Source: Cryobacterium inferilacus (GTDB taxonomy: Bacteria > Actinomycetota > Actinomycetes > Actinomycetales > Microbacteriaceae). Taken from it: a DNA stretch of 64,000 bases. A program made the translations under genes and the position numbers. Each line of letters opens with the position of its first letter. Within the stretch, counting starts at the first letter, position 1. Shown here piece after piece: positions 1 to 64,000 of this stretch. The stretch is taken from contig NZ_JAIEUL010000003.1 in NCBI RefSeq assembly GCF_019599185.1, positions 124,001 to 188,000 on the forward strand, written 5' to 3'. The notes under the pieces are model-generated. The model made no database searches, was not told the DNA's origin, and saw nothing but the letters and a program-made list of their open reading frames with translations.

Positions 1-129
1 CTCGGCACGGCGGTGCTCTACGCGCTCGGCACTGTGGTCGTGGGTGCGCTGGCCTCGTGGGCCGGCATCGCCGCCGGCGCCGCGCTGCACCGGCGGCGCA
101 CCGGCACCGCCCGATCGGTCGCCTCATGA
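1..129 (+). CDS. crcB: Fluoride channel CrcB/FluC, first copy (3' end only)
   Basis: Only the last 42 codons are present; the gene begins before the window. The visible part is one hydrophobic helix (residues like LYALGTVVVGALASW) followed by a short basic Arg-rich tail, which fits the last membrane segment of a CrcB/FluC fluoride channel. The identification rests mainly on its neighbour: the stop codon overlaps the start of a complete FluC gene by 4 nt (ATGA). Actinobacteria often carry two tandem fluC genes whose products are thought to pair in one channel. The fragment alone could be another small membrane protein. Confidence 0.6.
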   Translation, partial: LGTAVLYALGTVVVGALASWAGIAAGAALHRRRTGTARSVAS

Positions 130-503
130 CCCCGCCGCTCTTTATCGCCGTGGCCCTGGCCGGCGGCGCGGGCGCGACCCTGCGCTTCGTGGTGGACGGC
201 CTGGTGCGGTCCAGGGTGAGGATCGCCCTGCCGGTGGGCACCCTGCTCATCAATGTGGTCGGGTCGCTGCTGCTCGGCCTGTTCACCGGCCTCGCCCTGT
301 CCGCCTGGCTGCCGGAGGCCTGGCACCTGGTTCTCGGCGGCGGCCTGCTCGGGGGCTTCACCACCTTCAGCACCGCCAGCTACGAGACCGTGCGCCTGGC
401 GCTGGAGCGCCGGGCCCTGTCGGCGATCGCCAACGGGCTGGGGATGCTCGTCCTCGCGGTGAGCTGCGCCGGCCTCGGCCTCTGGGTGGGTCTGGGCGGA
501 TAG
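126..503 (+). CDS. crcB: Fluoride channel CrcB/FluC, second copy
   Basis: A 125-residue protein with four hydrophobic segments, the usual FluC size. FluC exports fluoride passively as a dual-topology dimer. The family signature is visible at about residues 78-92 (GGFTTFSTASYET), containing the Phe and Thr/Ser residues that line the fluoride path. The ATG at 126 overlaps the upstream stop. An earlier in-frame start would add an Arg-rich tail atypical of the family, so it was not used. Translationally coupled to the preceding gene. No fluoride riboswitch can be sought because the operon start is outside the window. Confidence 0.92.
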   Translation: MTPPLFIAVALAGGAGATLRFVVDGLVRSRVRIALPVGTLLINVVGSLLLGLFTGLALSAWLPEAWHLVLGGGLLGGFTTFSTASYETVRLALERRALSAIANGLGMLVLAVSCAGLGLWVGLGG

Positions 504-513
504 CTCGGCCGGC

Positions 514-1008
514 TCAGATGGACTCGTTGTGCCGGGCCACGGCATCCGTCACCCAGGAGAGCTCGTCGACGAAGCGGCCCAGCAGCCGGGCGAATTCGGT
601 GCGGTCCTCGAGCGTCCACTTGCCCACCAGGGTCTCGTAGACGTCCTGGGCGAGACGGCGGTGCGTGGCGATTGCGGTGCGGCCCTCCTCGGTGGCGGTC
701 ACGAGCACGGCGCGGCGGTCGCTGGGGTCGGACCGGCGGTTCACCAGTCCGGCCTTCTCCAGCCGGCGGATCTCGGTGGTGATGGTGGACTTGTCCACCG
801 CCATCCAGCCGGCCAGTTTCGACATCCGCAGCGGCCCGGCCACCACCACCTTCTCCAACAGCCAGGAATCCGTGCTGGACAGAGCGGCGCCGGTGGAATC
901 GTGCAGCATCCGCCGGTTGTCGGCGCGCGTCGACCAGCGCAGGATCGTGGACAGTGCCGACTCCACGGCCTCACCGACCGCCTGGGCGGGATCCCGACTC
1001 TGACGCAT
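514..1008 (-). CDS. MarR-family transcriptional regulator
   Basis: A 164-residue winged-helix regulator. The segment PLRMSKLAGWMAVDKSTITTE is the recognition helix region, and the wing follows with the R-R-SDPSDRRAVLV pattern typical of MarR proteins. Start chosen at ATG 1008 because AGGAAA lies 9 nt upstream on the coding strand; an in-frame TTG at 1044 would add 12 residues but has no ribosome binding site and abuts the operator palindrome. It diverges from terC, with the palindrome between them, so autoregulation and control of terC are both plausible. The ligand is unknown; MarR proteins commonly sense phenolic compounds or oxidants. Confidence 0.92.
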   Translation of the reverse strand: MRQSRDPAQAVGEAVESALSTILRWSTRADNRRMLHDSTGAALSSTDSWLLEKVVVAGPLRMSKLAGWMAVDKSTITTEIRRLEKAGLVNRRSDPSDRRAVLVTATEEGRTAIATHRRLAQDVYETLVGKWTLEDRTEFARLLGRFVDELSWVTDAVARHNESI

Positions 1009-1044
1009 AGCTGAATGTTTCCTGACTTTTCGGAGAGTGGACAA

Positions 1045-1066
1045 TTAGTTGGACGGATCCAACTAA
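1045..1066. promoter_or_regulatory. Perfect palindrome, probable MarR operator
   Basis: TTAGTTGGA (1045-1053) and its exact reverse complement TCCAACTAA (1058-1066) are separated by 4 nt. Size, symmetry and AT-rich outer arms fit MarR dimer sites. It lies 37 nt upstream of the chosen marR start and 92 nt upstream of terC, in the only divergent gap here. Confidence 0.75.
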
Positions 1067-1157
1067 CATAGTCAAGCCACCCTACCTCGGCAGGACCGGC
1101 ATCATGCCGGGCAGACCCGGCGTCAACACCCCACTACCCCCGCGGAGAACACCACCC

Positions 1158-2339
1158 ATGGACATACCCGGATACGTCTGGCTCCTCACGATCGTTGGAA
1201 TCATCGGGCTGCTCGCCTTCGACTTCTTCTTCCACGTACGCAAGGCGCACGAGCCGACACTGCGCGAGGCGGCCAAGTGGTCGGCCATCTACGTGGGTCT
1301 GGCGATCCTCTTCGGTCTCGGCGTGCTCTTCTTCGGCGGCGCCACCCTGGGAACCGAGTACTTCGCGGGCTACATCACCGAGAAGGCGCTGTCGGTCGAC
1401 AACCTCTTCGTCTTCCTGATCATCATGGCCAGCTTCAAGGTGCCCCGCGCCGACCAGCAGAAGGTGCTGCTCTTCGGCATCGTCTTCGCGCTGATCGCCC
1501 GCACCGGGTTCATCTTCCTCGGCGCGGCCCTGATCAACTCGTTCGCCTGGTTGTTCTACATCTTCGGCGCGTTCCTGATCTACACCGCGGTCAAGCTGCT
1601 CAAGCCCGAAGAGGAGAGTGACGAGGCCGACAACTTCATCATCCGCCTGGCCAAGCGCCTCTTCCACACCACCGAGCGCTACGACGGTGACCGCCTGTTC
1701 ACCGTGGAGAACGGCAAGAAGGTCATGACGCCGATGCTCCTGGTCATGGTCGCCATCGGTGGCACCGACCTCTTGTTCGCGCTGGACTCCGTGCCCGCGA
1801 TCTTCGGCCTCACCCAGAACGTCTTCATCGTCTTCACCGCCACGGCGTTCTCGCTGATGGGTCTGCGTCAGCTCTACTTCCTCATCGACGGACTGCTCGA
1901 CCGCCTCATCTACCTCAGCTACGGCCTGGCAGCGATCCTCGGCTTCATCGGCATCAAGCTCGTGCTGCACGCCCTGCACGAGAACACGCTGCCGTTCATC
2001 AACGGCGGCGAGCACGTGCCGGTCTTCGAGATCAGCACCGGCGTCTCGCTCGCCGTGATCATCGGGGTTCTCACGGTCACGGTCATCGCCTCGCTGGTCA
2101 GCCCGGCCGGCCGCGCCCACAGCGCGATCGCGCTGAGCAAGAACTCGGCCAAGAAGTACCTCGTCGGTGACTTCAGCGGCAAGGGTGAGACCCGCGACGA
2201 GCTCTACGCTCTCGTCGTCGCCCACGAGCGCGCGCTCGGCCTGCTCTCCGCCAAGCACCAGACGCAGGCCGCGGAGGATGCCGAACTGCAGGCGTTGCTG
2301 GCCGAGGCGCACGAGACCCACCAGGGCGTCACCCAGTAA
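1158..2339 (+). CDS. terC: TerC-family integral membrane protein
   Basis: A 393-residue polytopic membrane protein of the TerC/Alx family (metal, mainly manganese, export or tellurite-associated stress). Hallmarks are visible: acidic intramembrane motifs EKALSVDNLFVF near residue 75 and GTDLLFALDSVPAIF near residue 202, each with conserved Asp residues thought to bind metal. About nine hydrophobic helices precede a charged cytosolic tail from about residue 320. The ATG at 1158 has GGAG about 9 nt upstream; a longer frame would add a Pro/Arg-rich stretch before the first helix. It stands between the MarR regulator and the TerD genes, but a terminator-like hairpin separates it from the terD genes. 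Confidence 0.95.
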   Translation: MDIPGYVWLLTIVGIIGLLAFDFFFHVRKAHEPTLREAAKWSAIYVGLAILFGLGVLFFGGATLGTEYFAGYITEKALSVDNLFVFLIIMASFKVPRADQQKVLLFGIVFALIARTGFIFLGAALINSFAWLFYIFGAFLIYTAVKLLKPEEESDEADNFIIRLAKRLFHTTERYDGDRLFTVENGKKVMTPMLLVMVAIGGTDLLFALDSVPAIFGLTQNVFIVFTATAFSLMGLRQLYFLIDGLLDRLIYLSYGLAAILGFIGIKLVLHALHENTLPFINGGEHVPVFEISTGVSLAVIIGVLTVTVIASLVSPAGRAHSAIALSKNSAKKYLVGDFSGKGETRDELYALVVAHERALGLLSAKHQTQAAEDAELQALLAEAHETHQGVTQ

Positions 2340-2357
2340 CACCCGCAGCACCTCGAG

Positions 2358-2399
2358 AGCGGGCGGCGACCAGCGGACACCTCCGCGTCGCCGCCCGCT
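2358..2399 (+). terminator. Strong hairpin after terC
   Basis: AGCGGGCGGCGAC (2358-2370) pairs perfectly with GTCGCCGCCCGCT (2387-2399), a 13-bp GC-rich stem with a 16-nt loop. It starts 18 nt after the terC stop. The right arm is followed by TCTC rather than a long T run, as is common in high-GC actinobacteria. Confidence 0.7.
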
Positions 2400-2487
2400 T
2401 CTCGCATGAATTTCCCTGTCGGCGGCCTCTAGACTGGGCGCGCACGGGCAGGATCCACGACGAACGTCTTATGAAGGAGAACAACTA

Positions 2488-3078
2488 ATGGGTTTGAGCT
2501 TGTCAAAGGGCCAGTCACTCTCGCTCACCAAGGCGGATGGCGGCAACCTCTCCAAGGTTCGCATGGGCCTCGGCTGGGACAGCGCCGCCCCCGTCAAGCG
2601 CGGACTCTTCGGCCGCGGCAAGGCCGTCGAGGTCGACCTGGATGCCTCGGCGATCTTCTTCGACGCCGCCGGCAAGGTCCTCGACACCGTCTGGTTCCAG
2701 CAGCTGGCCAGCAAGGACGGCTCGACCCGGCACACCGGCGACAACCTGACCGGAGCCGGCGATGGCGACGACGAGACGATCCTCGTCGACCTCACCCAGG
2801 TTTCCCCCGCGGTCTCGCAGATCGTGTTCGTGATCAGCAGCTACAGCCAGCAGACCTTCGACGCCGTCGAGAACGCGTTCAGCCGCCTCGTCGACGACTC
2901 CTCGGCCGGCACCCCCGAGGTCGCCCGCTACCAGCTGACCGACAGCGGCCCGCACACCGCGATGATCATGTCCAAGGTCTCCCGCGACGGAGCCGGCTGG
3001 ACCTTCAAGGCCATCGGCGAACGCGCCACCGGTCGCTCGGCCATGGACCTGCTCACCGCCGCGGCGAAGGTCCTCTAA
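2488..3078 (+). CDS. terD: TerD-family stress protein (first of three)
   Basis: A 196-residue TerD-domain protein. The fold is a beta sandwich that binds two calcium ions. The typical features are seen: N-terminal LSKGQSLSLTK, then LGWD, VDLDASAIFF, and the acidic calcium loop GDNLTGAGDGDDE at about residues 85-97. The gene has a strong ribosome binding site (AAGGAG) and starts the TerD/TelA run. TerD proteins are cytoplasmic and cluster with TerC and TelA in tellurite, phage and membrane-stress loci; the exact biochemical role is not settled. Compared with the second paralogue it carries a small extra basic insertion (KRGLFGRGK) after LGWD. Confidence 0.95.
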   Translation: MGLSLSKGQSLSLTKADGGNLSKVRMGLGWDSAAPVKRGLFGRGKAVEVDLDASAIFFDAAGKVLDTVWFQQLASKDGSTRHTGDNLTGAGDGDDETILVDLTQVSPAVSQIVFVISSYSQQTFDAVENAFSRLVDDSSAGTPEVARYQLTDSGPHTAMIMSKVSRDGAGWTFKAIGERATGRSAMDLLTAAAKVL

Positions 3079-3133
3079 CCGTTCCATTCGCACCGCCCTC
3101 TCACCACCCGACTCACACAAGGAGAACATCCCC

Positions 3134-3712
3134 ATGGCAGGTCTGACCCTCGCAAAAGGCAACAACCTCTCGCTGACCAAGGCCAGCCCCGGACTCACCG
3201 TGGCCACCGTCGGCCTCGGCTGGGACCCGCGCACCACCAGCGGCGAAGCCTTCGACCTGGATGCCTCCGCGCTCCTGATCGGGGACAACGGCAAGGTGCG
3301 CTCCTCCGCCGACTTCATCTTCTACAACCAGCCCGCCGCGGCCGACAACTCCGTCGTGCACCTGGGTGACAACCGGTCCGGCGCTGGCGACGGCGACGAC
3401 GAGCAGATCACCATCGACCTGCGCCTGGTGGCCAGCGATGTCTCCCGCGTCGTCATCGTCGTCTCGATCGACCAGGCCGACTCCCGCCGCCAGAACTTCG
3501 GCCAGGTGCGCGGCGCCTACTGCCGCATCGTCGACCAGGACGACGCCGAGATCGTGCGTTTCGACCTCAGCGAAGACGCCGCCCCCGAGACGGCCATGCT
3601 GTTCGCCGAGGTCTACCGCAACGGCTCCGACTGGAAGTTCAAGGCCGTCGGCCAGGGCTACACCTCGGGCCTCGCCGGCATCGCCACCGACTTCGGCATC
3701 GCGCTCGACTAA
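3134..3712 (+). CDS. terD: TerD-family stress protein (second)
   Basis: A 192-residue TerD/TerE paralogue with the complete family pattern: LAKGNNLSLTK at the N-terminus, GLGWDPR, FDLDASALL, and the calcium loop LGDNRSGAGDGDDEQ near residues 77-91. The C-terminus reads WKFKAVGQGYTSGLAG, a well conserved TerD ending also seen in the third paralogue. It has a clear AAGGAG ribosome binding site, and the 55-nt gap from the first terD holds no obvious terminator, so the two are probably cotranscribed. This copy is the closest to canonical TerD/TerE. Confidence 0.95.
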   Translation: MAGLTLAKGNNLSLTKASPGLTVATVGLGWDPRTTSGEAFDLDASALLIGDNGKVRSSADFIFYNQPAAADNSVVHLGDNRSGAGDGDDEQITIDLRLVASDVSRVVIVVSIDQADSRRQNFGQVRGAYCRIVDQDDAEIVRFDLSEDAAPETAMLFAEVYRNGSDWKFKAVGQGYTSGLAGIATDFGIALD

Positions 3713-3754
3713 TCACCCCGCCCGTCCCCGCCACCACAGCAGACAGGATCACGC

Positions 3755-4957
3755 ATGAGCACTCCCCTCACTCCCCCGGATTCCTCCGAGATGGCCCTGG
3801 TGCTCAAGGCACCCGATGCGCCGGAGATCGTGGTGGCGGATGACGCTCCCGGCATGGTTCCGGTTCCGGCCGAGCGCCAGCAGGAGATCGCCCGGCAGGC
3901 GCGGGACTTCGTGGCCGAGGTGTCCTCCCTCGACCCGCGCACCCCCGAGTTCGGAGCGAAGATCGAGGGCATCTCCGCTCTCGCGAGTGCGGAGATGGTG
4001 CAGTCCAGCGGCTACTCCACCCGCATGCTCGAGCGCTCGTCGACCTCGGTCGCGGGGGCCAAGCGCAGTGGCAACAGCGCCCAGATCACCGTGGCGAACA
4101 CCCTCGGCGACCTGCGTTCCACGGTGGAGGACCTCACGCCCAACGAGGCAGACCTCGGCGTGGGACGTAAGATCCTGGGCTTCATCCCCGGCGGCAACAA
4201 GCTGGCGAAGTACTTCCAGAAGTACGAGTCCGCCCAGACGCAGCTGGATGCGATCATCAAGTCGCTGATGAGCGGGCAGGACGAACTCCTCAAGGACAAC
4301 GCCTCCCTGGCCGGCGAGAAGGTGCAGCTCTGGGAGACCATGCAGACCCTGAGCGAGTACGCGGTCTTCGCGAAGGCGCTGGACAACGCCACGGTCGAGA
4401 AGATCGACGCGTCCCGCACCGCGGGCCGCATCGAGGAGGCGCAAAAGCTCGAAGCCGACGTGCTGTTCCCGATCCGCCAGCGTCACCAGGACATCCTCAC
4501 CCAGCTCGCCGTGTCGGTGCAGGGCTACCTCGCGATGGACCTGATCCGCAAGAACAACCTCGAGCTGATCAAGGGTGTCGACCGGGCCCGCACGACCACC
4601 ATCGCGGCGCTCCGCACGGCAGTCATCGTCGCGCAGGCCCTGGCCAACCAGAAGATGGTGCTCGACCAGATCGACGCGATCAACACCACCACGAACAACA
4701 TGATCCTGAAGACCAGCGAGATGCTCAAGGACCAGACCGTGCGCATCCACGAGCAGGCGTCGAACTCGGGCGTCAGCGTCGAAACGCTGCAGAAGGCCTT
4801 CGACAATGTGTTCGCCACCATGGACGCCATCGACACCTTCCGCGCGTCGGCGGCCAAGAACATGGAGGGCACCGTCTCGGCCCTCGAAGACGGCCTGCAG
4901 AAGGCCAAGCCCTACCTGGAACGCAGCAAGCAGGGCGAGCAGCGGGAGCTACGCTAG
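3755..4957 (+). CDS. telA: TelA-like toxic anion resistance protein
   Basis: A 400-residue, almost wholly alpha-helical protein of the TelA/toxic-anion-resistance family (Bacillus YceH, KlaA/TelA). Visible family features include LGRKILGFIPGGNKLAKYF-type residues near positions 130-150, then long charged helices and a coiled-coil-rich second half. TelA proteins are cytoplasmic and consistently travel with TerD genes; their molecular activity is unknown. The first 50 residues are Pro/Glu-rich and probably flexible. The gene sits 42 nt after the second terD and 33 nt before the next gene, consistent with a single transcript. Confidence 0.92.
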   Translation: MSTPLTPPDSSEMALVLKAPDAPEIVVADDAPGMVPVPAERQQEIARQARDFVAEVSSLDPRTPEFGAKIEGISALASAEMVQSSGYSTRMLERSSTSVAGAKRSGNSAQITVANTLGDLRSTVEDLTPNEADLGVGRKILGFIPGGNKLAKYFQKYESAQTQLDAIIKSLMSGQDELLKDNASLAGEKVQLWETMQTLSEYAVFAKALDNATVEKIDASRTAGRIEEAQKLEADVLFPIRQRHQDILTQLAVSVQGYLAMDLIRKNNLELIKGVDRARTTTIAALRTAVIVAQALANQKMVLDQIDAINTTTNNMILKTSEMLKDQTVRIHEQASNSGVSVETLQKAFDNVFATMDAIDTFRASAAKNMEGTVSALEDGLQKAKPYLERSKQGEQRELR

Positions 4958-4990
4958 GTAGTCGAGCGACACAACGGGGACGGGACGTAG

Positions 4991-5506
4991 ATGGCATTCG
5001 GCAGGTTCGTAGACTCGCTGTTCAAGGGTCCGGCCACGACGGATGCCCTCTCGGTCGCCGCGCAGCCGCCGGCCGCCGCGATGTCGGAGGACGAGGCCAC
5101 CCGGCACGCCCTCGACCAGCTGCGCGCGGCGGTGCGCAGCTCCGGCGGCGAACTGCCCACCCTGCTCATCTCCCGGCTCGCCCAGATCGACGACCTGCTG
5201 CGCCAGGTCATCGAGATGATCGCCGCTCAGAGCGCCTCGACCGAGCAGCGCGTGTTGCTGGACGCCATGATCCGGGACTACCTGCCCACCCCGCTTCGGG
5301 CCTACCTCGCCCTCGGCGAGCGCGAACGCGGGAACACTTCCCCCGCCACCCTGCAATTCTCCGGCCAGCTCGGCATCCTCGAAGAGACCATCAGAGACCT
5401 GCTCAACCAGGTCCGGATCGGCGCCATCGCCGAGCTGTCCACCCACGGTCGGTTCCTCGCCGACAAGTTCCAGGCGCCCACCCTCACCCTGGACGGACGC
5501 GCGTGA
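4991..5506 (+). CDS. Ter-locus helical protein of unknown function
   Basis: A 171-residue protein that I do not recognise. After a short N-terminal segment (MAFGRFVDSLFKG) and an Ala/Pro linker it is predicted to be alpha-helical, with heptad-like hydrophobic spacing around LLISRLAQIDDLLRQVIEMI and LEETIRDLLNQVRIGAIAEL. There is no signal peptide or membrane segment. Its stop overlaps the GTG start of the third terD gene by 4 nt, so it is tightly coupled to the Ter proteins. An accessory partner of TelA or TerD is the simplest inference; no function can be assigned. Confidence 0.8.
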   Translation: MAFGRFVDSLFKGPATTDALSVAAQPPAAAMSEDEATRHALDQLRAAVRSSGGELPTLLISRLAQIDDLLRQVIEMIAAQSASTEQRVLLDAMIRDYLPTPLRAYLALGERERGNTSPATLQFSGQLGILEETIRDLLNQVRIGAIAELSTHGRFLADKFQAPTLTLDGRA

Positions 5507-6054
5507 GCGCCCTGATCCCGGGCGCCAACGCCGCCCTCACGGCCGAGAACCCGGGCCTGACCGAGCTGCTGATCGGCTTCGGCTGGGAGATCATCCCGAG
5601 CCGCGGTCCGCAGGCCGAACTCGTACCTCTGGCCATCCTCTGCGACGCGCACGGCAAGTCGCTCTCCAACGACCACCTGGTGTTCTTCAACCAGATCGTC
5701 AGCCAGGACGGCTCGGTCGCGTTCCACGATGACCGGGACGCCGAGGAGATCGACGTGGATCTGGCCCGGGTGCCCGCGGAGGTCGCGAAGATCGTCTTCG
5801 TCGTCTACGTCGACCCGGACATCCGCGGCGTCGGCGACTTCTCCTCGGTGCGCTCCTCCTACGTGCGGGTGGCCACCCGGGACAATCGCGAACTGGTGCG
5901 CTTCGACGTGCCGGCAGGCGAGCACCGTTCGGACGACGTGCTGATGTTCGGCGAGCTCTACCGACACCGTGACGACTGGAAGTTCCGCGCGCTCGGCCAG
6001 GGCTACTCCACGGGCCTGCGCGGGGTGGCCGCCGACTTCGGAATCGATCTCTGA
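5503..6054 (+). CDS. terD: TerD-family protein with an altered calcium loop (third)
   Basis: A 183-residue TerD paralogue starting at a GTG that overlaps the previous stop. The start LIPGANAAL, the GFGWE core and the C-terminal WKFRALGQGYSTGLRG identify the family. The calcium loop differs: where the other two copies have GDN-x2-G-x-GDGDDE, this one has a short HDDRDAEEIDVDL. The Gly-rich acidic loop is lost, so calcium binding is probably weakened or changed. A divergent, possibly partner-forming TerD subunit is likely, rather than a pseudogene, because the frame is intact and the ending is well conserved. Confidence 0.9.
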   Translation: MSALIPGANAALTAENPGLTELLIGFGWEIIPSRGPQAELVPLAILCDAHGKSLSNDHLVFFNQIVSQDGSVAFHDDRDAEEIDVDLARVPAEVAKIVFVVYVDPDIRGVGDFSSVRSSYVRVATRDNRELVRFDVPAGEHRSDDVLMFGELYRHRDDWKFRALGQGYSTGLRGVAADFGIDL

Positions 6055-6057
6055 GGC

Positions 6058-6837
6058 GTGGCGCTCAATACCTCCCCCGTGCGCAGCGACGTCGGGTTCC
6101 TGCGCAGGCGCGTCAAGCCCGCCCCGACCCCCGAGCCCGCCACACCGGCCGTCACCGAAGACGAGCCGTCGGCCACCCGACCGCCGACCGCGGGGCTCTC
6201 GCTCGCACCCGCGCGCACCGCACCGAGACCCGCGACCCCGACACCCCCGTCCGCTTCCGGACTCTCGCTGTCACCCGGTCCGGCGACCCCGGCGGCGACG
6301 GCCGCCGTGCGCCCCGAGTCCCGGCCGTTCCCTGCCCCCACCATCGACGACGTCCGTGAGCTGGGCGAGACCGACCCGGTGCTCAGGCTCAACGCCCGCG
6401 AGTCCGCAGTGGGCAGCCTCATCGTCAGCGGTGCCGCCACCGCGGTCTGGGAGGACGCCGACCGGGTGACCGGCTCGATCACCGCCGGCGGAGAGACCGC
6501 GGGCACCCCGGTGCTGACGCGCGGCAACCGGCCGCTGCTGGGCTTCGACGAGGCCGACGCCATCGTCACCCTGCGGCATGTGCGCGAACTCGGCCGCGCC
6601 CTGCTCATCCCGCGCGGGGCGCATCCGCTCGGCGTGCAGATCTTCGACGGCTCGACGGTCACGACCGCGCCGGGCGACGACAGCCGGATGTTTGTGCTCT
6701 ATATACTGCGAATCGACAATTTGCTCGAGCTGCGGGCGGAACCCGTCGACCGCACCGCCTCCGATGCGACGATTCTGGCGCAGTTCGGCTTCACCCTCAC
6801 CCCCTACGTCAGCACCCGAGAAACCCGGAGCCGATAA
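6058..6837 (+). CDS. Ter-locus protein with Pro-rich N-terminus, unknown function
   Basis: A 259-residue protein starting at a GTG 3 nt after the third terD. About residues 20-95 are rich in Pro, Ala and Thr (an apparent disordered linker with repeated GLSLxP pieces). Residues 100-259 form a folded, mostly beta domain (for example TRGNRPLLGFDEADAIVTLRH and MFVLYILRIDNLLELRAEPV). The folded part might be a very divergent TerD-like or beta-sandwich domain, but no signature is clear. It lies 5 nt before the aldolase gene, so it joins the TerD half to the enzyme half of the locus. Confidence 0.75.
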   Translation: MALNTSPVRSDVGFLRRRVKPAPTPEPATPAVTEDEPSATRPPTAGLSLAPARTAPRPATPTPPSASGLSLSPGPATPAATAAVRPESRPFPAPTIDDVRELGETDPVLRLNARESAVGSLIVSGAATAVWEDADRVTGSITAGGETAGTPVLTRGNRPLLGFDEADAIVTLRHVRELGRALLIPRGAHPLGVQIFDGSTVTTAPGDDSRMFVLYILRIDNLLELRAEPVDRTASDATILAQFGFTLTPYVSTRETRSR

Positions 6838-6842
6838 CCCCC

Positions 6843-8033
6843 ATGCGCCACTTCGGCTTTCTGAAGAACTCCCAGGCCCACCAGCTGTTCCACCGACTGC
6901 CGCAGGAACTCTCGGTCGACTCGCCCGCTCCGTTGCTCGCCTCCGCGCTGGGGGCCACGCTGTACTGCCCCGGCGACCGGCCCAAGATCGCCAAGGCCGT
7001 GGTGAAGCAGGCGGCCCGCGGCTGCGTCAGCATGGTGCTCTGCCTCGAAGACGCCATCGCCGACAGCGCCGTGCCGGCCGCGGAGGTCAACGTGGCCGAG
7101 GCCATCAGAACCCTCCACACGCTCGCGGTGGAGAAGCCGAACACCGCCCTTCCGCTGCTCTTCGTGCGCGTGCGCAGCGCCGACCAGATGCTGCGTCTGG
7201 CCGAGTCCTGCGGTGAGGCCATCACTCTCCTGAGCGGTTTTGTGGTGCCCAAGTTCGAGAACAAGAACGGCTACGCCGAGGCGTTCTTCGACGCACTGCA
7301 CGTGATCCAGAGCCACAGCGGCGCCGACGGCCGGGCGGGGAGCCAGCGGCTGCGACTGATGCCGATCCTCGAGTCGCCGCGCATGATCCACAGCGAGACC
7401 CGCACCTCGGCGCTCTCGTCGATCCGCGAGATCCTGCACGACAACCGCGACGACGTGCTCGCCGCCCGCATCGGCGCCACCGACCTGTCCAGTGCGTTCG
7501 GGCTGCGGCGCTCGCGCGACCTCACCGTCTACGACGTGCAGGTGGTCGCGTCGGTGATCTCCGACATCGTGAACGTGCTGGGCCGTACAGAGGACTCCTT
7601 CGTGATCACCGGCACCGTCTGGGAACACTACGAGACCGAGCGCATCCTGCGCCCCCAACTGCGCCTCACCCCGTTCGTGGAGGCCAACGAGAAGGAACTG
7701 CGCCACAAGCTGCTGCTCGGCGGCCTGGACGGGCTGATCAGGGAGATCTCGCTCGACCAGGCCAACGGCCTGCTCGGCAAGACCGTGATCCACCCCACCC
7801 ACGTGTCGGTCGTGCACGCCATGTCGGTGGTGAGCCACGAGGAATACAGCGACGCCACCGTCATTCTGGGAAACGCCAACGGGGGCGCGAGCGCGTCACC
7901 GTACGGCAACAAGATGAACGAGGCCAAGCCGCACTCCGCCTGGGCGCACAAGACCATGCTGCGCGCCGAGGCCTTCGGGGTCGCCAGCGAGTCCACCACC
8001 TTCGTCGACCTCCTCGAAGCGAGCATGCGGTGA
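6843..8033 (+). CDS. HpcH/HpaI-citrate lyase-like aldolase of the Ter module
   Basis: A 396-residue TIM-barrel enzyme of the HpcH/HpaI aldolase and CitE superfamily. Superfamily strands are visible: MVLCLEDAIADS (acidic metal-site region), LLFVRVRS, GFVVPKFEN, RLMPILESPRM and RIGATDLSSAFG. Family members make or break C-C bonds next to a carboxylate or CoA ester using Mg2+. This type is a conserved member of Ter-linked gene groups predicted to make a nucleoside-like metabolite. It is followed, through 4-nt overlaps, by two phosphoribosyltransferase-type genes and a HAD gene, so all four probably act in one pathway. The substrate is unknown. Confidence 0.88.
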   Translation: MRHFGFLKNSQAHQLFHRLPQELSVDSPAPLLASALGATLYCPGDRPKIAKAVVKQAARGCVSMVLCLEDAIADSAVPAAEVNVAEAIRTLHTLAVEKPNTALPLLFVRVRSADQMLRLAESCGEAITLLSGFVVPKFENKNGYAEAFFDALHVIQSHSGADGRAGSQRLRLMPILESPRMIHSETRTSALSSIREILHDNRDDVLAARIGATDLSSAFGLRRSRDLTVYDVQVVASVISDIVNVLGRTEDSFVITGTVWEHYETERILRPQLRLTPFVEANEKELRHKLLLGGLDGLIREISLDQANGLLGKTVIHPTHVSVVHAMSVVSHEEYSDATVILGNANGGASASPYGNKMNEAKPHSAWAHKTMLRAEAFGVASESTTFVDLLEASMR

Positions 8034-9469
8034 CCGTGGCCACGGAGCTCGACATTCGGGTGCAGACGGATGCCGCCCGCAGCATCCTCGGCGTCGACGA
8101 GCTCGTCGGCATCGCGCTTCGTCGCAATCCCAAGCGAGCCCACCTGCTGGTCTCCACCGTGCTCGCCAAGCACGTTCCGACCGTGCCCGGTATCGCCCTG
8201 GCCGCCGGTGAGCTGCTCGGCCTGCTCGTGTCCGCCGCCGTCGCCGGCGCCACGGTCCCCGCCGCTGCCGGCTTCGGCGACCGGCTCGGCGAGCTGCTCA
8301 CCCGCCTCGCCGAGGGTCCGGGCGAAACAGATGCGGGTGCCGTCGACAAGGCCCGCCGTGATCTCGCCGAGCTGCGCCGCGATATCCGCCACGTGACGAC
8401 GACCCAACCCGAGGTGGTCACGTTCGGCTACGCCGAAACCGCCACAGGGCTCGGCCAGCTGGTGGCCGACGCACTGGGCTCGTACTACCTGCACTCCACC
8501 CGGCACGCACCGGCCGGCACCACGTCGTTCGCCGGTTTCGCCGAAGAGCACTCCCACGCCACCGACCACGCCCTGCTGCCCTCCGATCCGCACTGGCTGC
8601 AGGTCAACGGCACCCTCGTTCTGGTCGATGACGAACTGAGCACGGGCACCACGGTGATCAACACCATCACGGCGCTGCAGGCTCTGATACCGCAACGGCA
8701 CTGGGTGGTCGCCGCGCTGATCGACCTGCGCTCGAGCGCCGACCTCGCCAGATTCGATGAGCTCGCCGCCACCCTGGGCACCCGCATCTCCGTGGTCTGC
8801 CTCGGGGCCGGGTCGATCGAGCTACCCGCCGACGTGCTCACCAGGGCCCAGCGGATGATCGAGTCGATGCCGGCCGTCACCCCGGTGGGCGAGCCCGTCG
8901 GCGAGGTGCTGCTGCTCGACTGCACCGACCTGACGCCAGTGCGGAGCGCACGCTTCGGCACCACGGCCCCGGTCGACAGCCGGCTGGCCGCGGCGATCGC
9001 CGACCGGGTCGCCGCGGTGCTGCCCGGCGGCCAGCCCCACATTCAGCCCGGCGACCGCGGCATTCTCGTGGTCGGCTCAGAGGAGTTCATCGCCCTGCCG
9101 ATGCTCACCGCCCACGAGCTGGAACGCGCCGCTGCGCCCGGCCCGGTGCGATTCTCCACCAGCACCCGGTCACCGATCGCCGCGCTCGATGAGGCCGACT
9201 ACCCGATCCGGAGCGCCATCACGTTCCGCAGCCACGACACCACCTCCGACGGTGTCGGCGTGCGGTTCGCCTACAACCTCACGGCAGGCGTTCGTCGTTT
9301 CGGCACGGTGGTGTTCCTGCCCGAACCGGGCACAGACCCGGCCCTGCTGCACGGCGACGACGGCGTGGTTCACGCCATCCGCCGCGTCAGCGACCACGTG
9401 GTGGTCGTGCTCCTGCCTCAGCCGCTCCTGCCCCAGACAGACCCCACCGACGGGATGCCCCACCCATGA
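8030..9469 (+). CDS. Ter-module phosphoribosyltransferase with TRSP-type C-terminus
   Basis: A 479-residue two-part protein. The N-terminal half is a type I phosphoribosyltransferase: the PRPP loop LVDDELSTGTT is clear at about residues 197-207, preceded by a hood region. The C-terminal part (about 290-479) matches the TRSP domain found attached to PRTases in Ter loci, with segments such as LLLDCTDLTPVRSARFG and GILVVGSEEFIALPML. Predicted role: transfer of a base-like group to or from PRPP. The GTG start at 8030 overlaps the aldolase stop; a second GTG two codons later is also possible. Coupled by ATGA to the next gene. Confidence 0.88.
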   Translation: MTVATELDIRVQTDAARSILGVDELVGIALRRNPKRAHLLVSTVLAKHVPTVPGIALAAGELLGLLVSAAVAGATVPAAAGFGDRLGELLTRLAEGPGETDAGAVDKARRDLAELRRDIRHVTTTQPEVVTFGYAETATGLGQLVADALGSYYLHSTRHAPAGTTSFAGFAEEHSHATDHALLPSDPHWLQVNGTLVLVDDELSTGTTVINTITALQALIPQRHWVVAALIDLRSSADLARFDELAATLGTRISVVCLGAGSIELPADVLTRAQRMIESMPAVTPVGEPVGEVLLLDCTDLTPVRSARFGTTAPVDSRLAAAIADRVAAVLPGGQPHIQPGDRGILVVGSEEFIALPMLTAHELERAAAPGPVRFSTSTRSPIAALDEADYPIRSAITFRSHDTTSDGVGVRFAYNLTAGVRRFGTVVFLPEPGTDPALLHGDDGVVHAIRRVSDHVVVVLLPQPLLPQTDPTDGMPHP

Positions 9470-10647
9470 CGAGTCTCACCCCGCCCGCGGCCGTGCTGCC
9501 CGCCCCACTGCACGGCCCCGCCTTCGGCTCCTATGCCGCCGACGACGTGAGCTGGTTGCTGCAGGACCTGCAGGGCGTCGCCCTGGAGGCGCCCGCCGAG
9601 GAACGTGAGCACGCCATCCAGAGCGGGGAGGCGAACTACGCCGAGTCGCTGCCCATCGAGTACCTGCCGTCGCCGGAGTACGAGGCCCTCTACCGGGAGG
9701 CGCTGGAGCGTTCGGGGCGCCGCCTCGCCGTGGCCGTCGGTGTCGTCACCGAGCTCGCCCTCGCCGCCCGCGGAAACCGGCCGGTGTTCGTCTCGCTCGC
9801 CAGGGCGGGCACGCCCATCGGCATCCTGATGCGCCGCTGGGCCCTGGCCGCCCACGGAATCGACGTGCCGCACTACACGATGAGCATCGTGCGCGGCGTG
9901 GGACTCGACCAGACCGCGCTGCGCTACCTGGCCGAGCATCACGACCCTGAGCAGGTCATCTTCGTGGATGGCTGGACCGGCAAGGGCGCCATCGCCAGGG
10001 AGCTGTCCGCGGCGATCGCCCTGTTCGGCCAGACCGACGGTGTGCACTTCCGCGACGACCTGGCGGTGCTGGCCGACCCCGGCCACTGCGTCACCATCCA
10101 CGGCACCCGCGAGGACTACCTGATCCCCTCTGCCTGCCTGAACTCCACGGTGTCCGGACTGGTGTCGCGCACCGTCTACAACCGCCGCCTGATCGCGGAC
10201 GACGAGTTCCACGGCGCCAAGTTCTACGCCGACCTCTCCCCCAACGACGTGTCCCGGCAGTTCCTCGACACCGTCTGCGGGTACTTCGCCGAGGTCACCG
10301 CCGACGTCGCGGCCGGGGTCGCGGCGGCCGCCGCCGAGGACCGCACTCCGTCGTGGGTCGGCTGGAAGGCCGTGGAACAGATCAGCACCGACTACGGCAT
10401 CAACAACGTCAACCTGGTCAAGCCGGGCGTGGGCGAGACTACCAGGGTGCTGCTGCGCCGCATCCCCTGGAAGGTGCTGGTGCGACCGGACGCGGTGGCG
10501 GACATCGCGCACGTGCTGCTGCTGGCCGAACAGCGCGGCGTCGCGATCGAGATCGTGCCCGACCTGCCGTACAGCTGTGTGGGGCTGATCCGCCCCGGCG
10601 GCGGCAGCCCAACCGCCGACACGACCGGTTCGGCGGGCATCCAGTGA
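9466..10647 (+). CDS. Ter-module StiP/PRTase-PELOTA protein
   Basis: A 393-residue protein with a PRTase-like core and a C-terminal PELOTA RNA-binding-like domain. The phosphoribosyl-binding loop reads VDGWTGKG near residues 167-174, after a YTMSIVRGVGLD segment; this is the StiP-type core, sometimes called a cysteine protease domain in databases. The PELOTA part is at about residues 325-380 (VLLRRIPWKVLV and VEIVPDLPYS-like pattern). This fusion is a hallmark of Ter biosynthetic modules. It overlaps both neighbours by 4 nt. The PELOTA domain suggests nucleic acid or nucleotide recognition; the reaction is unproven. Confidence 0.88.
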   Translation: MTSLTPPAAVLPAPLHGPAFGSYAADDVSWLLQDLQGVALEAPAEEREHAIQSGEANYAESLPIEYLPSPEYEALYREALERSGRRLAVAVGVVTELALAARGNRPVFVSLARAGTPIGILMRRWALAAHGIDVPHYTMSIVRGVGLDQTALRYLAEHHDPEQVIFVDGWTGKGAIARELSAAIALFGQTDGVHFRDDLAVLADPGHCVTIHGTREDYLIPSACLNSTVSGLVSRTVYNRRLIADDEFHGAKFYADLSPNDVSRQFLDTVCGYFAEVTADVAAGVAAAAAEDRTPSWVGWKAVEQISTDYGINNVNLVKPGVGETTRVLLRRIPWKVLVRPDAVADIAHVLLLAEQRGVAIEIVPDLPYSCVGLIRPGGGSPTADTTGSAGIQ

Positions 10648-11468
10648 GCCTGGCGCCCATCGTGGCCTGCGACCTGGACCGCACCCTGATCTACTCGTCG
10701 CGCGCCTTCTGGCTCGAGACCATCGACGCCGACGCTCCCCCGATCATCGTCGCCGAGGTCTACAAGGGCGCACCGATCTCGTTCATGACCCGCGCCGCCG
10801 AGCTGCTGCTGCAGGGTCTCAGCGAAACGGCCGTGTTCGTGCCCGTCACCACCCGCACCGTGGCCCAGTACAGCCGGGTGCAGCTGCCCGGAGCGGTGCC
10901 GGGCTTCGCCATCACCACTAACGGCGGCACCATCCTGGTCGACGGGCACCCCGACCCCGACTGGTCGGAGGCTCTGCGGGCACGGTTGGGGTCAGAGGCC
11001 GCACCGCTGGCCGAGGTCAAGGCCTTGCTCGAGGACCCGGCCGCGGCGGGCTGGATCCAGCGAGTGCTCACCGCGGAAGACCTGTTCACCTACGCGATCA
11101 TCGACCGGGACGCGATGCCGGCGCACTGGATCGCCGCACTGCACGAGCAGTGCCTGGCTCGCGGCTGGACGGTGTCCGTGCAGGGCCGCAAGCTCTACTG
11201 TGTGCCGGCCGCCGTGAACAAGAGCGCGGCCGTCGCCGAGGTGCACCGCCGGCTCGGCGAACCCACGGTGCTCGCCGCCGGCGACTCCCTGCTCGACCAG
11301 CGGATGCTGGAGGAGGCCGACTTCGCCTACCGGCCGGCGCACGGCGAGCTGCACGATGCCGACTTCCGCGCTCCCCACCTCACGGTCACCACCCGAAGGG
11401 GCATCCTCGCCGGCGAGGAACTGCTGGGCTCCATCACCCGTCGGGTGCTCGAGACCTCACGGGGCTGA
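10644..11468 (+). CDS. HAD-superfamily phosphatase of the Ter module
   Basis: A 274-residue haloacid dehalogenase-type hydrolase. Motif I is DLDRT (residues 9-13, Asp nucleophile and acid/base Asp), followed by a C2-type cap. Motif III has a Lys in VNKSAAV, and motif IV is AAGDSLLDQRML near residue 211. The resemblance to sucrose-phosphate phosphatase/Cof-like enzymes suggests dephosphorylation of a sugar- or nucleotide-like phosphate, probably the last step of the Ter pathway. The GTG start overlaps the upstream stop (GTGA). Its last 12 nt overlap the convergent LysR gene. A much longer upstream frame overlaps the PELOTA protein and is not real. Confidence 0.9.
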   Translation: MSLAPIVACDLDRTLIYSSRAFWLETIDADAPPIIVAEVYKGAPISFMTRAAELLLQGLSETAVFVPVTTRTVAQYSRVQLPGAVPGFAITTNGGTILVDGHPDPDWSEALRARLGSEAAPLAEVKALLEDPAAAGWIQRVLTAEDLFTYAIIDRDAMPAHWIAALHEQCLARGWTVSVQGRKLYCVPAAVNKSAAVAEVHRRLGEPTVLAAGDSLLDQRMLEEADFAYRPAHGELHDADFRAPHLTVTTRRGILAGEELLGSITRRVLETSRG

Positions 11469-12353
11469 GCGGCGCTGGCTCGCCGCCAGGTCCAGCGCGC
11501 GCAGCAGCGCGGTGGTGGCGGGCGAGCCCAGTCCGGCCTCGCGCTGCGCGGTGAAGATGGTGCGTCGCGGGTGCCCGGGCAGATCGATCAACCGACAGGG
11601 GATGTCCCGGCCGGTCCAGACCAGGTCGGGCATCAGGCTCACGGCGTTACCCGACTCGATCAGCCGGATCTGCGACTGCAGATCGGCGGCCTCGTAGCGC
11701 ACATCGGGTTCGAAGCCGGCCGAGCGGCAGGCCTGTTCGGCGAAGTGCCTGGAGGCGCTGCCGCGCGGCTCCATCACCCAGGCCAGGTCGCGCATCTCGC
11801 GCAGCTCGGTCGCCGTCGACCCGGCCGGCACGGCCAGGCGGATGGCGTCGGTCGTCAGATCCTGACGGTGCAGGCCGGGAAGCCACGGTGCGGAGTGCGC
11901 GGGGTACTGCTCGGCGATGACCATGTCGAAGTCCCGCGCCCAGGTTTCGTGCAGCGCCTCCTCCGGCTCCTTCTGCACCATCTCCACCCGCACATCCGGG
12001 TAGTCGGCCGACATCGTCGCCAGTGCTGAGGGCATCAGCGCCAGAGCGGCGGACTGGAACACGGCCACCCGCACCCGGCCGCGCACGCTGGTGTGTGACG
12101 CCTGCAACTCGGCTTCCGCCCGTTCCAGGATGTTGGAGAGCTCGTTCGCGGCCGCCACCAGGATTTCCGCCTGCGGGGTGAGCTGCACCCTGCGGCCTGA
12201 CCTGCGCAGCAGTACGGTGCCCGCTTCTTTCTCCAACAGAGTCAGTTGCTGCGACACCGCCGACGGGCTGTAGGCCAGCGCCTCGGCGACGGCGGCCATG
12301 GTGCCGCGGATGGCCAATTCACGCAGCAGGAGCAGTCGATGTACGTCCAGCAC
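11457..12353 (-). CDS. LysR-family regulator, probably of putA
   Basis: A 298-residue LysR-type regulator. The N-terminal helix-turn-helix is GTMAAVAEALAYSPSAVSQQ, then the wing VLLRRSGRRVQLT; the rest is the periplasmic-binding-like effector domain (RVRVAVFQSAALALMPSAL onward). The start is ambiguous: GTG 12353 gives the family-typical start LDVHRLLLLREL, while GTGs at 12362 and 12368 are in frame; longer frames cross the operator. It diverges from putA with a perfect inverted repeat in between, so proline-responsive activation of putA plus autorepression is the likely role. Confidence 0.88.
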   Translation of the reverse strand: MLDVHRLLLLRELAIRGTMAAVAEALAYSPSAVSQQLTLLEKEAGTVLLRRSGRRVQLTPQAEILVAAANELSNILERAEAELQASHTSVRGRVRVAVFQSAALALMPSALATMSADYPDVRVEMVQKEPEEALHETWARDFDMVIAEQYPAHSAPWLPGLHRQDLTTDAIRLAVPAGSTATELREMRDLAWVMEPRGSASRHFAEQACRSAGFEPDVRYEAADLQSQIRLIESGNAVSLMPDLVWTGRDIPCRLIDLPGHPRRTIFTAQREAGLGSPATTALLRALDLAASQRRSAP

Positions 12354-12376
12354 GGGCTCCACCCTCACATCAGCAG

Positions 12377-12398
12377 TTCTTACGAATACCAGTAAGAA
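12377..12398. promoter_or_regulatory. Inverted repeat, probable LysR box between lysR and putA
   Basis: TTCTTAC (12377-12383) and GTAAGAA (12392-12398) form a perfect 7-bp inverted repeat with an 8-nt spacer. The layout, including a T-N11-A core, fits a LysR recognition site. A direct repeat CGAATAC occurs at 12383 and again at 12428, which could mark a second, activation half-site nearer putA. Confidence 0.6.
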
Positions 12399-12497
12399 AC
12401 GATCGCTTTTCATTACGCTTCTTTCTCCGAATACTAGGGGAATGGCCCCCGGCACCGCTCGGAACCCCCGGCCAGCTCAGTACCCGGAAAGATACCC

Positions 12498-15400
12498 ATG
12501 ACCCTCCTCAACGCCGTGGGCGGTTCTACCGCCCCGTCCGCCGACTCCGTGGACGCCACCCTGAGCCGTGAGGCCATCGCGCTGATGCGCCGCTGGCTGC
12601 GCGAGGCGGCCACGGTGCCGGTGGACGCATCAGGGGCCCAGCTGGCCGGGGTGCTGAAAGACCCGAAGGGGCTCGACTTCACCGTGGGCTTCGTCGACGG
12701 CGTGGTGCGTCCTGAGGACCTCGGGGTGGCCGCGGCCACGCTCAAGTCGATCGCACCCCAGGTGCCGGGCTTCTTGCCAGCCCCGCTGCGGTCAGTGGTG
12801 AAGCTGGGTGGAACGATGGCCCCGGTGCTGCCCGCCGTGGTCGTGCCGATCGCCCGCGCGGTGCTGCGCAAAATGGTCGGCCACCTGATCATCGACGCGA
12901 CCGAGGCCAAGCTCGGCCCGGCCATCGCGAAGATCAAGAAGGACGGCGTGCGGCTGAACGTCAACCTGCTCGGCGAGGCCGTGCTCGGCCGGGGCGAGGC
13001 CGCCCGGCGCCTCGAGGGCACCCACCGGCTGCTGGCCCGCGACGACATCGACTACGTCTCGATCAAGGTGTCCTCCACCGTGGCGCCGCACAACCCATGG
13101 GCTTTCGACCAGGCCGTCGACGACGTCGTGGAGGAGCTGACACCGCTGTTCGCCCGCGCAGCCGCCGCCCCGACCGCGAAGTTCGTCAACCTCGACATGG
13201 AGGAGTACAAGGACCTCGACCTCACCATCGCGGTCTTCACGCGCATCCTCGACCGGCCCGAATTCCTGCACCTCGAGGCCGGCATCGTGCTGCAGGCCTA
13301 CCTGCCGGATGCCCTGACGGCGATGATGCGACTGCAGGAGTGGAGCGCCGCCCGGCGGGCCCGCGGTGGCGCGGCCATCAAGGTGCGGCTCGTCAAGGGG
13401 GCCAACCTGCCGATGGAGCAGGTCGAGGCCTCCGTGCACGGCTGGCCGCTCGCCACCTGCCACTCCAAGCTGGAGACCGACACCAACTACAAGCGCGTGA
13501 TCGATTACGCCCTGCAGCCGGACCGCATCCAGAACGTGCGGGTGGGCGTCGCCGGCCACAACCTCTTCGACGTTGCCTACTCCTGGCTGCTCGCCGGGCG
13601 GCGCGGCGTGCGCGCGGGGATCGAGTACGAGATGCTGCTGGGCATGGCCCAGGGGCAGGCCGAGGCCGTGCGTCGTGAGGTCGGCTCCCTGTTGCTCTAC
13701 ACACCGGTGGTTTCCCCGGCCGAGTTCGACGTGGCCATCGCCTATCTCATCCGCCGTCTCGAAGAGGGCGCGTCCAGCGACAACTTCATGTCTGCGGTCT
13801 TCGAACTCGACCAGAACGAAGCCCTGTTCGCTCGGGAGCGGGACCGCTTCCTCGCGTCCATCGCCGCCCTCGATGGGCTCGTTCCGGCCACGCACAAGGT
13901 CGCAGACCGGTACGCTGCCGTTGCCCGCCCGGAGGCGGGCGCGTTCGCGAACACCCCGGACACCGACCCGTCGGTCGCCGCGAACCGCCACTGGGCCCAG
14001 GCCATCCTGCAGCGGGTACCGACCTCGGAACTCGGTGTGGCCAGCGTCGCCGCCGCGCAGGTGCAGGACCCGACCGAGCTGAACCGCATCGTGGCCGCCG
14101 CCGCAGTGGCGGGCGAAGCCTGGGGCCGCCTGCCGGGCGCCGAGCGCGCCCTGGTGCTGCACCGGGTGGGCGAGGAGCTCGAGCTGCGCCGCGCCGAGTT
14201 CCTCGAGGTGATGGCCGCCGAGGCGGGCAAGACCATCGACCAGGGTGACCCTGAGGTCTCAGAGGCCGTCGACTTCGCGCACTACTACGCCGAACTCGCC
14301 GCCGAACTCGACACGGTGGATGGCGCCGAGTTCACCCCCGCCGCCGTCACCCTGATCACCCCGCCGTGGAACTTCCCCGTCGCCATTCCCGCCGGTGGCG
14401 CCATCGCCGCCCTCGCCGCCGGGTCGGCCGCCATCCTCAAGCCGGCGGCACTCACCGCCCGGTGCGGTGCGATCATCGCCGAGGCGATGTGGGCGGCGGG
14501 TGTTCCCGCCGACCTGCTGCGCCTCATCCAGGTCAGCGAACGCGACCTGGGCGCCCAGCTGGTGGCGCACCCGCAGGTGGACCGGGTGATCCTGACCGGC
14601 GCCTACGAGACCGCCGAGCTGTTCCGCTCGTTCCGGGCCGATCTGCCGCTGTTGGCCGAGACCAGCGGCAAGAACGCCATCATCGTGACGCCGTCGGCCG
14701 ACCTGGACCTCGCCGTCAAGGACGTCGTCTCCTCGGCCTTCGGTCACGCCGGCCAGAAATGCTCCGCGGCGTCCCTGGTGGTCCTGGTCGGCTCCGTTGC
14801 CGACTCCACCCGATTCCGCACCCAGCTCCTCGACGCGGTGTCGTCGCTCACCGTCGGCTACCCCACGGACTCCGCCACCCAGATGGGCCCGATCATCGAA
14901 CCGGCCGCGGGCAAGTTGCTCGCCGGCCTCACCACGCTGGGCGCCGGGGAGAGTTGGCTGCTCAAGCCACGCCAGCTCGATGACACCGGCCGGTCCTGGA
15001 CACCGGGCGTGCGCGACGGCGTCACCCGGGGTTCCGACTGCCACCGGGCCGAGTACTTCGGTCCGATCCTGGGCCTTATGACCGCGCCCACCCTCGCCGA
15101 GGCGATCGCGACGGTCAACGACGTCGATTTCGGCCTCACCTCCGGCCTGCACGCCCTCGATCCGCGTGAGATCGACCAGTGGCAGCGCACCATCCAGGCC
15201 GGCAACCTGTACGTGAACCGCGGCATCACCGGCGCCATTGTGCGCCGGCAGCCGTTCGGCGGCTGGAAGAAGTCGGCCGTGGGCCCCGGCACCAAGGCGG
15301 GCGGCCCGAACTACCTCGTCGGCCTGGGCTCCTGGAGTTCGGCTCCGGCCGAGACCGGCGCACCGGTGACCGACCAGCGCGTCGCCCGGCTCGTGGCCGC

Positions 15401-15959
15401 CGCCCGCGCCGAACTGCCCGCCCCGGCCGCCGAGAGCATCGACCGCGCCGCCCGCAGTGACGCGGCCGCCTGGGCGACCCGGTTCGGCCTGGCCGACGAC
15501 ATCTCAGCGCTCTCCGCCGAGCGCAACGTCTTCCGCTACCTGGCGTTCAGCAAGCACGTCCTCGTGCGCCTCGCTCCCGGCGGCGCCATCGGTGAGCTCG
15601 CCCGCACGGTCGCCGCCGCCGCACTCACCGGCACCCCGATCACGGTGTCGACCGACGCGGCGCTGCCGGCCCGGCTGGCGGATGCCGTCGGCGCGATCGC
15701 CCACGAACTGGTCGTCGACGACGAGTCGGCCTGGAACCGCCGGGTGGCCGGCTACGGTGCCGGCCGGGTGCGTCTGCTCGGCGCCCCTGCCGGCAGCATC
15801 GCGGCAGCCAGCGGCGCCCGGCCCGACCTGGCGATCTATGCCAACCCGGCCACCGAGTCCGGGCGCGTCGACCTGTTGCCGTTCCTGCGTGAGCAGGCCG
15901 TCTCCATCACGGCGCACCGGTTCGGCACCCCCAACCACCTCACCGACACCCTGCTCTAG
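12498..15959 (+). CDS. putA: Bifunctional proline dehydrogenase / P5C dehydrogenase PutA
   Basis: An 1153-residue fused enzyme that oxidises proline to glutamate. Residues from about 30 to 470 are the FAD-dependent proline dehydrogenase barrel (segments VNLLGEAVLG, YVSIKVSST and FVNLDMEEY, ending with the substrate-site region EMLLGMAQGQAEAVRREVG). Residues from about 520 to 980 are the NAD-dependent aldehyde dehydrogenase: LITPPWNFPVAIPAGG, catalytic Glu in LAETSGKN, and catalytic Cys 755 in GQKCSAAS. A C-terminal domain of about 170 residues of unknown role follows. There is no N-terminal DNA-binding domain, consistent with control by the divergent LysR gene. GGAAAG precedes the ATG. Confidence 0.96.
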   Translation: MTLLNAVGGSTAPSADSVDATLSREAIALMRRWLREAATVPVDASGAQLAGVLKDPKGLDFTVGFVDGVVRPEDLGVAAATLKSIAPQVPGFLPAPLRSVVKLGGTMAPVLPAVVVPIARAVLRKMVGHLIIDATEAKLGPAIAKIKKDGVRLNVNLLGEAVLGRGEAARRLEGTHRLLARDDIDYVSIKVSSTVAPHNPWAFDQAVDDVVEELTPLFARAAAAPTAKFVNLDMEEYKDLDLTIAVFTRILDRPEFLHLEAGIVLQAYLPDALTAMMRLQEWSAARRARGGAAIKVRLVKGANLPMEQVEASVHGWPLATCHSKLETDTNYKRVIDYALQPDRIQNVRVGVAGHNLFDVAYSWLLAGRRGVRAGIEYEMLLGMAQGQAEAVRREVGSLLLYTPVVSPAEFDVAIAYLIRRLEEGASSDNFMSAVFELDQNEALFARERDRFLASIAALDGLVPATHKVADRYAAVARPEAGAFANTPDTDPSVAANRHWAQAILQRVPTSELGVASVAAAQVQDPTELNRIVAAAAVAGEAWGRLPGAERALVLHRVGEELELRRAEFLEVMAAEAGKTIDQGDPEVSEAVDFAHYYAELAAELDTVDGAEFTPAAVTLITPPWNFPVAIPAGGAIAALAAGSAAILKPAALTARCGAIIAEAMWAAGVPADLLRLIQVSERDLGAQLVAHPQVDRVILTGAYETAELFRSFRADLPLLAETSGKNAIIVTPSADLDLAVKDVVSSAFGHAGQKCSAASLVVLVGSVADSTRFRTQLLDAVSSLTVGYPTDSATQMGPIIEPAAGKLLAGLTTLGAGESWLLKPRQLDDTGRSWTPGVRDGVTRGSDCHRAEYFGPILGLMTAPTLAEAIATVNDVDFGLTSGLHALDPREIDQWQRTIQAGNLYVNRGITGAIVRRQPFGGWKKSAVGPGTKAGGPNYLVGLGSWSSAPAETGAPVTDQRVARLVAAARAELPAPAAESIDRAARSDAAAWATRFGLADDISALSAERNVFRYLAFSKHVLVRLAPGGAIGELARTVAAAALTGTPITVSTDAALPARLADAVGAIAHELVVDDESAWNRRVAGYGAGRVRLLGAPAGSIAAASGARPDLAIYANPATESGRVDLLPFLREQAVSITAHRFGTPNHLTDTLL

Positions 15960-15972
15960 GCCCGCTGGCCCC

Positions 15973-15998
15973 GGCCGTCGTCTCCTGCGGCGACGGCC
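15973..15998. terminator. Hairpin between convergent putA and lipoprotein gene
   Basis: GGCCGTCG (15973-15980) pairs with CGACGGCC (15991-15998) around a 10-nt loop. It fills the 40-nt gap between two convergent stop codons and could act in both directions. Confidence 0.55.
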
Positions 15999-15999
15999 C

Positions 16000-16473
16000 T
16001 CAGCCTGCCCGGAGGCCGTCCACGATGTCTTGGGCGCTGTCCTCCGGCGACAGGGCGATCTGTACCTCATCATCCGTCAGCGCCTCCATGACGACAACTG
16101 CGGCCACCACTTCGCCATCGATCCGGATGACGAGGCGCGCCGTGTCCCCGGCGTCGGCGACCTGCTCCGTGACGGCCTGTAGAACCAACGTCCCGTCTGC
16201 GTCGAAGGTCACGTCAACCGCGTTCTGGTCGCCGGCGGCAACGACGGCATCCTCTACCCCGGCTCGTTCGAAAGCGGACGGGAGCAGCAGGCTCTCACCG
16301 TCGATCACCAGGCACTCCGGGTCGGACCCGTCCGTGCAGGTCTCCGCCGCAGCCAACTCGATCGCGCCACCGCCATCCGTAGGTGTCTCGGCGGCGCCCA
16401 CGGGAGCGGAACACCCGCTGAGAGCCACCACGACGAGAGCGATCACAGCAAGCAGGGGTGTTCGAGAGGTCAT
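16000..16473 (-). CDS. Small putative lipoprotein
   Basis: A 157-residue secreted protein. The N-terminus has a basic start, a hydrophobic helix and the lipobox VALSGC, so Cys 21 should be lipidated and the protein held on the outer face of the membrane. The mature part is short, acidic and predicted mostly beta, with two Cys (ETCTDGSDPECLV) that may form a disulphide. AAAGG lies 5 nt before the ATG. No known family is recognised. It is convergent with putA and shows no clear functional link to it. Confidence 0.8.
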   Translation of the reverse strand: MTSRTPLLAVIALVVVALSGCSAPVGAAETPTDGGGAIELAAAETCTDGSDPECLVIDGESLLLPSAFERAGVEDAVVAAGDQNAVDVTFDADGTLVLQAVTEQVADAGDTARLVIRIDGEVVAAVVVMEALTDDEVQIALSPEDSAQDIVDGLRAG

Positions 16474-16583
16474 GGTTGCCTTTCGTCAGACGCGTGGGTC
16501 CGAATCCGGACCGCGGGTTCGCGCCTAACCCTACCGAGGGAGCTCGCTCGCCGCCGCGAATTCGTCGGCGGGAGCTACCGGGG

Positions 16584-17060
16584 CTACGAGCCGACGACCG
16601 TGTGCGTACCCGCTCGCACGACCATCAGACCGAAGGTTGCCGCCGCCATCAGGGCGAGAACGCCCGCCAGTCCGCCGCCGCTGACCACCACCGTCGGCCC
16701 CAGGTAGGCCGATACGGCCAGCCCGGCCAATGCGGCGCCCACCCCGGCGACGCCGCCCTGCTTGACTCGCGAGGCCGCCAGGCGGTGGTCGACCACGGCC
16801 AGCGCCACAGCGGCGCCGACGGCCGCGGCGACACCGAACAGCAGACCGAGCAGGGTGGCGAAATACAGTTCCAACCCGAGCGACGGAGCCGCCATCTCGG
16901 GGTTGGCGATGGCACCGAAGACATGCGTCGCGACGGTCAGAACCACCGACGAGACCACACCGGCCAGCACCCCGAGCGCCATCGTGCCGATGATTGCCCC
17001 CGGGTCCCACACCATTGCGTCGCGTGCGTTCGGCGTCCCCATGCAGATAGCGTCCCACAT
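16584..17060 (-). CDS. Small integral membrane protein, unknown function
   Basis: A protein of up to 158 residues with four predicted membrane helices (for example GTMALGVLAGVVSSVVLTV, LGLLFGVAAAVGAAVALAV and a long Gly/Ala-rich pair at the C-terminus). The start is uncertain: ATGs at 17060, 17042 and 17015 are all in frame and none has a strong ribosome binding site; the longest places the gene 12 nt after its upstream neighbour. All choices keep the same helices. It is probably cotranscribed with the preceding small membrane protein gene. No family was recognised. Confidence 0.65.
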   Translation of the reverse strand: MWDAICMGTPNARDAMVWDPGAIIGTMALGVLAGVVSSVVLTVATHVFGAIANPEMAAPSLGLELYFATLLGLLFGVAAAVGAAVALAVVDHRLAASRVKQGGVAGVGAALAGLAVSAYLGPTVVVSGGGLAGVLALMAAATFGLMVVRAGTHTVVGS

Positions 17061-17072
17061 GCGTGTCGCAGG

Positions 17073-17327
17073 TCACGCGCCGGAGTGCGACCGAGGCAGG
17101 TAGGCGCGCACGATGGCGATCACGACAAGGGCGACGAGGACGGTGGCGCTGATCGGAATCGCCCAGAGCGCGCCGAAACCCAGGACCGCCGGCCAGACCG
17201 GTTCGCCGGTCAGACTGCTCCAGTTCTCGCCGCGGGAGCGGCCGATCTCGACGTAGGCAACCACGCCGAGCAGTACGGCGATACTGGCGCCGAGCAGGGC
17301 GGCTGCGGCGATGATCAACCGTTTCAT
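17073..17327 (-). CDS. Small two-helix membrane protein, unknown function
   Basis: An 84-residue protein with two hydrophobic helices, at about residues 4-26 and 47-73, separated by a polar loop (EIGRSRGENWSSLTGEP) that would face one side of the membrane. It has a strong GGGGGAGA ribosome binding site ahead of the ATG. It ends 12 nt upstream of the next membrane protein gene, so the two are probably translated from one transcript and may form a complex. No family was recognised. Confidence 0.72.
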   Translation of the reverse strand: MKRLIIAAAALLGASIAVLLGVVAYVEIGRSRGENWSSLTGEPVWPAVLGFGALWAIPISATVLVALVVIAIVRAYLPRSHSGA

Positions 17328-17423
17328 GTCTTCTCCCCCGAGTGCCTCGCGTCTTTACGCTGGCATAGTTTCCGCGGATGCGCAAGCCTGTTCTGCCCTG
17401 AGGCACCCGATACGCTCGTGGCC

Positions 17424-17735
17424 ATGGCAACAGCGATGGTCGTGCGGCCAGGGACGCACTGGTTCAACGGCTGGTTTCTGCGCTCGTGTGCCCGAGCCGT
17501 TGTCGTGGTCGACGGTATCGAGCACGCGGCCCGGTGGGGCCGTCCCCACGTCGTGGAGGTCACCGCCGGCGACCATCTGGTGGCGGTGGGCGCTCGGTAT
17601 CGAGGCACCCGGCCGCTGCTCGGCGCTGTGGACACACCCGTGACCGTGCAGGCGGACGAGCGTGTGGTCGTGCACGCCCGCAACGGCTTCTTCAACCATC
17701 AACCGTTCACCATCACGACCTCCTCACCGCGCTGA
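17424..17735 (+). CDS. Small beta-rich protein, unknown function
   Basis: A 103-residue protein without a signal peptide or membrane helix. The pattern of alternating hydrophobic residues (AVVVVDGIEH, HVVEVTAGDHLVAVGARYR, TVQADERVVVHARNG) suggests a compact beta sandwich. A much longer upstream extension of the same frame runs antisense to three genes and was rejected; ATG 17424 is the first sensible start. Its last 23 nt overlap the end of the convergent EamA gene. Function unknown. Confidence 0.6.
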   Translation: MATAMVVRPGTHWFNGWFLRSCARAVVVVDGIEHAARWGRPHVVEVTAGDHLVAVGARYRGTRPLLGAVDTPVTVQADERVVVHARNGFFNHQPFTITTSSPR

Positions 17736-18672
17736 TCCTCACCGCACTCTGCCGTCGTTGCCGCGGCACGCCCGCTAGCGCCAGCCGGTGCCGTTGTTCG
17801 ATGGTGCGGCCCCAGGCCGTTCCCGCGAGGATGAGCGCGATGCCGACGTAACCCGCGAGTGCCACGGGGTCATGAGCGATTGTGATGCCGATGATCGCCG
17901 CCCAAATGGGTTCGGTTCCCAGCAGCAGGCTCACCCGCGTGGGCGAGGTGCGCCGCACCGCCCAGGTTTGCACCAGGAAGGCGAAGACCGTGCAGGCGAG
18001 CACGAGGTAGAGGAAGAGCGCACCGCTCGCCGGGTCGAGCTGCGCGATGAAATGCGGGACCGAGTCGTCCTGGACCAGCGACACCGCCAGGAAGAGTAGC
18101 GCGCAGGTTGCCAGCTGCACGGTCGTGAGGTGCAGCGAATCCATCGGCTTGGCGGCGGTGAGGCTGAACATCGTGGTGACGTGCACGGCCCGTACGATCG
18201 CCGCCCCGAGAATGAGCAGGTCACCGAGGCTGGGCGGGTGGAAGGCCCCGTTGCCGGCGAGGAGCGCGACACCGACGATGGCGGTGGCACCGGCGAGGTA
18301 AAACCGCCCTGGTAGCCGCCGACCGGATGCCACGGACTCGAGGATCGGCGTGAACACGATCGTCAGGCTGATGATGAGGCCGGCGTTCGTGGCCGAGGTG
18401 TGGGCGATGCCGAAGGTCTCGAACGCGAACACGGCGGCCAGGATCACCCCGAGGACCACACCCGCTCGAAGTTCCGCCGCACTCACCCGGCCGCGCCGCG
18501 CGGCCACGATGGCGGCCATCACGGCCGCCGCGAGCAGCATGCGCAGGGCGAGCAGTGCCACCACCGAGTCGGCCGTGACGAGTTCCTTGGCGGCGAGGTA
18601 GGTCGATCCCCAGGTCGCGGCGACCAGGAGCAGGAGGAGGTCGACACGGAAACGACTGAGAAGAGCGGGCAT
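17713..18672 (-). CDS. EamA/DMT-family transporter
   Basis: A 319-residue protein with ten hydrophobic helices and the internal two-fold repeat of the drug/metabolite transporter superfamily. Typical pieces include LLLLLVAATWGSTYLAAK at the start of the first EamA repeat and LLGTEPIWAAIIGITIA in the second. Such proteins export amino acids or other small metabolites across the inner membrane. The ATG at 18672 is chosen because the helix follows directly; upstream extension would overlap the divergent regulator. The divergent LysR gene probably controls it. Substrate unknown. Confidence 0.92.
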   Translation of the reverse strand: MPALLSRFRVDLLLLLVAATWGSTYLAAKELVTADSVVALLALRMLLAAAVMAAIVAARRGRVSAAELRAGVVLGVILAAVFAFETFGIAHTSATNAGLIISLTIVFTPILESVASGRRLPGRFYLAGATAIVGVALLAGNGAFHPPSLGDLLILGAAIVRAVHVTTMFSLTAAKPMDSLHLTTVQLATCALLFLAVSLVQDDSVPHFIAQLDPASGALFLYLVLACTVFAFLVQTWAVRRTSPTRVSLLLGTEPIWAAIIGITIAHDPVALAGYVGIALILAGTAWGRTIEQRHRLALAGVPRQRRQSAVRISAVRRS

Positions 18673-18744
18673 CCCCCTATCGTCCGGTCCGCGCGCACAT
18701 AAGACTAGAGAGCAGTTTCGTGCGCCATGGTTTAGTTTGAACTT

Positions 18745-19647
18745 ATGGAACTCGGTCAGCTGCGTGCACTGCGGGAACTCGGCGACCGGGGCAGCATTGC
18801 CGCGGTCGCCGCGGCGCTGTACGTCACTCCCTCGTCGGTCTCTCAGCAGATCAGCGCCCTGCAACGCCACTCGACCGCCCCCTTGACCTACCGGGACGGG
18901 CGCCGCACCGCGCTCACCGACGCCGGGCGGGCACTGGCGATGGCGGCGATCGACGTAGAGGTGGCCCTCGAACGCGCTGACCAGGCGGTGGCACTCTTCC
19001 GCTCCGAGCCGGTCGGCACGGTGTCGGTGGCGGCCTTCCACAGCGCCGGTCTGGCGGTCTTCGGCCCGTTGATCGCCGCGAGCGCCGGCGCCGACCAGCC
19101 GGATGTGCGCGTCAGCGACTTTGATGTGGCCCAGAACGACTTTCCGGCTCTCACCGCCGATCATGACCTTGTTCTCGCGCACCGGCTGGTCGGCAGCCCG
19201 CCATGGCCGGGGTCGGTGCGGGTGGAACCGCTGCTCGACGAGCCGCTGGACATCGCCGTTCGACGCGAGCATCACCTCGCGACCACGGCCGAGATTCAGC
19301 CGGCCGACCTGCAGGGCGAGGACTGGGTCGCCGTGCACGAGGGATTCCCGCTGCAGCAGGCGCTCGCCGTCATCGCGGGTATCGGTGGGAGCGAGGCGCG
19401 CATCCGTCACCGGATCAACGAGTTCTCCGTCGCGGCCGCGGTGGTCGAAGCCAGTGACTGCATCGCCCTGATGCCCCGGTACACCACGGATATGCGCGAC
19501 CACCCGAACCTGGTCCTGCTCCCGCTCGCTCGCCCCGGCCTCGGCCGGCACATCGATTGCCTGGCCCGCCCGGAGACGCTCGAGCGACGGAACGCGCAGA
19601 CCGTTCTCGCGCAGATCACCACCATCGTCACCGCGCTCACCCGCTGA
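18745..19647 (+). CDS. LysR-family regulator of the EamA exporter
   Basis: A 300-residue LysR regulator. The helix-turn-helix is GSIAAVAAALYVTPSSVSQQ, and the effector domain follows from about residue 90 (GTVSVAAFHSAGLAVFGPLI). It diverges from the EamA gene across a 72-nt gap, the classical arrangement of a LysR regulator and its target. Its N-terminal half resembles the other LysR in this window (putA side), so the two probably belong to the same LysR subgroup. The inducer is unknown; it may be the transported metabolite. Confidence 0.92.
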   Translation: MELGQLRALRELGDRGSIAAVAAALYVTPSSVSQQISALQRHSTAPLTYRDGRRTALTDAGRALAMAAIDVEVALERADQAVALFRSEPVGTVSVAAFHSAGLAVFGPLIAASAGADQPDVRVSDFDVAQNDFPALTADHDLVLAHRLVGSPPWPGSVRVEPLLDEPLDIAVRREHHLATTAEIQPADLQGEDWVAVHEGFPLQQALAVIAGIGGSEARIRHRINEFSVAAAVVEASDCIALMPRYTTDMRDHPNLVLLPLARPGLGRHIDCLARPETLERRNAQTVLAQITTIVTALTR

Positions 19648-19665
19648 CCGCGAGGACCGACCGCC

Positions 19666-20310
19666 TCAACCGAACGTGCCGAGGGCGCGCCGGTACGCGG
19701 CGCTGTCTGCCCGGGTGGCGCTGGTCACCAGTAGGGCATTCGGGCCGATGCGACGGGTGAACTCACCCACGCAGGGGATGGTGATGATGATCGTCAGGCC
19801 GGCCCGCCAAGCGGGGATGAGAGTCGCGAGATCGCGCCTCTCCGGGCTGTCCTCGAGTCTGGTCGGCAGCGCCGTCGCGTGCGCGGCGGCCCCGCTCTCC
19901 GACCAGGCCCGATAGGCAGGGCTGTCGAGGGCGGCACCGCCGACATCATCCCGCCAGCTCGGGCCGATCAGGCGACGGAGGAGGTCGGCCCGCTCGGCCG
20001 ACCCGTCCGCGGTGCTGTGGAGTTCCTCGAAGATTCTCGGATCTTTCTCCCCGCCGGCGTGCGCGGCCGTCTGCTGCCAGAGGCGCGGCCAGGCCTCCGC
20101 CCACGCCGCCCGGGCATCCGTGCCCACCGTGTCGTCGTGAACGGCCGCGGGCGAGTCGGACAGCACCGGGGGCAAGTCGTCCCCGCGCGGTGCCAGCCCG
20201 TACGCTTCCCGAATCCAGAGCAGCTCCAGTAGCGCAGTGGGTCGATCCTCGATGGTGAGCATCATGTCGTGGGGCCACTGCTCGCCCGGTATCGGTTCGC
20301 TGGATCGCAC
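19666..20310 (-). CDS. Cytoplasmic protein of unknown function
   Basis: A 214-residue protein starting at GTG 20310, which is preceded by a strong AGGGGGAG ribosome binding site. It is soluble, rich in Trp, Ala and Asp, and apparently mostly helical (WAEAWPRLWQQTAAHAGG), with a short hydrophobic strand near the C-terminus (AGLTIIITIPCVGEF). No catalytic motif or family is recognised. It is transcribed divergently from DUF808 and convergently with LysR, so it appears to be a single-gene unit. Confidence 0.72.
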   Translation of the reverse strand: MRSSEPIPGEQWPHDMMLTIEDRPTALLELLWIREAYGLAPRGDDLPPVLSDSPAAVHDDTVGTDARAAWAEAWPRLWQQTAAHAGGEKDPRIFEELHSTADGSAERADLLRRLIGPSWRDDVGGAALDSPAYRAWSESGAAAHATALPTRLEDSPERRDLATLIPAWRAGLTIIITIPCVGEFTRRIGPNALLVTSATRADSAAYRRALGTFG

Positions 20311-20540
20311 GTCTCCCCCTCAGGTCGGTCCCCCTACCCTCGCCGACCGGCCGTCGTCACGCAAGGACCCGACCAGGGGCTACGAAGCAGGTGACTCGTG
20401 GGCGGTGACTTGGTGTGGTGCCGAGGAACACTGCCGCGTCATCGATCGTGACGGGAGGGACGGGACTGCAGCGCTGTACTGTGGACTTCGATATGTCGCC
20501 CGCCATCGCGGGACGACGCCCCCGATCCAAGGAGAACCAG

Positions 20541-21440
20541 ATGTCGGTCGGCCTGCTCGCCGTAGTCGATGACATTCTTACCGCTGCCCTCAAGGCCAGC
20601 GCTAAGACCGCCGGCGTCGTCATCGACGACGCGGCCGTCACCCCGCAGTACGTGCAGGGGTTGTCGCCCGCTCGCGAACTCCACGTGGTCTGGCGCATCG
20701 CGCTGGGCAGCCTGTTCAACAAGTTCGTCATCATCATCCCGCTTGCGCTGCTGCTGTCGGCGTTCGCGCCCTGGGTGCTGCCGTTCCTGCTGATCCTCGG
20801 CGGCACCTACCTGTGCTTCGAGGGTGCGGAGAAGGTCACCGAGTGGTTCGGTGTGCATCACGTCGTGGAGGACACCGGGGCGCGGGATGAGAAGAAGCTC
20901 GTCTTCGGCGCCGTCCGCACCGACCTCATCCTGAGCACCGAGATCATGCTCATCGCCCTGGCCAGCCTCGACCCCGACTTCGGCATCTGGATGACGCTGG
21001 GCGCGCTGGTCGTCATCGGCCTCGGTATGACCGTGCTGGTTTACGGCGCCGTCGCCCTGCTTGTGAAGATCGATGACATCGGGCTGTCCCTGATGAAGAA
21101 CCCGGCCCGCGGGGTGCGCCGCACCGGCGCGCGCATCGTGGCGGCCATGCCCGCGGTCTTCAAGGTGATCAGCATCATCGGCACCGTCGCCATGCTCTGG
21201 GTGGGTGGCCACCTGGTGATCACGAACCTGGCCGAGACGTTCTGGCACGGCCCGTACGACCTGCTGCACGTGGTGACGCACGCGGTGGAGTCGGCCGGCC
21301 CGGTCGTCGTCTGGCTCGCCGACACGGCGATGTCCGCCGTGTTCGGGCTCGCGCTGGGCCTGATCGTCGTCGGGATCGTTCTGGCCATCACGCGCCTCTT
21401 CAAGCGCAACCAGCCGGCCGACCACCACGTGCCGGTCTAA
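20541..21440 (+). CDS. DUF808 family membrane protein (YedI-like)
   Basis: A 299-residue membrane protein of the DUF808/YedI family. The family N-terminus is recognisable: GLLAVVDDILTAALKAS, KTAGVVIDDAAVTPQYVQG and ELHVVWRIALGSL, followed by about six to seven helices including FLLILGGTYLCFEGAEKV. The ATG at 20541 has AAGGAG 8 nt upstream; earlier in-frame codons would add a non-conserved Arg/Thr tail. Many DUF808 proteins have a longer N-terminal helix region than this one. The function of the family is unknown. The TAA stop overlaps the convergent ABC permease stop. Confidence 0.9.
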   Translation: MSVGLLAVVDDILTAALKASAKTAGVVIDDAAVTPQYVQGLSPARELHVVWRIALGSLFNKFVIIIPLALLLSAFAPWVLPFLLILGGTYLCFEGAEKVTEWFGVHHVVEDTGARDEKKLVFGAVRTDLILSTEIMLIALASLDPDFGIWMTLGALVVIGLGMTVLVYGAVALLVKIDDIGLSLMKNPARGVRRTGARIVAAMPAVFKVISIIGTVAMLWVGGHLVITNLAETFWHGPYDLLHVVTHAVESAGPVVVWLADTAMSAVFGLALGLIVVGIVLAITRLFKRNQPADHHVPV

Positions 21441-22273
21441 CGCACCGACTTGCGCTCGTAGATCACCATTGACCAGACGTAGCCGATGACGGTGATCGCG
21501 ACGCACCACCCGACCGCGAGCACCGCGCTCCAGCCGATCGGCGTACCCAGCAGCAGGCCGCGCAGGGTCTCGACGACCGGCGTGAAGGGCTGATACTCCG
21601 CGAACCATTCCAGACCGGCCGGCATCGACTCGGTGGGAACGAAGCCGCTGCCGAGGAAGGGCAGCAGTACCAGCAGGAGCGGCAGGTTGCTGGCCGTCTC
21701 CACCGACTTGGCCTGCATGCCCATGCCGACGGCCAGCCAGGTGATCGCGAATGCGAGCAGGGTGAGCAGGCCAGCGGCACCGAGCCAGTCCATGGGTGTG
21801 GCCGTGGGGCGGAACCCGATCAGCACCCCGACCCCGAGCACGAGAGCGACGGCGATGAGCGCCTGGATGGTGTTGCCGAGCACGTGCCCGGCGAGCACAG
21901 CGGCCCGGGAGATCGCCATGGTGCGAAACCTCGCCGTGATGCCCTCGGTCATGTCCATCGAGACCGTCGTCGCTGTGCCCCCTGCGGTACCGGCGATCGT
22001 GATCGCCAGGATTCCCGGTATGACGTAGGCGAGATAGGCCGCGCGCCCTGCGGTCGGATCGACACCGGGCAGGCCGGCCCCGAGCGTGCCGCCGAAGACG
22101 AACACGAACATCAGCAGGATCACCACCGGGCCCACGATCGTGAACACAGACAGGCCGGGGTACCGGATCATGTGCAGGAGGTTGCGGCGCAGCATCGTGA
22201 CCGCGTCGGCGACGACGTGCGAGCGCGGCTGGGCGCCCTGAGCGGTGGTGCGCGGTGCGGTGACGGTGGTCAT
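21437..22273 (-). CDS. ABC-2 type exporter permease (DrrB-like)
   Basis: A 278-residue membrane protein with six predicted helices and the ABC-2 pattern of daunorubicin-type exporters (DrrB): a short cytoplasmic start, PGLSVFTIVGPVVILLMFVF in helix 1, a Gly-rich extracytoplasmic loop, and the C-terminal LPFLGSGFVPTESMP segment before the last helices. It starts through an ATGA overlap with the ATPase gene and is the last gene of the leftward operon. Likely exports a drug, lipid or peptide; the substrate is unknown. Confidence 0.92.
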   Translation of the reverse strand: MTTVTAPRTTAQGAQPRSHVVADAVTMLRRNLLHMIRYPGLSVFTIVGPVVILLMFVFVFGGTLGAGLPGVDPTAGRAAYLAYVIPGILAITIAGTAGGTATTVSMDMTEGITARFRTMAISRAAVLAGHVLGNTIQALIAVALVLGVGVLIGFRPTATPMDWLGAAGLLTLLAFAITWLAVGMGMQAKSVETASNLPLLLVLLPFLGSGFVPTESMPAGLEWFAEYQPFTPVVETLRGLLLGTPIGWSAVLAVGWCVAITVIGYVWSMVIYERKSVR

Positions 22274-23247
22274 TGTTCGTGTCCTTTCGAATCGGCCCGA
22301 ACCGACGACGTCTGCGCGCCCGTCAGGGCGAAGAAGACGTCATCAAGATCCGGGGTGTGGATGCTGAGGTCGTCGACCTCGAGGTCGGCCGAGGCCAGGC
22401 GGCCGAGCACGTCGCGCAGGGCACCGACCCCACCGGCGCTCGGCACGGTCAACGTGAGCGCGGCGTCGTCACGCGCAGAGCCGTCACGGGCAGAGCCGTC
22501 GAGCAGACGGGCTGCGGTGTCGAGCGCCGCGGCATCCGTGAATCGCAGCCGAATGTGCCCACCGGGCACGAGGCGCTTGAGCTCCTCCGGCGTGCCGTCG
22601 GCGACGATCCGGCCTCTGTCGAGCACCGCGATGCGGTCGGCGAGCTGGTCGGCTTCGTCCAGGTGCTGCGTGGTGAGCAGCACCGTGGTGCCCTCGGCGA
22701 CCAGGCCTCGCACGATGTCCCACATCGTGCGGCGGCTGCGCGGGTCCAGGCCCGTGGTGGGTTCGTCGAGAAAGATCACGCTCGGTGTGGAGACCAGGGT
22801 CATGGCGAGGTCGAGGCGACGCTTCATGCCGCCGGAGTACGTGACCAGCGGCTTGCGGGCGGCGTCGACGAGGTCGAATTGGTCGAGCAGCTCGGCCACG
22901 CGCGCCTTCCCGCGCCTGTCACCGAGGTGACGCAGCCGCGCCATCAGCAGGAGGTTTTCCTCGCCGGTGAGCAGGCCGTCGACGGCCGAGAACTGGCCGG
23001 TGAGGCCGATGGCGGCGCGCACGCCGTTCGCGTCCCGCCGCACGTCGCAGCCGGCCACGGTCAAGGTGCCGGCGTCGGGCCGCACGAGGGTGGACAGGAT
23101 GTGCACGATCGTGGTCTTGCCGGCACCGTTGGGGCCGAGCAACGCGGTGACGGTGCCGGTGGGCACGGTGAGGTCGACGTCATCCAGTACCGTCTGGCTG
23201 CAGTAGGCCTTGCGCAGCCCGCGGATCTCGATGGCTGGTGCGGTCAT
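22270..23247 (-). CDS. ABC exporter ATPase (DrrA-like)
   Basis: A 325-residue ATPase. Walker A is GPNGAGKTT near residues 39-47, the signature is YSGGMKRRLD, and Walker B is VIFLDEPTTGLDPRSR. After the nucleotide-binding domain comes a C-terminal region of about 90 residues typical of DrrA-type ATPases (with DLEVDDLSIHTPDLDDVFFAL). It pairs with the permease through a 4-nt overlap. Upstream lie the DUF4097 gene, a ribbon-helix-helix gene and a two-component system in the same direction, which suggests induction by an envelope or antibiotic signal. Confidence 0.95.
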   Translation of the reverse strand: MTAPAIEIRGLRKAYCSQTVLDDVDLTVPTGTVTALLGPNGAGKTTIVHILSTLVRPDAGTLTVAGCDVRRDANGVRAAIGLTGQFSAVDGLLTGEENLLLMARLRHLGDRRGKARVAELLDQFDLVDAARKPLVTYSGGMKRRLDLAMTLVSTPSVIFLDEPTTGLDPRSRRTMWDIVRGLVAEGTTVLLTTQHLDEADQLADRIAVLDRGRIVADGTPEELKRLVPGGHIRLRFTDAAALDTAARLLDGSARDGSARDDAALTLTVPSAGGVGALRDVLGRLASADLEVDDLSIHTPDLDDVFFALTGAQTSSVRADSKGHEQ

Positions 23248-23277
23248 GGGTTCGTTCCCTTCTCTGGGGCGTCCGGG

Positions 23278-24123
23278 TCACCGGGCGCGATGAATGCCGA
23301 TATCGCCGAACTGGGTGCGCGCCCGAACCGCGACGGTCTGTTCGGCCGGGTCTGGTGCGGTGTCGCCGGCGAGTTCGTTGCGCAGGCGGCCGGTCTTCGC
23401 CGCCAGGTCGAGCCAGGCAGGCACCCCGGGTTGTACGCCGATGGTGATCTGGCCGTAGCCGCTCTCCACCTGCACGGAGCCGGCGGAGATCTCCCCCAAC
23501 CGGATGGTGCCGTATGCGGTCTTGGCCGTGACTCCGGCCAGGGCCCGCTCGATGTCGAGGTCGCCGTAGGACAGCTTCGCGTCGAGGTCACCACCGCACT
23601 CCCCGACGGTGATGCTGCCGTGCGACGCCTTGAGGATGGCGTCACCGGTGACGGTGCCGATGCGGATCTGGCCGTGGTCGGCGGTCATCTCGATGTCGCC
23701 ATCGGCGGCGGCGATGGTGGTGCTGCCGTGCCCGGCGCGCAGCCAGAGGTCACCGGTGCCGTCCAGGTCAACCGACCCGGTGGAGCACTTGAGCCGGGTG
23801 GCGCCGAGGCGCCCGGTCGTGCGCACATTACCGGCGGAAATGTCGGCGGTGAGGCGCGATCCGGCGGGCAGTTCGATGGTCAGGTCCACCGATTCGGTGG
23901 GACCGATGATGCTGAACCGGGGCTTGGGTCCGGTGATCGTGAGGCGTTCACCGTCGAAGTCCACCTGGGTCTCTTCGGCGCCGCGACGGTCGACCGCCTT
24001 GGCCGGGCTGGTCGCCGAGACGGTCACAACGGTGTCGACCCGGTCGCTGGCGACCACGTGGATCTCACCGACGGGCAGCTTGATGGCGAGGTCGATCGGG
24101 TTCGGGGTGCTGAAGGTGGGCAT
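23278..24123 (-). CDS. DUF4097 beta-repeat protein
   Basis: A 281-residue protein made almost entirely of short beta repeats, each about 20 residues, ending in G-xIxIG patterns (for example GSTTIAAADGDIEMTADHG and GQIRIGTVTGDAI). This is the right-handed beta-solenoid style of DUF4097 proteins (YvlB/LiaX-like), linked in other bacteria to envelope-stress responses. There is no signal peptide or membrane helix. It sits 30 nt before the ABC ATPase gene and downstream of the ribbon-helix-helix gene. A sensor or scaffold for the exporter's stress response is inferred. Confidence 0.9.
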   Translation of the reverse strand: MPTFSTPNPIDLAIKLPVGEIHVVASDRVDTVVTVSATSPAKAVDRRGAEETQVDFDGERLTITGPKPRFSIIGPTESVDLTIELPAGSRLTADISAGNVRTTGRLGATRLKCSTGSVDLDGTGDLWLRAGHGSTTIAAADGDIEMTADHGQIRIGTVTGDAILKASHGSITVGECGGDLDAKLSYGDLDIERALAGVTAKTAYGTIRLGEISAGSVQVESGYGQITIGVQPGVPAWLDLAAKTGRLRNELAGDTAPDPAEQTVAVRARTQFGDIGIHRAR

Positions 24124-24209
24124 ACTGATGCGTCCCTCTCTCTGGGTTCTGGGTACAACGAACCGACCCCGCGGATGCGCGTGGCTGGCCTAGCTCGAAT
24201 TGGGCGGCT

Positions 24210-24698
24210 CTAGCGGGCCCAACCCGCGAAGTTGTCGCCGGTGCGCAGGGTGCGCTGCGCCGATCGGCGTTGTTTGGGTTGCAGGGCGGCCGCGGTGGCG
24301 CGCACCAGCCAGGCGTTGACCGAGAGGCCGTCGGCCGCGGCCGCATCGTCCACCCGCGCCTTGAGGGCATCCGGCAGGCGCAGCGTCGTGCGCGACGTGC
24401 TGGCGTCGTCGAGGTCGACGGATGGGGCCGGCCGCTCCTCGCCCTCCGGCTCGGCGGCCGGCGCCGTCACGACGAACTCGACCTCGCGCCCGCGCAGCCG
24501 CACGTCGACCGACCCGGGTGCGAGGTCACGGGTGATCTCGCCGGCCGCGGCGGACAGCGCGTCGAGGAGCACGAGCCGCACCGCGGCATCCAGGCCGGCG
24601 GCGAGTCGTTCGGCGGCGGCGCGGGTGTCCTCCGCGCCGTTCGCCGCGGCATCCACCAGCTGGCGCTGCAGGTCGTTGACGTACTGTCCGAGTTCCAT
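24210..24698 (-). CDS. Ribbon-helix-helix (HicB/CopG-like) DNA-binding protein
   Basis: A 162-residue protein. The C-terminal 55 residues carry a ribbon-helix-helix fold: the strand TTLRLPDALKARVDDAAA, then GLSVNAWLVRATAAAL. The first 95 residues form helices and a strand segment (VDVRLRGREVEFVV), unlike a plain antitoxin. No toxin gene adjoins it, so a toxin-antitoxin role is unlikely; regulator of the DUF4097/ABC operon is the better reading. The ATG at 24698 lies 10 nt from an inverted repeat of TGGTGTCAC sites, fitting autoregulation. It is the first gene after the two-component genes. Confidence 0.85.
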   Translation of the reverse strand: MELGQYVNDLQRQLVDAAANGAEDTRAAAERLAAGLDAAVRLVLLDALSAAAGEITRDLAPGSVDVRLRGREVEFVVTAPAAEPEGEERPAPSVDLDDASTSRTTLRLPDALKARVDDAAAADGLSVNAWLVRATAAALQPKQRRSAQRTLRTGDNFAGWAR

Positions 24699-24707
24699 GC
24701 CACCATA

Positions 24708-24750
24708 GTGACACCACGATGGTGTCACGTCAAGCTTGGAGTGGTGTCAC
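24708..24750. promoter_or_regulatory. Three-half-site operator upstream of the ribbon-helix-helix gene
   Basis: The 9-mer TGGTGTCAC occurs at 24720-24728 and 24742-24750, and its exact inverse GTGACACCA at 24708-24716. The first pair forms a perfect palindrome with a 3-nt spacer (CGA); the third lies 13 nt away, in direct orientation to the second. Ribbon-helix-helix proteins usually bind such repeated short half-sites cooperatively. The cluster is 10-52 nt from the start codon, between this gene and the response regulator stop. Confidence 0.78.
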
Positions 24751-24754
24751 GTCT

Positions 24755-25426
24755 CTAGTTGAGTGCGCTGTGCACGCAGATGGCGATCTGCACCCGGTTG
24801 TCCACGGCGAGCTTGTCGAGGATGCGCCCGACGTGGGTCTTCACGGTCGTCACGCTCACGAAGTGGGCCCGGGCGATCTCGGCGTTGGAGAGCCCCTGGG
24901 CGATGGCCAGAGCCACGTCTCGTTCACGGGCGGTGAGCAGGTCGAGCCTGGCCGCCGCATCCGTTGACTGCCGCGGCCCTGGCTGGGCGGCGGCCACCTT
25001 GATCAGCTGACCGATCACCGGCTGCGACAGAATGGTGCGGCCGGCGGCCACCTGGCGAACGGCGTCGATCAGCTCCGCGGGCGGTGTGTCCTTGAGCAGA
25101 AAGCCGCTCGCTCCCAGGCGCAGGGCGGTGAGCACGGATTCGTCGGTGTCGAAGGTCGTGAGCACGATGATCTTGAGGTCGGGTTGCGCAGCGAGTAGCT
25201 CCCGGGTGGCGGCGAGGCCGTCCAGCTGCGGCATCCGGATGTCCATCAGCACGACGTCGGGTTGACTGTCGATGGTCAGCAGCATGCCTGCCCGGCCGTC
25301 CCCGGCCTCGCCCACAACCTGCAGCTCGGGGTCGCCCTCGAGGATCAACCGGAGCCCGGAGCGCACCAGCGCTTCGTCGTCGACGAGGACCACCCTGATG
25401 CGCGTCACCTCGTCCACGGCAACCAT
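24755..25426 (-). CDS. NarL/LuxR-type response regulator
   Basis: A 223-residue response regulator. The receiver domain has the acidic pair VDDE near the start, the phosphorylation Asp in VVLMDIRMPQLDG, the switch Thr (VLTTFD) and a Lys in LLKDTPP. The C-terminal LuxR helix-turn-helix is ERDVALAIAQGLSNAEIARA and VSVTTVKTHV. It overlaps the end of the partner kinase gene by 22 nt if started at ATG 25426; a GTG a few codons in is an alternative. The likely target is the leftward operon just downstream. Confidence 0.95.
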   Translation of the reverse strand: MVAVDEVTRIRVVLVDDEALVRSGLRLILEGDPELQVVGEAGDGRAGMLLTIDSQPDVVLMDIRMPQLDGLAATRELLAAQPDLKIIVLTTFDTDESVLTALRLGASGFLLKDTPPAELIDAVRQVAAGRTILSQPVIGQLIKVAAAQPGPRQSTDAAARLDLLTARERDVALAIAQGLSNAEIARAHFVSVTTVKTHVGRILDKLAVDNRVQIAICVHSALN

Positions 25427-26631
25427 GCTTCCACGGTGAAGGAGCCCCGAGCGACCCCGGCGGTGAGCTCCCCGCCGGCCAGGCGGGCGCGTTCGCGAAG
25501 TCCGGTCAGTCCCAGCCCGGACGGCGGCGGCGCGCCGGCGGCCTCTGGCGCACCGGCACCGAGCGGATTGTGCAGGCGCAGGGTGACGCGGCCTCCAGGC
25601 TCCCCGCCGAGGCGCACCGCCACGGTCTGCCCTGGGGCGTGCTTGCGGGCGTTGGTGAGGCCCTCCTGGATGAACCTGTACAGGTGCCGGCTGGTGGCGT
25701 CGGCGAGCCCGTCGAGGTGTCCGGCCGCGGCTTCGTCGACCTCGACGCTGGCGGGGGTTCCGGCGCGCCGGCTGTCCTCGAGCAGGTCGGTCAGACCGGC
25801 CAGGGTGGGCTGGGGTTGGGTGCGCTGCGACCCTTCGGCCTCGGCCGGGTCCCGCAGCACACCGAGCACGTCACGCAGTTCGCCCAGCGCCAGGTGGGCG
25901 TTCTCCCGCACGATGCCGACGGTGCTGGCCCGCTGGGCAGCCGACAGGTCTGGCCGGGACTCGAGCACGCCGGCGTGCAGGGCCACCAGGGAGAGCCGGT
26001 GGGCGAGCACATCGTGCATCTCGCGGGCAATGCGGGCCCGCTCGCTCAGCCGGGCCTGGTCACGTTGGGCGTGCTGCTCGCGCAGGGCGCTGTCGGCCTG
26101 GTCCTGCAGGCTCACCAGCAGCTGCCGCCGCCCGCCGATATACATGCCGGTGACCACCAGGATGGCGCTGATCACGACCGCGGTCAGCACGAGCTGCCAG
26201 AGCGGCGATTCCTCCCGCACCGGCAGGGCGACATCGAAGAGCACGGTGACCGCGGCGAACAGCACCGCGGCGACGGTGATCTCCGGCCAACGCCGGCGGG
26301 TCGCCAGCGACACCAGAACCAGCGCCGCGGCACCCGTCGCCGTGGCGGAGACCACCGACATCACGATGATCACGATCGCCACGAGCAGCGGCGCCCGGTG
26401 GCGCAGCGGAACAAGCCCGATCGCGACGAAACCCAGCATCACGTCGAGCAGCAGACGGGCGCCGACCTCGAGCGACTCCGGCCCGGTCGGGTCCACGGTG
26501 TCCAGGGCCAGGGAATACGCGATGAACAGCGCGCCGATGCCCACGAACAGGGCCAGGGCCATCCGCCACAGGGTGCCCCACACTCGCGCGGCACGGCGGG
26601 GCGGCCGCAGCAGGGGTTTCGTGGTGGTCAC
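25405..26631 (-). CDS. NarL-family sensor histidine kinase
   Basis: A 408-residue membrane kinase. About five to six helices occupy residues 15-170, then comes a linker coiled coil. The HisKA_3 phosphoacceptor is RIAREMHDVLAHRLSLVALH (His after Met), and the ATPase N-box has EGLTNARKHAPG. A GTG at 26631 gives the sensible start VTTTKPLLRPP; the longer frame adds an Arg-rich piece without a ribosome binding site. Lack of a large external domain suggests intramembrane sensing, as in kinases that detect envelope damage. Confidence 0.92.
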   Translation of the reverse strand: MTTTKPLLRPPRRAARVWGTLWRMALALFVGIGALFIAYSLALDTVDPTGPESLEVGARLLLDVMLGFVAIGLVPLRHRAPLLVAIVIIVMSVVSATATGAAALVLVSLATRRRWPEITVAAVLFAAVTVLFDVALPVREESPLWQLVLTAVVISAILVVTGMYIGGRRQLLVSLQDQADSALREQHAQRDQARLSERARIAREMHDVLAHRLSLVALHAGVLESRPDLSAAQRASTVGIVRENAHLALGELRDVLGVLRDPAEAEGSQRTQPQPTLAGLTDLLEDSRRAGTPASVEVDEAAAGHLDGLADATSRHLYRFIQEGLTNARKHAPGQTVAVRLGGEPGGRVTLRLHNPLGAGAPEAAGAPPPSGLGLTGLRERARLAGGELTAGVARGSFTVEAWLPWTR

Positions 26632-26761
26632 GGCACCAACCCTAGTTCTCCGACCCAACGCCGGGCACCGCCACCGGGAGGAGCGCGACCTCATCCTTTA
26701 GGCCAGCGCATTCCGGCCGAAAGCGGATGCGCCGAGCGCCCGTTCCGCCGACACTGGAACT

Positions 26762-27721
26762 GTGACCGACAGCCTTGTGACCTCAGACCCGATCAAACAC
26801 CCCGCCCCGGGCTCCGCCGCCTACCACCGCCTCGGCCGCACCTCGCCGAGCTACCGTTGGTGGAAGCCGCTGCTCGTCGGACTCCTCGGCACGGTGTTCT
26901 ACCTGGTTGCGCTCGTGCTGCTCTTTCTCGGAGCGGTACTGGCCGGGCTGGTGGTGCCGGAGGTGGGGCGGTCGCTGAACACCGTCTTCACCGACTCGCT
27001 CGCCTTCGACCTGACCGACCCGGTCACCCTCGCGGTGGTGCTGCTCTCGCTGATCCCCCTGTTGCCGGCGCTGCTGCTGGCCACCCGCATCGTGGGCGCC
27101 CAGCGGGTGGGGCTGCTGTCGTCGGTGGCCGGCCGGCTGCGCTGGCGGTGGATGCTGCGCTGCGCATCCGTTGCGGCGGCCGTCTACCTGGTGGGCTACC
27201 TGGTGATTTTCGCCGTCTCGGCGCTCGGCGGCGAGAGCGTGGCCCCCGACCTCGGCCGGCCAGAGCTGCCGGTGCTGCTGATCCTCACCGTGCTGCTGGT
27301 TCCGCTGCAGTCAGCGGCCGAGGAGTACGTCTTTCGTGGTTACCTCATGCAGACCATCGGCGGCTGGCTGCGGCATCCGGCATTCGCCATCCTGCTGCCC
27401 ATCCCGCTCTTCGTGATCGGCCACGATTACGAGCTGATCGGCATGATCGATGTGGCCGTGTTCGCGGCCGCCGCCGGCTGGCTCACCTGGCGCACCGGCG
27501 GTCTCGAGGCCGCCATCGCGCTGCACGTCGTGAACAACCTGTCCATCTTCGGCCTGAGCGCCATCGGGCTCGTCGATCCCAACGGCACCGATCTGGGCCC
27601 GGTCGACCTGGTGTTCTCGCTGCTGATGACGCTCACCTTCGTCGTCGTGGTCACCCGCCTGCAGGCGCACCCCGCCCGTGGGGCGGAGGCGCGCTATGGT
27701 CGAGGCGACACGACGCTCTGA
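26762..27721 (+). CDS. CPBP-family intramembrane metalloprotease
   Basis: A 319-residue membrane protein with about eight helices. The CPBP (Rce1-like/Abi) signature is complete: the glutamate pair in SAAEEYVFRGYL with the Arg four residues later, a His in FVIGHDY and the HxxxN motif in ALHVVNN. These residues make up the active site of CaaX-type proteases. It starts at GTG 26762. Bacterial members are often linked to bacteriocin immunity or envelope processing; no bacteriocin gene adjoins it. The next gene follows after 15 nt with its own ribosome binding site. Confidence 0.93.
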   Translation: MTDSLVTSDPIKHPAPGSAAYHRLGRTSPSYRWWKPLLVGLLGTVFYLVALVLLFLGAVLAGLVVPEVGRSLNTVFTDSLAFDLTDPVTLAVVLLSLIPLLPALLLATRIVGAQRVGLLSSVAGRLRWRWMLRCASVAAAVYLVGYLVIFAVSALGGESVAPDLGRPELPVLLILTVLLVPLQSAAEEYVFRGYLMQTIGGWLRHPAFAILLPIPLFVIGHDYELIGMIDVAVFAAAAGWLTWRTGGLEAAIALHVVNNLSIFGLSAIGLVDPNGTDLGPVDLVFSLLMTLTFVVVVTRLQAHPARGAEARYGRGDTTL

Positions 27722-27736
27722 CCCAGGAGGCCGACC

Positions 27737-28177
27737 ATGCCTGTCGGATTGACCATCAGCCGCACCATCGCCGCACCGCCGGAGCGGGTCTATGCCGCGT
27801 GGACCCGCCCGGAGGAATTCGCCGTCTGGTTCGGCGGCGATGCCGTCGACGTTCCGGCCGAGACGGTATCGATGGATGTGCGGGAGGGCGGCCTGTGGAC
27901 CGCCCAGATGCGGGTACCGGACGGCAGCTCCATCTACTGGCACGGCCGCTACACCGAGGTCGACCCACCCCGGCGCCTGGCCTTCACCATGGACGACGAC
28001 CCGGCCGTGGATACCACCGACCCGGTCGTGGTCACATTCGCGCCTGCCGCCGGTGGCACCGAGATGCGGCTCACCCAGCCACGCGACGACCTCACCGACG
28101 AGCAGCTGGCCCAGACCCTGCTCGGCTACAACGCGTTCTTCGACAGCATGGAGATCATGCTCGCCGGCCGCGACTGA
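27737..28177 (+). CDS. SRPBCC (AHSA1-like) domain protein
   Basis: A 146-residue protein of the START/SRPBCC superfamily, AHSA1-like subgroup. Typical features are the start GLTISRTIAAPPERVYAAWT, the central WFGG and GGLWTAQMRVPDG, and a C-terminal helix with LLGYNAFFDSMEIML. These helix-grip folds bind hydrophobic ligands; functions range from chaperone cofactors to small-molecule binding. CAGGAGG sits 6 nt before the ATG. It probably shares a transcript with the CPBP protease, though no functional link is known. Confidence 0.9.
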   Translation: MPVGLTISRTIAAPPERVYAAWTRPEEFAVWFGGDAVDVPAETVSMDVREGGLWTAQMRVPDGSSIYWHGRYTEVDPPRRLAFTMDDDPAVDTTDPVVVTFAPAAGGTEMRLTQPRDDLTDEQLAQTLLGYNAFFDSMEIMLAGRD

Positions 28178-28193
28178 CCCGCTGCCACGCCGC

Positions 28194-28745
28194 TCAGACG
28201 GTGTCGACCGCTGGCACCAGCTCGGCCAGCGCCACGAGGTGGGCCGCCAGGGCCCGCTCGTGACGCTCGGAGGGCAGGAACACCCCGTCGACGAGGTGCT
28301 CGGCGACCCACGCGATCTCCACGTTGGCGGCCAGGGTGCGCATGCCCAGATTCACCAGCACCGGCCGCAGCGCCACCACGGCGCGGGTACCGCCGGAGAG
28401 ACCGCCGTAACTGACCAGCCCCACCGGTTTACCGGCCCACTCGCCGTGCAGGTGGTCGATCGCGTTCTTCAGCGGCGCCGAGTAGCTGTGGTTGTACTCC
28501 GGCAGCACGAAAACCACCGCGTCCGCCGCCTCCACCCGGCGACTCCACTCCCAGGTGAGCTCGCTCGTGTACGCCTTCAGCCGCGGATGGTTCGGCTCGG
28601 CGAGCATCGGCAGCGCGAACTCGGCAAGGTCCACCACATCCACCTCCACGTCCTCGGCCTGCCGGGCGGACTCGGCCACCCAGGCGCCCACCGGACCACC
28701 GGCCCGACCCACCCGCGTGCTCGCGATCAGCACCATCAGTCTCAT
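28194..28745 (-). CDS. NADPH-dependent FMN reductase
   Basis: A 183-residue flavodoxin-like reductase. The phosphate loop is IASTRVGRAGG at the N-terminus, and the family signature PEYNHSYSAPLKNAID is seen near residue 77. Such enzymes reduce FMN or quinones using NAD(P)H. The start at ATG 28745 overlaps the iclR stop by 4 nt, so it is expressed with the regulator of the catabolic cluster; it may reduce a quinone intermediate or supply reduced flavin. Long read-through of the frame upstream is antisense noise. Confidence 0.93.
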   Translation of the reverse strand: MRLMVLIASTRVGRAGGPVGAWVAESARQAEDVEVDVVDLAEFALPMLAEPNHPRLKAYTSELTWEWSRRVEAADAVVFVLPEYNHSYSAPLKNAIDHLHGEWAGKPVGLVSYGGLSGGTRAVVALRPVLVNLGMRTLAANVEIAWVAEHLVDGVFLPSERHERALAAHLVALAELVPAVDTV

Positions 28746-29551
28746 GCGCCCACCACCTCCCGCACGGGCCGGGCATCCCAGCGCGCCCAATCGGCGCTGA
28801 TGCCGTCCGCGGCGACCAGCAGCTGCGGCAGGTAGTCGTCCACCAGGGTCTGCATGCTGGTCTCGTAGGCGTGCGTGTTGAGGTTGACAGCCGCGACGAC
28901 CGCACCCGCGCCATTGCGGATGGGCGCCGCGACCGACCGGATGGCCGGGGCCAGCTGTTGGTCGGTGATGGCCCAGCCGCGCTCGCGCACCTCGGCGAGC
29001 GCCGCGTCGATCTCGGGCCGGCTCGGCGCCCAGACCGCCGTCACCGGCGACCGGCTCGGCTGGCTCAGGGCCGCGTCGAGGGCCTCTGTGCTCAGCCCGG
29101 CCAGCAGCACCTTGCCCAGCGAGGTCGCCACGGCGGGAAACCGGGTGCCGATGGTGACCGAGAGGGCCACCAGCTTGGGCACCGCCACCCGCGCGACGTA
29201 GACCACATCCGACCCGTCGAGCTGGGCGACCGAACAGGATTCGTTCACTCGGCTGCTCAGGTCGGTCAGGTGCGGTCGGGAGAGCTCCCAGATGTTGCTC
29301 GAACACACATAGGCCATGCCCAGCTCGAGCACCCGTGGGGTGAGGCTGAACCCCGCATCGTCGCTGCGCACATACCCCAGCTCGGCCAGGGTGATCAGGA
29401 TGCGCCGCGCGGTCGGGCGGGCCAGCCCGGTGGCCGTGGCCACCTCGGTGAGGTTGAGCACGGGGCGGCCGGGACCGAAGACCGTCAGCACGTCGAGTCC
29501 CCTGGCGATCGCCTCGATGAAATCCGGGCTCTCGGTGTCGCGTCCCATCAT
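28742..29551 (-). CDS. IclR-family regulator of the catabolic cluster
   Basis: A 269-residue IclR regulator. The N-terminal winged helix-turn-helix reads VLNLTEVATATGLARPTARR, followed by the IclR effector domain with residues such as ELGMAYVCSSNIWELSRPHL and ATSLGKVLLAG (the latter is a near-invariant family piece). The gene diverges from the CoA-transferase gene, with a three-half-site operator in the 138-nt gap. IclR proteins such as PobR and PcaU control aromatic degradation, which matches the LigAB-type genes downstream. The inducer is unknown. Confidence 0.94.
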   Translation of the reverse strand: MMGRDTESPDFIEAIARGLDVLTVFGPGRPVLNLTEVATATGLARPTARRILITLAELGYVRSDDAGFSLTPRVLELGMAYVCSSNIWELSRPHLTDLSSRVNESCSVAQLDGSDVVYVARVAVPKLVALSVTIGTRFPAVATSLGKVLLAGLSTEALDAALSQPSRSPVTAVWAPSRPEIDAALAEVRERGWAITDQQLAPAIRSVAAPIRNGAGAVVAAVNLNTHAYETSMQTLVDDYLPQLLVAADGISADWARWDARPVREVVGA

Positions 29552-29646
29552 GCCCTCCCTTGCCGCCGAGGCCGGGTGGCAGAGTGCGCAGGAATCTGCT
29601 CGCCGCCCTTGACCGTCGATCGCTTGTGGGGTTCACTATAGATCAA

Positions 29647-29672
29647 TGTCCGCCCAGCGGACAGTCGTCCGC
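29647..29672. promoter_or_regulatory. Probable IclR operator with three half-sites
   Basis: TGTCCGC (29647-29653) and GCGGACA (29657-29663) form a perfect 7-bp inverted repeat with a 3-nt spacer; a third copy, GTCCGC, lies at 29667-29672 in the same direction as the first. Two inverted repeats plus one direct repeat is the pattern described for IclR-type activators of aromatic pathways. The site is 18-43 nt from the CoA-transferase start, so it may overlap the promoter. Confidence 0.68.
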
Positions 29673-29689
29673 AGAATTGAAAGGCAACG

Positions 29690-30937
29690 ATGCCTCCAGC
29701 TTTCGCATCCACCCCCACGGATACCGCGAGTCCTCTCGAGGCGCCCGCCCATCAGGCCGGCCCCCTCGACGGCCTCCTCGTGGCCGACTTCTCCCGCGTG
29801 CTGGCGGGCCCGTACTCCACCCAGCTGATGGGCGACCTCGGCGCCACCATCGTCAAGGTCGAGGGTCCGTCCGGCGATGAGACCCGCGACTGGGCGCCGC
29901 CGGAGCGCGACGGCGTCTCCACCTACTACCTCGGCGTGAACCGCAACAAGCGCAGCATCACGCTCAACCTGGCCGACGCCGATGACCGCGTGCTGGCCCA
30001 GGAGCTCGCCCGCAGGGCCGACATCGTGATCGAGAACTTCAAGCCGGGCGGCCTGGCCAAATTCGGCCTGGACTACGCCTCGGTGCGCACCACGAACCCG
30101 GCCGTGATCTACGCATCGATCAGCGGATTCGGCACCGCCGGCGGGGCCGCACTGCCGGGCTACGACCTCATTGTGCAGGCCATGAGCGGCCTGATGAGCC
30201 TCACCGGCGACGCAGACGGCACCCCGTTTCGCAGCGGCGTCTCGGTCTTCGACATCATGACGGGCATGCAGGCCACCGTGGGCATCCTCGCGGCGCTCAA
30301 CCACCGCAACAGCACCGGTCAGGGCCAGCAGGTGCAGGTGAACCTGCTCTCCACCGCGCTGTCGGCCATGGCCAACCACTCCTCCACCTACGTCGCAGGC
30401 GGCACCGTGCCGTTCCGCATGGGAAACGCCCATCCCAGCCTGTTCCCCTACGAACCACTGCCGGCCAGCGACGGCGACATCGTGATCGTGGCCGCCAACG
30501 ACCCGCAGTTTCTCAAACTCGCCACCGCGCTCGGCCACCCGGAATGGGCCGAGGACGACAAATTCGCCCGCACCGTGTCGCGCAACCAGAATCGTGAGGA
30601 GCTGCGCCCCCTGCTGGTGGAGGCCCTCGCCGCCCGCACCACCGCCGAGTGGTTCGACGAACTCACCCGGGCCGGCGTGGCCTGCGGCCCGATCAACACC
30701 ATCGACGGTGGCGTGGCCCTGGCCGAACGGCTCGGCCTGAACCCCGTCGTGCAGGTCGGCGAGGGCGACGACGCGATCCCCATGGTGCGCAATCCCATCG
30801 ATTTCTCGCTCACCCCCGCCCGGTACCTGTCGCCGCCGCCCACGCTGGGCCAGGATGCCGACGAGATTCGCGCCTGGCTCGCCCGGCCCGACCCCGAGCA
30901 CCGATCAGACCACTACGAGAGCGAGTACGAGCTGTGA
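29690..30937 (+). CDS. CaiB/BaiF-family CoA transferase
   Basis: A 415-residue class III CoA transferase. The family pattern is clear: LDGLLVADFSRVLAGPYSTQ at the N-terminus, IVKVEGPSGDETRDW, IENFKPGGLAKFGLDY, and GYDLIVQAMSGLMSLTG, whose Asp (near residue 158) is the expected catalytic nucleophile. It moves CoA between carboxylic acids. AAAGG precedes the ATG. It is the first gene of the rightward operon and overlaps the citryl-CoA lyase-like gene, so it probably makes the CoA ester that enzyme cleaves. Confidence 0.95.
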   Translation: MPPAFASTPTDTASPLEAPAHQAGPLDGLLVADFSRVLAGPYSTQLMGDLGATIVKVEGPSGDETRDWAPPERDGVSTYYLGVNRNKRSITLNLADADDRVLAQELARRADIVIENFKPGGLAKFGLDYASVRTTNPAVIYASISGFGTAGGAALPGYDLIVQAMSGLMSLTGDADGTPFRSGVSVFDIMTGMQATVGILAALNHRNSTGQGQQVQVNLLSTALSAMANHSSTYVAGGTVPFRMGNAHPSLFPYEPLPASDGDIVIVAANDPQFLKLATALGHPEWAEDDKFARTVSRNQNREELRPLLVEALAARTTAEWFDELTRAGVACGPINTIDGGVALAERLGLNPVVQVGEGDDAIPMVRNPIDFSLTPARYLSPPPTLGQDADEIRAWLARPDPEHRSDHYESEYEL

Positions 30938-31725
30938 CCGACTACCCCACCGGCCTGGGCACCAGCGACCGCGACACCATCTCGCTGCTCGGCCACGACC
31001 TCGCCGGCGAGTTGCTCGGCACCGTCACCTTCGGCGAGCTCGCCTTCTGGCTGGCCACTCAGCAGCGGCCCACCGCCGGGCAGTTGCGCGTGTTCGAGGC
31101 CGTTCTCGTGTCGTTGGCCGACCACGGCTTCACCCCCACGGCCATCGCCGCCAGGCTCACCTACTACTCCGCACCCGACTCGCTGCAGGGCGCCATCGCC
31201 GCTGGCCTGCTCGGCGGCGGCAGCCGGTTCCTCGGCGTCACCGAAGACACCGGCCTGTTCCTGCACACCGCGCTGGCCGACCTCGGCGACACCACCGGCT
31301 TCACCGACGACGACTGGGATGCCGCCGCGATCACCCTGCTCACCGCCACCAAGCAGTCCGGCCGCCGCGTGCCGGGCCTCGGTCACCCGGTGCACAAGCA
31401 GCGCGACCCCCGCACGGCCGTGATCATCCGCATCGCCGACGAACAGGGCCTGCGCGGGCCGCACCTGCGCCTGTTCGAGGCCATCGGCCGCACCAACGGC
31501 CAGGTGCTCGGCAAGCAACTGCCGCTGAACGGCGCCGGCATCGCCGGAGCCGCCCTGGCCGACCTGGGCCTGCCGATCGAGCTGCTGCGCGGCTTCGCGC
31601 TGCTCGCCCGCACCGCCGGGCTGATCGGCCACCTCGCCGAGGAACGCCTGCACCCCATCGCCCCGGCGATCTACGCCGAGGTCGACCGCAACGCCGTCTA
31701 TGTTCCCGCCACATCCACCGACTAG
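30934..31725 (+). CDS. Citryl-CoA lyase-like enzyme (short citrate synthase fold)
   Basis: A 263-residue protein of the citrate synthase superfamily, much shorter than true citrate synthase (about 430). The core motif VPGLGHPVHKQRDPR contains the conserved His and Asp-Pro-Arg residues, and QLPLNGAGIAGAALADLG is another core segment. Short forms like this act as citryl-CoA lyases or related enzymes, splitting a CoA-activated hydroxy acid into acetyl-CoA plus a keto acid. The GTG start overlaps the CoA-transferase stop (GTGA), which supports joint action. The physiological substrate is not known. Confidence 0.9.
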   Translation: MTDYPTGLGTSDRDTISLLGHDLAGELLGTVTFGELAFWLATQQRPTAGQLRVFEAVLVSLADHGFTPTAIAARLTYYSAPDSLQGAIAAGLLGGGSRFLGVTEDTGLFLHTALADLGDTTGFTDDDWDAAAITLLTATKQSGRRVPGLGHPVHKQRDPRTAVIIRIADEQGLRGPHLRLFEAIGRTNGQVLGKQLPLNGAGIAGAALADLGLPIELLRGFALLARTAGLIGHLAEERLHPIAPAIYAEVDRNAVYVPATSTD

Positions 31726-31779
31726 TCCACCAGCCGTCCCGAACCAGCAGTCCCGAACCAGCAACCTCGAAGGAGAGTA

Positions 31780-32640
31780 ATGGCCACCCTGAGCGCGGTG
31801 CTCGCCACCACCCACCACCCGTTCTACCTCAAGGCCACCACGGCGCCGCCCGAAGAGCGGATGCCGCAGGCCGACGAGTGGAAGGCCAAGGTGGAGGCCT
31901 ACCGAGAGACGCTCACGGTCGCCAAGCCCGACATCCTGGTGATGGTCGGCGCCGACCACTTCCACCAGTTCTTCTCCGACAACTACCCCACCTTCCTCAT
32001 CGGCAAGCAGCCGATGTACGACGCCACCTTCTACAACGAGACCCGCGAGTTCGGCCTGCCGACATTCCTGTTGCAGGGCCACGAGGAGCTCTCCGGCTAC
32101 ATGCTGCAGGGGCTGCTCGACCGGGGCTTCGACTTCTCGGTCAGCCACGAGCTCAAGATCGACCACTCGATCATCTGCCCGATCATCACCACCCGGCCGG
32201 ATGCCGACCTGCCGATCGTGCCGATCTACACGAACATCTTCGCTCCCCCGCTGCCCAGCCCCAAGCGGTTCTGGGACCTGGGCCGGGCCATCCGCTCGAT
32301 CATCGACGAGTGGCCGAGTGACCTGCGCGTGGCCGCGGTCGGCAGCGGTCACCTCTCCCTCGAGCTCGGCGGTCCACGTCAGTTCGGCGAGACCGGGCCA
32401 GACCCCGAATTCGACCTGCAGGCCATCGAGTGGCTGCGCACGGGCGACATCGACGGGATCCTCGCCAACGTCACCCACGAGAGCATGGCGGGTGCCGGCA
32501 ATGCCACCCATGGGTTCATGGACCTGATCCTGATGATGGGCATCGCCGGCCCGATCGAGGCCTCCTACGTCGACAGCCTCGACCTCTTCCACACCCGTGA
32601 GGCCTACGTGACCTGGTACCCGGAGGGGGCGCCGTCGTGA
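31780..32640 (+). CDS. LigB-type extradiol ring-cleavage dioxygenase, catalytic subunit
   Basis: A 286-residue class III extradiol dioxygenase. Iron-ligand residues are visible: two His in TTHHPF near the N-terminus and His residues in VGADHFHQF near 59-61, with a further conserved His in GSGHLSLEL. Relatives include LigB and other protocatechuate 4,5- or gallate-type ring-cleaving enzymes, which use Fe(II) and O2. AAGGAG precedes the ATG. The small LigA-like gene overlaps its end by 4 nt, giving the two-subunit arrangement of LigAB. The actual ring substrate cannot be read from sequence. Confidence 0.92.
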   Translation: MATLSAVLATTHHPFYLKATTAPPEERMPQADEWKAKVEAYRETLTVAKPDILVMVGADHFHQFFSDNYPTFLIGKQPMYDATFYNETREFGLPTFLLQGHEELSGYMLQGLLDRGFDFSVSHELKIDHSIICPIITTRPDADLPIVPIYTNIFAPPLPSPKRFWDLGRAIRSIIDEWPSDLRVAAVGSGHLSLELGGPRQFGETGPDPEFDLQAIEWLRTGDIDGILANVTHESMAGAGNATHGFMDLILMMGIAGPIEASYVDSLDLFHTREAYVTWYPEGAPS

Positions 32641-33002
32641 GCACCTATTACGTGAACAAGTTCCTCTTCCAGGTCGACGGCGACCCCGAGCTGCTCGCCC
32701 GGTACAAGGCCGACCCGGCCGAACTGGTGACCTGGTGGGAGACCGAGCGCGGCCCGTGGCTGAACCGGGTGGAACGCACCACCTGGCTGGGCTTCACCGA
32801 CACCGAACGCCGCGCCCTCGTGGAGCACGACTACGTCACCCTGTTCGAGCTCGGCGCGCACTTCTTCCTCTCGCTCACCATCTTCATCGCCCTCTACGAC
32901 GCCGAGTACGCGGCCCGCACCGGACCGCTGTCCTTCCAGCGCGAGTACGCCGCCAACCTGGCCCACTGGATGGGCAAGGAGTACCCCAGCGTCGCCCTGT
33001 AA
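32637..33002 (+). CDS. LigA-type small subunit of extradiol dioxygenase
   Basis: A 121-residue, mainly helical protein of the LigA superfamily (protocatechuate 4,5-dioxygenase alpha subunit). Visible family features are LGFTDTERRALVEHDYVTLF and FELGAHFFLSLTIFIA. In LigAB the alpha subunit caps the active site of the catalytic subunit. The GTG start overlaps the ligB-like stop. The N-terminal part (YYVNKFLFQVDGDPELLARY) also fits subunits of related enzymes fused or paired with LigB. Together they should form one alpha-beta dioxygenase. Confidence 0.88.
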   Translation: MSTYYVNKFLFQVDGDPELLARYKADPAELVTWWETERGPWLNRVERTTWLGFTDTERRALVEHDYVTLFELGAHFFLSLTIFIALYDAEYAARTGPLSFQREYAANLAHWMGKEYPSVAL

Positions 33003-33066
33003 TCCACCGCACCGCGCACCCGTTCCGCCGTTCGCTATCCGCTCGACCCAGGCAAAGGAGCCCGTC

Positions 33067-34536
33067 ATGCCCGCCACCCCCATTCCCGCCCTGCCAGACC
33101 ACACGCCGCCGGGCACCGTCTTCCGCGATGCCACAGTGCTAACCATGGATTCCGCACGGCAGGTCCTGCCGCACACCGACGTGCTCGTCGTCGACGACAG
33201 CATCGCGGCGATCGGCCCGCACCTGGTCGTGCCAGACGGCACCTTCGAGATCGACGCGGCCGGCGGCATCCTGATGCCCGGCATGATCGACACCCACCGG
33301 CACATGTGGCAGACCGCGATGCGCGGCTACGGCGCCGACTGGACCCTCACCCAGTACTTCGTCTGGTACTACCTCGAGCACGGCAAGCACTTCCGGCCGC
33401 AGGATGTCTACGCCGGCAACCTGCTCTCCTCCCTCGACGCCATCGACGCCGGCATCACCACCACGGTGGACTGGTCGCATGGCCTGCGCACCATTGGCCA
33501 CGCCGAGGCCGCGCTCGCTGCGCTGCAGGAGGCGCCGGGCCGGTCGGTGCTGGCCTACGGCAACATCTTCGCAGGCCCCTGGGAGTGGTCGGACTCCGAC
33601 GAGTTCAAGGCCTTCGCCGCCGCCCGCGAGAAGGGCAACGAGATGACCGGCTTCCAGATGGCGTTCGATGTCACCGGCGACCCCACCTTCCCAGAGCGGC
33701 GCGCGTTCGAGGTGGCCCGCGACCTGGACCTGGCCGTGACCACGCACGCCGGCGTGTGGGGTGCCACCAACGACGACGGCATCCGGCTGATGTACGAGAA
33801 CGGCTTCATGACCCCCGGCACGGTCTACGTGCACGCGGCCACACTCTCCGACGACTCCTACCAGCGCATCGCCGCCACCGGCGGATCGGTCTCGCTGTCG
33901 ACCGAGAGCGAGCAGAGCTGCGGCCAGGGCTACCCGCCGTCGTGGGTGCTGCGGTCACACGGCATCCCGGTGTCACTGTCGGTGGACACCAGCGTGTGGT
34001 TCAGCAGCGACCTGTTCGCGGCCATGCGCACCACGCTCGGCGCCGACCGGTCCATCGAGCACATGAAGGCGCACGAGTTGGGCGACACCGTCACCCACTC
34101 GCACCTGCGCGCCGAGCACGTGGTGGACTGGGCCACCCGAGGCGGCGCCGCGGCGCTAGGCAAGGAGGCCACGCTCGGCTCGATCGAGGTGGGCAAGAAG
34201 GCGGATGTGGTGCTGGTGAAGAACGACGACTCCCCGTCGATGTTCCCGATCCTGAACCCCTATGGGCACATCGCCCTGCAGGCCAACCGGGCCGACGTGC
34301 ACACCGTGCTGGTCAACGGCAGGATCGTGAAGTACGCCCACGCGCTGGTCGGCAACCAGCTCGCCGCTGCCCGCACCGCGGTGGAGGACACCATCACACA
34401 CCTGCAGTCCACCCTGGGCGACGACGTCTGGCGGGCGGGCATGAACCCCGACATCCCCGAGACGAAGATCCTCGACAACCCGTACACCTACACCGAGTAC
34501 CGCACCAGCTCCACCCACGAGGCCGCGGAGGTCTGA
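33067..34536 (+). CDS. Amidohydrolase-superfamily metal hydrolase/deaminase
   Basis: A 489-residue amidohydrolase of the TrzN/AtzB/guanine-deaminase type. The first metal motif is DTHRHMWQT near residue 77; a His follows in TTHAGVWGA and another Asp in SLSVDTSVWF. The C-terminal part shows the typical small beta domain (IEVGKKADVVLVKN and HTVLVNGRIVK). It should hydrolyse C-N or C-Cl bonds of N-heterocycles or related compounds. Its place in the dioxygenase operon, 64 nt after ligA, suggests preparing the substrate or treating a ring product. No specific compound can be named. Confidence 0.92.
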   Translation: MPATPIPALPDHTPPGTVFRDATVLTMDSARQVLPHTDVLVVDDSIAAIGPHLVVPDGTFEIDAAGGILMPGMIDTHRHMWQTAMRGYGADWTLTQYFVWYYLEHGKHFRPQDVYAGNLLSSLDAIDAGITTTVDWSHGLRTIGHAEAALAALQEAPGRSVLAYGNIFAGPWEWSDSDEFKAFAAAREKGNEMTGFQMAFDVTGDPTFPERRAFEVARDLDLAVTTHAGVWGATNDDGIRLMYENGFMTPGTVYVHAATLSDDSYQRIAATGGSVSLSTESEQSCGQGYPPSWVLRSHGIPVSLSVDTSVWFSSDLFAAMRTTLGADRSIEHMKAHELGDTVTHSHLRAEHVVDWATRGGAAALGKEATLGSIEVGKKADVVLVKNDDSPSMFPILNPYGHIALQANRADVHTVLVNGRIVKYAHALVGNQLAAARTAVEDTITHLQSTLGDDVWRAGMNPDIPETKILDNPYTYTEYRTSSTHEAAEV

Positions 34537-34549
34537 GCCGCGGGCAGCG

Positions 34550-35644
34550 TCACCCGACCGCGGCGGTGATGAGGCGCTCCAGACGCACGATGCCGGCGTA
34601 GCGGCCTGCGTTGTCGGTGACGATGAGCGGGTCGTAGCGGTGGGTGCTGTCGCGGGTGACCGCGCGCAGCAGCGCATCCGTCACCGGGGTGTCGAGGTTG
34701 ACCCGCATGGCGTCGGCGGTGACACCGAGGGAGGCGCTCTCGCTGTCGAGAACCGAGACGGGGCGGCCGTGCCGGTCGAGCAGCACCACGGCGCGCACCC
34801 CGGCGTGGTCGCTGAAGACCCTGGCCGCCTCCGCCACCGACTCCACGGCGGGCGCGGTGTCGAGCAGGTCCCGCACCGTGGCGATCTGTTTCGGGTCGGC
34901 GCTGGGCAGCACGAGTGTGGACAACTCTGGCCACGCGGGTGCGGGGCGGGCGAGGAAGTATCCCTGCGCGAGGGGCACCCCGAGCGCCGTGATGGCGTCG
35001 TATTCGGCTTCGGTTTCGATGCCCTCGGCCAGCACCCACGAGTCGATACGGCTCGCGAACGTGCCGACCATCTCCACCAGCGCCCGCTTCGCCTCGTCGG
35101 TGTCGATGCCCTGAATGAGCTCCCGGTCGAGTTTGATCAGCGCGGGCTTGAGCACCAGCAGGCGACTGAGGCCGGCATAGCCCGAGCCGAGGTCGTCCAC
35201 GGCGATCAGGCCTCCGGCAGCACGGATGGCGTCGAGCTCGGGCTCGAGATCGGTGGCGGAGTCGATCGCGGACTGTTCGGTGAGCTCGACGAACACCCCG
35301 GCGAGGTCGCCCTGATCGCGCCAGACCGCCCGAATCGCTTCCTGCTGCAGCACGTGTGGTGACACGTTCACGGTGAGGAAGCAGTTGGTGGGGATCGAGG
35401 CGCGGTGCGCCAGGATCACGCGCAGGCAGATCGCTTCGATTTCCGCCGAACGCTCGGCGGCGCGAGCCTGGGCGAACAGGTCCTCCACGCCGATCCCCGC
35501 TGGCATCTCGAACCGCGCCAGCCCCTCGTACCCCACCACGGTTCCCCTGGCGGTGTCCACGATCGGCTGGAAGACCGCGGACACACCGGTTCCGGAGGCG
35601 ACCGTATCCAACAACTCGGTCCACTCCGCGGCGGAGTGCGGCAT
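34550..35644 (-). CDS. EAL-domain cyclic-di-GMP phosphodiesterase with C-terminal CBS-like region
   Basis: A 364-residue protein. Residues from about 15 to 245 are an EAL domain. The eponymous motif is EGLAR; other key residues are kept, including NVSP, ELTEQ, the DD pair in AVDDLGSGYAG, IKLDREL and the EGIETEAEY/QGYFLARP ending. Catalysis (c-di-GMP to pGpG) is therefore plausible. The rest, to residue 364, looks like a degenerate CBS-pair (VVLLDRHGRPVSVL and DPLIVTDNAGRYAG), similar to EAL-CBS proteins. It starts 2 nt after the DUF1059 stop, so both are cotranscribed. No signal peptide or membrane segment. Confidence 0.92.
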   Translation of the reverse strand: MPHSAAEWTELLDTVASGTGVSAVFQPIVDTARGTVVGYEGLARFEMPAGIGVEDLFAQARAAERSAEIEAICLRVILAHRASIPTNCFLTVNVSPHVLQQEAIRAVWRDQGDLAGVFVELTEQSAIDSATDLEPELDAIRAAGGLIAVDDLGSGYAGLSRLLVLKPALIKLDRELIQGIDTDEAKRALVEMVGTFASRIDSWVLAEGIETEAEYDAITALGVPLAQGYFLARPAPAWPELSTLVLPSADPKQIATVRDLLDTAPAVESVAEAARVFSDHAGVRAVVLLDRHGRPVSVLDSESASLGVTADAMRVNLDTPVTDALLRAVTRDSTHRYDPLIVTDNAGRYAGIVRLERLITAAVG

Positions 35645-35646
35645 CG

Positions 35647-35820
35647 TCAGACGGAGACGATACGGTCGGTGATGCTCTCGACCAACTCGGGCGTGACGGT
35701 CTCGATGCCGTGGGCGGCGCTGGCGTGCTGGGCGACGAGGACGAGGATCTCGTCATCGGTGGAGCTGACCCAGCTGGCCGTGCAACCCGGCACGACATCT
35801 CCGCACGCAAATGACTTCAT
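35647..35820 (-). CDS. DUF1059 small protein
   Basis: A 57-residue protein, MKSFACGDVVPGCTASW at the N-terminus, with the DUF1059 pattern: two Cys close to the start (FACGD-x3-GC), then DDEILVLVAQHASAAHG and a C-terminal TPELVESITDRI helix. The Cys pair may bind metal or be redox active; the family function is unknown. AAGGGG lies 6 nt before the ATG. It precedes the EAL gene directly, which raises the possibility that it serves as a small partner or switch for the phosphodiesterase. Confidence 0.88.
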   Translation of the reverse strand: MKSFACGDVVPGCTASWVSSTDDEILVLVAQHASAAHGIETVTPELVESITDRIVSV

Positions 35821-35919
35821 GACAAACCCCTTGACCTTGTCGCCACCGGCGACGTGATGTGTACGTATGTTTCAGAGTGTAGTTCGGCGACGATGCGGTT
35901 TCGGATTGGGGTTGGCGGG

Positions 35920-37557
35920 CTAGTAGCGAACCTCGTCGATCGGGCCGCCGCCGGCGAGGTCTTCGAGCAGCAGTTCGGGGTGGTCGCGCACGGTGTTGCG
36001 CAGCCGCCAGGGGGTGCTGAACAGGGCCAGCAGGGTGCCGTCGCTGCGGCGCAGCACCTCCACCTGACGGTCGTGGCCGAGGATCAGCGCGCTCTCCTTG
36101 TCGGTGCGGCGGGCCAGCTGGTACGGCAGCACATCGCTGCGGATGGCGGCACCGAAGTCGTGCGACATCCGCTCTTCGACCACCTCGAACTGCATCGGGC
36201 CCACGGCGCCGAGCACCGGCGCCTGGTCGCCGCGCAGGTCGGAGCGCATCACCTGGATGACGCCCTCGTGGTCGAGCTGGTCGATGCCGCGGCGGAACTG
36301 CTTGTGCTTGCTGGTGTCGGCGGGGCGCACGGCGCGGAAATGCGCGGGCGCGAACATCGGAAGCGGCGGGAAGGTGACGGCCGGGGCACCCTCGTGGATC
36401 GAGTCGCCCACGCGCAGTGCTGAGGCATTGACCAGACCGACGATGTCGCCGGGCCAGGCCTCTTCGGCGACCTCCCGGTCCTTGCCGAACAGTTGCTGGG
36501 CGTACTTCGTGGCGAACGGGCGGCCGGTGGCGGAGTGGGTGACCACCATGCCGCGGCGGAACTGGCCGGAGCAGACGCGCACGAAGGCGACGTAGTCGCG
36601 GTGCGAGGAGTTCATGCCCGACTGCACCTTGAAGACGAAGCCGGAGAACGGGCTGGTCACCGGGCGGTGGCCGCCGGCGGCGTCGAGGCGCGCCTCGGCG
36701 GGCGGGGCGAAGTCCACCAGGGTGTCGAGGATGTGCTGCACACCGAAGTTGAGCACTGCGGCGGAGAACAGCACCGGGGTGGTGACGCCGCCCAGGAACG
36801 ACTCTTCGTCGTGGTTCTGGCCCTCCTCGGCGAGCAGCTCGGATTCCTCGGCGGCGGCGATCCAGGCGTCGCCCTCTGCGGCGGCGGCCTCCTCGGCGGT
36901 GGTGCGTTCGGAGTCGGCGCGGGTGGCGCCGCCTGCGGTGCGGTTGAAACGGATGAAGTCGGTGCTGTCGCGCTCGATCACACCGCGGAAGTCACCCGCG
37001 ATGCCGACCGGCCAGGTGAGCGGGGTGGGGATCAGGCCCGTGCGGGTGCGGATCTCGTCCATCAGGTCGAGCGCGGCGGAGCCGGGCCGGTCCCACTTGT
37101 TGATCACGGTGATGACGGGGAGCCCCCGCTGCTTGCAGACCTCGAAGAGCTTCATGGTCTGCACCTCGAGGCCCTTGCTGGCGTCGACGAGCATCACGGC
37201 GGCATCCACCGCGGAGAGCACCCGGAAGGTGTCCTCGGAGAAGTCGGCGTGGCCGGGGGTGTCGACGAGGTTGATCACGCTGTCGCGGTACTCGAACTGG
37301 ATGGCGGCGGACGTGATCGAGATGCCACGCTCCTGCTCCATGGTCATCCAGTCGGAGACGGTGCCGCGGCGGCCGGCCTTGCCGTGCGTGGCGCCGGCGG
37401 TGGTGATGGCGCGCGCGTGCAGCAGCAGCGCTTCGGTGAGCGTGGACTTACCCGCGTCGGGGTGGGAGATGACGGCGAAGGTGCGCCGGCGGATGGCCTG
37501 GGCCTCGACCTCTTTCGGGGACACCTCGGTGCCCGGGGTCAGTGTTGCTTCAGCCAC
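35920..37557 (-). CDS. prfC: Peptide chain release factor 3
   Basis: A 545-residue GTPase that removes RF1 or RF2 from ribosomes after peptide release. G motifs are visible: SHPDAGKSTLTEA (P loop), DTPGHADFSED (G3) and NKWDRPG (G4). The following domains carry the RF3-type PVLFSAAVLNFGVQHILD and FVFKVQSGMN segments. It starts at GTG 37557 with AGGA upstream. An acidic, Ala/Glu-rich insertion of about 35 residues lies near residue 220, between the GTPase domain and domain 2. A single-gene unit with its own promoter in the 258-nt gap upstream. Confidence 0.96.
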   Translation of the reverse strand: MAEATLTPGTEVSPKEVEAQAIRRRTFAVISHPDAGKSTLTEALLLHARAITTAGATHGKAGRRGTVSDWMTMEQERGISITSAAIQFEYRDSVINLVDTPGHADFSEDTFRVLSAVDAAVMLVDASKGLEVQTMKLFEVCKQRGLPVITVINKWDRPGSAALDLMDEIRTRTGLIPTPLTWPVGIAGDFRGVIERDSTDFIRFNRTAGGATRADSERTTAEEAAAAEGDAWIAAAEESELLAEEGQNHDEESFLGGVTTPVLFSAAVLNFGVQHILDTLVDFAPPAEARLDAAGGHRPVTSPFSGFVFKVQSGMNSSHRDYVAFVRVCSGQFRRGMVVTHSATGRPFATKYAQQLFGKDREVAEEAWPGDIVGLVNASALRVGDSIHEGAPAVTFPPLPMFAPAHFRAVRPADTSKHKQFRRGIDQLDHEGVIQVMRSDLRGDQAPVLGAVGPMQFEVVEERMSHDFGAAIRSDVLPYQLARRTDKESALILGHDRQVEVLRRSDGTLLALFSTPWRLRNTVRDHPELLLEDLAGGGPIDEVRY

Positions 37558-37740
37558 GTTCGCGTTCCTACCTCTAATAGCGTGGCGCGGATGAGCGCCT
37601 CAAGTCTGGTGCCGGCCCCGTTCGGCCGCCGCAAACTGGGTTGCGGTGGCGCTGGGCACGACAAACGCGCGACGCTGACGCGCGCACGTCCTTCAAACCT
37701 AACCTGCACGGCTGGCCAACCGCCGCGAGTTGCCCTCTTT

Positions 37741-37778
37741 CGGACCAGTTGCCCCGCTGCAACGGGGCAACTCGTCCG
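37741..37778. repeat. Long hairpin element between the AlkD-like gene and prfC
   Basis: A 16-bp inverted repeat with one mismatch (37741-37756 against 37763-37778), 6-nt loop. The inner 10 bp, AGTTGCCCCG with CGGGGCAACT, are perfect. It lies downstream of the AlkD-like stop, so it may act as terminator; there is no T run. The outer sequence, CGGAC then TTGC and CCC, resembles the hairpin at 56840. Degenerate direct repeats of CAGCGGGGCAC flank it on the right. The rest of the gap 37558-37815 holds no gene and presumably the prfC promoter. Confidence 0.65.
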
Positions 37779-37815
37779 CAGCGGGGCACGTCGGCGTCAG
37801 CGCGGCACGGCAGCG

Positions 37816-38574
37816 TCAGCGGGGCACAGCGCGGTAGTGCGCCCGCAGCTCAGGGCTCAGGTGCTCGGTGGCGTAGCTGAGCATGGTGCGCGGCATCCGC
37901 CCGGCGTGCTGGTCGAGAAACTCGACGAGCACCGCCCGATCCACGCGGGCACCAACCTCGCGCAGCATCCAGCCCACGGCCTTGTGCAGCAGCGGCTCGG
38001 GGTCGCCCAGCAACCGCTCGGCCAGGTCGAGGGTGGTGGATGCGTCACCGTGGCGGATGAAGGTGTGCGTCGCGATCACCGCCACGCGGCGCTGCCAGAG
38101 GATGCCACTGGCCGCGAGTTCGTAGAGCAGCCCGCGGGGCCGGTCGAACAGGTACTCGCCCAGCAGGCCGGGCGCCGACAGGTCGACGAGGTCCCAGTTG
38201 TTCACCCGGCCGGCCCGCACCTGCTCGAGGTAGAACTCGGCAAGCGCCCGACGCTCCTGGTCGTCCCTGGTGCGGGCGGCGCTGGCCAGGGCGAACTGCG
38301 CCACCAGGATCAGCAGGCCGGTCAGCCGGTGCTCGTGCACCGGGTCGGCCAGGAGCAGCTCGGTCTCGTTCGCCGGCAGGGACGAGAACCGTTTGACCAC
38401 CGCACGGGCTTCTGGCACCGTCACCCCGATGAAGAGATCACCCTCGCCGTACTGCCCCACACCGGTCTGGAAGTACCGGGCGGCACCGGCAGCGCGTTCA
38501 GGGTCGGCCACCGCGGCGAGCGCGGCGCGTACCTCGGCCGCCGTCGGGCTGGTGTGGTGCGCGGCATCCGTCAT
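37816..38574 (-). CDS. AlkD-like DNA alkylation repair protein
   Basis: A 252-residue, all-helical protein of the AlkD family, which removes alkylated purines by a HEAT-repeat scaffold without base flipping. Recognisable pieces: YFQTGVGQYGEGDLFIGVTVPEAR near the N-terminus, NNWDLVDLSAPGLLG (conserved Trp-Asp) and ATHTFIRHGDASTTL. The C-terminal YATEHLSPELRAHYRA fits the family. It ends upstream of the hairpin element at 37741 and starts 22 nt after the kinase gene upstream, so a two-gene transcript is possible. Confidence 0.92.
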   Translation of the reverse strand: MTDAAHHTSPTAAEVRAALAAVADPERAAGAARYFQTGVGQYGEGDLFIGVTVPEARAVVKRFSSLPANETELLLADPVHEHRLTGLLILVAQFALASAARTRDDQERRALAEFYLEQVRAGRVNNWDLVDLSAPGLLGEYLFDRPRGLLYELAASGILWQRRVAVIATHTFIRHGDASTTLDLAERLLGDPEPLLHKAVGWMLREVGARVDRAVLVEFLDQHAGRMPRTMLSYATEHLSPELRAHYRAVPR

Positions 38575-38596
38575 GGCAGCAGATTAGCCCGACAGC

Positions 38597-39268
38597 TCAG
38601 TCCGCCCCGGAGACCACCAGATCGGCCCGCGCCCTGCTCTCCTCGATCAGGATCGCGTTCGCGCCGTCCACCGAGCTCGCCCAGGCGTGCGCGGCCTCCG
38701 GGCTGCGACCGTGCCTGGTGTGCCGGTCGACCAGGCGGGCGAGCCGTTCGTCTGCCGCGGTCTCGCAGAACCAGACCTCGGCCAACAGACCCGGTATCCG
38801 GTTCCACGGTTCCTGGTCCACGAGTAGGTAGTTGCCCTCCACGATCACGATCTCGGTGCCGGCCGCAATCGCAACCTCCCCCGCGATGCCCTCGTCGACG
38901 GTGCGCTCGAAGCTCGGCGCGTAGACGGTATGGTGCTGCTCGGCGAGCACCCGGTTCAGCAGCGCGACGAATCCCCAGCCGTCGAAGGTGTCGATGGCGC
39001 CCTTGCGGTCGTGGATGCCGAGCCGGTCGAGGGTGGCGTTGGCCAGGTGGAAGCCGTCCATCGGCAGGTAGACCGCCCGGGAGTCGGCCCCACCGGCGTT
39101 GAGGTGCTCCACCAGCTGCCTGGCGAGGGTGGTCTTGCCCGCACCGGGGCTGCCGGTGATGCCCACGATGATCCGGCTGTTCCCGCCGAGCAGGCCGAGC
39201 ACCCGCCGGGCCAGGTCGGCCGTGGCCAGGTCAGGAGTGGACACGCGAGGCCCCTCTTCGATGTTCAT
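38597..39268 (-). CDS. P-loop nucleoside/small-molecule kinase (uridine kinase-like)
   Basis: A 223-residue kinase. The P loop is GITGSPGAGKTTLARQL, then a DGFHLANATLDR segment typical of the phosphoribulokinase/uridine kinase superfamily (often called nucleoside triphosphate hydrolase/FrcK-like proteins), and the lid-region Arg residues in ERLARLVDRHTRHGRS. It phosphorylates an uncertain small molecule such as a nucleoside, sugar or pantothenate-like compound. ATG 39268 is used; an in-frame GTG nine residues later is possible, and earlier codons fall in an unlikely Arg-rich stretch. Confidence 0.9.
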   Translation of the reverse strand: MNIEEGPRVSTPDLATADLARRVLGLLGGNSRIIVGITGSPGAGKTTLARQLVEHLNAGGADSRAVYLPMDGFHLANATLDRLGIHDRKGAIDTFDGWGFVALLNRVLAEQHHTVYAPSFERTVDEGIAGEVAIAAGTEIVIVEGNYLLVDQEPWNRIPGLLAEVWFCETAADERLARLVDRHTRHGRSPEAAHAWASSVDGANAILIEESRARADLVVSGAD

Positions 39269-39366
39269 AAGACAACTATCCCGGGTGCGGGGGCCCATTC
39301 GCCTGCCCTTCTGCCCACGCCAGAGCGGTGGCACGATTGGCCTGACCGAACTGGAGGTGGCCCGTC

Positions 39367-40032
39367 GTGATCGAGGCATTCGGCGCGGTGCTGCCCGTGG
39401 CGGTCGCGGTCGCCCTCAGCCCAATCCCGATCATCGCGGTTGTGCTGGTGCTGCTGTCCCCCGCCGGTCGGCCGACGGGGCTGGCGTTCCTGGCCGGCCG
39501 GGTGCTGGGTGTTGCGCTGATCGTCGTGCTCGTGGCCGCCATCTCCGACCTCATCGAACGCTCCGACGACGCGTCACCCGCCGTCGCGGTGGCGCGCGTT
39601 CTCGTGGGCGTCGCACTCGTGGTGCTGGCCGGGTGGAAGTGGCGGGGTCGGCCCCGCACCGACGACGACGCCGCCCTGCCCGGCTGGATGGGAGCGATCG
39701 AGGGCAGCTCCCCCACCGGGGCCGCCTGGCTGGCGTTCCTGCTCTCGGTGGCCAACCCCAAGGAGCTCCTCCTCGGGGTGGGTGCGGGCATCACCATCGG
39801 CGCGGCCGGCCTGCCCCTGGCCCAGACGCTCACGGTGGCCGGCGCCTACACTCTGCTCGCCTGCGCCAGCGTCGCCGCACCGGTGCTGGCCTTCGTCGTG
39901 GCCGGCGATCGCATGCGCGACCGACTCGATGAGGCCAGGGCACTGCTGGTGCGCCACAACACGGCGATCATGAGCGTGGTGCTGCTCGTGATCGGTGCCG
40001 TGCTGATCGGCGGCGGCCTGTCCGGGCTGTGA
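39367..40032 (+). CDS. GAP-family (Sap/LysE-like) membrane protein
   Basis: A 221-residue membrane protein with six helices, of the GAP (Sap, sulfolipid-1-addressing-protein) family. Visible family pieces are AVALSPIPIIAVVLVLLSP near the N-terminus and FLLSVANPKELLLGVGAG at the centre, whose NPK motif is well conserved. A role in lipid or small-molecule export is inferred from mycobacterial relatives involved in glycolipid addressing. The GTG start has GGAGGTGG about 7 nt upstream. Diverges from the kinase gene. Confidence 0.88.
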   Translation: MIEAFGAVLPVAVAVALSPIPIIAVVLVLLSPAGRPTGLAFLAGRVLGVALIVVLVAAISDLIERSDDASPAVAVARVLVGVALVVLAGWKWRGRPRTDDDAALPGWMGAIEGSSPTGAAWLAFLLSVANPKELLLGVGAGITIGAAGLPLAQTLTVAGAYTLLACASVAAPVLAFVVAGDRMRDRLDEARALLVRHNTAIMSVVLLVIGAVLIGGGLSGL

Positions 40033-40041
40033 CGACTGCCG

Positions 40042-40866
40042 CTACCGGGGCAGCAGGTACTCGGCGATCGGGTCGCCGAGCGCACCGGACACCGTGCATG
40101 TGGCGGTCGGGCCGGTGGAGTCGGCCGAGCCCAGAATGTAAACCGTGAACGTCCCGTCCGCCGCCGAGATGAGGTCGGAGTCGTAGGCGTTCGTGGCTAT
40201 ACCCGTTTCGGACTCCAGCTCCAGGTCAATGCCGCGCTCGAAGCCTGTGCACACCGCCCAGGCCGTGAGCGCGTCCATGGGCGACCCCGCGGTGCGCTCA
40301 CCGTCGGCAGGCGCCGCGACCGTGAACGCCGGACTCGGGGTGAGGCCGGACGGCTCGGCCTGCAACAGGTGGAACGTGACTCGGGGGTCGCCAAAGGTTC
40401 CGGAGACGTCGCACCAGGAGTCGGTGTCGCTCTGGGCGCCGACATCGCCGATGAGCTGCACGGAAAAGCCGGTTCCGGTCGGAGTGATGTTCGCGGGGTC
40501 GTACACCCGGGTCAGGCGGTGCACGCTCTGATTGCCACCGTCGCCGAGCGCCTTGCAGATCGCCCAGGCGGCGAGGGCGTCGAGCGGCGTCTCGGCCGTG
40601 ATCGCTCCGGCAGCGGGGGTGGCGTCGGGTGCGGGGGCCGCCGTGTCCGCCGGCTCGGCCGTGTCCGCCGGCTGCGCCGATGGCGTTGCAGCCGGTGGCG
40701 CCGCGGCCGGTGGCGTGACCGCCGCTGACGCGGTCGGGCCGATCGACGCCGCCGGGGTGGCGGCGCATCCGGTCAGCGCGACGGAGGTGACGGCGGCCAG
40801 GGCCAGAACCACCGACAACCCGGGCCGGCCGGGCCGCTGAGCCGAAGAGCGCAATGAACCGATCAT
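40042..40866 (-). CDS. Secreted lipoprotein with two tandem homologous domains
   Basis: A 274-residue lipoprotein. The signal helix ends in the lipobox SVALTGC; then comes a Pro/Ala/Thr-rich linker of about 60 residues. Two similar domains follow: each starts with P(L/M)DAL-x-AWA(I/V)C, has a Tyr-Asp segment (VYDPANI and NAYDSDL), a GT-F-V piece, and ends with C-x-VSG-x-(F/L)GDP. The repeated Cys pairs (two per copy) may form disulphides. GGGGGAAC precedes the ATG. No known family is recognised; the repeat points to an internal duplication. Confidence 0.82.
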   Translation of the reverse strand: MIGSLRSSAQRPGRPGLSVVLALAAVTSVALTGCAATPAASIGPTASAAVTPPAAAPPAATPSAQPADTAEPADTAAPAPDATPAAGAITAETPLDALAAWAICKALGDGGNQSVHRLTRVYDPANITPTGTGFSVQLIGDVGAQSDTDSWCDVSGTFGDPRVTFHLLQAEPSGLTPSPAFTVAAPADGERTAGSPMDALTAWAVCTGFERGIDLELESETGIATNAYDSDLISAADGTFTVYILGSADSTGPTATCTVSGALGDPIAEYLLPR

Positions 40867-41102
40867 GACTGTTCCCCCACATCCGATACGACACAGGGTA
40901 ATCGGCGCCGGCACCGGCCGGTCCCCCCAATCCGGGGAACCCGTGAGCGCACTGATCCAGCGTCAGGCCGCCCGATACCGATGATTCGTTGCGGTCATTC
41001 GCATGAAAACGCCGCCGACGCCCGGATACGCTGAGTTCGGCGCGCACCCGCGCGCGCATCAACCGGCCGCGACCGCGGCACGCACGAGGACGGGAGGTTC
41101 CC

Positions 41103-42509
41103 ATGTCGAATTACATTGCAGCAGCACTGGTCGGTGAGCCCGAGGTTCTCGAAGACGCCGCTCTGAACAACACCCGCGCCGCCGACCTCACCGGATCGCC
41201 CGCCTGGCTGCGACTGAAGAACGCCGCCACCACCCTGCAGACCGTGCAGGCTCAGGACGGCTCGATTCCCGAGCCCGGTGCGCACACGGATGCGCGCGCG
41301 TCCGTCGCCGAGATCACCTCGGCCGTCCGCGAGCTCGCCCCGCATTTTCCGCACGATGCCGCCTACCTCGACGCGCTGGTGGCCGACTTCGACCGCTGGG
41401 TGGCCGAGGGGTTCGGTGTACCCGACTTCTACGACGCGCTGATGGCCTTCCAGCCGCAACAGAGTCGGGTCGACGGCATCCGGCACCTGGTGGTGTTCCC
41501 GATGTACACCCAGAACGGCAGCACCAACCGGCTCGTCGAGGCGGTGCTGATCGAGGTGATCTGGCCGGAATTCGTGGCCGAGCTGGAGCTCGAGTACACC
41601 AACAAGCTGTTCGTGCCCATCCGTTTTCTCGACTTCACGGCCGGCTACGACACCAACTCGGCGGTGCTCTTCCCCGAGACCGTGGCGATGCGGCAGATCC
41701 CCACCTTCACCTGGGGCGCGATCTTCGCCGACCGCGAGGCCGCCAGGTTCCGCACCGTGGTGCGCGCCGCAGCCTCGATCACCCGGCTCGAACTGCCCGC
41801 GGAGGCCGCCGCGCTGCTGGACGATCAGCACCTCACCGAAGAGACCTTCGTGATGTGGGACCTCATCCACGACCGCACCCACATGCGCGGCGACCTGCCG
41901 TTCGACCCGTTCATGATCAAGCAGCGGATGCCGTTCTTCCTCTATTCGCTCGAGGAACTGCGCTGCGACCTCACCGCGTTCCGCGAATCGGTGAAGATCG
42001 AACACGACGACACCGCCAGCGACGAGGCTCGCCGGCACGCGAAGCTGGTGCAGTACGCGGTGATCTTCGACCGCATCTTCAGGTTCGCCATCACCGGCAG
42101 CCGGGTGCGCAACTACGACGGCCTGGGCGGGCAACTGCTGTTCGCCTGGCTGCACCAGCACCACGTGCTGCACTGGACCGACACGGCGCTCTCCTTCGAC
42201 TGGGAGGCGGTGCCAGAGGTGGTCATCGCGCTCGGCGCCCAGATCGACGAGCTGTACTGGGCGTCGATCGACCGGCCGAAGAAGGCGCACTGGCTGGCCG
42301 CCTACGCGATGCTCACCGAGACCCTCACCCCCAACCCGGCGTCCACCTGGGCGCGCGGGTTGCCGCTGGAGGTACTGGCCGGGCCGCCGAAGGGTTACAC
42401 CGACCTGGTCCTGGACGACGAGTTCCCGCTGTCGATGTTCTTCGAGGCGCTCGACAAGAAGATGAAGCCGGTCATCGAGTCGACCGTGGGCATCACGGCG
42501 CATGCCTGA
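41103..42509 (+). CDS. DUF6421 family protein
   Basis: A 468-residue soluble protein of the DUF6421 family found in actinobacteria. Recognisable segments: RHLVVFPMYTQNGSTNRLVEAVL, the RFLDFTAGYDTNSAVLFPET stretch, and VMWDLIHDRTHMRGDLPFDPF, where the HDRTHMRG cluster could bind metal. The function is unknown. GGGAGG precedes the ATG. The next gene, an SDR oxidoreductase, overlaps its end by 8 nt, so the two are translationally coupled and probably act in one pathway. Confidence 0.88.
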   Translation: MSNYIAAALVGEPEVLEDAALNNTRAADLTGSPAWLRLKNAATTLQTVQAQDGSIPEPGAHTDARASVAEITSAVRELAPHFPHDAAYLDALVADFDRWVAEGFGVPDFYDALMAFQPQQSRVDGIRHLVVFPMYTQNGSTNRLVEAVLIEVIWPEFVAELELEYTNKLFVPIRFLDFTAGYDTNSAVLFPETVAMRQIPTFTWGAIFADREAARFRTVVRAAASITRLELPAEAAALLDDQHLTEETFVMWDLIHDRTHMRGDLPFDPFMIKQRMPFFLYSLEELRCDLTAFRESVKIEHDDTASDEARRHAKLVQYAVIFDRIFRFAITGSRVRNYDGLGGQLLFAWLHQHHVLHWTDTALSFDWEAVPEVVIALGAQIDELYWASIDRPKKAHWLAAYAMLTETLTPNPASTWARGLPLEVLAGPPKGYTDLVLDDEFPLSMFFEALDKKMKPVIESTVGITAHA

Positions 42510-43179
42510 GCCCGTGGTCGACCCAGCCGGCGTCGCCGGGCATACCGTTCTCATCGCCGGGGCGACCAGCACAGCCGGGGTAGCCGTCGCGGCCGCCCTG
42601 GCGGGGGCGGGCGCCCAGGTGCTGGCCGTGGGGTCTGACGCCGAGCGCCTGGAGCGGGTGATCGAGGTGGCGCCGGACGCATCCGTGTACGTCTGCGACC
42701 TGGCCGACTACGCCCAGGTCACGGCGCTGGCGGCGACACTGCACGCCGAGCACGGGCCCATCGACGGCCTCGTGCACCTGGTGGGCGGCTGGCGCGGCGG
42801 CGGCGGCCTCGACGGCCAGACCGATACGGACTGGGACTTTCTGCATGAGCGGGTCGTGCAGACTCTGCGCAACACCACCCGCGCATTCAACGCCGACCTG
42901 CTGGCCTCGTTCACCGGCCGGCTCGCGATCGTGTCGTCGGTGTCGGTGGATGCGCCCACTCCCGGCGGCGCCAACTACGCCAGCGCCAAGGCGGCGGCCG
43001 AGACCTGGACCAGGGCGGTGGGGCACGGCTTCGCCAAGTCCGGCGATACCGCCGCCGCCGTGATCTTCGCGGTGCGCTCCCTCGACGGCCTCGAACCCCG
43101 GCTCGCGGCGGAGGTCGTGGCCCTCTGGGACGCCCCCGCCGCCGCCCTCAACAACACCCGCCGCATCCTCACCCCCTAG
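42502..43179 (+). CDS. Short-chain dehydrogenase/reductase
   Basis: A 225-residue SDR. The dinucleotide loop is modified to LIAGATSTAGVAVAAAL (classic TGxxxGIG is not exact). The catalytic Tyr-x3-Lys is present in ANYASAKAAAE near residue 155, with the Ser strand VSSVSV just before. The Asp-Leu after the third strand (VCDLADY) also fits. It is cotranscribed with and overlaps the DUF6421 gene. Short C-terminus; the substrate is unknown. The same pair in this order in related actinobacteria would support a shared function. Confidence 0.9.
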   Translation: MPEPVVDPAGVAGHTVLIAGATSTAGVAVAAALAGAGAQVLAVGSDAERLERVIEVAPDASVYVCDLADYAQVTALAATLHAEHGPIDGLVHLVGGWRGGGGLDGQTDTDWDFLHERVVQTLRNTTRAFNADLLASFTGRLAIVSSVSVDAPTPGGANYASAKAAAETWTRAVGHGFAKSGDTAAAVIFAVRSLDGLEPRLAAEVVALWDAPAAALNNTRRILTP

Positions 43180-43214
43180 CCCCTGCCCTGCCCACCCCGG
43201 CCCGGCGCCAAGGT

Positions 43215-43295
43215 GCATAACTCCTGCAATTTTTTGCGAATCTGGCTGATTTGGGGCTGATCCGGCCGGATTCTGAGAAATTGCAGGAGTTATGC
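43215..43295. repeat. Dispersed palindromic element, copy A
   Basis: An 81-bp element ending in perfect 18-bp inverted repeats: GCATAACTCCTGCAATTT at 43215-43232 and its complement at 43278-43295. The interior contains TGATTTGGGGC. It lies between the convergent SDR and MMPL genes. A second copy, with a degenerate right end, occurs at 48078. MITE- or REP-like in form; no coding capacity. Confidence 0.78.
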
Positions 43296-43316
43296 CGCGC
43301 ACGCCGGGGACACACG

Positions 43317-43353
43317 AACGCGGCCCAGCCCCGGTGAGGGACTGGGCCGCGTT
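43317..43353 (-). terminator. Hairpin after the MMPL gene
   Basis: AACGCGGCCCAG (43317-43328) pairs perfectly with CTGGGCCGCGTT (43342-43353), a 12-bp stem with 13-nt loop, 15 nt beyond the MMPL stop. A probable terminator, perhaps bidirectional with the convergent SDR operon. Confidence 0.75.
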
Positions 43354-43368
43354 GAGCAGGGCCGGCGG

Positions 43369-45906
43369 TTAGCTGCGCGGCACCGGCACGGGCTCGAGCT
43401 CCGGCTCGTGCTCGCTCGGGTGCAGCGGATGCGTGCGCTCGAGCGACGCGCCCTCCACGTCGACGTTGGGCAGGATGCGATCCAGCCACTTCGGCAGCCA
43501 CCAGGCCGCGTCACCCAGCAGGTGCATGACGGCCGGGATGATGAGCAGTCGCACGACGAACGCATCCAGCAGCACGCCGATGGCCAGGCCGAAGCCGATC
43601 GACTGGATCATCACCGAGTTCGAGAACACGAAGCCGGCGAAGACCGACGCCATGATCAGTGCGGCCGCGATCACCACGGTGCGCCCGGCGTGGAAGCCGC
43701 GCTGCACCGCCAGTCGTGCAGACGAACCGTGGGTGTACGCCTCGCGCATTCCGCTGACCAGGAACAGCTGGTAGTCCATCGCCAGGCCGAACAGCACACC
43801 GACAACGAGGATCGGCAGGAAGCTCAGGATGGGCCCCGGGTCGTGGATGCCGAACAGGAACCCCAGCCAGCCCCACTGGAAGACCGCCGTGATGGCGCCG
43901 AACGCCGCGAACAGCGACAGCACGAAGCCCAGCGTTGCGGTGAGGGGAACCAGGATCGAGCGGAACACGAAGATCAGAATGACCAACGACAGCCCCACGA
44001 CAACCAGCAGGTAGAGCGGCAGCGCGTCGGCGAGCTTCTCGCTCACGTCGATGTTGCCGGATGCGTTGCCGGCGACGCCGAGGGAGCTGACGCCCTCAAT
44101 GTCCAGGCCCCGCAGATCGCGCACGAGCTGCTCGGTCGACTCGCTGGTCGGCCCCTCCTCGGGGATGACCTGGAAGGCGAGCAGCAGGTCGTCGTCTGAC
44201 GCACCGATCGGGGCGACCGCGACGACGTCGTTCTCCGCCTTGAGCGCGGTGCCGATTCGCACCTGCTCGCCGATCAGTTCCTCGTCAGTGACGGCAGACT
44301 CCAGGTCGGCGACCACGAGCAGCGGGCCGTTGACGCCGGCGCCGAACTTGTCGTCGACGAGCTTGTATGCCCGGTAGGCACTGGAATCCAGCGGCTCGGA
44401 CGAACCGGCCGGGAGGCCCAGCCGCATCGAGAGCGCGGGAATCGCGACGATCAGCAGCACGGCGATGCCGGCGACAACGGTCACGACGGCGCGCACGGTG
44501 TTCATCGGCTTGATGGGCGCCACGACCTTGACGGCGGGGGTGCCGATCTGCGCGCGGGCCTTCTTGGTGAGGATCTTCGCGCCGACCAGGCCCAGCATCG
44601 CCGGCGTCATGGTGATGGCGATGAGGATCGCAACGAACACGCAGACCGCGCCGACCGTACCCATCAGCCCGAGGAACGGGATGCCGGTGAGGTTGAGGGC
44701 GAGCAGGGCGATCAGCACCGTGGCTCCGGCGAAGACGACGGCGTTGCCCGACGTGCCGTTGGCCAGGCCGATCGACTCCTGCAGGTCCACGCCGTTGCGC
44801 AGTTGGGTGCGGTGCCGGTTGAGGATGAACAGCGAGTAGTCGATACCGACGGCGAGGCCGAGCATCACACCGAGAACCGGGGTGACCGAGAGCATCTCGA
44901 CAGAGCCGGAGAGCGCGAGGGAGGCGAGCACGCCGACGCCGACGCCGACGAGGGCGTTCAGCAGCGGCAGACCAGCACCGATCAGGGTGCCGAGCATGAC
45001 GAACAGCACGACGGCCGCGATGATGACGCCGCCGATCTCGCCCGGGCCGAGGATCTCGGGGATGCTCGCGGCGATGTCGTTGGACACCTCGGCGACGACG
45101 CCGTCGATACCGGCGTTGTCCATCTCTTCGACGATCGCCTCCTTCGACTCGGCCGGCACCTGGTTGAGCGAGGTGTCGAACTGCAGGCTGGCGACAGCGG
45201 TCGTCTCGTCGGCCGAGACCTGACGGATGTCCACGGCCAGGTCGAGCAGGTCGGAGCCCTCCTCGAGGGTGGTGCTCTGTGTCTCGAGCTCGGTGCGACC
45301 CGCATCGAGGGTGGCCTGCTGCTCGGCGATGGTGGCCAGGCCGGCATCGATCTGGGCCTGCTGCGCATCCAGTGTGGGCTGCGCGGCGGCGAGCTGCCCG
45401 GCCGCCTCGGCCTGGCTGATGGCGGCATCCAGCTGCGCCTGACCGGCCTCGAGCTGGGCTGTCGCTGCGTCGATCTGCGCCTGACCGGCCTCGAGCTGAG
45501 TCGTGCCGTCGACGATCGCCTGGCGGCCGTCAACGATCTGCTGGGCCTGCGAGTCGATCTGCGCCTGGGTGTCGAACGGGTTCGTCGACGAGGTCACATT
45601 GTCGAGCTCGACGGTGTCGGTGAGCAGCTCACCGATCGCGGCCTTCTGCTCCTCGGTGAACGCCGCGTCGTCTGTGGTGGTGAACACCACGGTGCCCCGC
45701 CCACCGCTGGCGGCGGGGAACTTCTCGGCGAGCTCGTCGCTGACCGCCTGGGTCGCGGTGCCCGGGATGCTGACGGAGGAGGTGAGCGTTCCGCCGAAGA
45801 GGGCGAACGCACCGCCGGCGAGGCCGAGGATGACCACCCACGCGACGATGACCAGCCAGGCTCGGCGGGCGGAGAACCGACCGAGTCGGTAAAGGAGGGA
45901 TGCCAT
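43369..45906 (-). CDS. MMPL/RND-family exporter with coiled-coil periplasmic insert
   Basis: An 845-residue membrane protein with twelve predicted helices in two repeats. MMPL signature regions are LGLAVGIDYSLFILNRHR and GLAMDYQLFLVSGMREAY, each with the Asp-Tyr pair used in proton coupling. The first large outer loop contains about 110 residues of Gln/Ala-rich heptads (units like AGQAQIDAA and TLDAQQAQIDAG), an unusual coiled coil for this family. ATG 45906 begins just before helix 1. Likely exports lipids or drugs. Cotranscribed with the upstream TetR gene, whose product probably represses it. Confidence 0.93.
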   Translation of the reverse strand: MASLLYRLGRFSARRAWLVIVAWVVILGLAGGAFALFGGTLTSSVSIPGTATQAVSDELAEKFPAASGGRGTVVFTTTDDAAFTEEQKAAIGELLTDTVELDNVTSSTNPFDTQAQIDSQAQQIVDGRQAIVDGTTQLEAGQAQIDAATAQLEAGQAQLDAAISQAEAAGQLAAAQPTLDAQQAQIDAGLATIAEQQATLDAGRTELETQSTTLEEGSDLLDLAVDIRQVSADETTAVASLQFDTSLNQVPAESKEAIVEEMDNAGIDGVVAEVSNDIAASIPEILGPGEIGGVIIAAVVLFVMLGTLIGAGLPLLNALVGVGVGVLASLALSGSVEMLSVTPVLGVMLGLAVGIDYSLFILNRHRTQLRNGVDLQESIGLANGTSGNAVVFAGATVLIALLALNLTGIPFLGLMGTVGAVCVFVAILIAITMTPAMLGLVGAKILTKKARAQIGTPAVKVVAPIKPMNTVRAVVTVVAGIAVLLIVAIPALSMRLGLPAGSSEPLDSSAYRAYKLVDDKFGAGVNGPLLVVADLESAVTDEELIGEQVRIGTALKAENDVVAVAPIGASDDDLLLAFQVIPEEGPTSESTEQLVRDLRGLDIEGVSSLGVAGNASGNIDVSEKLADALPLYLLVVVGLSLVILIFVFRSILVPLTATLGFVLSLFAAFGAITAVFQWGWLGFLFGIHDPGPILSFLPILVVGVLFGLAMDYQLFLVSGMREAYTHGSSARLAVQRGFHAGRTVVIAAALIMASVFAGFVFSNSVMIQSIGFGLAIGVLLDAFVVRLLIIPAVMHLLGDAAWWLPKWLDRILPNVDVEGASLERTHPLHPSEHEPELEPVPVPRS

Positions 45907-46002
45907 TGTCCTAGAGGTTCTTTCTTGATGTCGGGTTACTGCAGGTGTCTCGCATCGCGTCATCGGGAAGAGAGCTGGGGGTGGAGCGGGGAGAGGTCGA
46001 GG

Positions 46003-46644
46003 TCAGGCCGCGGGGTAGCCGGTGCGCACCGAGTCGATGAGACGGTCGAGCAGGTCGTCCCACACGGCTCTGGAGCTGTCGTCGAGCGTGCCGCCGGTGC
46101 GGGCGATCCAGTGGCTGGACACCACGGCGACGCCGTTCATGAGCGAGCTGACCGGGATCGCCACCTCGAACCCGTCGATCGCGGTGTTGCGGTCGGCGAT
46201 TTCGATGGAGAGCTGCTCGGTCGCCCTGGTGAAGACATCCCCCAGGGCGTGCGGCGAACGGCCGGTCTCGCAATCGGCGTCGAGCACCCCCCACAGGTAG
46301 GCGACCACGGTGGGCAGGTCGATGGCCCGCACGGCCGAGGTGATCTCGTCGAAGAGAGCCACGAGGCTGCCGTCTCCCGCGGGAGTCGCCTGCGTCGCCG
46401 CCCGGAATTCGTCGACGACCGCGCTGAGCAACCGGGTGCAGGTGGTCATGATCACGTCATCGAGCGAGCCGAAGTGGTTGAACACGGTGCGCCGGGAGAC
46501 GTCGGCGCGCTCGGCGAGTTCGTCGACGCTGAACTGCGGCTTGCCGCGCTCGCGAATGAGCGAATCGGCGGCAGCCAGAATCGCCTCACGGTGTCGCGCC
46601 TTGAGCTCGGCGCGGCGGTCGGGGGCGAGGTTCACGGATGTCAC
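46003..46644 (-). CDS. TetR-family regulator of the MMPL exporter
   Basis: A 213-residue TetR regulator. The helix-turn-helix is FSVDELAERADVSRRTVFNH, with the FGSLDDVIM turn typical of the family; the remainder is helical ligand-binding core. It starts at a GTG (46644). It is the first gene of the MMPL operon, 96 nt upstream of the exporter, and diverges from the second histidine kinase. AAGTGCAA repeats in the divergent gap are candidate operators. Ligand unknown, possibly a lipid or drug exported by the MMPL protein. Confidence 0.93.
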   Translation of the reverse strand: MTSVNLAPDRRAELKARHREAILAAADSLIRERGKPQFSVDELAERADVSRRTVFNHFGSLDDVIMTTCTRLLSAVVDEFRAATQATPAGDGSLVALFDEITSAVRAIDLPTVVAYLWGVLDADCETGRSPHALGDVFTRATEQLSIEIADRNTAIDGFEVAIPVSSLMNGVAVVSSHWIARTGGTLDDSSRAVWDDLLDRLIDSVRTGYPAA

Positions 46645-46655
46645 GTGATTACACT

Positions 46656-46680
46656 AAGTGCAACGACGCACGAAGTGCAA
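46656..46680. promoter_or_regulatory. Repeated AAGTGCAA motif, candidate TetR operator
   Basis: AAGTGCAA at 46656-46663 and again at 46673-46680, spaced 17 nt start to start, so on nearly the same helix face twice apart. Between them GTGC-N6-GCAC gives a small inverted repeat. The site is 12-36 nt upstream of the tetR start in the divergent gap. Confidence 0.5.
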
Positions 46681-46735
46681 GTGCCTCCCCCTCTGGGCTG
46701 AGGCGCCCGCGCAGACGCGACGCTAGCGTGGAGCC

Positions 46736-48121
46736 ATGAGTACCGATGCCCACCCGAGCATGGCCACAGATCCCCTGGCCGACGGCTGGCGCCGGCCGCG
46801 CGGCCCCCGCGCCGGCTACCGGGTGGATGCCTGGGTGGCGCTGGCACTGGCCGGCGGCACCGCGCTCAGCATCTCGCTCACCCTCGGCACCGGGCTGATG
46901 GGTGAGGCTGAATGGTGGCTCGCCGCCCTGTGGGTGGGCCTGATCGCCCTGCCGCTGGCGGCCAGGCGGCGGTTCCCCGAGGCCGTGGCGCTGCTGGTGT
47001 CCATCGTCTTCGGCGTCTTCGGGTCGATGGGCGTGACCGACACCCTGTTCTCGAGCATCTGCCTCTACGTGGCCATCTATTCGGTGGGCGCCTGGAGTCA
47101 CCACCGCGCCATCGCCAGGTGGACCAGGCTCGGCATCATCGTGGGCATGTTCATCTGGCTGTTCTGGGTGCTGATCGAACAGGCCAACCAGGCCACCATG
47201 ATCCCCGAGCTGTCGCGGGAGGGTTTCTTTTCGCCATATGCCGCCTATGGAATGTTGCAGGTGCTGCTCAATCTGGTCTACTTCTGGGCAGCGTATTACT
47301 TCGGTGACACCGCCTGGCAGGCCGCCAGGCGATCCGCGGCGCTCGAGGCTCGCACCCGGGAGCTCGCCACCGAACGTGAACGCACCGCCGCCCAGGCCGT
47401 GTCGTTGGAGCGGGTGCGGATCGCGCGCGAGCTGCACGATGTGGTCGCCCACCACGTGTCGGTGATGGGTGTGCAGGCCGGCGCCGCGCGGCGCATCCTG
47501 GATCGCGACCCGGCCGCCGCGGCCCGCGCGATCACGGTGATCGAGGAGAGCGCCCGTACCGCAGTGGAAGAACTGCACACCATGCTCGGCGCCCTCCGGG
47601 CCGACGACGCCGACTGCGATGCCGGCCAGCCGGCGCATCAGACCACGAGCACCCGCGGCGTCGATCAGCTGGCCGAGCTCGTGCAGGAGAACATCGACGC
47701 CGGGCTCGACGTGCGACTGCAGGTGATCGGCGACCCGCGCCCGGTGCCGGGAACCACCGGGCTGAGCCTCTACCGCATCGCGCAGGAGGCCCTCACCAAC
47801 ACGCGCAAGCACGCCGGGGCCGGTGCGACCGCCGAGCTGCGGCTGCGTTACGAACCGGATGCGGTGGAGCTGGAGGTCACCGACACCGGGCGGGGCGCCG
47901 GGCGGCCGGCCGGCGCATCCGTCACCCCGAGCGCGGGCACCGGCACTGGCGTCGGCGTGGCCGGCGGGCTCGGCCAGCAGGGCATGCGCGAGCGGGTCGC
48001 GGCCGTCGGCGGCACCCTCGAGCTGGCCAACCGGCCTCGCGGCGGCTACCTGGTGCGCGCCCGGGTGCCGTTGGCGGGCATAACTCCTGCAATTTCTGCG
48101 GATCGGGCCGAAATCAGCTGA
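46736..48121 (+). CDS. NarL-family sensor histidine kinase, second system
   Basis: A 461-residue membrane kinase. About six helices span residues 30-190. The HisKA_3 phosphoacceptor is RIARELHDVVAHHVSVMGVQ, the ATP-binding N-box contains EALTNTRKHAGA, and a Gly-rich loop (VGVAGGLGQQGMRERV) follows. The last 13 codons and the TGA stop are supplied by a palindromic repeat (copy B), so the original C-terminus was probably different. A ribosome binding site is not obvious. The partner response regulator follows after 54 nt. It diverges from the TetR/MMPL operon. Confidence 0.93.
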   Translation: MSTDAHPSMATDPLADGWRRPRGPRAGYRVDAWVALALAGGTALSISLTLGTGLMGEAEWWLAALWVGLIALPLAARRRFPEAVALLVSIVFGVFGSMGVTDTLFSSICLYVAIYSVGAWSHHRAIARWTRLGIIVGMFIWLFWVLIEQANQATMIPELSREGFFSPYAAYGMLQVLLNLVYFWAAYYFGDTAWQAARRSAALEARTRELATERERTAAQAVSLERVRIARELHDVVAHHVSVMGVQAGAARRILDRDPAAAARAITVIEESARTAVEELHTMLGALRADDADCDAGQPAHQTTSTRGVDQLAELVQENIDAGLDVRLQVIGDPRPVPGTTGLSLYRIAQEALTNTRKHAGAGATAELRLRYEPDAVELEVTDTGRGAGRPAGASVTPSAGTGTGVGVAGGLGQQGMRERVAAVGGTLELANRPRGGYLVRARVPLAGITPAISADRAEIS

Positions 48122-48157
48122 TTTGGGGCAGTTTGTGAAAACCAGCAGGAGTTGTGC
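48078..48157. repeat. Dispersed palindromic element, copy B, inside the kinase 3' end
   Basis: Shares GCATAACTCCTGCAATTT with copy A at the left end and the internal TGATTTGGGGC piece. The right end, CAGGAGTTGTGC, matches copy A except one base, but the inner part of that arm is degenerate. It covers the last codons and stop of the kinase gene and most of the gap before the response regulator, including sequence just upstream of that gene's start. Confidence 0.75.
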
Positions 48158-48175
48158 ACCCGATAGCGTGGGGGC

Positions 48176-48913
48176 ATGATCGCAGCGAACACACCGGCAG
48201 TACGGGTGCTCCTGGTCGACGACCAGGCCCTGGTGCGGGCCGGTTTCCGCATCATCCTCGAATCCGAGCCGGGCATCGTGGTGGTCGGTGAGGCCGCCGA
48301 CGGCGCCACCGCCATCGCCCAGGCCGCCGCCCTGCAGCCGGACGTGATCTGTATGGACGTGCAGATGCCCGGCATGGACGGCCTCACCGCCACCCGCGCG
48401 ATCGTGGCCGACCCCGCCAGCCGCAGCGCGGTGCTCGTGCTCACCACCTTCGACCGGGAGGACTACCTGTTCTCCGCCCTGCAGCACGGCGCCAGCGGGT
48501 TCCTGCTCAAGAACTCCACCCCCGAGGCCCTGGTGGAGGCGGTGCAGGTGCTCGCCCGTGGCGACGCACTGCTCTCCCCCGAGATCACCCGCCGCGTCAT
48601 CGAGCGGTTCTCCCGCGGCCCGCTCCCTGGCACGGTCCCCACCGGCAGCACGGATGCCGCGGCCGCCCCGTCGCCGGCGCGGCCTGAGCCCGCCGCGGTG
48701 GGAGAGCTCACGGATCGCGAGCGGGAGGTGTTCGAGCTGATCGCGCTGGGCCTCGCCAACGCCGAGATCGCGGGCCGGCTCTACCTCGGCGAGGCCACGG
48801 TGAAGACCCACGTGTCGAAGGTGCTGCAGAAACTCGACCTGCGCGACCGCATTCAGGCCGTCGTCTACGCCTACGAACACGGCATCGTCGTGCCGGGGGC
48901 CACGCAGCGCTGA
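48176..48913 (+). CDS. NarL/LuxR-type response regulator, second system
   Basis: A 245-residue response regulator. Receiver motifs: LVDDQALVRAGF near the start, phospho-Asp in VICMDVQMPGMDG, Thr in VLTTFDRED and Lys in FLLKNSTPEA. The linker (about residues 145-180) is longer than usual and Pro/Ala-rich. The LuxR output helix-turn-helix is EREVFELIALGLANAEIAGR and LGEATVKTHVSKVL. It is the partner of the kinase just upstream; target genes cannot be read from context, though the divergent MMPL operon is one candidate. Confidence 0.95.
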   Translation: MIAANTPAVRVLLVDDQALVRAGFRIILESEPGIVVVGEAADGATAIAQAAALQPDVICMDVQMPGMDGLTATRAIVADPASRSAVLVLTTFDREDYLFSALQHGASGFLLKNSTPEALVEAVQVLARGDALLSPEITRRVIERFSRGPLPGTVPTGSTDAAAAPSPARPEPAAVGELTDREREVFELIALGLANAEIAGRLYLGEATVKTHVSKVLQKLDLRDRIQAVVYAYEHGIVVPGATQR

Positions 48914-49068
48914 CCCTCCGATTCTCTGGTGCGATGGCCGCCGATTCGGCGGTTTGGACAACGTTAATTTCAGCGGCCGCCCCTCCTCCACAGGGGGTGG
49001 CTTTCGAGGTTCTCCACCAGTGATTCATTGGCATCGGGAGTGTCGGTGGTGGGTGCTTGACTGTGTCT

Positions 49069-50508
49069 ATGGCCCCCTCGAATGCCACCCCAGACGACCT
49101 CCCCGACGATGCCTCGGCTGAGCTGGCGGACCCGGTCGCGGCGGCGATCCGCGCGGTCATCGACCCGCTGATCGAGAACGAGAAAGTACTCGCGGCCGGC
49201 TATGCGGAGCGCACCCGACTGCTGGCCGAACTCGATCGGCTCGGCCACGACCCGGCCATCATCGCTGGCCTCTGCGGCGACCCGGTCGAGTCCGGCCGGA
49301 ATGACCCCGATACCGGCGCGCATGGGCCGACCTGGGACGACGAGGAACTCGCCCGCCGCTGCATGGCCGCCGAGGCCGCTGGCGCCCTGCGGCTGAAGGC
49401 CGGCACCGCCGGCCTCATGATCTTCTCCGCGTGCCGCCTCACCAACCAACTGCCGGGCTTCCACAAGGCTCTGGCCGAGGGCCGGATCACCTGGGGGCAC
49501 GCGCTGAAGATGCTCGCCCTCACCGACGGAGTACCCGAAGAGATCCTGCCCGACTTCGAAGCGAAAGCTCTGCCCGCCGCGGAGAAACTCACCTCCGCCC
49601 AGTTCGCCCGGGTCGCCGGCCGCATCCTGGAACGGATGCACCCGGTACCGCTGCAGGAACGCGCCGACACCGGCTTTGTGAAGCGCCGCGTCGTAGTGAA
49701 CCCCGACGCCGACGGGATGGCCTGGTTGAACGCCTACCTCAAGGCCGAGGATGCCCAGGCGATCTACGACCGGCTCAGCCACATCGCTGCCGAGGTGAAG
49801 GACGACACCGACACCGCACCGGGCGCGGGCACCGACCCCGCGCACCCCGGCCGCACCACGGACCAGCGCCGCGCGGACGCCTACCGCGACCTGCTGCTGG
49901 ACGGCATCGGCCCGAACGGGCTCGGCCACGGCATCCGCGGCACCGTGCACCTCACCGTGCCCGCGCTGACCCTGCTCGGCAGAAGCGACGAACCCGCCAT
50001 CCTCGAGGGGTACGGGCCGATCGACCCGGAGACGGCCCGGCGGATCGCCGGCACCGCGCCCAGCTGGACCCGCATCCTCACCCACCCCGAGACCGGCTGC
50101 CGACTCAGCATGGGCCGCGAGCAGTACGCGCCACCGGCGGACATGCGCCGGTACCTGCAGGCCCGCGACCACACCTGCCAGGGCATCGGCTGCACCCGCC
50201 GGGCCACGCTCAGCGAAATCGACCACACCCGCCCCTGGAACATCGGCGGCAGCACCGACGTCGACAACCTCGTGCACCTCTGTAAACCGTGCCACCGGCT
50301 GAAACACCAATCCAGCTTCCACACCAGCCAAGGCCCCGGCGGCACCCTCACCTGGACCACCCCCGGCGGCAAGACCTACGTCTCGGCACCCGCGAAGACC
50401 GACCCGGCGACGCATGACCCGGCGACGCACGACCCGGTCACGCACGACCCGGTCAGGCGGCCGCTCCCCGCACCGCGACCAGACACCGACGACCCGCCGC
50501 CGTTCTGA
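49069..50508 (+). CDS. DUF222/HNH endonuclease-like protein (13E12 type)
   Basis: A 479-residue protein with an N-terminal DUF222 (13E12-repeat) region and a C-terminal HNH nuclease domain. HNH residues are visible: C-x4-C pairs in GIGCTRRATLSEIDHTRPW and HLCKPCHRLKH, with the His-Asn layout GSTDVDNLVHLC between. Many paralogues occur per genome in Microbacteriaceae, and a DNA repair or mobile origin has been suggested; the role is unproven. Start ATG 49069 is used; GTG 49063 and TTG 49057 are in frame. The C-terminal tail has four 15-bp repeats (DPATH units). Confidence 0.9.
   Translation: MAPSNATPDDLPDDASAELADPVAAAIRAVIDPLIENEKVLAAGYAERTRLLAELDRLGHDPAIIAGLCGDPVESGRNDPDTGAHGPTWDDEELARRCMAAEAAGALRLKAGTAGLMIFSACRLTNQLPGFHKALAEGRITWGHALKMLALTDGVPEEILPDFEAKALPAAEKLTSAQFARVAGRILERMHPVPLQERADTGFVKRRVVVNPDADGMAWLNAYLKAEDAQAIYDRLSHIAAEVKDDTDTAPGAGTDPAHPGRTTDQRRADAYRDLLLDGIGPNGLGHGIRGTVHLTVPALTLLGRSDEPAILEGYGPIDPETARRIAGTAPSWTRILTHPETGCRLSMGREQYAPPADMRRYLQARDHTCQGIGCTRRATLSEIDHTRPWNIGGSTDVDNLVHLCKPCHRLKHQSSFHTSQGPGGTLTWTTPGGKTYVSAPAKTDPATHDPATHDPVTHDPVRRPLPAPRPDTDDPPPF
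50401..50460 (+). repeat. 15-bp tandem repeat at the HNH gene 3' end
   Basis: Four units based on GACCCGGCGACGCAC, the last partial, encode DPATH, DPATH, DPVTH, DPVRR. In-frame expansion of a disordered, acidic/His tail, probably by replication slippage. Confidence 0.85.
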
Positions 50509-50644
50509 CCGACCGGTTCCCCGACCGTTTCCCGGCCGGTCATGGATATCCGCCAGCGCTCACGGCCGACATCCCGCTAGGGTCGGAGGAAGAGCCCGGC
50601 ACCGGGTGACCGGCGCCGGGGCACTCCGCCCCAAAGGAGCAGCC

Positions 50645-51151
50645 ATGGCGCGCAAGCCCCCGCCCATCGTCGTCGGTGTCACCTCGGGCCAGCCCGACGC
50701 CGTGGTTCTGGCCGCCTCGGAATTCGCCACCCAATTCGGCGCCGAACTGATCTGCGCCTCGGTCGATCCCAGCCGCTATCTGCTCGAGGAACGGCCAGAC
50801 GGCAGCATGACCAGCGCGTCCTTCGACCCCGACTCGCTGGAGACCACGGAGATGGAGTTCGACCCCGGCCTGCGCGCCCAGATCGAACGGGTTTTGCATG
50901 GCCGCCCCGTCGAGTGGTCCACCCGCGCCCTCGCCGGTGACCCGGCCAAAGCCCTCGGTCACTTGGCCGGAACCGTGCGGGCGGTGATGATCGTCGTCGG
51001 CTCCCGCGAACCCACCGTGCGGCACTCCCTGCGCTATCTGTTCCTCGGCTCGGTGGCAATGCGCCTCTCGCACGGCCAGCAGCGCCCGGTCGTGATCATC
51101 CCGCTCAACCCCATCCCGTTCGGCGAAGAACCACCCTGGGACGAGGCCTGA
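50645..51151 (+). CDS. Universal stress protein-like protein
   Basis: A 168-residue protein of the UspA superfamily. Strand 1 (PIVVGVTSGQPDAVVL), the helix after it, the central RALAGDPAKALGHLAG segment, and the C-terminal AVMIVVGSREPTVRHSLRYLFLGS-like nucleotide-loop region fit the fold. The ATP-binding GxxG(x9)G(S/T) motif is only partly kept. AAAGGAG precedes the ATG, and a longer upstream frame is Arg-rich noise. Probably a single-gene unit between the HNH gene and the ABC transporter genes. Confidence 0.85.
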   Translation: MARKPPPIVVGVTSGQPDAVVLAASEFATQFGAELICASVDPSRYLLEERPDGSMTSASFDPDSLETTEMEFDPGLRAQIERVLHGRPVEWSTRALAGDPAKALGHLAGTVRAVMIVVGSREPTVRHSLRYLFLGSVAMRLSHGQQRPVVIIPLNPIPFGEEPPWDEA

Positions 51152-51248
51152 GCCTCACCCGCCAGGCGGAGCCATCCACTCAGCCCGCAGGCGGATGCGG
51201 CCGCGGATCTGCATCCTTAGCGTTGAGTCAAGACACGAAAGGGCAGAC

Positions 51249-52133
51249 ATGCTCGAGATCAGGGACATCAACAAGCACTACGGCACCCATCAGGTGCTCA
51301 CCGATGTGAGCTTCACGGTGGGCGCCGGGCGCATGACCGGCTTCGTCGGCGCGAACGGCGCCGGCAAGACCACGTCGATGCGCATCATCCTGGGGGTGCT
51401 GTCGTCGGATTCCGGCAGCGTTCTGCTCGACGGCGAGCCCCTCACCGACGGTGACCGGCGCCGATTCGGCTACATGCCGGAGGAACGCGGCCTGTACCCG
51501 AAAATGAAGGTGGCCGAACAGCTGGTCTACCTGGCCAGGCTGCACGGCCTGAGCCCGGCGGCCGCCAAGCGCAACACCAGCGACCTGCTCGAGCGGCTCA
51601 GCCTCGGCGAGCGCGCCAACGACCTGGTCGAGGCCCTGTCACTGGGCAACCAGCAGCGCGCCCAGATCGCCGCTGCGCTCGTGCACGACCCCGAATTCCT
51701 GGTGCTCGACGAACCCTTCTCCGGCCTCGACCCGATCGCCGTCGAGGTGGTGCTCACGGTGCTCAAGGAGCACGCCGCCGCCGGAGCCCCCGTGCTGTTC
51801 TCCTCCCACCAGCTCGACCTCGTCGAACGCCTCTGCGACGACCTGGTCATCATCGCCGCCGGCGAGATCCGCGCCAACGGCTCCCGCGAGCGCCTGCGCG
51901 ACCAGTTCAGCACCCCCAGGTTCGAGATCCAGACGGATGCCGACACCGGCTGGATCCGCGGCGTCGCCGGCATCACCGTGATCGACTTCGACGGCGGCGA
52001 GGCCGTCTTCGAAGCAGCGTCAGACGCGGCCAGCCAGCAGGTTCTCCGTGAAGCCGTCACCCGCGGCGCCGTGCACTCCTTCGGCCACGTCCGGCCATCC
52101 CTCGCCACAATCTTCAAGGAGGTCGTGCAGTGA
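51249..52133 (+). CDS. ABC exporter ATPase (NatA-like)
   Basis: A 294-residue ATPase. Walker A is GANGAGKTT near residues 35-43, the signature is ALSLGNQQRAQIA (SxGNQQR as in NatA-type exporters), and Walker B is FLVLDEPFSGLDPIA. The C-terminal part (about 60 residues) is a DUF4162-like region typical of these ATPases. The ATG is preceded by AAAGGG. It overlaps the permease gene by 4 nt. NatAB-like systems export Na+ or drugs; the substrate here is unknown. Confidence 0.94.
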   Translation: MLEIRDINKHYGTHQVLTDVSFTVGAGRMTGFVGANGAGKTTSMRIILGVLSSDSGSVLLDGEPLTDGDRRRFGYMPEERGLYPKMKVAEQLVYLARLHGLSPAAAKRNTSDLLERLSLGERANDLVEALSLGNQQRAQIAAALVHDPEFLVLDEPFSGLDPIAVEVVLTVLKEHAAAGAPVLFSSHQLDLVERLCDDLVIIAAGEIRANGSRERLRDQFSTPRFEIQTDADTGWIRGVAGITVIDFDGGEAVFEAASDAASQQVLREAVTRGAVHSFGHVRPSLATIFKEVVQ

Positions 52134-53266
52134 CTACCGACACCAGACCCAACACCGACACCGCCGTCGTCGGCTCCCGCGCCAGCCACACCGCGCCGAG
52201 CTTCTGGGCCAGCGTCTGGCTGGTCTCCAACCGGGAGATCATGTCGCGCCTGCGCAGCAAGGCGTTCCTCATCTCCACCGGTATCCTGTTGCTCCTCGCG
52301 GTCGGCTCGGTCGTGGCCGGCGGCCTGGTGAGCGCCAACCCGTCCACCACCTCGGTGGCCGTGGTCGGCGCCGCCGAGGCCGTGGTGGGTGACACCCCCG
52401 GGCTCAGCACGGTCCCCGCCGAGAACGTCGCCGAGGCCGAAGCGCTCGTGCGTGACGGCACCGTCGCCGCGGCCGTCGTGCCAGACGACTCCCTGATCGG
52501 CGTCAGCGTCATCGCCCTGGACTCCGCGCCGGGCGATGTCATGGGCGCGCTCAGCGTCTCCCCCACCGTCGAGCTGCTCGAACCGGCGGCGCAAGACGGC
52601 TTCCTCGTCTACATCGTGGCGATCGGCTTCGGCCTGGTCTTCTTCATGTCGGCGCTCACCTTCGGCAGCACCATCGCGCAGAGCGTCGTCGAAGAGAAGC
52701 AGACCAGGGTGGTGGAGATCCTGATGTCCACCATTCCGGTGCGGGCGCTCCTGGCCGGCAAGGTGATGGGCAACTCCATCATGGCCCTGGCCCAGATCGT
52801 GGCCATCGCCCTGCTCGTGGGCCTCGGCATGGCGGTCACCGGCCAACGGGTGCTGCTGGCCGACCTCGGCCCGGCCATCGGCTGGTTCGCGGTGTTCTTC
52901 GCCTTCGGCTTCGTCATGATCGCCGCGCTCTTCGCCGCGACGGCGTCGATGGTCGCCCGTCAGGAGGATGTGGGCACCACCACCGCACCGGTGACCTATC
53001 TGGTGATGATCCCGTACATCCTGGTGCTCTTCTTCAATGACAACCCGTTGGTGATGACGATCATGTCGTACGTGCCGTTCTCCGCACCGGTCGGGATGCC
53101 CGTGCGCGTCTTCCTCGGCACGGCCGAATGGTGGGAGCCGGTGCTGTCGCTGCTCATCCTCGCCCTCACCACCGCCGGGGTGATCCTGTTCGGCTCCCGC
53201 ATCTACCGCAACTCGCTGCTGCGGATGGGCGGACGGGTCACCTACAAGCAGGCGCTGCGCGGCTGA
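52130..53266 (+). CDS. ABC exporter permease (NatB-like)
   Basis: A 378-residue membrane protein of the ABC-2 family, NatB/YhaP type. A cytoplasmic start leads to helix 1 (AFLISTGILLLLAVGSVV), then a large outer loop of about 110 residues (AEAVVGDTPGLSTVPAENV) and five to six further helices. The conserved TRVVEILMSTIPVRALLAGKV loop between helices 2 and 3 is diagnostic. The GTG start overlaps the ATPase stop. With the ATPase it forms a complete exporter. Confidence 0.93.
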   Translation: MTTDTRPNTDTAVVGSRASHTAPSFWASVWLVSNREIMSRLRSKAFLISTGILLLLAVGSVVAGGLVSANPSTTSVAVVGAAEAVVGDTPGLSTVPAENVAEAEALVRDGTVAAAVVPDDSLIGVSVIALDSAPGDVMGALSVSPTVELLEPAAQDGFLVYIVAIGFGLVFFMSALTFGSTIAQSVVEEKQTRVVEILMSTIPVRALLAGKVMGNSIMALAQIVAIALLVGLGMAVTGQRVLLADLGPAIGWFAVFFAFGFVMIAALFAATASMVARQEDVGTTTAPVTYLVMIPYILVLFFNDNPLVMTIMSYVPFSAPVGMPVRVFLGTAEWWEPVLSLLILALTTAGVILFGSRIYRNSLLRMGGRVTYKQALRG

Positions 53267-53306
53267 CGCACAGATTCACCGCGCCCGTTTGCGCCAAGAT
53301 GGTGGG

Positions 53307-54377
53307 GTGACCTCCCTCCATGACCTGTTCTCCCGCGGCTTCGCATCCGACAACTATTCCGGCGTTCACCCGGAGATTCTCGACGCGATCGTGCGAGCCA
53401 ACGGCGCCCATCAAATCGCCTACGGCGACGACGTGTACACGGCCGAACTGCAGCGCGTTTTCGCGCGTCACTTCGGCGACGGCGTCGAGGCCTTCCCGGT
53501 GTTCAACGGCACCGGCGCCAACGTCACCGGGCTGCAGTCGATGCTGCCGCGCTGGGGAGCGGTCATCTGCGCGAGCACCGCGCACATCAACACCGACGAG
53601 GGCGGTGCCCCCGAGCGGGTCGGCGGGCTCAAGCTGCTGCCGATCGCCACGCCGGACGGCAAGCTCACCCCAGCGCTGATCGACCAGGAGGCCTGGGGCT
53701 GGGGCGACGAGCACCGGGCCCAGCCGCTCGTGGTGTCCATCACCCAGACCACCGAACTGGGCACCCTGTACACCCCGGCCGAGGTGCGCGCCATCGCCGA
53801 GCATGCGCACGCCAAGGGCATGCTGCTGCACATGGACGGCGCCCGCATCTCCAATGCCGCGGCCGCCCTCGGGGTTCCGTTCCGCGAGTTCACGAGCGAC
53901 GCGGGCGTCGACGTGCTCAGCTTCGGTGGCACCAAGAACGGCATGATGCTCGGCGAGTGCATCGTGGTGCTCAACCCCGCTGCATCCACCGGGCTCACGT
54001 ACCTGCGCAAGCTCAACATGCAGCTCTCGTCGAAGATGCGCTTCATCTCGGCCCAGCTGATCGCCCTGCTCGATGGTGACCTGTGGCAACGCAACGCCGA
54101 CCACGCCAACGCCATGGCCGCACGGCTCCGCGGTGCGCTTGAAGAGGGCATCGCGGATGGCTCGGTGACCGGCGTCTCGTTCAGCCAGCCCACCCAGGCC
54201 AACGCGATCTTCGCCGTACTGCCCGCCGGAGTCGCCGACAAGGTACGCGAGTTCTACCGGTTCTACGACTGGAACCCGGCCACCGGCGAGGTGCGCTGGA
54301 TGTGCGGCTACGACACCACCCCCGACGACGTCGACGATTTCGTCGCCGCCCTGAAGAAGGAACTGATCAGCGCATGA
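53307..54377 (+). CDS. Low-specificity L-threonine aldolase (PLP-dependent)
   Basis: A 356-residue fold-type I PLP enzyme (beta-eliminating lyase family), splitting L-threonine into glycine and acetaldehyde or acting on related beta-hydroxy amino acids. The PLP lysine is Lys 210 in LSFGGTKNGMM. Other family segments: GFASDNYSGVHPEI at the N-terminus, FNGTGANVTGL and HMDGARISNAAA (Asp for the pyridine nitrogen). The GTG start lies 40 nt after the ABC permease stop. The ATGA overlap with the acyl-CoA ligase gene suggests cotranscription. Confidence 0.92.
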   Translation: MTSLHDLFSRGFASDNYSGVHPEILDAIVRANGAHQIAYGDDVYTAELQRVFARHFGDGVEAFPVFNGTGANVTGLQSMLPRWGAVICASTAHINTDEGGAPERVGGLKLLPIATPDGKLTPALIDQEAWGWGDEHRAQPLVVSITQTTELGTLYTPAEVRAIAEHAHAKGMLLHMDGARISNAAAALGVPFREFTSDAGVDVLSFGGTKNGMMLGECIVVLNPAASTGLTYLRKLNMQLSSKMRFISAQLIALLDGDLWQRNADHANAMAARLRGALEEGIADGSVTGVSFSQPTQANAIFAVLPAGVADKVREFYRFYDWNPATGEVRWMCGYDTTPDDVDDFVAALKKELISA

Positions 54378-56080
54378 ACGTCTTCACGAACAAGCCCTGG
54401 TTGAGCTCCTACGCCCCCGGCGTGCCCAACACCATCGCGGATCCCACCGAGACCCTCGTCGACATGATCGAGGGCTCCACCCGCCGGTTCGCCGACAAGG
54501 TGGCACTGGACTTCTTCGGCGGCACCATGACCTACGGCCAGCTCGGTGAGGAGATCTCCCGCGTGGCCAACGGGCTGCGCCGGCTCGGCGTCAAGCCGGG
54601 TGACCGGGTGGCGCTCGTGCTGCCGAACTGCCCGCAGCACATCGTCGCGTTCTATGCCGTGCTGCGGCTCGGTGCCATCGTGGTGGAACACAACCCGCTC
54701 TACACCGAGCGCGAGCTGCGCCACCAGTTCGAGGACCACGGCGCCAGCGTCGCCATCGTCTGGGACAAGGTCTACACCACGGTGCGCGGCTTCCCCCGCG
54801 ATATGGGCCTGCACACCGTCGTCGCCGTCGACGTCACCAGGTCGATGCCGCTGACCACCCGGCTGGCGCTGCGCCTGCCGATCCCCAAGGCCCGCACCGC
54901 CCGCGCCGCCCTCACCGTGGCCCAGCCGCTCAAGGACGCCATCGAGTGGAACGCCCTGGTCGGTTCCCGCCGGCTGCGCACCGCGCATCCCCGCCCGCTG
55001 CTCGGCGACACCGCCGTGCTGCAGTACACCAGCGGCACCACCGGGTCGCCCAAGGGCGCCATCCTCACCCACTTCAACCTGCAGGCCAACGCCCAGCAGA
55101 GCGAGGCCTGGGTGCCGGGACTCGAACGCGGCAACGAGGTCTTCTACGGCGTCCTGCCCATGTTCCACGCCTATGGCCTCACCCTCTGCCTCACCGTCGC
55201 GATGTCGATCGGCGCCCGGCTGGTGCTGTTCCCCAAGTTCGACGTTGGCCTGGTGCTCAACGCCGTCAAGCGCACCCCGCCCACCTTCCTGCCCGCTGTG
55301 CCCCCGATTTACGAGAAGCTCGTCACGGCCGCCAACGAGCAGAAGGTCAGTCTTCGCGGCACCAAGTACGCCATTTCCGGGGCGATGAGCCTGCCCCAGG
55401 GCACCGTGCAGCTGTGGGAAGAGGCCACCGGCGGCGTGCTCGTCGAGGGGTACGGCATGACCGAGTGCTCGCCGATCGCGGTGGGCAACCCGATGGGCGA
55501 GAGCCGGCGTAACGGCACCGTGGGAGTACCGTTCCCCAGCACCGAGATCCGGGTCGTCGACCCCAAGGACCCGTCGGTCGACCGCGGCTTCGACGAAGAG
55601 GGCGAGCTGCTCATCCGTGGCCCGCAGGTGTTCTCCGGCTACTGGGACCGCCCCACCGAAACCGCCCAGACACTGCTGGCGGATGGCTGGCTGCGCACCG
55701 GTGACATCGTCACGGTGTCTCCGGATGGCTTCGTCACCATCGTGGACCGCATCAAGGAACTGATCATCACCGGCGGCTTCAACGTGGCCCCCTCCGAGGT
55801 AGAGGCCGCCCTGCTCTCGCACCCCGACATCGCCGATGCCGCTGTGGTGGGTCTCAAGAGCGAGCACGGCGGCGAGGATGTCGTGGCCGCCGTGGTGCTC
55901 ATCGCCGGCGCCACCCTCGACGTGGCCGGACTGCGGGAGTACTGCCGCACCCGCATCTCCGCCTACAAGGTGCCCCGCAAGATCATCGAGGTCGACGAGC
56001 TTCCCCGGTCGCTGATCGGCAAGGTTCTGCGCCGCAAGGTGCGCGACAGCCTCGAGGCGCCGGCAGAGCCGACCGCCTAG
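54374..56080 (+). CDS. Long-chain fatty-acid-CoA ligase
   Basis: A 568-residue AMP-forming acyl-CoA synthetase of the ANL superfamily. A3: QYTSGTTGSPKGAILTH. A5: VEGYGMTECSPIA. A8: GWLRTGDIVTV. The C-terminal Lys is in SLIGKVLRRK, needed for adenylation. Size and motifs fit long-chain fatty acid activation for beta-oxidation or lipid synthesis. It starts by ATGA overlap with the threonine aldolase gene; a longer frame would add an Arg-rich tail. The final residues (EPTA) lie at the start of a 14-bp tandem repeat that overlaps the stop codon. Confidence 0.94.
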   Translation: MNVFTNKPWLSSYAPGVPNTIADPTETLVDMIEGSTRRFADKVALDFFGGTMTYGQLGEEISRVANGLRRLGVKPGDRVALVLPNCPQHIVAFYAVLRLGAIVVEHNPLYTERELRHQFEDHGASVAIVWDKVYTTVRGFPRDMGLHTVVAVDVTRSMPLTTRLALRLPIPKARTARAALTVAQPLKDAIEWNALVGSRRLRTAHPRPLLGDTAVLQYTSGTTGSPKGAILTHFNLQANAQQSEAWVPGLERGNEVFYGVLPMFHAYGLTLCLTVAMSIGARLVLFPKFDVGLVLNAVKRTPPTFLPAVPPIYEKLVTAANEQKVSLRGTKYAISGAMSLPQGTVQLWEEATGGVLVEGYGMTECSPIAVGNPMGESRRNGTVGVPFPSTEIRVVDPKDPSVDRGFDEEGELLIRGPQVFSGYWDRPTETAQTLLADGWLRTGDIVTVSPDGFVTIVDRIKELIITGGFNVAPSEVEAALLSHPDIADAAVVGLKSEHGGEDVVAAVVLIAGATLDVAGLREYCRTRISAYKVPRKIIEVDELPRSLIGKVLRRKVRDSLEAPAEPTA

Positions 56081-56120
56081 GGCCGACCGCGCAGGGCCGA
56101 CGGCGCAGGGCCGACCGCGT
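56065..56120 (+). repeat. Four 14-bp tandem units across the acyl-CoA ligase stop
   Basis: Units at 56065, 56079, 56093 and 56107: AGAGCCGACCGCCT, AGGGCCGACCGCGC, AGGGCCGACGGCGC, AGGGCCGACCGCGT. The first is most divergent and codes the end of the protein; the second contains the TAG stop's last two bases. Period 14 is out of frame with codons, so the array lies mainly in the 3' untranslated region. Confidence 0.85.
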
Positions 56121-56137
56121 AGCGCGCCGCGGATTCA

Positions 56138-56151
56138 CATGCAGGTGCATG
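56138..56151. promoter_or_regulatory. Palindrome upstream of the nitroreductase gene
   Basis: CATGCA and TGCATG are separated by GG, a perfect 14-bp palindrome about 93 nt before the nitroreductase start. It could be an operator; no divergent regulator gene is nearby, so this is tentative. Confidence 0.35.
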
Positions 56152-56243
56152 GAATAACTGCGCGCGCTCTGCGTTCTACGTGACTGGGACAACGGTGCCC
56201 CGTATCCGATCCGCCTCTTGGTTCTACAGAAAGCTCAGGCACC

Positions 56244-56819
56244 ATGACCCTCATCACCGACACCCACAGCCGCGCCGCCGACACCACGGCGCCGATCCTT
56301 CCGGCCATGGCCGAGCGCTGGAGCCCCCGCGGCTTCGACCCGACCGCCGAGATCGACGAGGACACCCTCACCACCCTGCTCGAGGCCGCCCGCTGGGCGC
56401 CGTCCGGCAACAACAACCAGCCGGCCCGGTTCATCGTCGCCCGCCGCGGCTCGGAGAGCTTCCGCAAGATCCACTCCAACCTGATGGGCTTCAACCAGGC
56501 CTGGACCGACAAGGCCTCGGTGCTGATCCTCAACATCGCCGAGGGTGACAACCCCTGGGCGCAGTACGACCTCGGCCAGGCCGTCGCGCACCTCACCATC
56601 CAGGCCCAGCACGAGGGTCTGTTCACCCACCAGCTCGGCGGCATCGACCGCAAGGCGCTGGCCGAGGCCTTCCGCCTCAAGGACAACCAGGATGCCGTCA
56701 CCGTGACGGTGCTCGGTGTGCTCGGCGAGGCCGAGGCGCTCACCCCCGAGCTGCTCGCCCGCGAGATCGCCCCGCGCACCCGCAAGCCCGTCAGCGACAT
56801 CGTCCTCGTCAACGACTAG
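56244..56819 (+). CDS. Nitroreductase-family protein
   Basis: A 191-residue FMN-dependent reductase of the nitroreductase family. The N-terminal ARWAPSGNNNQPARFIVARR has the Ser/Gly-Asn-Gln phosphate-binding residues, and the QAVAHLTIQAQHEGL helix matches the dimer-interface region. It should reduce nitro compounds, quinones or enones using NAD(P)H. AAGCTCAGG lies ahead of the ATG. It ends 20 nt before a bidirectional terminator-like hairpin facing the convergent alcohol dehydrogenase gene. A single-gene unit with a 163-nt upstream gap. Confidence 0.93.
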   Translation: MTLITDTHSRAADTTAPILPAMAERWSPRGFDPTAEIDEDTLTTLLEAARWAPSGNNNQPARFIVARRGSESFRKIHSNLMGFNQAWTDKASVLILNIAEGDNPWAQYDLGQAVAHLTIQAQHEGLFTHQLGGIDRKALAEAFRLKDNQDAVTVTVLGVLGEAEALTPELLAREIAPRTRKPVSDIVLVND

Positions 56820-56839
56820 CCAGTCCAACCGTTCCTCGT

Positions 56840-56879
56840 GCGGACAATTGCGCCCGGCACACCGGGCGCAATTGTCCGC
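56840..56879. terminator. Perfect 18-bp hairpin between convergent genes
   Basis: GCGGACAATTGCGCCCGG (56840-56857) pairs exactly with its complement at 56862-56879 around CACA. A smaller 7-bp hairpin, TGCGCCC with GGGCGCA, follows at 56892-56909. It lies between the convergent nitroreductase and alcohol dehydrogenase stops and could terminate both. Its sequence resembles the element at 37741. Confidence 0.78.
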
Positions 56880-56913
56880 TTGGGCAACAGTTGCGCCCGA
56901 ATGGGCGCAGGAG

Positions 56914-57963
56914 CTACGGGCGCAGCAGCACCTTGATGGCGCGGCGCTCGTCCATGGCGGCGTACGCTTCGGCCACCTCGGCCAGCGGTAGCTGCAGGTC
57001 GAAGACCCGGCCGGGGTTGATGGCGCCCGAGAGCACCTCCGGCAGCAGCTCTTCCACGTAGCCGCGCACGGATGCGACCCCGCCGTTCACGCCGACGTTC
57101 CGGCCGAAGAGGGTCTTGATCGGCAGCTCGGCGCCGCCGTTGGGCACGCCGACGTAGCCGACCATTCCGCCGGGGCGGGTGGAACGGATCGCCTGGTCCA
57201 TCGACTCCTCGGTGCCGACGCACTCGAGCACGCAGTCGGCGCCCACGCCGTCGAACATCTCGTGGATGCGCTCGACCCCGGCACCGCCACGCTCCTCGAC
57301 GATGTCGGTGGCGCCGAATTCACGGGCCACGGCCTGCCGGTCGGCGTGCCTGGACATCGCGACGATGCGGGAGGCGCCGAGGCGCCTGGCGGCGATGATC
57401 GCGCAGAGGCCCACGGCCCCGTCGCCGACCACGACCACGGTACTGCCGGTGGTGACACCGGCCGAGACGGCGGCGTGGTGGCCGGTGCCCATCACATCGG
57501 CGAGGGTGAGCAGGCCGGGGATCTGGTCATCCGTGGGCGCCGTGGGGGTGGCCACGAGCGAGCCGTCGGCGTGCGGAACCCGCACGCGCTCGCCCTGGGC
57601 GCCGTCGGCGAACCCGCCGAGGCGGTCGTCTGAGCCCCACCAGCCGCCGTTCAGGCAGGAGGTGCTGACGCCGTTGACACAGTTGACGCAGGTGTTGTCG
57701 CAGTCGTAGAACGGGGCGATGACGAAGTCGCCCACCTTGACGGTCGACACGTCTGGGCCGATCTCGTCGACGATGCCGACGAACTCGTGGCCGATCCGGT
57801 GGGGCTCGTCTGTGGGGGTCACGCCGCGGTACGGCCACAGGTCGGACCCGCAGACGCAGGCCGCCACCACCCGCACGATGGCGTCGCCACCGGTGGAGAG
57901 GACAGGGTTGGGAACTTCATCGAGTCGGACATCCCGCTCGCCGTAAATAACAGTTGCTCGCAT
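56914..57963 (-). CDS. Zinc-dependent alcohol dehydrogenase (MDR family)
   Basis: A 349-residue medium-chain dehydrogenase. The catalytic zinc region has ACVCGSDLWPY and RIGHEFVGIV, and the structural zinc lobe has four Cys in DCDNTCVNCVNGVSTSC. The NAD(P) motif is VVGDGAVGLCAI. It oxidises an alcohol or reduces an aldehyde; related genes in this subgroup are annotated as zinc-dependent alcohol dehydrogenases without a defined substrate. Start ATG 57963 follows the Ddn-like gene by 9 nt, indicating a two-gene operon. Confidence 0.94.
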   Translation of the reverse strand: MRATVIYGERDVRLDEVPNPVLSTGGDAIVRVVAACVCGSDLWPYRGVTPTDEPHRIGHEFVGIVDEIGPDVSTVKVGDFVIAPFYDCDNTCVNCVNGVSTSCLNGGWWGSDDRLGGFADGAQGERVRVPHADGSLVATPTAPTDDQIPGLLTLADVMGTGHHAAVSAGVTTGSTVVVVGDGAVGLCAIIAARRLGASRIVAMSRHADRQAVAREFGATDIVEERGGAGVERIHEMFDGVGADCVLECVGTEESMDQAIRSTRPGGMVGYVGVPNGGAELPIKTLFGRNVGVNGGVASVRGYVEELLPEVLSGAINPGRVFDLQLPLAEVAEAYAAMDERRAIKVLLRP

Positions 57964-57972
57964 CAAAAAACC

Positions 57973-58473
57973 CTACCCCCGCAGCCCCCGGGCGGTGGCG
58001 GGTTCAAGCACCACCACGGCGGTCTCGGTCGGGCGGCGGGCGGCGTACCCGTCCAGATCCTTGTCCAGCGCCCGCCAGCGGTCCCACAGCCTGGCGCGCT
58101 CAGGCCCGGTCGCGGCGTGGGCGACCACGGCGCGAGACCCGGTCGCCAGTTGCACCCGGCAGTTCGGGTCGGACTGCAGGTTGAGCCACCAGACGGGTTC
58201 CGCCTCACCCCAGCCGTTCATCGCCAGGGTCACCAGGTTGGGGCCGTCCTCGAAATAGCCCACGATCACGGCGCGCTCCTGACCGCTGCGCCGCCCGGTC
58301 GTGGTCAAGCGCAGCGCGCCCCACTTCTCCGGCCGCGCCGGCCACAGTCCCCTGCGCCCACCGGTCACCCGAAAAATCGCCCGGTGCACCTTCCACGCCA
58401 GCACCACGAACCAGCGCGGCGGCAGCCGCGGGGGCCGTTCGCCGGTTCCACCCGCAGCACTGGATGTCGTCAT
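57973..58473 (-). CDS. Deazaflavin(F420)-dependent nitroreductase-like protein (Ddn family)
   Basis: A 166-residue protein of the Ddn/Rv3547 split beta-barrel family, which uses cofactor F420 to reduce nitroimidazoles or quinones. Visible family features: a basic amphipathic N-terminus, LRLTTTGRRSGQERAVIVGY (a phosphate-binding region), and EPVWWLNLQSDPNCRVQLATG. The C-terminal RPTETAVVVLEP segment also fits. It leads the two-gene transcript with the zinc alcohol dehydrogenase. F420 use implies a matching actinobacterial host. Confidence 0.9.
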   Translation of the reverse strand: MTTSSAAGGTGERPPRLPPRWFVVLAWKVHRAIFRVTGGRRGLWPARPEKWGALRLTTTGRRSGQERAVIVGYFEDGPNLVTLAMNGWGEAEPVWWLNLQSDPNCRVQLATGSRAVVAHAATGPERARLWDRWRALDKDLDGYAARRPTETAVVVLEPATARGLRG

Positions 58474-58598
58474 GAGCGCTCGCCTCCACTCTCACCACCG
58501 GCCGCGCCTCGGCCCGTTCAGCGCGACTGTACAACCGTTCCCGCCGCTGCCACCCCAGTAGTCTGTGAATCAGCAACACAGGCCGGGGGGAGGCGCAG

Positions 58599-59414
58599 AT
58601 GAGCATGACGGATGGTTCGGTGACGAGCGCAGCCAGGGCACGCATCCGCTCGTTCTCGGTCTGGGTCTGGGTCGCCGGCGCCCTGGTGCTCTTCCTGGGC
58701 GCACTGAACACCTACGCAGACGTCGGGATCGGCGACGACGGCCTGGCCATCATCGGCGACGGCGAGAACCCGTGGGATGTCGAGAACCCACCGGTCTTCG
58801 AGGCCGACGGCACCACTTACTCCGGCGAGGGTGCCGGCCTGATCCGCATCCCACTCGAGGAACACACCCAGGACCCCTACCTGGTGAGCCTCACCTCCGG
58901 CGAGTACCTCGACTTCTATCTGACCCGCACCGAGGATCTCGGCCGCCCCGACGACGACCGTGGTTACCCCGCCAATGTCGGCTACCTCTACGACACCACG
59001 GACGAGCTGCTGCTGCTCCCCCCCGACGCCGACCTCGAACTCTGGGTGCGCACCGACGAGCCCTGGGAGCTCACCCTGCAGAAGACCGAGGTCGCCGAGA
59101 TCACCGACGGCTTCGTCAGCGGAAAGGGCAACGACTTCCTCGTCTACCGCGGCGACGCCGTCAGCGCACGCTTCGTGCACCGCGGCGAGGGCCTGTTCTA
59201 CGTCACCGTGCAGACTCTCGGCGGCCGCGCCGACCAGCCCATCATCGAGTCCGGTGAGGTAGACCAGCGCCAGTCCTGGGACCCCACCGAGGCCGTCTAC
59301 ATCAGCATCGAGGCCGACGCCGAGCGCGGCGCCTGGTCGGTTGACATCGACGAGCTGGCGACGGATGCCCCGACACCTGCACCACCCACCACGACAGAAA
59401 GCACCCCTCGATGA
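58599..59414 (+). CDS. Membrane-anchored protein of unknown function, first gene of Ycf46 operon
   Basis: A 271-residue protein. One helix, SFSVWVWVAGALVLFLGAL, near residues 19-37 would anchor it, with the rest outside the membrane. The outer part is acidic and predicted beta-rich (TTYSGEGAGLIRIPLEE, LELWVRTDEPWELTLQKTEV, DFLVYRGDAVSARFVHRG), ending in a Pro/Thr-rich tail. No family is recognised. A strong GGGGGGAGG site precedes the ATG. It overlaps the AAA ATPase gene by 4 nt, so it is probably a membrane partner of that system. Confidence 0.78.
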   Translation: MSMTDGSVTSAARARIRSFSVWVWVAGALVLFLGALNTYADVGIGDDGLAIIGDGENPWDVENPPVFEADGTTYSGEGAGLIRIPLEEHTQDPYLVSLTSGEYLDFYLTRTEDLGRPDDDRGYPANVGYLYDTTDELLLLPPDADLELWVRTDEPWELTLQKTEVAEITDGFVSGKGNDFLVYRGDAVSARFVHRGEGLFYVTVQTLGGRADQPIIESGEVDQRQSWDPTEAVYISIEADAERGAWSVDIDELATDAPTPAPPTTTESTPR

Positions 59415-61039
59415 GTTTCGCCCAGACGCTCGACCAGGCCTTCAAGGCCCGCCTGCCGCTGCTCTACATCGAGACCAGCGAGGAGGTGCGCGCCCTCGAG
59501 GAGGTGACCCGTGCCGCCCAGGCGCTGCGGCGCCCGCGCGAGGTGTGGACCTGGACCAGCGCCACCGGCCTGATCGGCCCGGACGGCAAGGGCGTGACCA
59601 ACACCAGCACCCCGGCCAGGGCGCTCGACCACATCGTCGGCATCCCCGAGAACGCGGTCTTCGTCTTCTGCGACCTGCACGCCTACTTCGGCACGGAGCA
59701 GCGCCCTGGCGACCCGGTCATCATCCGCAAGGTGCGCGAGACCGTGCTCGAACTGCGGCACGCGGATGCCGCCCGCGCACTGATCGTGACGGCTCCGGTG
59801 CGGTGCATCCCGCCAGAGCTCGACAAGCTCGCCCACCTGCTCGAGTTCCCGCTGCCAGACACCACCGAGCTGCGGCAGATGCTCGACACGATGATCCAGA
59901 ACAATTCCTCCGGCAGCGGCCGGATCAAAGTTGCGGCCGACGAGAAGACCCTGGAGAGCCTCGTGCAGGCCGCCCGCGGACTCACCATGTCCGAGGCCGA
60001 GAACGCCTTCGCCAGGGCCATGGTCGACGACGGCCAGCTCACCGCGAGCGACATCAGCGTGGTGCTCGACGAGAAGCGCCAGATCGTGAGCAAGTCCGGC
60101 CTGCTCGACTTCGTCACCAAGGCCCTCGACCTCGACTCCGTCGGTGGCCTGAACAACCTCAAGCGCTGGCTGTCCCGGCGGGACGGCTCGTGGCTGGCCG
60201 AGGCCGAGGAGTTCGGCCTGCCCGCCCCGAAGGGCGTGCTCATCACCGGGGTGCCCGGCTGTGGAAAGTCGCTCACCGCCAAGGCCATGGCCGCGTCCTG
60301 GGGCCTGCCGCTGCTCAGGCTCGACATCGGCCGGATCTTCTCCGGACTGGTCGGTTCCTCCGAGCAGAACCTGCGTACCGCCCTGGCCACCGCAGAGGCC
60401 GTCGCCCCGTGCATCCTCTGGGTCGACGAGATCGAGAAGGGCTTCTCCAACACCACCGGCACCGGCGACTCCGGCACCACCGCCCGGGTGTTCGGTTACT
60501 TCCTCACCTGGATGCAGGAGAAGAAGCATCCGGTGTTCGTCGTCGCCACGGCCAACAACATCGACTCGTTGCCGCCCGAGTTCATGCGCAAGGGCCGCTT
60601 CGACGAGATCTTCTTCGTCGACCTGCCCACCAACGTCGAACGACGCGCCATCTGGACCATCCAGCTCGCCGCCAACGCCACCGGCGGCAACGGACTGTCG
60701 GCCATCGGCGCCGACGACGTCGAGAAGCTCGTCGCCGACAGCGAGAACTACTCCGGCGCCGAGATCGAACAGGCCGTGATCGTGGCCCTCTACGAGGCCT
60801 TCGCCGAACGCCGCCCGGCCACCCTGCACGACCTCACCGAGGCGATCACCAACATGATCCCCCTCGCCGTGACCCAGTCCGAAGAGGTGCAGACCATCCG
60901 CGCCTGGGCCGAGGTTCGCGCCGTTCGGGCGACCGGCAGCGAAGACATCGACCCCGCCGAAGACGCCCTGGTCGGCGCCGTCGACACGACCGGTGCGGGG
61001 CTCTCCAGCCGTCGCGGCGGCCGCACCGTGGACTTCTAG
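59411..61039 (+). CDS. Ycf46-like AAA ATPase
   Basis: A 542-residue AAA+ ATPase. The first 250 residues contain an N-terminal region like that of chloroplast/cyanobacterial Ycf46 ([32 protein letters not shown]). The AAA core follows: Walker [16 protein letters not shown] near 279-287, Walker [12 protein letters not shown], sensor/second region [23 protein letters not shown] with a likely Arg finger. Ycf46 has been linked to regulating photosynthesis, but bacteria lacking photosynthesis also have it; function unknown. In this operon it is followed by DUF2997, radical SAM and DUF1257-like genes. Confidence 0.93.
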
Positions 61040-61062
61040 CCGCTTTTCGAACAGGACACCCC

Positions 61063-61287
61063 ATGGCACAGAACGCAACAGACAAGCAGCTCATCGTGCA
61101 GGTTCGCCCCGACGGCAGCGTGCACGCCGAAACCATCGGCATGTACGGCGACGAGTGCCTCGATTACATCGCCGTGCTCGAGAACATGCTCGACGCCGAG
61201 ACCACCGCGTCGTCGTTCACGGATGCCTACGCCCAGGTGGCCGCGCAGCAGCAGTCCAGCACGCAGAACTGGGACGGGACCAGGTGA
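61063..61287 (+). CDS. DUF2997 small protein
   Basis: A 74-residue protein. The core KQLIVQVRPDGSVHAETIGM then GDECLDYIAVLENML fits DUF2997, with the conserved Cys near residue 32. It has no signal or membrane helix. It lies 23 nt after the AAA gene and overlaps the radical SAM gene by 4 nt (GTGA). A small Cys-bearing protein beside a radical SAM enzyme may be a substrate, carrier or regulator. Family function unknown; similar genes sit beside DUF1257/Ycf35 genes in cyanobacteria. Confidence 0.85.
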   Translation: MAQNATDKQLIVQVRPDGSVHAETIGMYGDECLDYIAVLENMLDAETTASSFTDAYAQVAAQQQSSTQNWDGTR

Positions 61288-62027
61288 CCCTGCTCGGCAG
61301 CTCTCTGCTCGGGGCGTCCCTACTAGGCACCGTCGAACCGGGTGCCAAGCCCGGCACCGAGCTGCGCTGGTCACGATTCCTGACCGCGACCACGGCAGAG
61401 GGGCCCGGCCGGCGCTCGGCCCTGTGGGTGCAGGGCTGCAGCGTGCACTGCCCAGGCTGCTTCAACCCGCAGCTCTGGGCCGAGATCGGCGGCCGGGTCG
61501 AGAACACGGCCGAGCTCGCCGACCGGTTCGTGGCGGATGCGCTGGGCGCGGGCGTGCAGGGAATCACCCTCCTCGGCGGCGAACCCTTCGACCAGGCCGC
61601 GAGCCTCGCGACCATCGCAGAGGCCTTCCGCGCCGCTGGGCTCTCGGTGATGACCTTCTCCGGCTACCCGCTGGAGCTGCTCACCGAGTGGTCGGCGACG
61701 CGGCCAGACATCGCCAGACTGCTGGCCGCCACCGACCTGCTGATCGACGGGCCATACCTGCGCGACCGACCCGACGCCGTGCGGCCCTGGCTCGGCTCGA
61801 CCAACCAGGGCATTCGCGCGCTCACCCCCGTTTACGCCGATGAGGTCGCCCGCATCGACCTCGAGGGCGGGCGGGACAGGCTGGAGATCCGCATCCGCCC
61901 CGACGGGCGGATCGACATTAACGGCTGGGCCGACGACGCGGCTTTGAACGACCTGCTGCACGACCTCGGCCCCCGCCAGGACCGCCCTGTTCAGCACCGC
62001 CCTGTAACGAAAGCGAGACTCGCATGA
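61284..62027 (+). CDS. Radical SAM protein with single 4Fe-4S cluster (activase-like)
   Basis: A 247-residue radical SAM enzyme. The cluster motif is CSVHCPGC (C-x3-C-x2-C) near residue 53, followed by SAM-binding ITLLGGEPFDQAA (GGE motif). Size and the GPYLRDR region resemble glycyl-radical-enzyme activases such as NrdG, but no glycyl-radical enzyme adjoins it. It starts at a GTG overlapping the DUF2997 stop and ends by overlapping the DUF1257-like start. Activation or modification of a partner in this operon is inferred. Confidence 0.9.
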   Translation: MTLLGSSLLGASLLGTVEPGAKPGTELRWSRFLTATTAEGPGRRSALWVQGCSVHCPGCFNPQLWAEIGGRVENTAELADRFVADALGAGVQGITLLGGEPFDQAASLATIAEAFRAAGLSVMTFSGYPLELLTEWSATRPDIARLLAATDLLIDGPYLRDRPDAVRPWLGSTNQGIRALTPVYADEVARIDLEGGRDRLEIRIRPDGRIDINGWADDAALNDLLHDLGPRQDRPVQHRPVTKARLA

Positions 62028-62518
62028 GTGTCACCCTGATCCTGCTTCCCATCGCCCTGGCCGCGGCGGCCGCGGCCGGCGGAGTGGGTGTTCTCGGCGC
62101 CGCGGTCACGGCCAAGGCCGGCGACGGTGCCGGGCCGGCGGCCCAGATTCGGGTGCGCACCCGGATGAAGGACAGCACGCTGCTCGCCGACGCCCTGACC
62201 AACCTCGGCGCCACGGCGATCACCGTGTCGCGCAGCCGCGTCACCGCGAAGCTCGACGGCGTGACGCTCACGATGACCCTCACCGACGACGGGGTCTGGG
62301 AGGCCCACGTCGAAGGCCGGGACGGCAACGAGGTGACGGTTCTCAGTGCCACCGAGCTCCTGCAGCGCCTCGACGGCGAGTACGCAGCGATGGTGCAGCA
62401 GGCCGTCGCCGAGAAGATCCGTGCCCGCGCCGAGACCTCGGGATTCGACCTCGTCTCGGAGACCAGAGAAGCGGATGACACCGTGACCATGGTGCTCAAC
62501 GTTCGCGCCCAGGCGTGA
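62024..62518 (+). CDS. DUF1257/Ycf35-like protein
   Basis: A 164-residue protein. A hydrophobic Ala/Gly helix at residues 3-30 could anchor it. The remainder resembles DUF1257 (Ycf35): RTRMKDSTLLADALTNLG near the start, then strands around VTAKLDGVTLTMTLTDDG and LLQRLDGEYAAMVQQAVAEK and a final VTMVLNVRAQ. DUF1257 has no known function; its cyanobacterial relatives sit next to DUF2997 and Ycf46 genes, which supports the call. The match is from pattern, not alignment, and divergent in detail. Confidence 0.6.
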   Translation: MSVTLILLPIALAAAAAAGGVGVLGAAVTAKAGDGAGPAAQIRVRTRMKDSTLLADALTNLGATAITVSRSRVTAKLDGVTLTMTLTDDGVWEAHVEGRDGNEVTVLSATELLQRLDGEYAAMVQQAVAEKIRARAETSGFDLVSETREADDTVTMVLNVRAQA

Positions 62519-62525
62519 CTCACCC

Positions 62526-63377
62526 ATGACAACCGCCTCAGGTCGCTCGCGCGGCGCGTCCGCCACGGCGAACGCGTCTGTCCCGTCGATCGCCTGGCGC
62601 CTGGGCGCGAGCTCCTGGCTGCTGCTGCTGGTTTTCGGGCCAGGCGGCGGCGTCGCCTGGGTGGCGTTCGGGATTCTCTCCCTCATCGGCCGGCGTCTCT
62701 CGTGGGGCATCGCCTCCGGCGTGTACGGGCTGGCGGCCATCATCGTGCGCATTCCGGAGGAGCCGGTGGGCGGTATCGCCCAGGGCAGCCTGTACCTGGT
62801 GGCGCTGCTGCACGGCCTCATCATCAACCACCGCTGGCTGCTGCTGCTCTGGGGCCGGCATGAGAACGGCCTCACGCTGATCGGCACTCCGCGCGGGTCG
62901 AAGCCACGGGCCAGGGCGGCCACGCCACGCCGGCGGAAGACGGCGATTCCGAAGGAGGCCGAGGCTCTGCTCGGCGGAGACGGCACCGCCAAGTCGGACT
63001 ACGTGGACGAGTCCGCGCCCGAGCCGGCGCCCCAGCGGCGCGGGTTGAGCCGCGCGCAACGGCGCGCGCAGGCGGCCGCAGAGGCTCGCGCCGACACCCG
63101 GGCGGCGGCGGCCCGTTCGGAGCCCGCGACGCCCGCCGAACTGATCGACGTGAACACGGCGAACCAGCGCACCCTCGCCAGGCTCACCGGCCTGGACCGC
63201 GCACGGGCCAAAGCCGCGATCGCCGAGCGCACCAGCCGTGGCGGCTTCGCGTCCCTCGAGGCCTTCGCCTCGTCGGCCGGGCTGCAGCCGCACGAGCTGG
63301 TGCGCTTGCGCGCCGAGGCCTACTGCTCCCCCCGCCCGCGGGCCGACCGCAGCTTCGGCCGGCGCGTCGACTACTGA
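62526..63377 (+). CDS. Membrane protein with ComEA-like helix-hairpin-helix tail
   Basis: A 283-residue protein. Residues 25-120 hold three to four hydrophobic helices (SSWLLLLVFGPGGGVAWVAF, GSLYLVALLHGLIINHRWLLLLW); then a charged Arg/Ala-rich linker. The C-terminal 65 residues form a helix-hairpin-helix, IDVNTANQRTLARLTGLDRARAKAA, with FASLEAFASSAGLQPHEL after it, as in ComEA-type DNA- or protein-binding domains. It is 7 nt after the DUF1257-like gene and completes the operon. It could anchor the complex near the membrane; the function is unknown. Confidence 0.85.
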   Translation: MTTASGRSRGASATANASVPSIAWRLGASSWLLLLVFGPGGGVAWVAFGILSLIGRRLSWGIASGVYGLAAIIVRIPEEPVGGIAQGSLYLVALLHGLIINHRWLLLLWGRHENGLTLIGTPRGSKPRARAATPRRRKTAIPKEAEALLGGDGTAKSDYVDESAPEPAPQRRGLSRAQRRAQAAAEARADTRAAAARSEPATPAELIDVNTANQRTLARLTGLDRARAKAAIAERTSRGGFASLEAFASSAGLQPHELVRLRAEAYCSPRPRADRSFGRRVDY

Positions 63378-63396
63378 ACCCGGTGACGAAAGCGCG

Positions 63397-64000
63397 CTAT
63401 CGCGCGGTCGGGTAGGCCTCGGCGAGCAGGGCACCGAGGTAGCCCACGATCGCGCCAGGGCCCGAACGCGGAGCGACGGCCTCGATCTCGGCGTTGTAGT
63501 TGGTGTTCGTGTTCACGTCGTAGGTCACGATCCGGCCGTCCGCGGTCTCGATGAACTCGATTCCGGCCACCTCGATGCCCTCGGTGCGGAGGAAGGCCCG
63601 GTAGCGGTCGATGATCGGGTTCTCGAACCCCTCGCGCAGGGAGAAGATCTGCTGCCCGGCCTCCGGCAGGATGCTCGCGCCTGGCGGCATGAGCAGCGCT
63701 CCGGTGGTCGGGTCGATGGCGCAGGCATCCGCCGGGCAGAGCTGGTAACCGCCGCGGGCCGTGTCGGCCCTGATCGCATAGATGAACTCGTCTCCCACGA
63801 TCTCCACCCTGGTGACCTCGGGCTGGGCGGCCACGATGAACTCCTGCAGCAGCGAGATGCCGTCTTCGGGCTCCTCGTACAGGCCGGCGTCGATGGCCGC
63901 GGCCAGTTCGGCGGCGCTGTCGAACTTCTGCACGCCCAGGCCCTTGCCGCCCTGGTTGTGCTTGGTGATGAACGGGGTCGGGAAGTCGGCAGCGGCCTCA
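63397..64000 (-). CDS. ATP-grasp (RimK-like) ligase, C-terminal part only
   Basis: The gene starts beyond the right edge; 200 codons are visible, ending at the TAG 63397. ATP-grasp features are seen: PFITKHNQGGKGLGV (nucleotide-binding loop), ISLLQEFI (adenine-binding/Glu region), and GIEFIETADGRIVTYDVNTNTN, where Glu and Asn residues bind Mg2+-ATP. RimK-like enzymes ligate amino acids to carboxylates of peptides or small molecules. It is convergent with the Ycf46 operon and shares no overlap. Its substrate and N-terminus cannot be seen. Confidence 0.85.
   Translation of the reverse strand, partial: EAAADFPTPFITKHNQGGKGLGVQKFDSAAELAAAIDAGLYEEPEDGISLLQEFIVAAQPEVTRVEIVGDEFIYAIRADTARGGYQLCPADACAIDPTTGALLMPPGASILPEAGQQIFSLREGFENPIIDRYRAFLRTEGIEVAGIEFIETADGRIVTYDVNTNTNYNAEIEAVAPRSGPGAIVGYLGALLAEAYPTAR

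Follow-up and report, generated by a model that had tools for sequence, protein, structure and literature searches.

A compact gene set that joins a Ycf46-type AAA ATPase and proteins of the DUF1257 and DUF2997 families to a radical SAM protein and a membrane protein with a helix-hairpin-helix (HHH) domain recurs well beyond the strain in which it was noticed, and sequence comparison supports well its being a conserved system. In the window, by which we mean the whole 64-kb stretch of DNA analyzed, the ORF list places six tightly packed open reading frames (A to F) on the + strand at 58599-63377, with 4-nt overlaps at A/B, C/D, and D/E and gaps of 23 nt at B/C and 7 nt at E/F, in agreement with the six rightward genes of the initial annotation (4-nt overlaps or gaps of at most 23 nt). 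To our knowledge, Ycf46, Ycf35, and DUF2997 have so far lacked an explanation in cyanobacteria and algal plastids, where a role in photosynthesis has commonly been suspected. The photosynthetic reaction-centre family (PF00124) had no match in the window’s genome. The neighborhood was found in other genera, on plasmids, and in several phyla (as the records are labeled), supporting the earlier suggestion that the genes encode a conserved and unexplained machine with no tie to photosynthesis. A literature search, in which subscription journals were thinly covered, returned no description of the combined system.

The ATPase B (542 aa; 59411..61039, + strand) scores 105.9 bits with PF00004 (AAA), possesses Walker A (GVPGCGKS, 60248..60271, + strand; G, K, and S columns invariant in the alignment) and Walker B motifs, and is similar over its full length to ATPases encoded beside DUF1257, consistent with its earlier description as an AAA ATPase like Ycf46. 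It shares 42% identity, full-length, with cyanobacterial plasmid homologues adjoining DUF1257/DUF2997, and its closest solved structures by sequence are Cdc48/p97-type unfoldases. We call B a Ycf46-type ATPase, a name that follows the initial annotation and general knowledge of the family, and regard it as a possible orthologue of plastid Ycf46 or Slr0374. The 74-aa protein C (61063..61287, + strand) passes the PF11211 (DUF2997) gathering score (44.2 versus 24.1 bits) and carries Cys32 (61156..61158, + strand), a residue found in 82/82 aligned DUF2997 sequences, so that its reading as a Cys-bearing DUF2997 protein holds. Its predicted model consists of a hairpin and two helices (mean pLDDT 67.9); comparison of the model with PDB structures gave no match above Z 2.3, and a sequence search of PDB chains gave no convincing match.

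The radical SAM protein D (247 aa, GTG start; 61284..62027, + strand) was recognized by Fer4_12 (103.7 bits, cutoff 22) and stayed under the cutoff of PF04055 (25.6 versus 29.5 bits). Its CxxxCxxC cluster motif (61437..61460, + strand) is conserved in 62 relatives, as expected from the C-x3-C-x2-C radical SAM protein first described. A sequence match to the structure of PflA was also obtained. Near the C terminus of D lies a hairpin (61878..61928, + strand) that resembles the DUF2997 hairpin in hhalign (91%, score 32.0, versus at most 12.9 in 100 column shuffles and 16.4 for the reversed control); this likeness covers only 18 columns and could have arisen by convergence.

E (164 aa; 62024..62518, + strand) had been called DUF1257 (Ycf35)-like. 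At the Pfam level this fails: PF06868 gave no match to E at the gathering score, and 2/47 members of the E family reached E 0.01 or better (best, 6e-4). Profile comparison supports E as a divergent DUF1257 relative. An E profile (alignment of 46/51 eligible relatives; the DUF2997 alignment had 50/54) matched cyanobacterial DUF1257 at 89.7% in hhalign over 78 columns (only 39% for a profile from fewer sequences), and an iterated E profile, which may have absorbed DUF1257 members during iteration, recovered, with E values of at most 2.3e-11, 8/8 DUF1257 genes adjoining DUF2997 in cyanobacteria. The predicted model of E has a mean pLDDT of 82.1, with 100/164 residues at 90 or above. Its best PDB match (Z 8.7, 87 residues, 2.7 Å) provides no fold clue, as the PDB matches tie among dissimilar folds (adaptin appendage, KA1 domains, Flpp3), and we infer no function from the model; the best Foldseek E value was 0.023, and the best BFVD match (E 3.3e-4) was an unnamed viral protein.

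A simple hydropathy scan assigned one membrane-like segment to A, one to E, and three to F. The lineage-specific A (271 aa; 58599..59414, + strand) matched no Pfam family; its single segment is N-terminal and the remainder is predicted to lie outside, as would befit the anchored outer protein proposed earlier. F (283 aa; 62526..63377, + strand) carries a C-terminal HHH_3 domain (PF12836, 40.6 bits, cutoff 27), in keeping with the membrane protein with a helix-hairpin-helix end that the initial annotation described. A scan for promoters and terminators yielded no signal exceeding shuffles, base composition is even, and no tRNA gene was found in loci L008-L011 or L014. Since the right-flank gene was unmatched in six relatives and the left-flank gene has distant matches only, in 3/6 relatives, no empty insertion site can be named.

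The complete set of six genes recurs with unchanged order in 4/4 other family genomes in which DUF2997 was found, although the operon is patchy (5/120 family genomes). For a wider comparison, we assembled 62 radical SAM loci: the window’s, those of the 4 family genomes, 5 plasmid loci, and 52/80 loci from named genomes, the 80 being the best of 554 confirmed relatives and thus biased toward the window’s type. The 80 loci are not independent (ten are labeled Gastranaerophilales or Gastranaerophilus), and the tree, made by a quick method, has long branches. Among the matches listed, the five-gene set of ATPase, DUF1257-like, DUF2997, membrane HHH, and radical SAM proteins is complete in 51/62 radical SAM loci, which together display 22 gene-order strings. 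The HHH protein is encoded in 54/62 of these loci versus 1/41 ATPase loci without radical SAM; some of the 8/62 without a recognized HHH protein lie at contig ends. Gene A appears in only eight listed loci (the window’s, four family genomes, two Microbacterium, and one Arthrobacter), and the widely conserved unit therefore comprises five genes; recurrence outside the strain was borne out. On decoys of reversed ORFs, matches of the four tested profiles were never better than E 0.11. Because the set survives many rearrangements and the decoys are clean, chance or merely inherited adjacency is unlikely. Judged by gene content, the unit is modular: a triad of ATPase, DUF1257, and DUF2997 forms the core, to which one large part of the family adds the radical SAM/HHH pair. 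The triad is also present in 8/8 cyanobacteria tested and in some phages of Rhizobium, Rhodobacter, Aeromonas, and Agrobacterium, which again argues against a tie to photosynthesis.

A feature new here is a C-terminal tail that, by sequence, the ATPase and the unrelated HHH protein have in common, namely R-x-(V/I/L)-(D/E)-hydrophobic at the C terminus. B ends in GGRTVDF-COOH (61016..61036, + strand) and F in GRRVDY-COOH (63357..63374, + strand). With an expression composed after the tails had been inspected, the motif was found, among the matches listed, on 51/62 ATPases of radical SAM loci and on 5/5021 other ORFs of these loci; the strict motif is absent from 11/62 of the former ATPases and from 38/44 ATPases without radical SAM. 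In the F similarity cluster, 63/65 listed proteins carry the tail, a less biased count than that from the HHH-profile set, as the HHH profile, made from the last 110 residues, includes the tail. At locus L083, a tail-bearing protein in which no HHH domain was found adjoins the radical SAM gene, and an Mrr-type nuclease with the tail stands alongside the L061 set.

A narrow DNA pattern for the tail (G-(R/S)-x-(V/I/L/M)-D-(F/Y), then TRR, with TGG also admitted as the last codon) has just two matches in the window’s genome, one at the end of B and one at that of F. Among the operon genomes, G000 and G001 have two matches each, G033 and G086 one each (the ATPase), and G108 none; the low counts in the last three arise because other tails there end in EF, EL, or DL. 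Among seven family genomes without detected DUF2997, five have none, G003 has one, stop-ended, and G017 has one ending in TGG; one match in G527 also ends in TGG. In the backward control, G000 had no match and other genomes had up to three.

Our tentative reading, which we hold with less than even confidence, is that the set encodes a membrane-tethered AAA+ remodeling machine, whose HHH client docks by a copy of the motor’s tail and one of whose components is modified by the radical SAM enzyme. The ATPase would form a ring-shaped motor, to which the DUF1257 and DUF2997 proteins would belong as accessory subunits; in the window’s version, E would in addition anchor the motor to the membrane. 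The HHH protein would be a client or an anchor. The tail of F may imitate that of the motor, such that both dock on one site, and D might switch docking by modifying a component, the likeliest candidates being the shared tail and DUF2997. DNA may be bound by the HHH domain at the inner membrane face, and our guess at the purpose is that the machine deals with protein complexes attached to membranes or DNA when the cell is stressed.

This AAA+ reading draws support from the integrity of the five-gene set through many orders, the tracking of radical SAM genes by the HHH protein, the tail on B and F, the Walker motifs and Cdc48/p97-type relatives, the resemblance of the D hairpin to DUF2997, and the precedent of tail sharing by Mpa and Bpa, as far as the source cited below describes it. 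It is weakened by the lack of the strict tail on some ATPases, including 5/6 phage ATPases examined, by the shortness of the hairpin match, by the radical SAM loci without a recognized HHH protein, and by the conservation of DUF2997. Its invariant Gly and Cys are equally conserved without a radical SAM gene nearby (L056, at a contig end, was dropped and L146 was put in the radical SAM group, both post hoc), and hence do not on their own mark a modification site. A bolder version, which we regard as improbable, would make this a new AAA+ class, in which motor and membrane client share one docking tail. A dedicated radical SAM enzyme, docking via a hairpin copied from DUF2997, would permit or prevent docking by chemical modification of that tail or of DUF2997; a stripped form would persist in cyanobacteria (and, by the names Ycf46 and Ycf35, in chloroplasts), and some phages would have a triad of their own. 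One linked module in nonphotosynthetic bacteria, plasmids, and phages shifts the question away from photosynthesis, and the operon offers a small system that is testable outside phototrophs. The shared tail provides a concrete handle, a short peptide for a receptor search; should a radical SAM enzyme truly modify an AAA+ machine, it would be a new kind of regulation.

A role in defense or mobile-element conflict, with the membrane HHH protein catching incoming DNA for the ATPase complex to act upon and the phage triad as a countermeasure or borrowed machinery, would fit the patchy distribution, the plasmid-borne copies, the HHH_3 domains, the tail-bearing nuclease beside the L061 set, and the carriage of the triad by phages. 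We nonetheless find it doubtful: the usual set has no restriction, toxin, or nuclease gene, the presence of the triad in every cyanobacterium tested suggests housekeeping there, and no PADLOC 2023 (anti-phage systems) component model matched over its length. The best hit was IetA on the ATPase (85.9 bits, AAA part only), with TRIP13 likewise confined to the AAA part; C and D had weak matches and A, E, and F none.

Maintenance of Fe-S clusters or redox state seems to us unlikely. In this view, a cluster or thiol would be handled by DUF2997, through its invariant Cys, together with DUF1257, and the Fe-S partner, a [4Fe-4S] ferredoxin in cyanobacteria, would here be the radical SAM protein. This view would account for the cyanobacterial cluster duf2997-ycf35-fed7, with fed7 listed as [4Fe-4S] in the accessible part of PMC4284462. 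As excerpted, PMC5940233 reports that red algal plastids of certain habitats have lost ycf46 and ycf35 along with ycf34 and pbsA, a joint loss its authors link to iron, and PMC7496141 that the slr0373-slr0374-slr0376 operon (Ycf46 being Slr0374) has iron and oxidative stress among the conditions to which it responds. This explanation, however, leaves the shared tail and the HHH protein without a role, a single conserved Cys is insufficient to hold a cluster alone, and no Fe-S gene adjoined the triad in the four phage loci examined. The standard ferredoxin motif was not found in the 3-kb cyanobacterial DUF2997 loci, so the fed7 link relies on the accessible part of PMC4284462.

That D is an ordinary glycyl radical enzyme activase, for instance for anaerobic ribonucleotide reductase, and sits in the operon by accident, we judge highly improbable. 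Its best NCBIfam match is NrdG (TIGR02491), and the window’s genome holds glycyl radical enzymes, but the score (86.2 bits) falls short of the cutoff (126.1), Gly_radical and NRDD matches are both absent from two of the five operon genomes (G033 and G086), and D stays with the gene set across many orders. D has the radical SAM core with CxxxCxxC of the NrdG/PflA activases and differs from them in its extra C-terminal hairpin domain, its score below the equivalog cutoff, and the two operon genomes without a glycyl radical enzyme.

The AAA+ remodeling machine that we favor can be set beside several known systems. Cyanobacteria share the ATPase, DUF1257, and DUF2997 families with the window, and DUF2997 adjoins DUF1257 in 8/8 of those tested. 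In 13 loci the ATPase is followed by a second DUF1257 gene, and the ATPases there have, in 13/13 cases, the ending (Q/K)R(L/M)EF, related to the tail motif. Unlike in the window, the genes occupy two separate loci and the ATPase has neither a radical SAM nor an HHH gene beside it; the ferredoxin Fed7, according to the portion of PMC4284462 at hand, is present instead. The phage triad (e.g., Rhizobium phage RHph_I4; some of the 56 and 10 phage records are near-copies of a single phage) likewise has ATPase, DUF1257, and DUF2997 genes within 3.4 kb on one strand, and differs from the window in having no radical SAM match and an extra protein of 208 to 243 aa between ATPase and DUF1257, three examples of which had no match in PHROG. 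As described in the available part of PMC4254994, the ATPase Mpa and the unrelated Bpa have a C-terminal GQYL in common for docking on the proteasome. The motif there is a different one, and the receptor is the 20S proteasome; the arrangement, an ATPase and an unrelated protein with a common C-terminal motif, resembles that of B and F.

The six tightly packed rightward genes described by the initial annotation were confirmed at 58599-63377 (+ strand), with neighbors overlapping by 4 nt or lying 23 or 7 nt apart. The first, A, encodes a 271-aa protein with a single membrane-like segment close to its start (hydropathy) and no Pfam family. The second, B, encodes a 542-aa AAA ATPase (Pfam) whose closest named relatives among the matches listed are from Microbacterium species (70 to 72% identity). 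The 74-aa product of C exceeds the Pfam cut-off for DUF2997, as had been proposed. D encodes an NrdG-like radical SAM protein (profile match) with CxxxCxxC present, and F has three membrane-like segments (hydropathy) and an HHH_3 (helix-hairpin-helix) domain at its C-terminal end (Pfam). The genome has no match to PF00124 (reaction centre). Converging on F from the minus strand, a 178-aa protein (63397-63933) has a weak RimK/ATP-grasp match (TIGR00768, 18.2 bits) and no match in six relatives searched.

Assignment of E to DUF1257 stood in profile comparison and failed in Pfam, which returned no match to E and weak matches in 2 of 47 E relatives. Hydropathy and profile comparison give E a membrane-like segment and a DUF1257-like domain; the domain matches cyanobacterial DUF1257 at 89.7% over 78 columns (39% in an earlier comparison with few sequences). 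An iterated E profile, which may include DUF1257 members from the iteration, recovered all eight cyanobacterial DUF1257 genes adjoining DUF2997 at 2.3e-11 or better. On these profiles, we call E a divergent DUF1257 relative.

The neighborhood recurs outside this strain, as a conserved system would predict: the four other Microbacteriaceae genomes with DUF2997 all carry the six genes in the identical order, at 72 to 88% identity for the ATPase, 37 to 56% for A and 34 to 49% for F. DUF2997 is patchy, occurring in 5/120 family genomes and 3/396 phylum genomes (this genome counted in each; one of the three falls below the Pfam cut-off), and is absent from the single same-genus genome sampled. The genes stand in the order ATPase, E-like, DUF2997, F, radical SAM on two Paenarthrobacter plasmids and one Rhodococcus plasmid; on a Paenibacillus polymyxa plasmid, NCBI's own labels give the order ATPase, DUF1257, DUF2997, radical SAM. 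A species-collection scan kept the best 80 of 554 confirmed relatives; among these, 52 have radical SAM, 52 have DUF2997 and 64 have DUF1257 or E; 45 combine all three and 11 have none. Reversed-ORF decoys gave no match better than E 0.11. Dactylosporangium sucinum has a second DUF2997-radical SAM-ATPase set (L146, besides L036). Treponema succinifaciens plasmid pTRESU01 has a radical SAM-ATPase pair amid contractile-injection genes (VgrG/Pvc8 family, baseplate V), with neither DUF2997 nor HHH matches.

Among the 62 radical SAM loci listed (the window's own, four family genomes, five plasmid loci and 52 from the scan), 51 contain all five genes B to F, in varying order: there are 22 order strings, most commonly F-D-B-E-C (16) and B-E-C-F-D (13), with the window's B-C-D-E-F in 7. 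Complete sets occur, by taxa as titled, in Actinomycetota, Bacillota, Gastranaerophilales, Armatimonadetes, Planctomycetaceae, Sebaldella and Tannerellaceae. A same-strand HHH protein is present in 54 of the 62, versus 1 of 41 listed ATPase loci that lack a radical SAM gene (on a 6.9-kb contig), and F adjoins D in 43 of the 54 (hand count). The five-gene set therefore reads as a triad, B/E/C, joined by D and F as a linked pair. In a quick-method ATPase tree (n = 107), the radical SAM label takes 6 changes versus 34.6 in shuffles. One locus has seven consecutive F-type HHH matches upstream of its radical SAM gene (L066:2296-7338) and several others have two; such copy-number variation would suit a client or effector. 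In some of the set's HHH proteins (L052, L057, L062), a GYF_2 domain precedes the HHH domain.

B and F share a C-terminal tail, R-x-(V/I/L)-(D/E)-hydrophobic, even though they belong to separate similarity clusters. In the F cluster, assembled without selection for the tail, the C-terminus reads (G/E)-R-x-(V/I/L)-D-(L/F/I/Y/V/W) in 63 of 65 proteins; the ATPases usually end in R-G-G-R-x-(L/V/I)-(D/E)-F. Among the loci listed, the strict motif ends 51/62 ATPases versus 5/5021 other ORFs at radical SAM loci, and 6/44 ATPases and 14/4567 other ORFs where that gene is lacking. Two of those five ORFs are informative. One adjoins the radical SAM gene of L083, a locus in which we found no HHH domain. 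The other, a protein with an Mrr-type restriction endonuclease domain (PF04471, 75.9 bits), adjoins the set at L061:7809-8549; by eye, both look membrane-bound. The tail pattern G-(R/S)-x-(V/I/L/M)-D-(F/Y)-stop, set in advance, has two matches in this genome, one at the end of B and one at the end of F, and the same holds for a relative with the operon (G001); of the other operon genomes, two match once (the ATPase) and one has no match. The backward-control pattern has no match in this genome, and the tail pattern is absent from 5/7 family genomes without detected DUF2997, the other two having one match each. Different codons encode the two tails, which argues that selection acts on the peptide. 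A search of an open-access library turned up no published mention of a shared tail.

The DUF2997 Cys is kept in 82/82 sequences and a Gly three residues before it in 80/82, alike with or without a nearby radical SAM gene; T, D and Y (columns 20, 30 and 31 of the alignment) are frequent in the radical SAM group alone. The C-terminal hairpin of the radical SAM protein resembles that of DUF2997 (91% probability; score 32.0, compared with 16.4 for a reversed alignment and no more than 12.9 across 100 column shuffles), a likeness that, over 18 columns, may be convergent. Glycyl radical enzymes (PF01228 or PF13597) are missing from two of the five genomes with the operon, which rules out their activation as D's general job.

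The triad extends to cyanobacteria and phages. In the 13 cyanobacterial loci listed, the ATPase, ending in (Q/K)-R-(L/M)-E-F, is followed by a DUF1257 gene; in 8/8 of those genomes searched, DUF2997 lies at a separate site, adjoined by a DUF1257 gene. Pseudanabaena galeata plasmid pPg_01 has the triad interspersed with GrpE, Hsp70, an AAA_21-type ATPase and a WD40 protein. A DUF2997 relative occurs in 10 phage records, all within the 56 bearing the ATPase. Four phages inspected encode the ATPase, a 208-243 aa protein (L122:6816-7454, L123:6765-7391, L126:5423-6154, L127:5440-6132), in JP1 one small ORF, DUF1257 and DUF2997, in this order. The 208-243 aa proteins have basic and hydrophobic ends faintly like the tail. 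A Mycobacterium phage and a Streptococcus satellite phage inspected have the ATPase only.

Building on the components, linkage and tail that emerge from these comparisons, we tentatively propose, as possible rather than probable, that the operon encodes a membrane-tethered AAA+ remodeling machine, to which the HHH protein would dock through its tail as a client and in which the radical SAM protein would serve as modifier. Each component family is already known; the novelty is the combined system. The cyanobacterial DUF2997/DUF1257 neighbors match a published duf2997-ycf35-fed7 cluster (PMC4284462). Ycf46 (slr0374) is described as part of an operon that responds to stress, and losing it reportedly lowers the activity of an extracellular carbonic anhydrase (PMC7496141, citing Jiang et al. 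2015). The ATPase Mpa and the unrelated protein Bpa are described as having GQYL in common and each interacting with the proteasome (PMC4254994), so by analogy a common tail can signal a common receptor.
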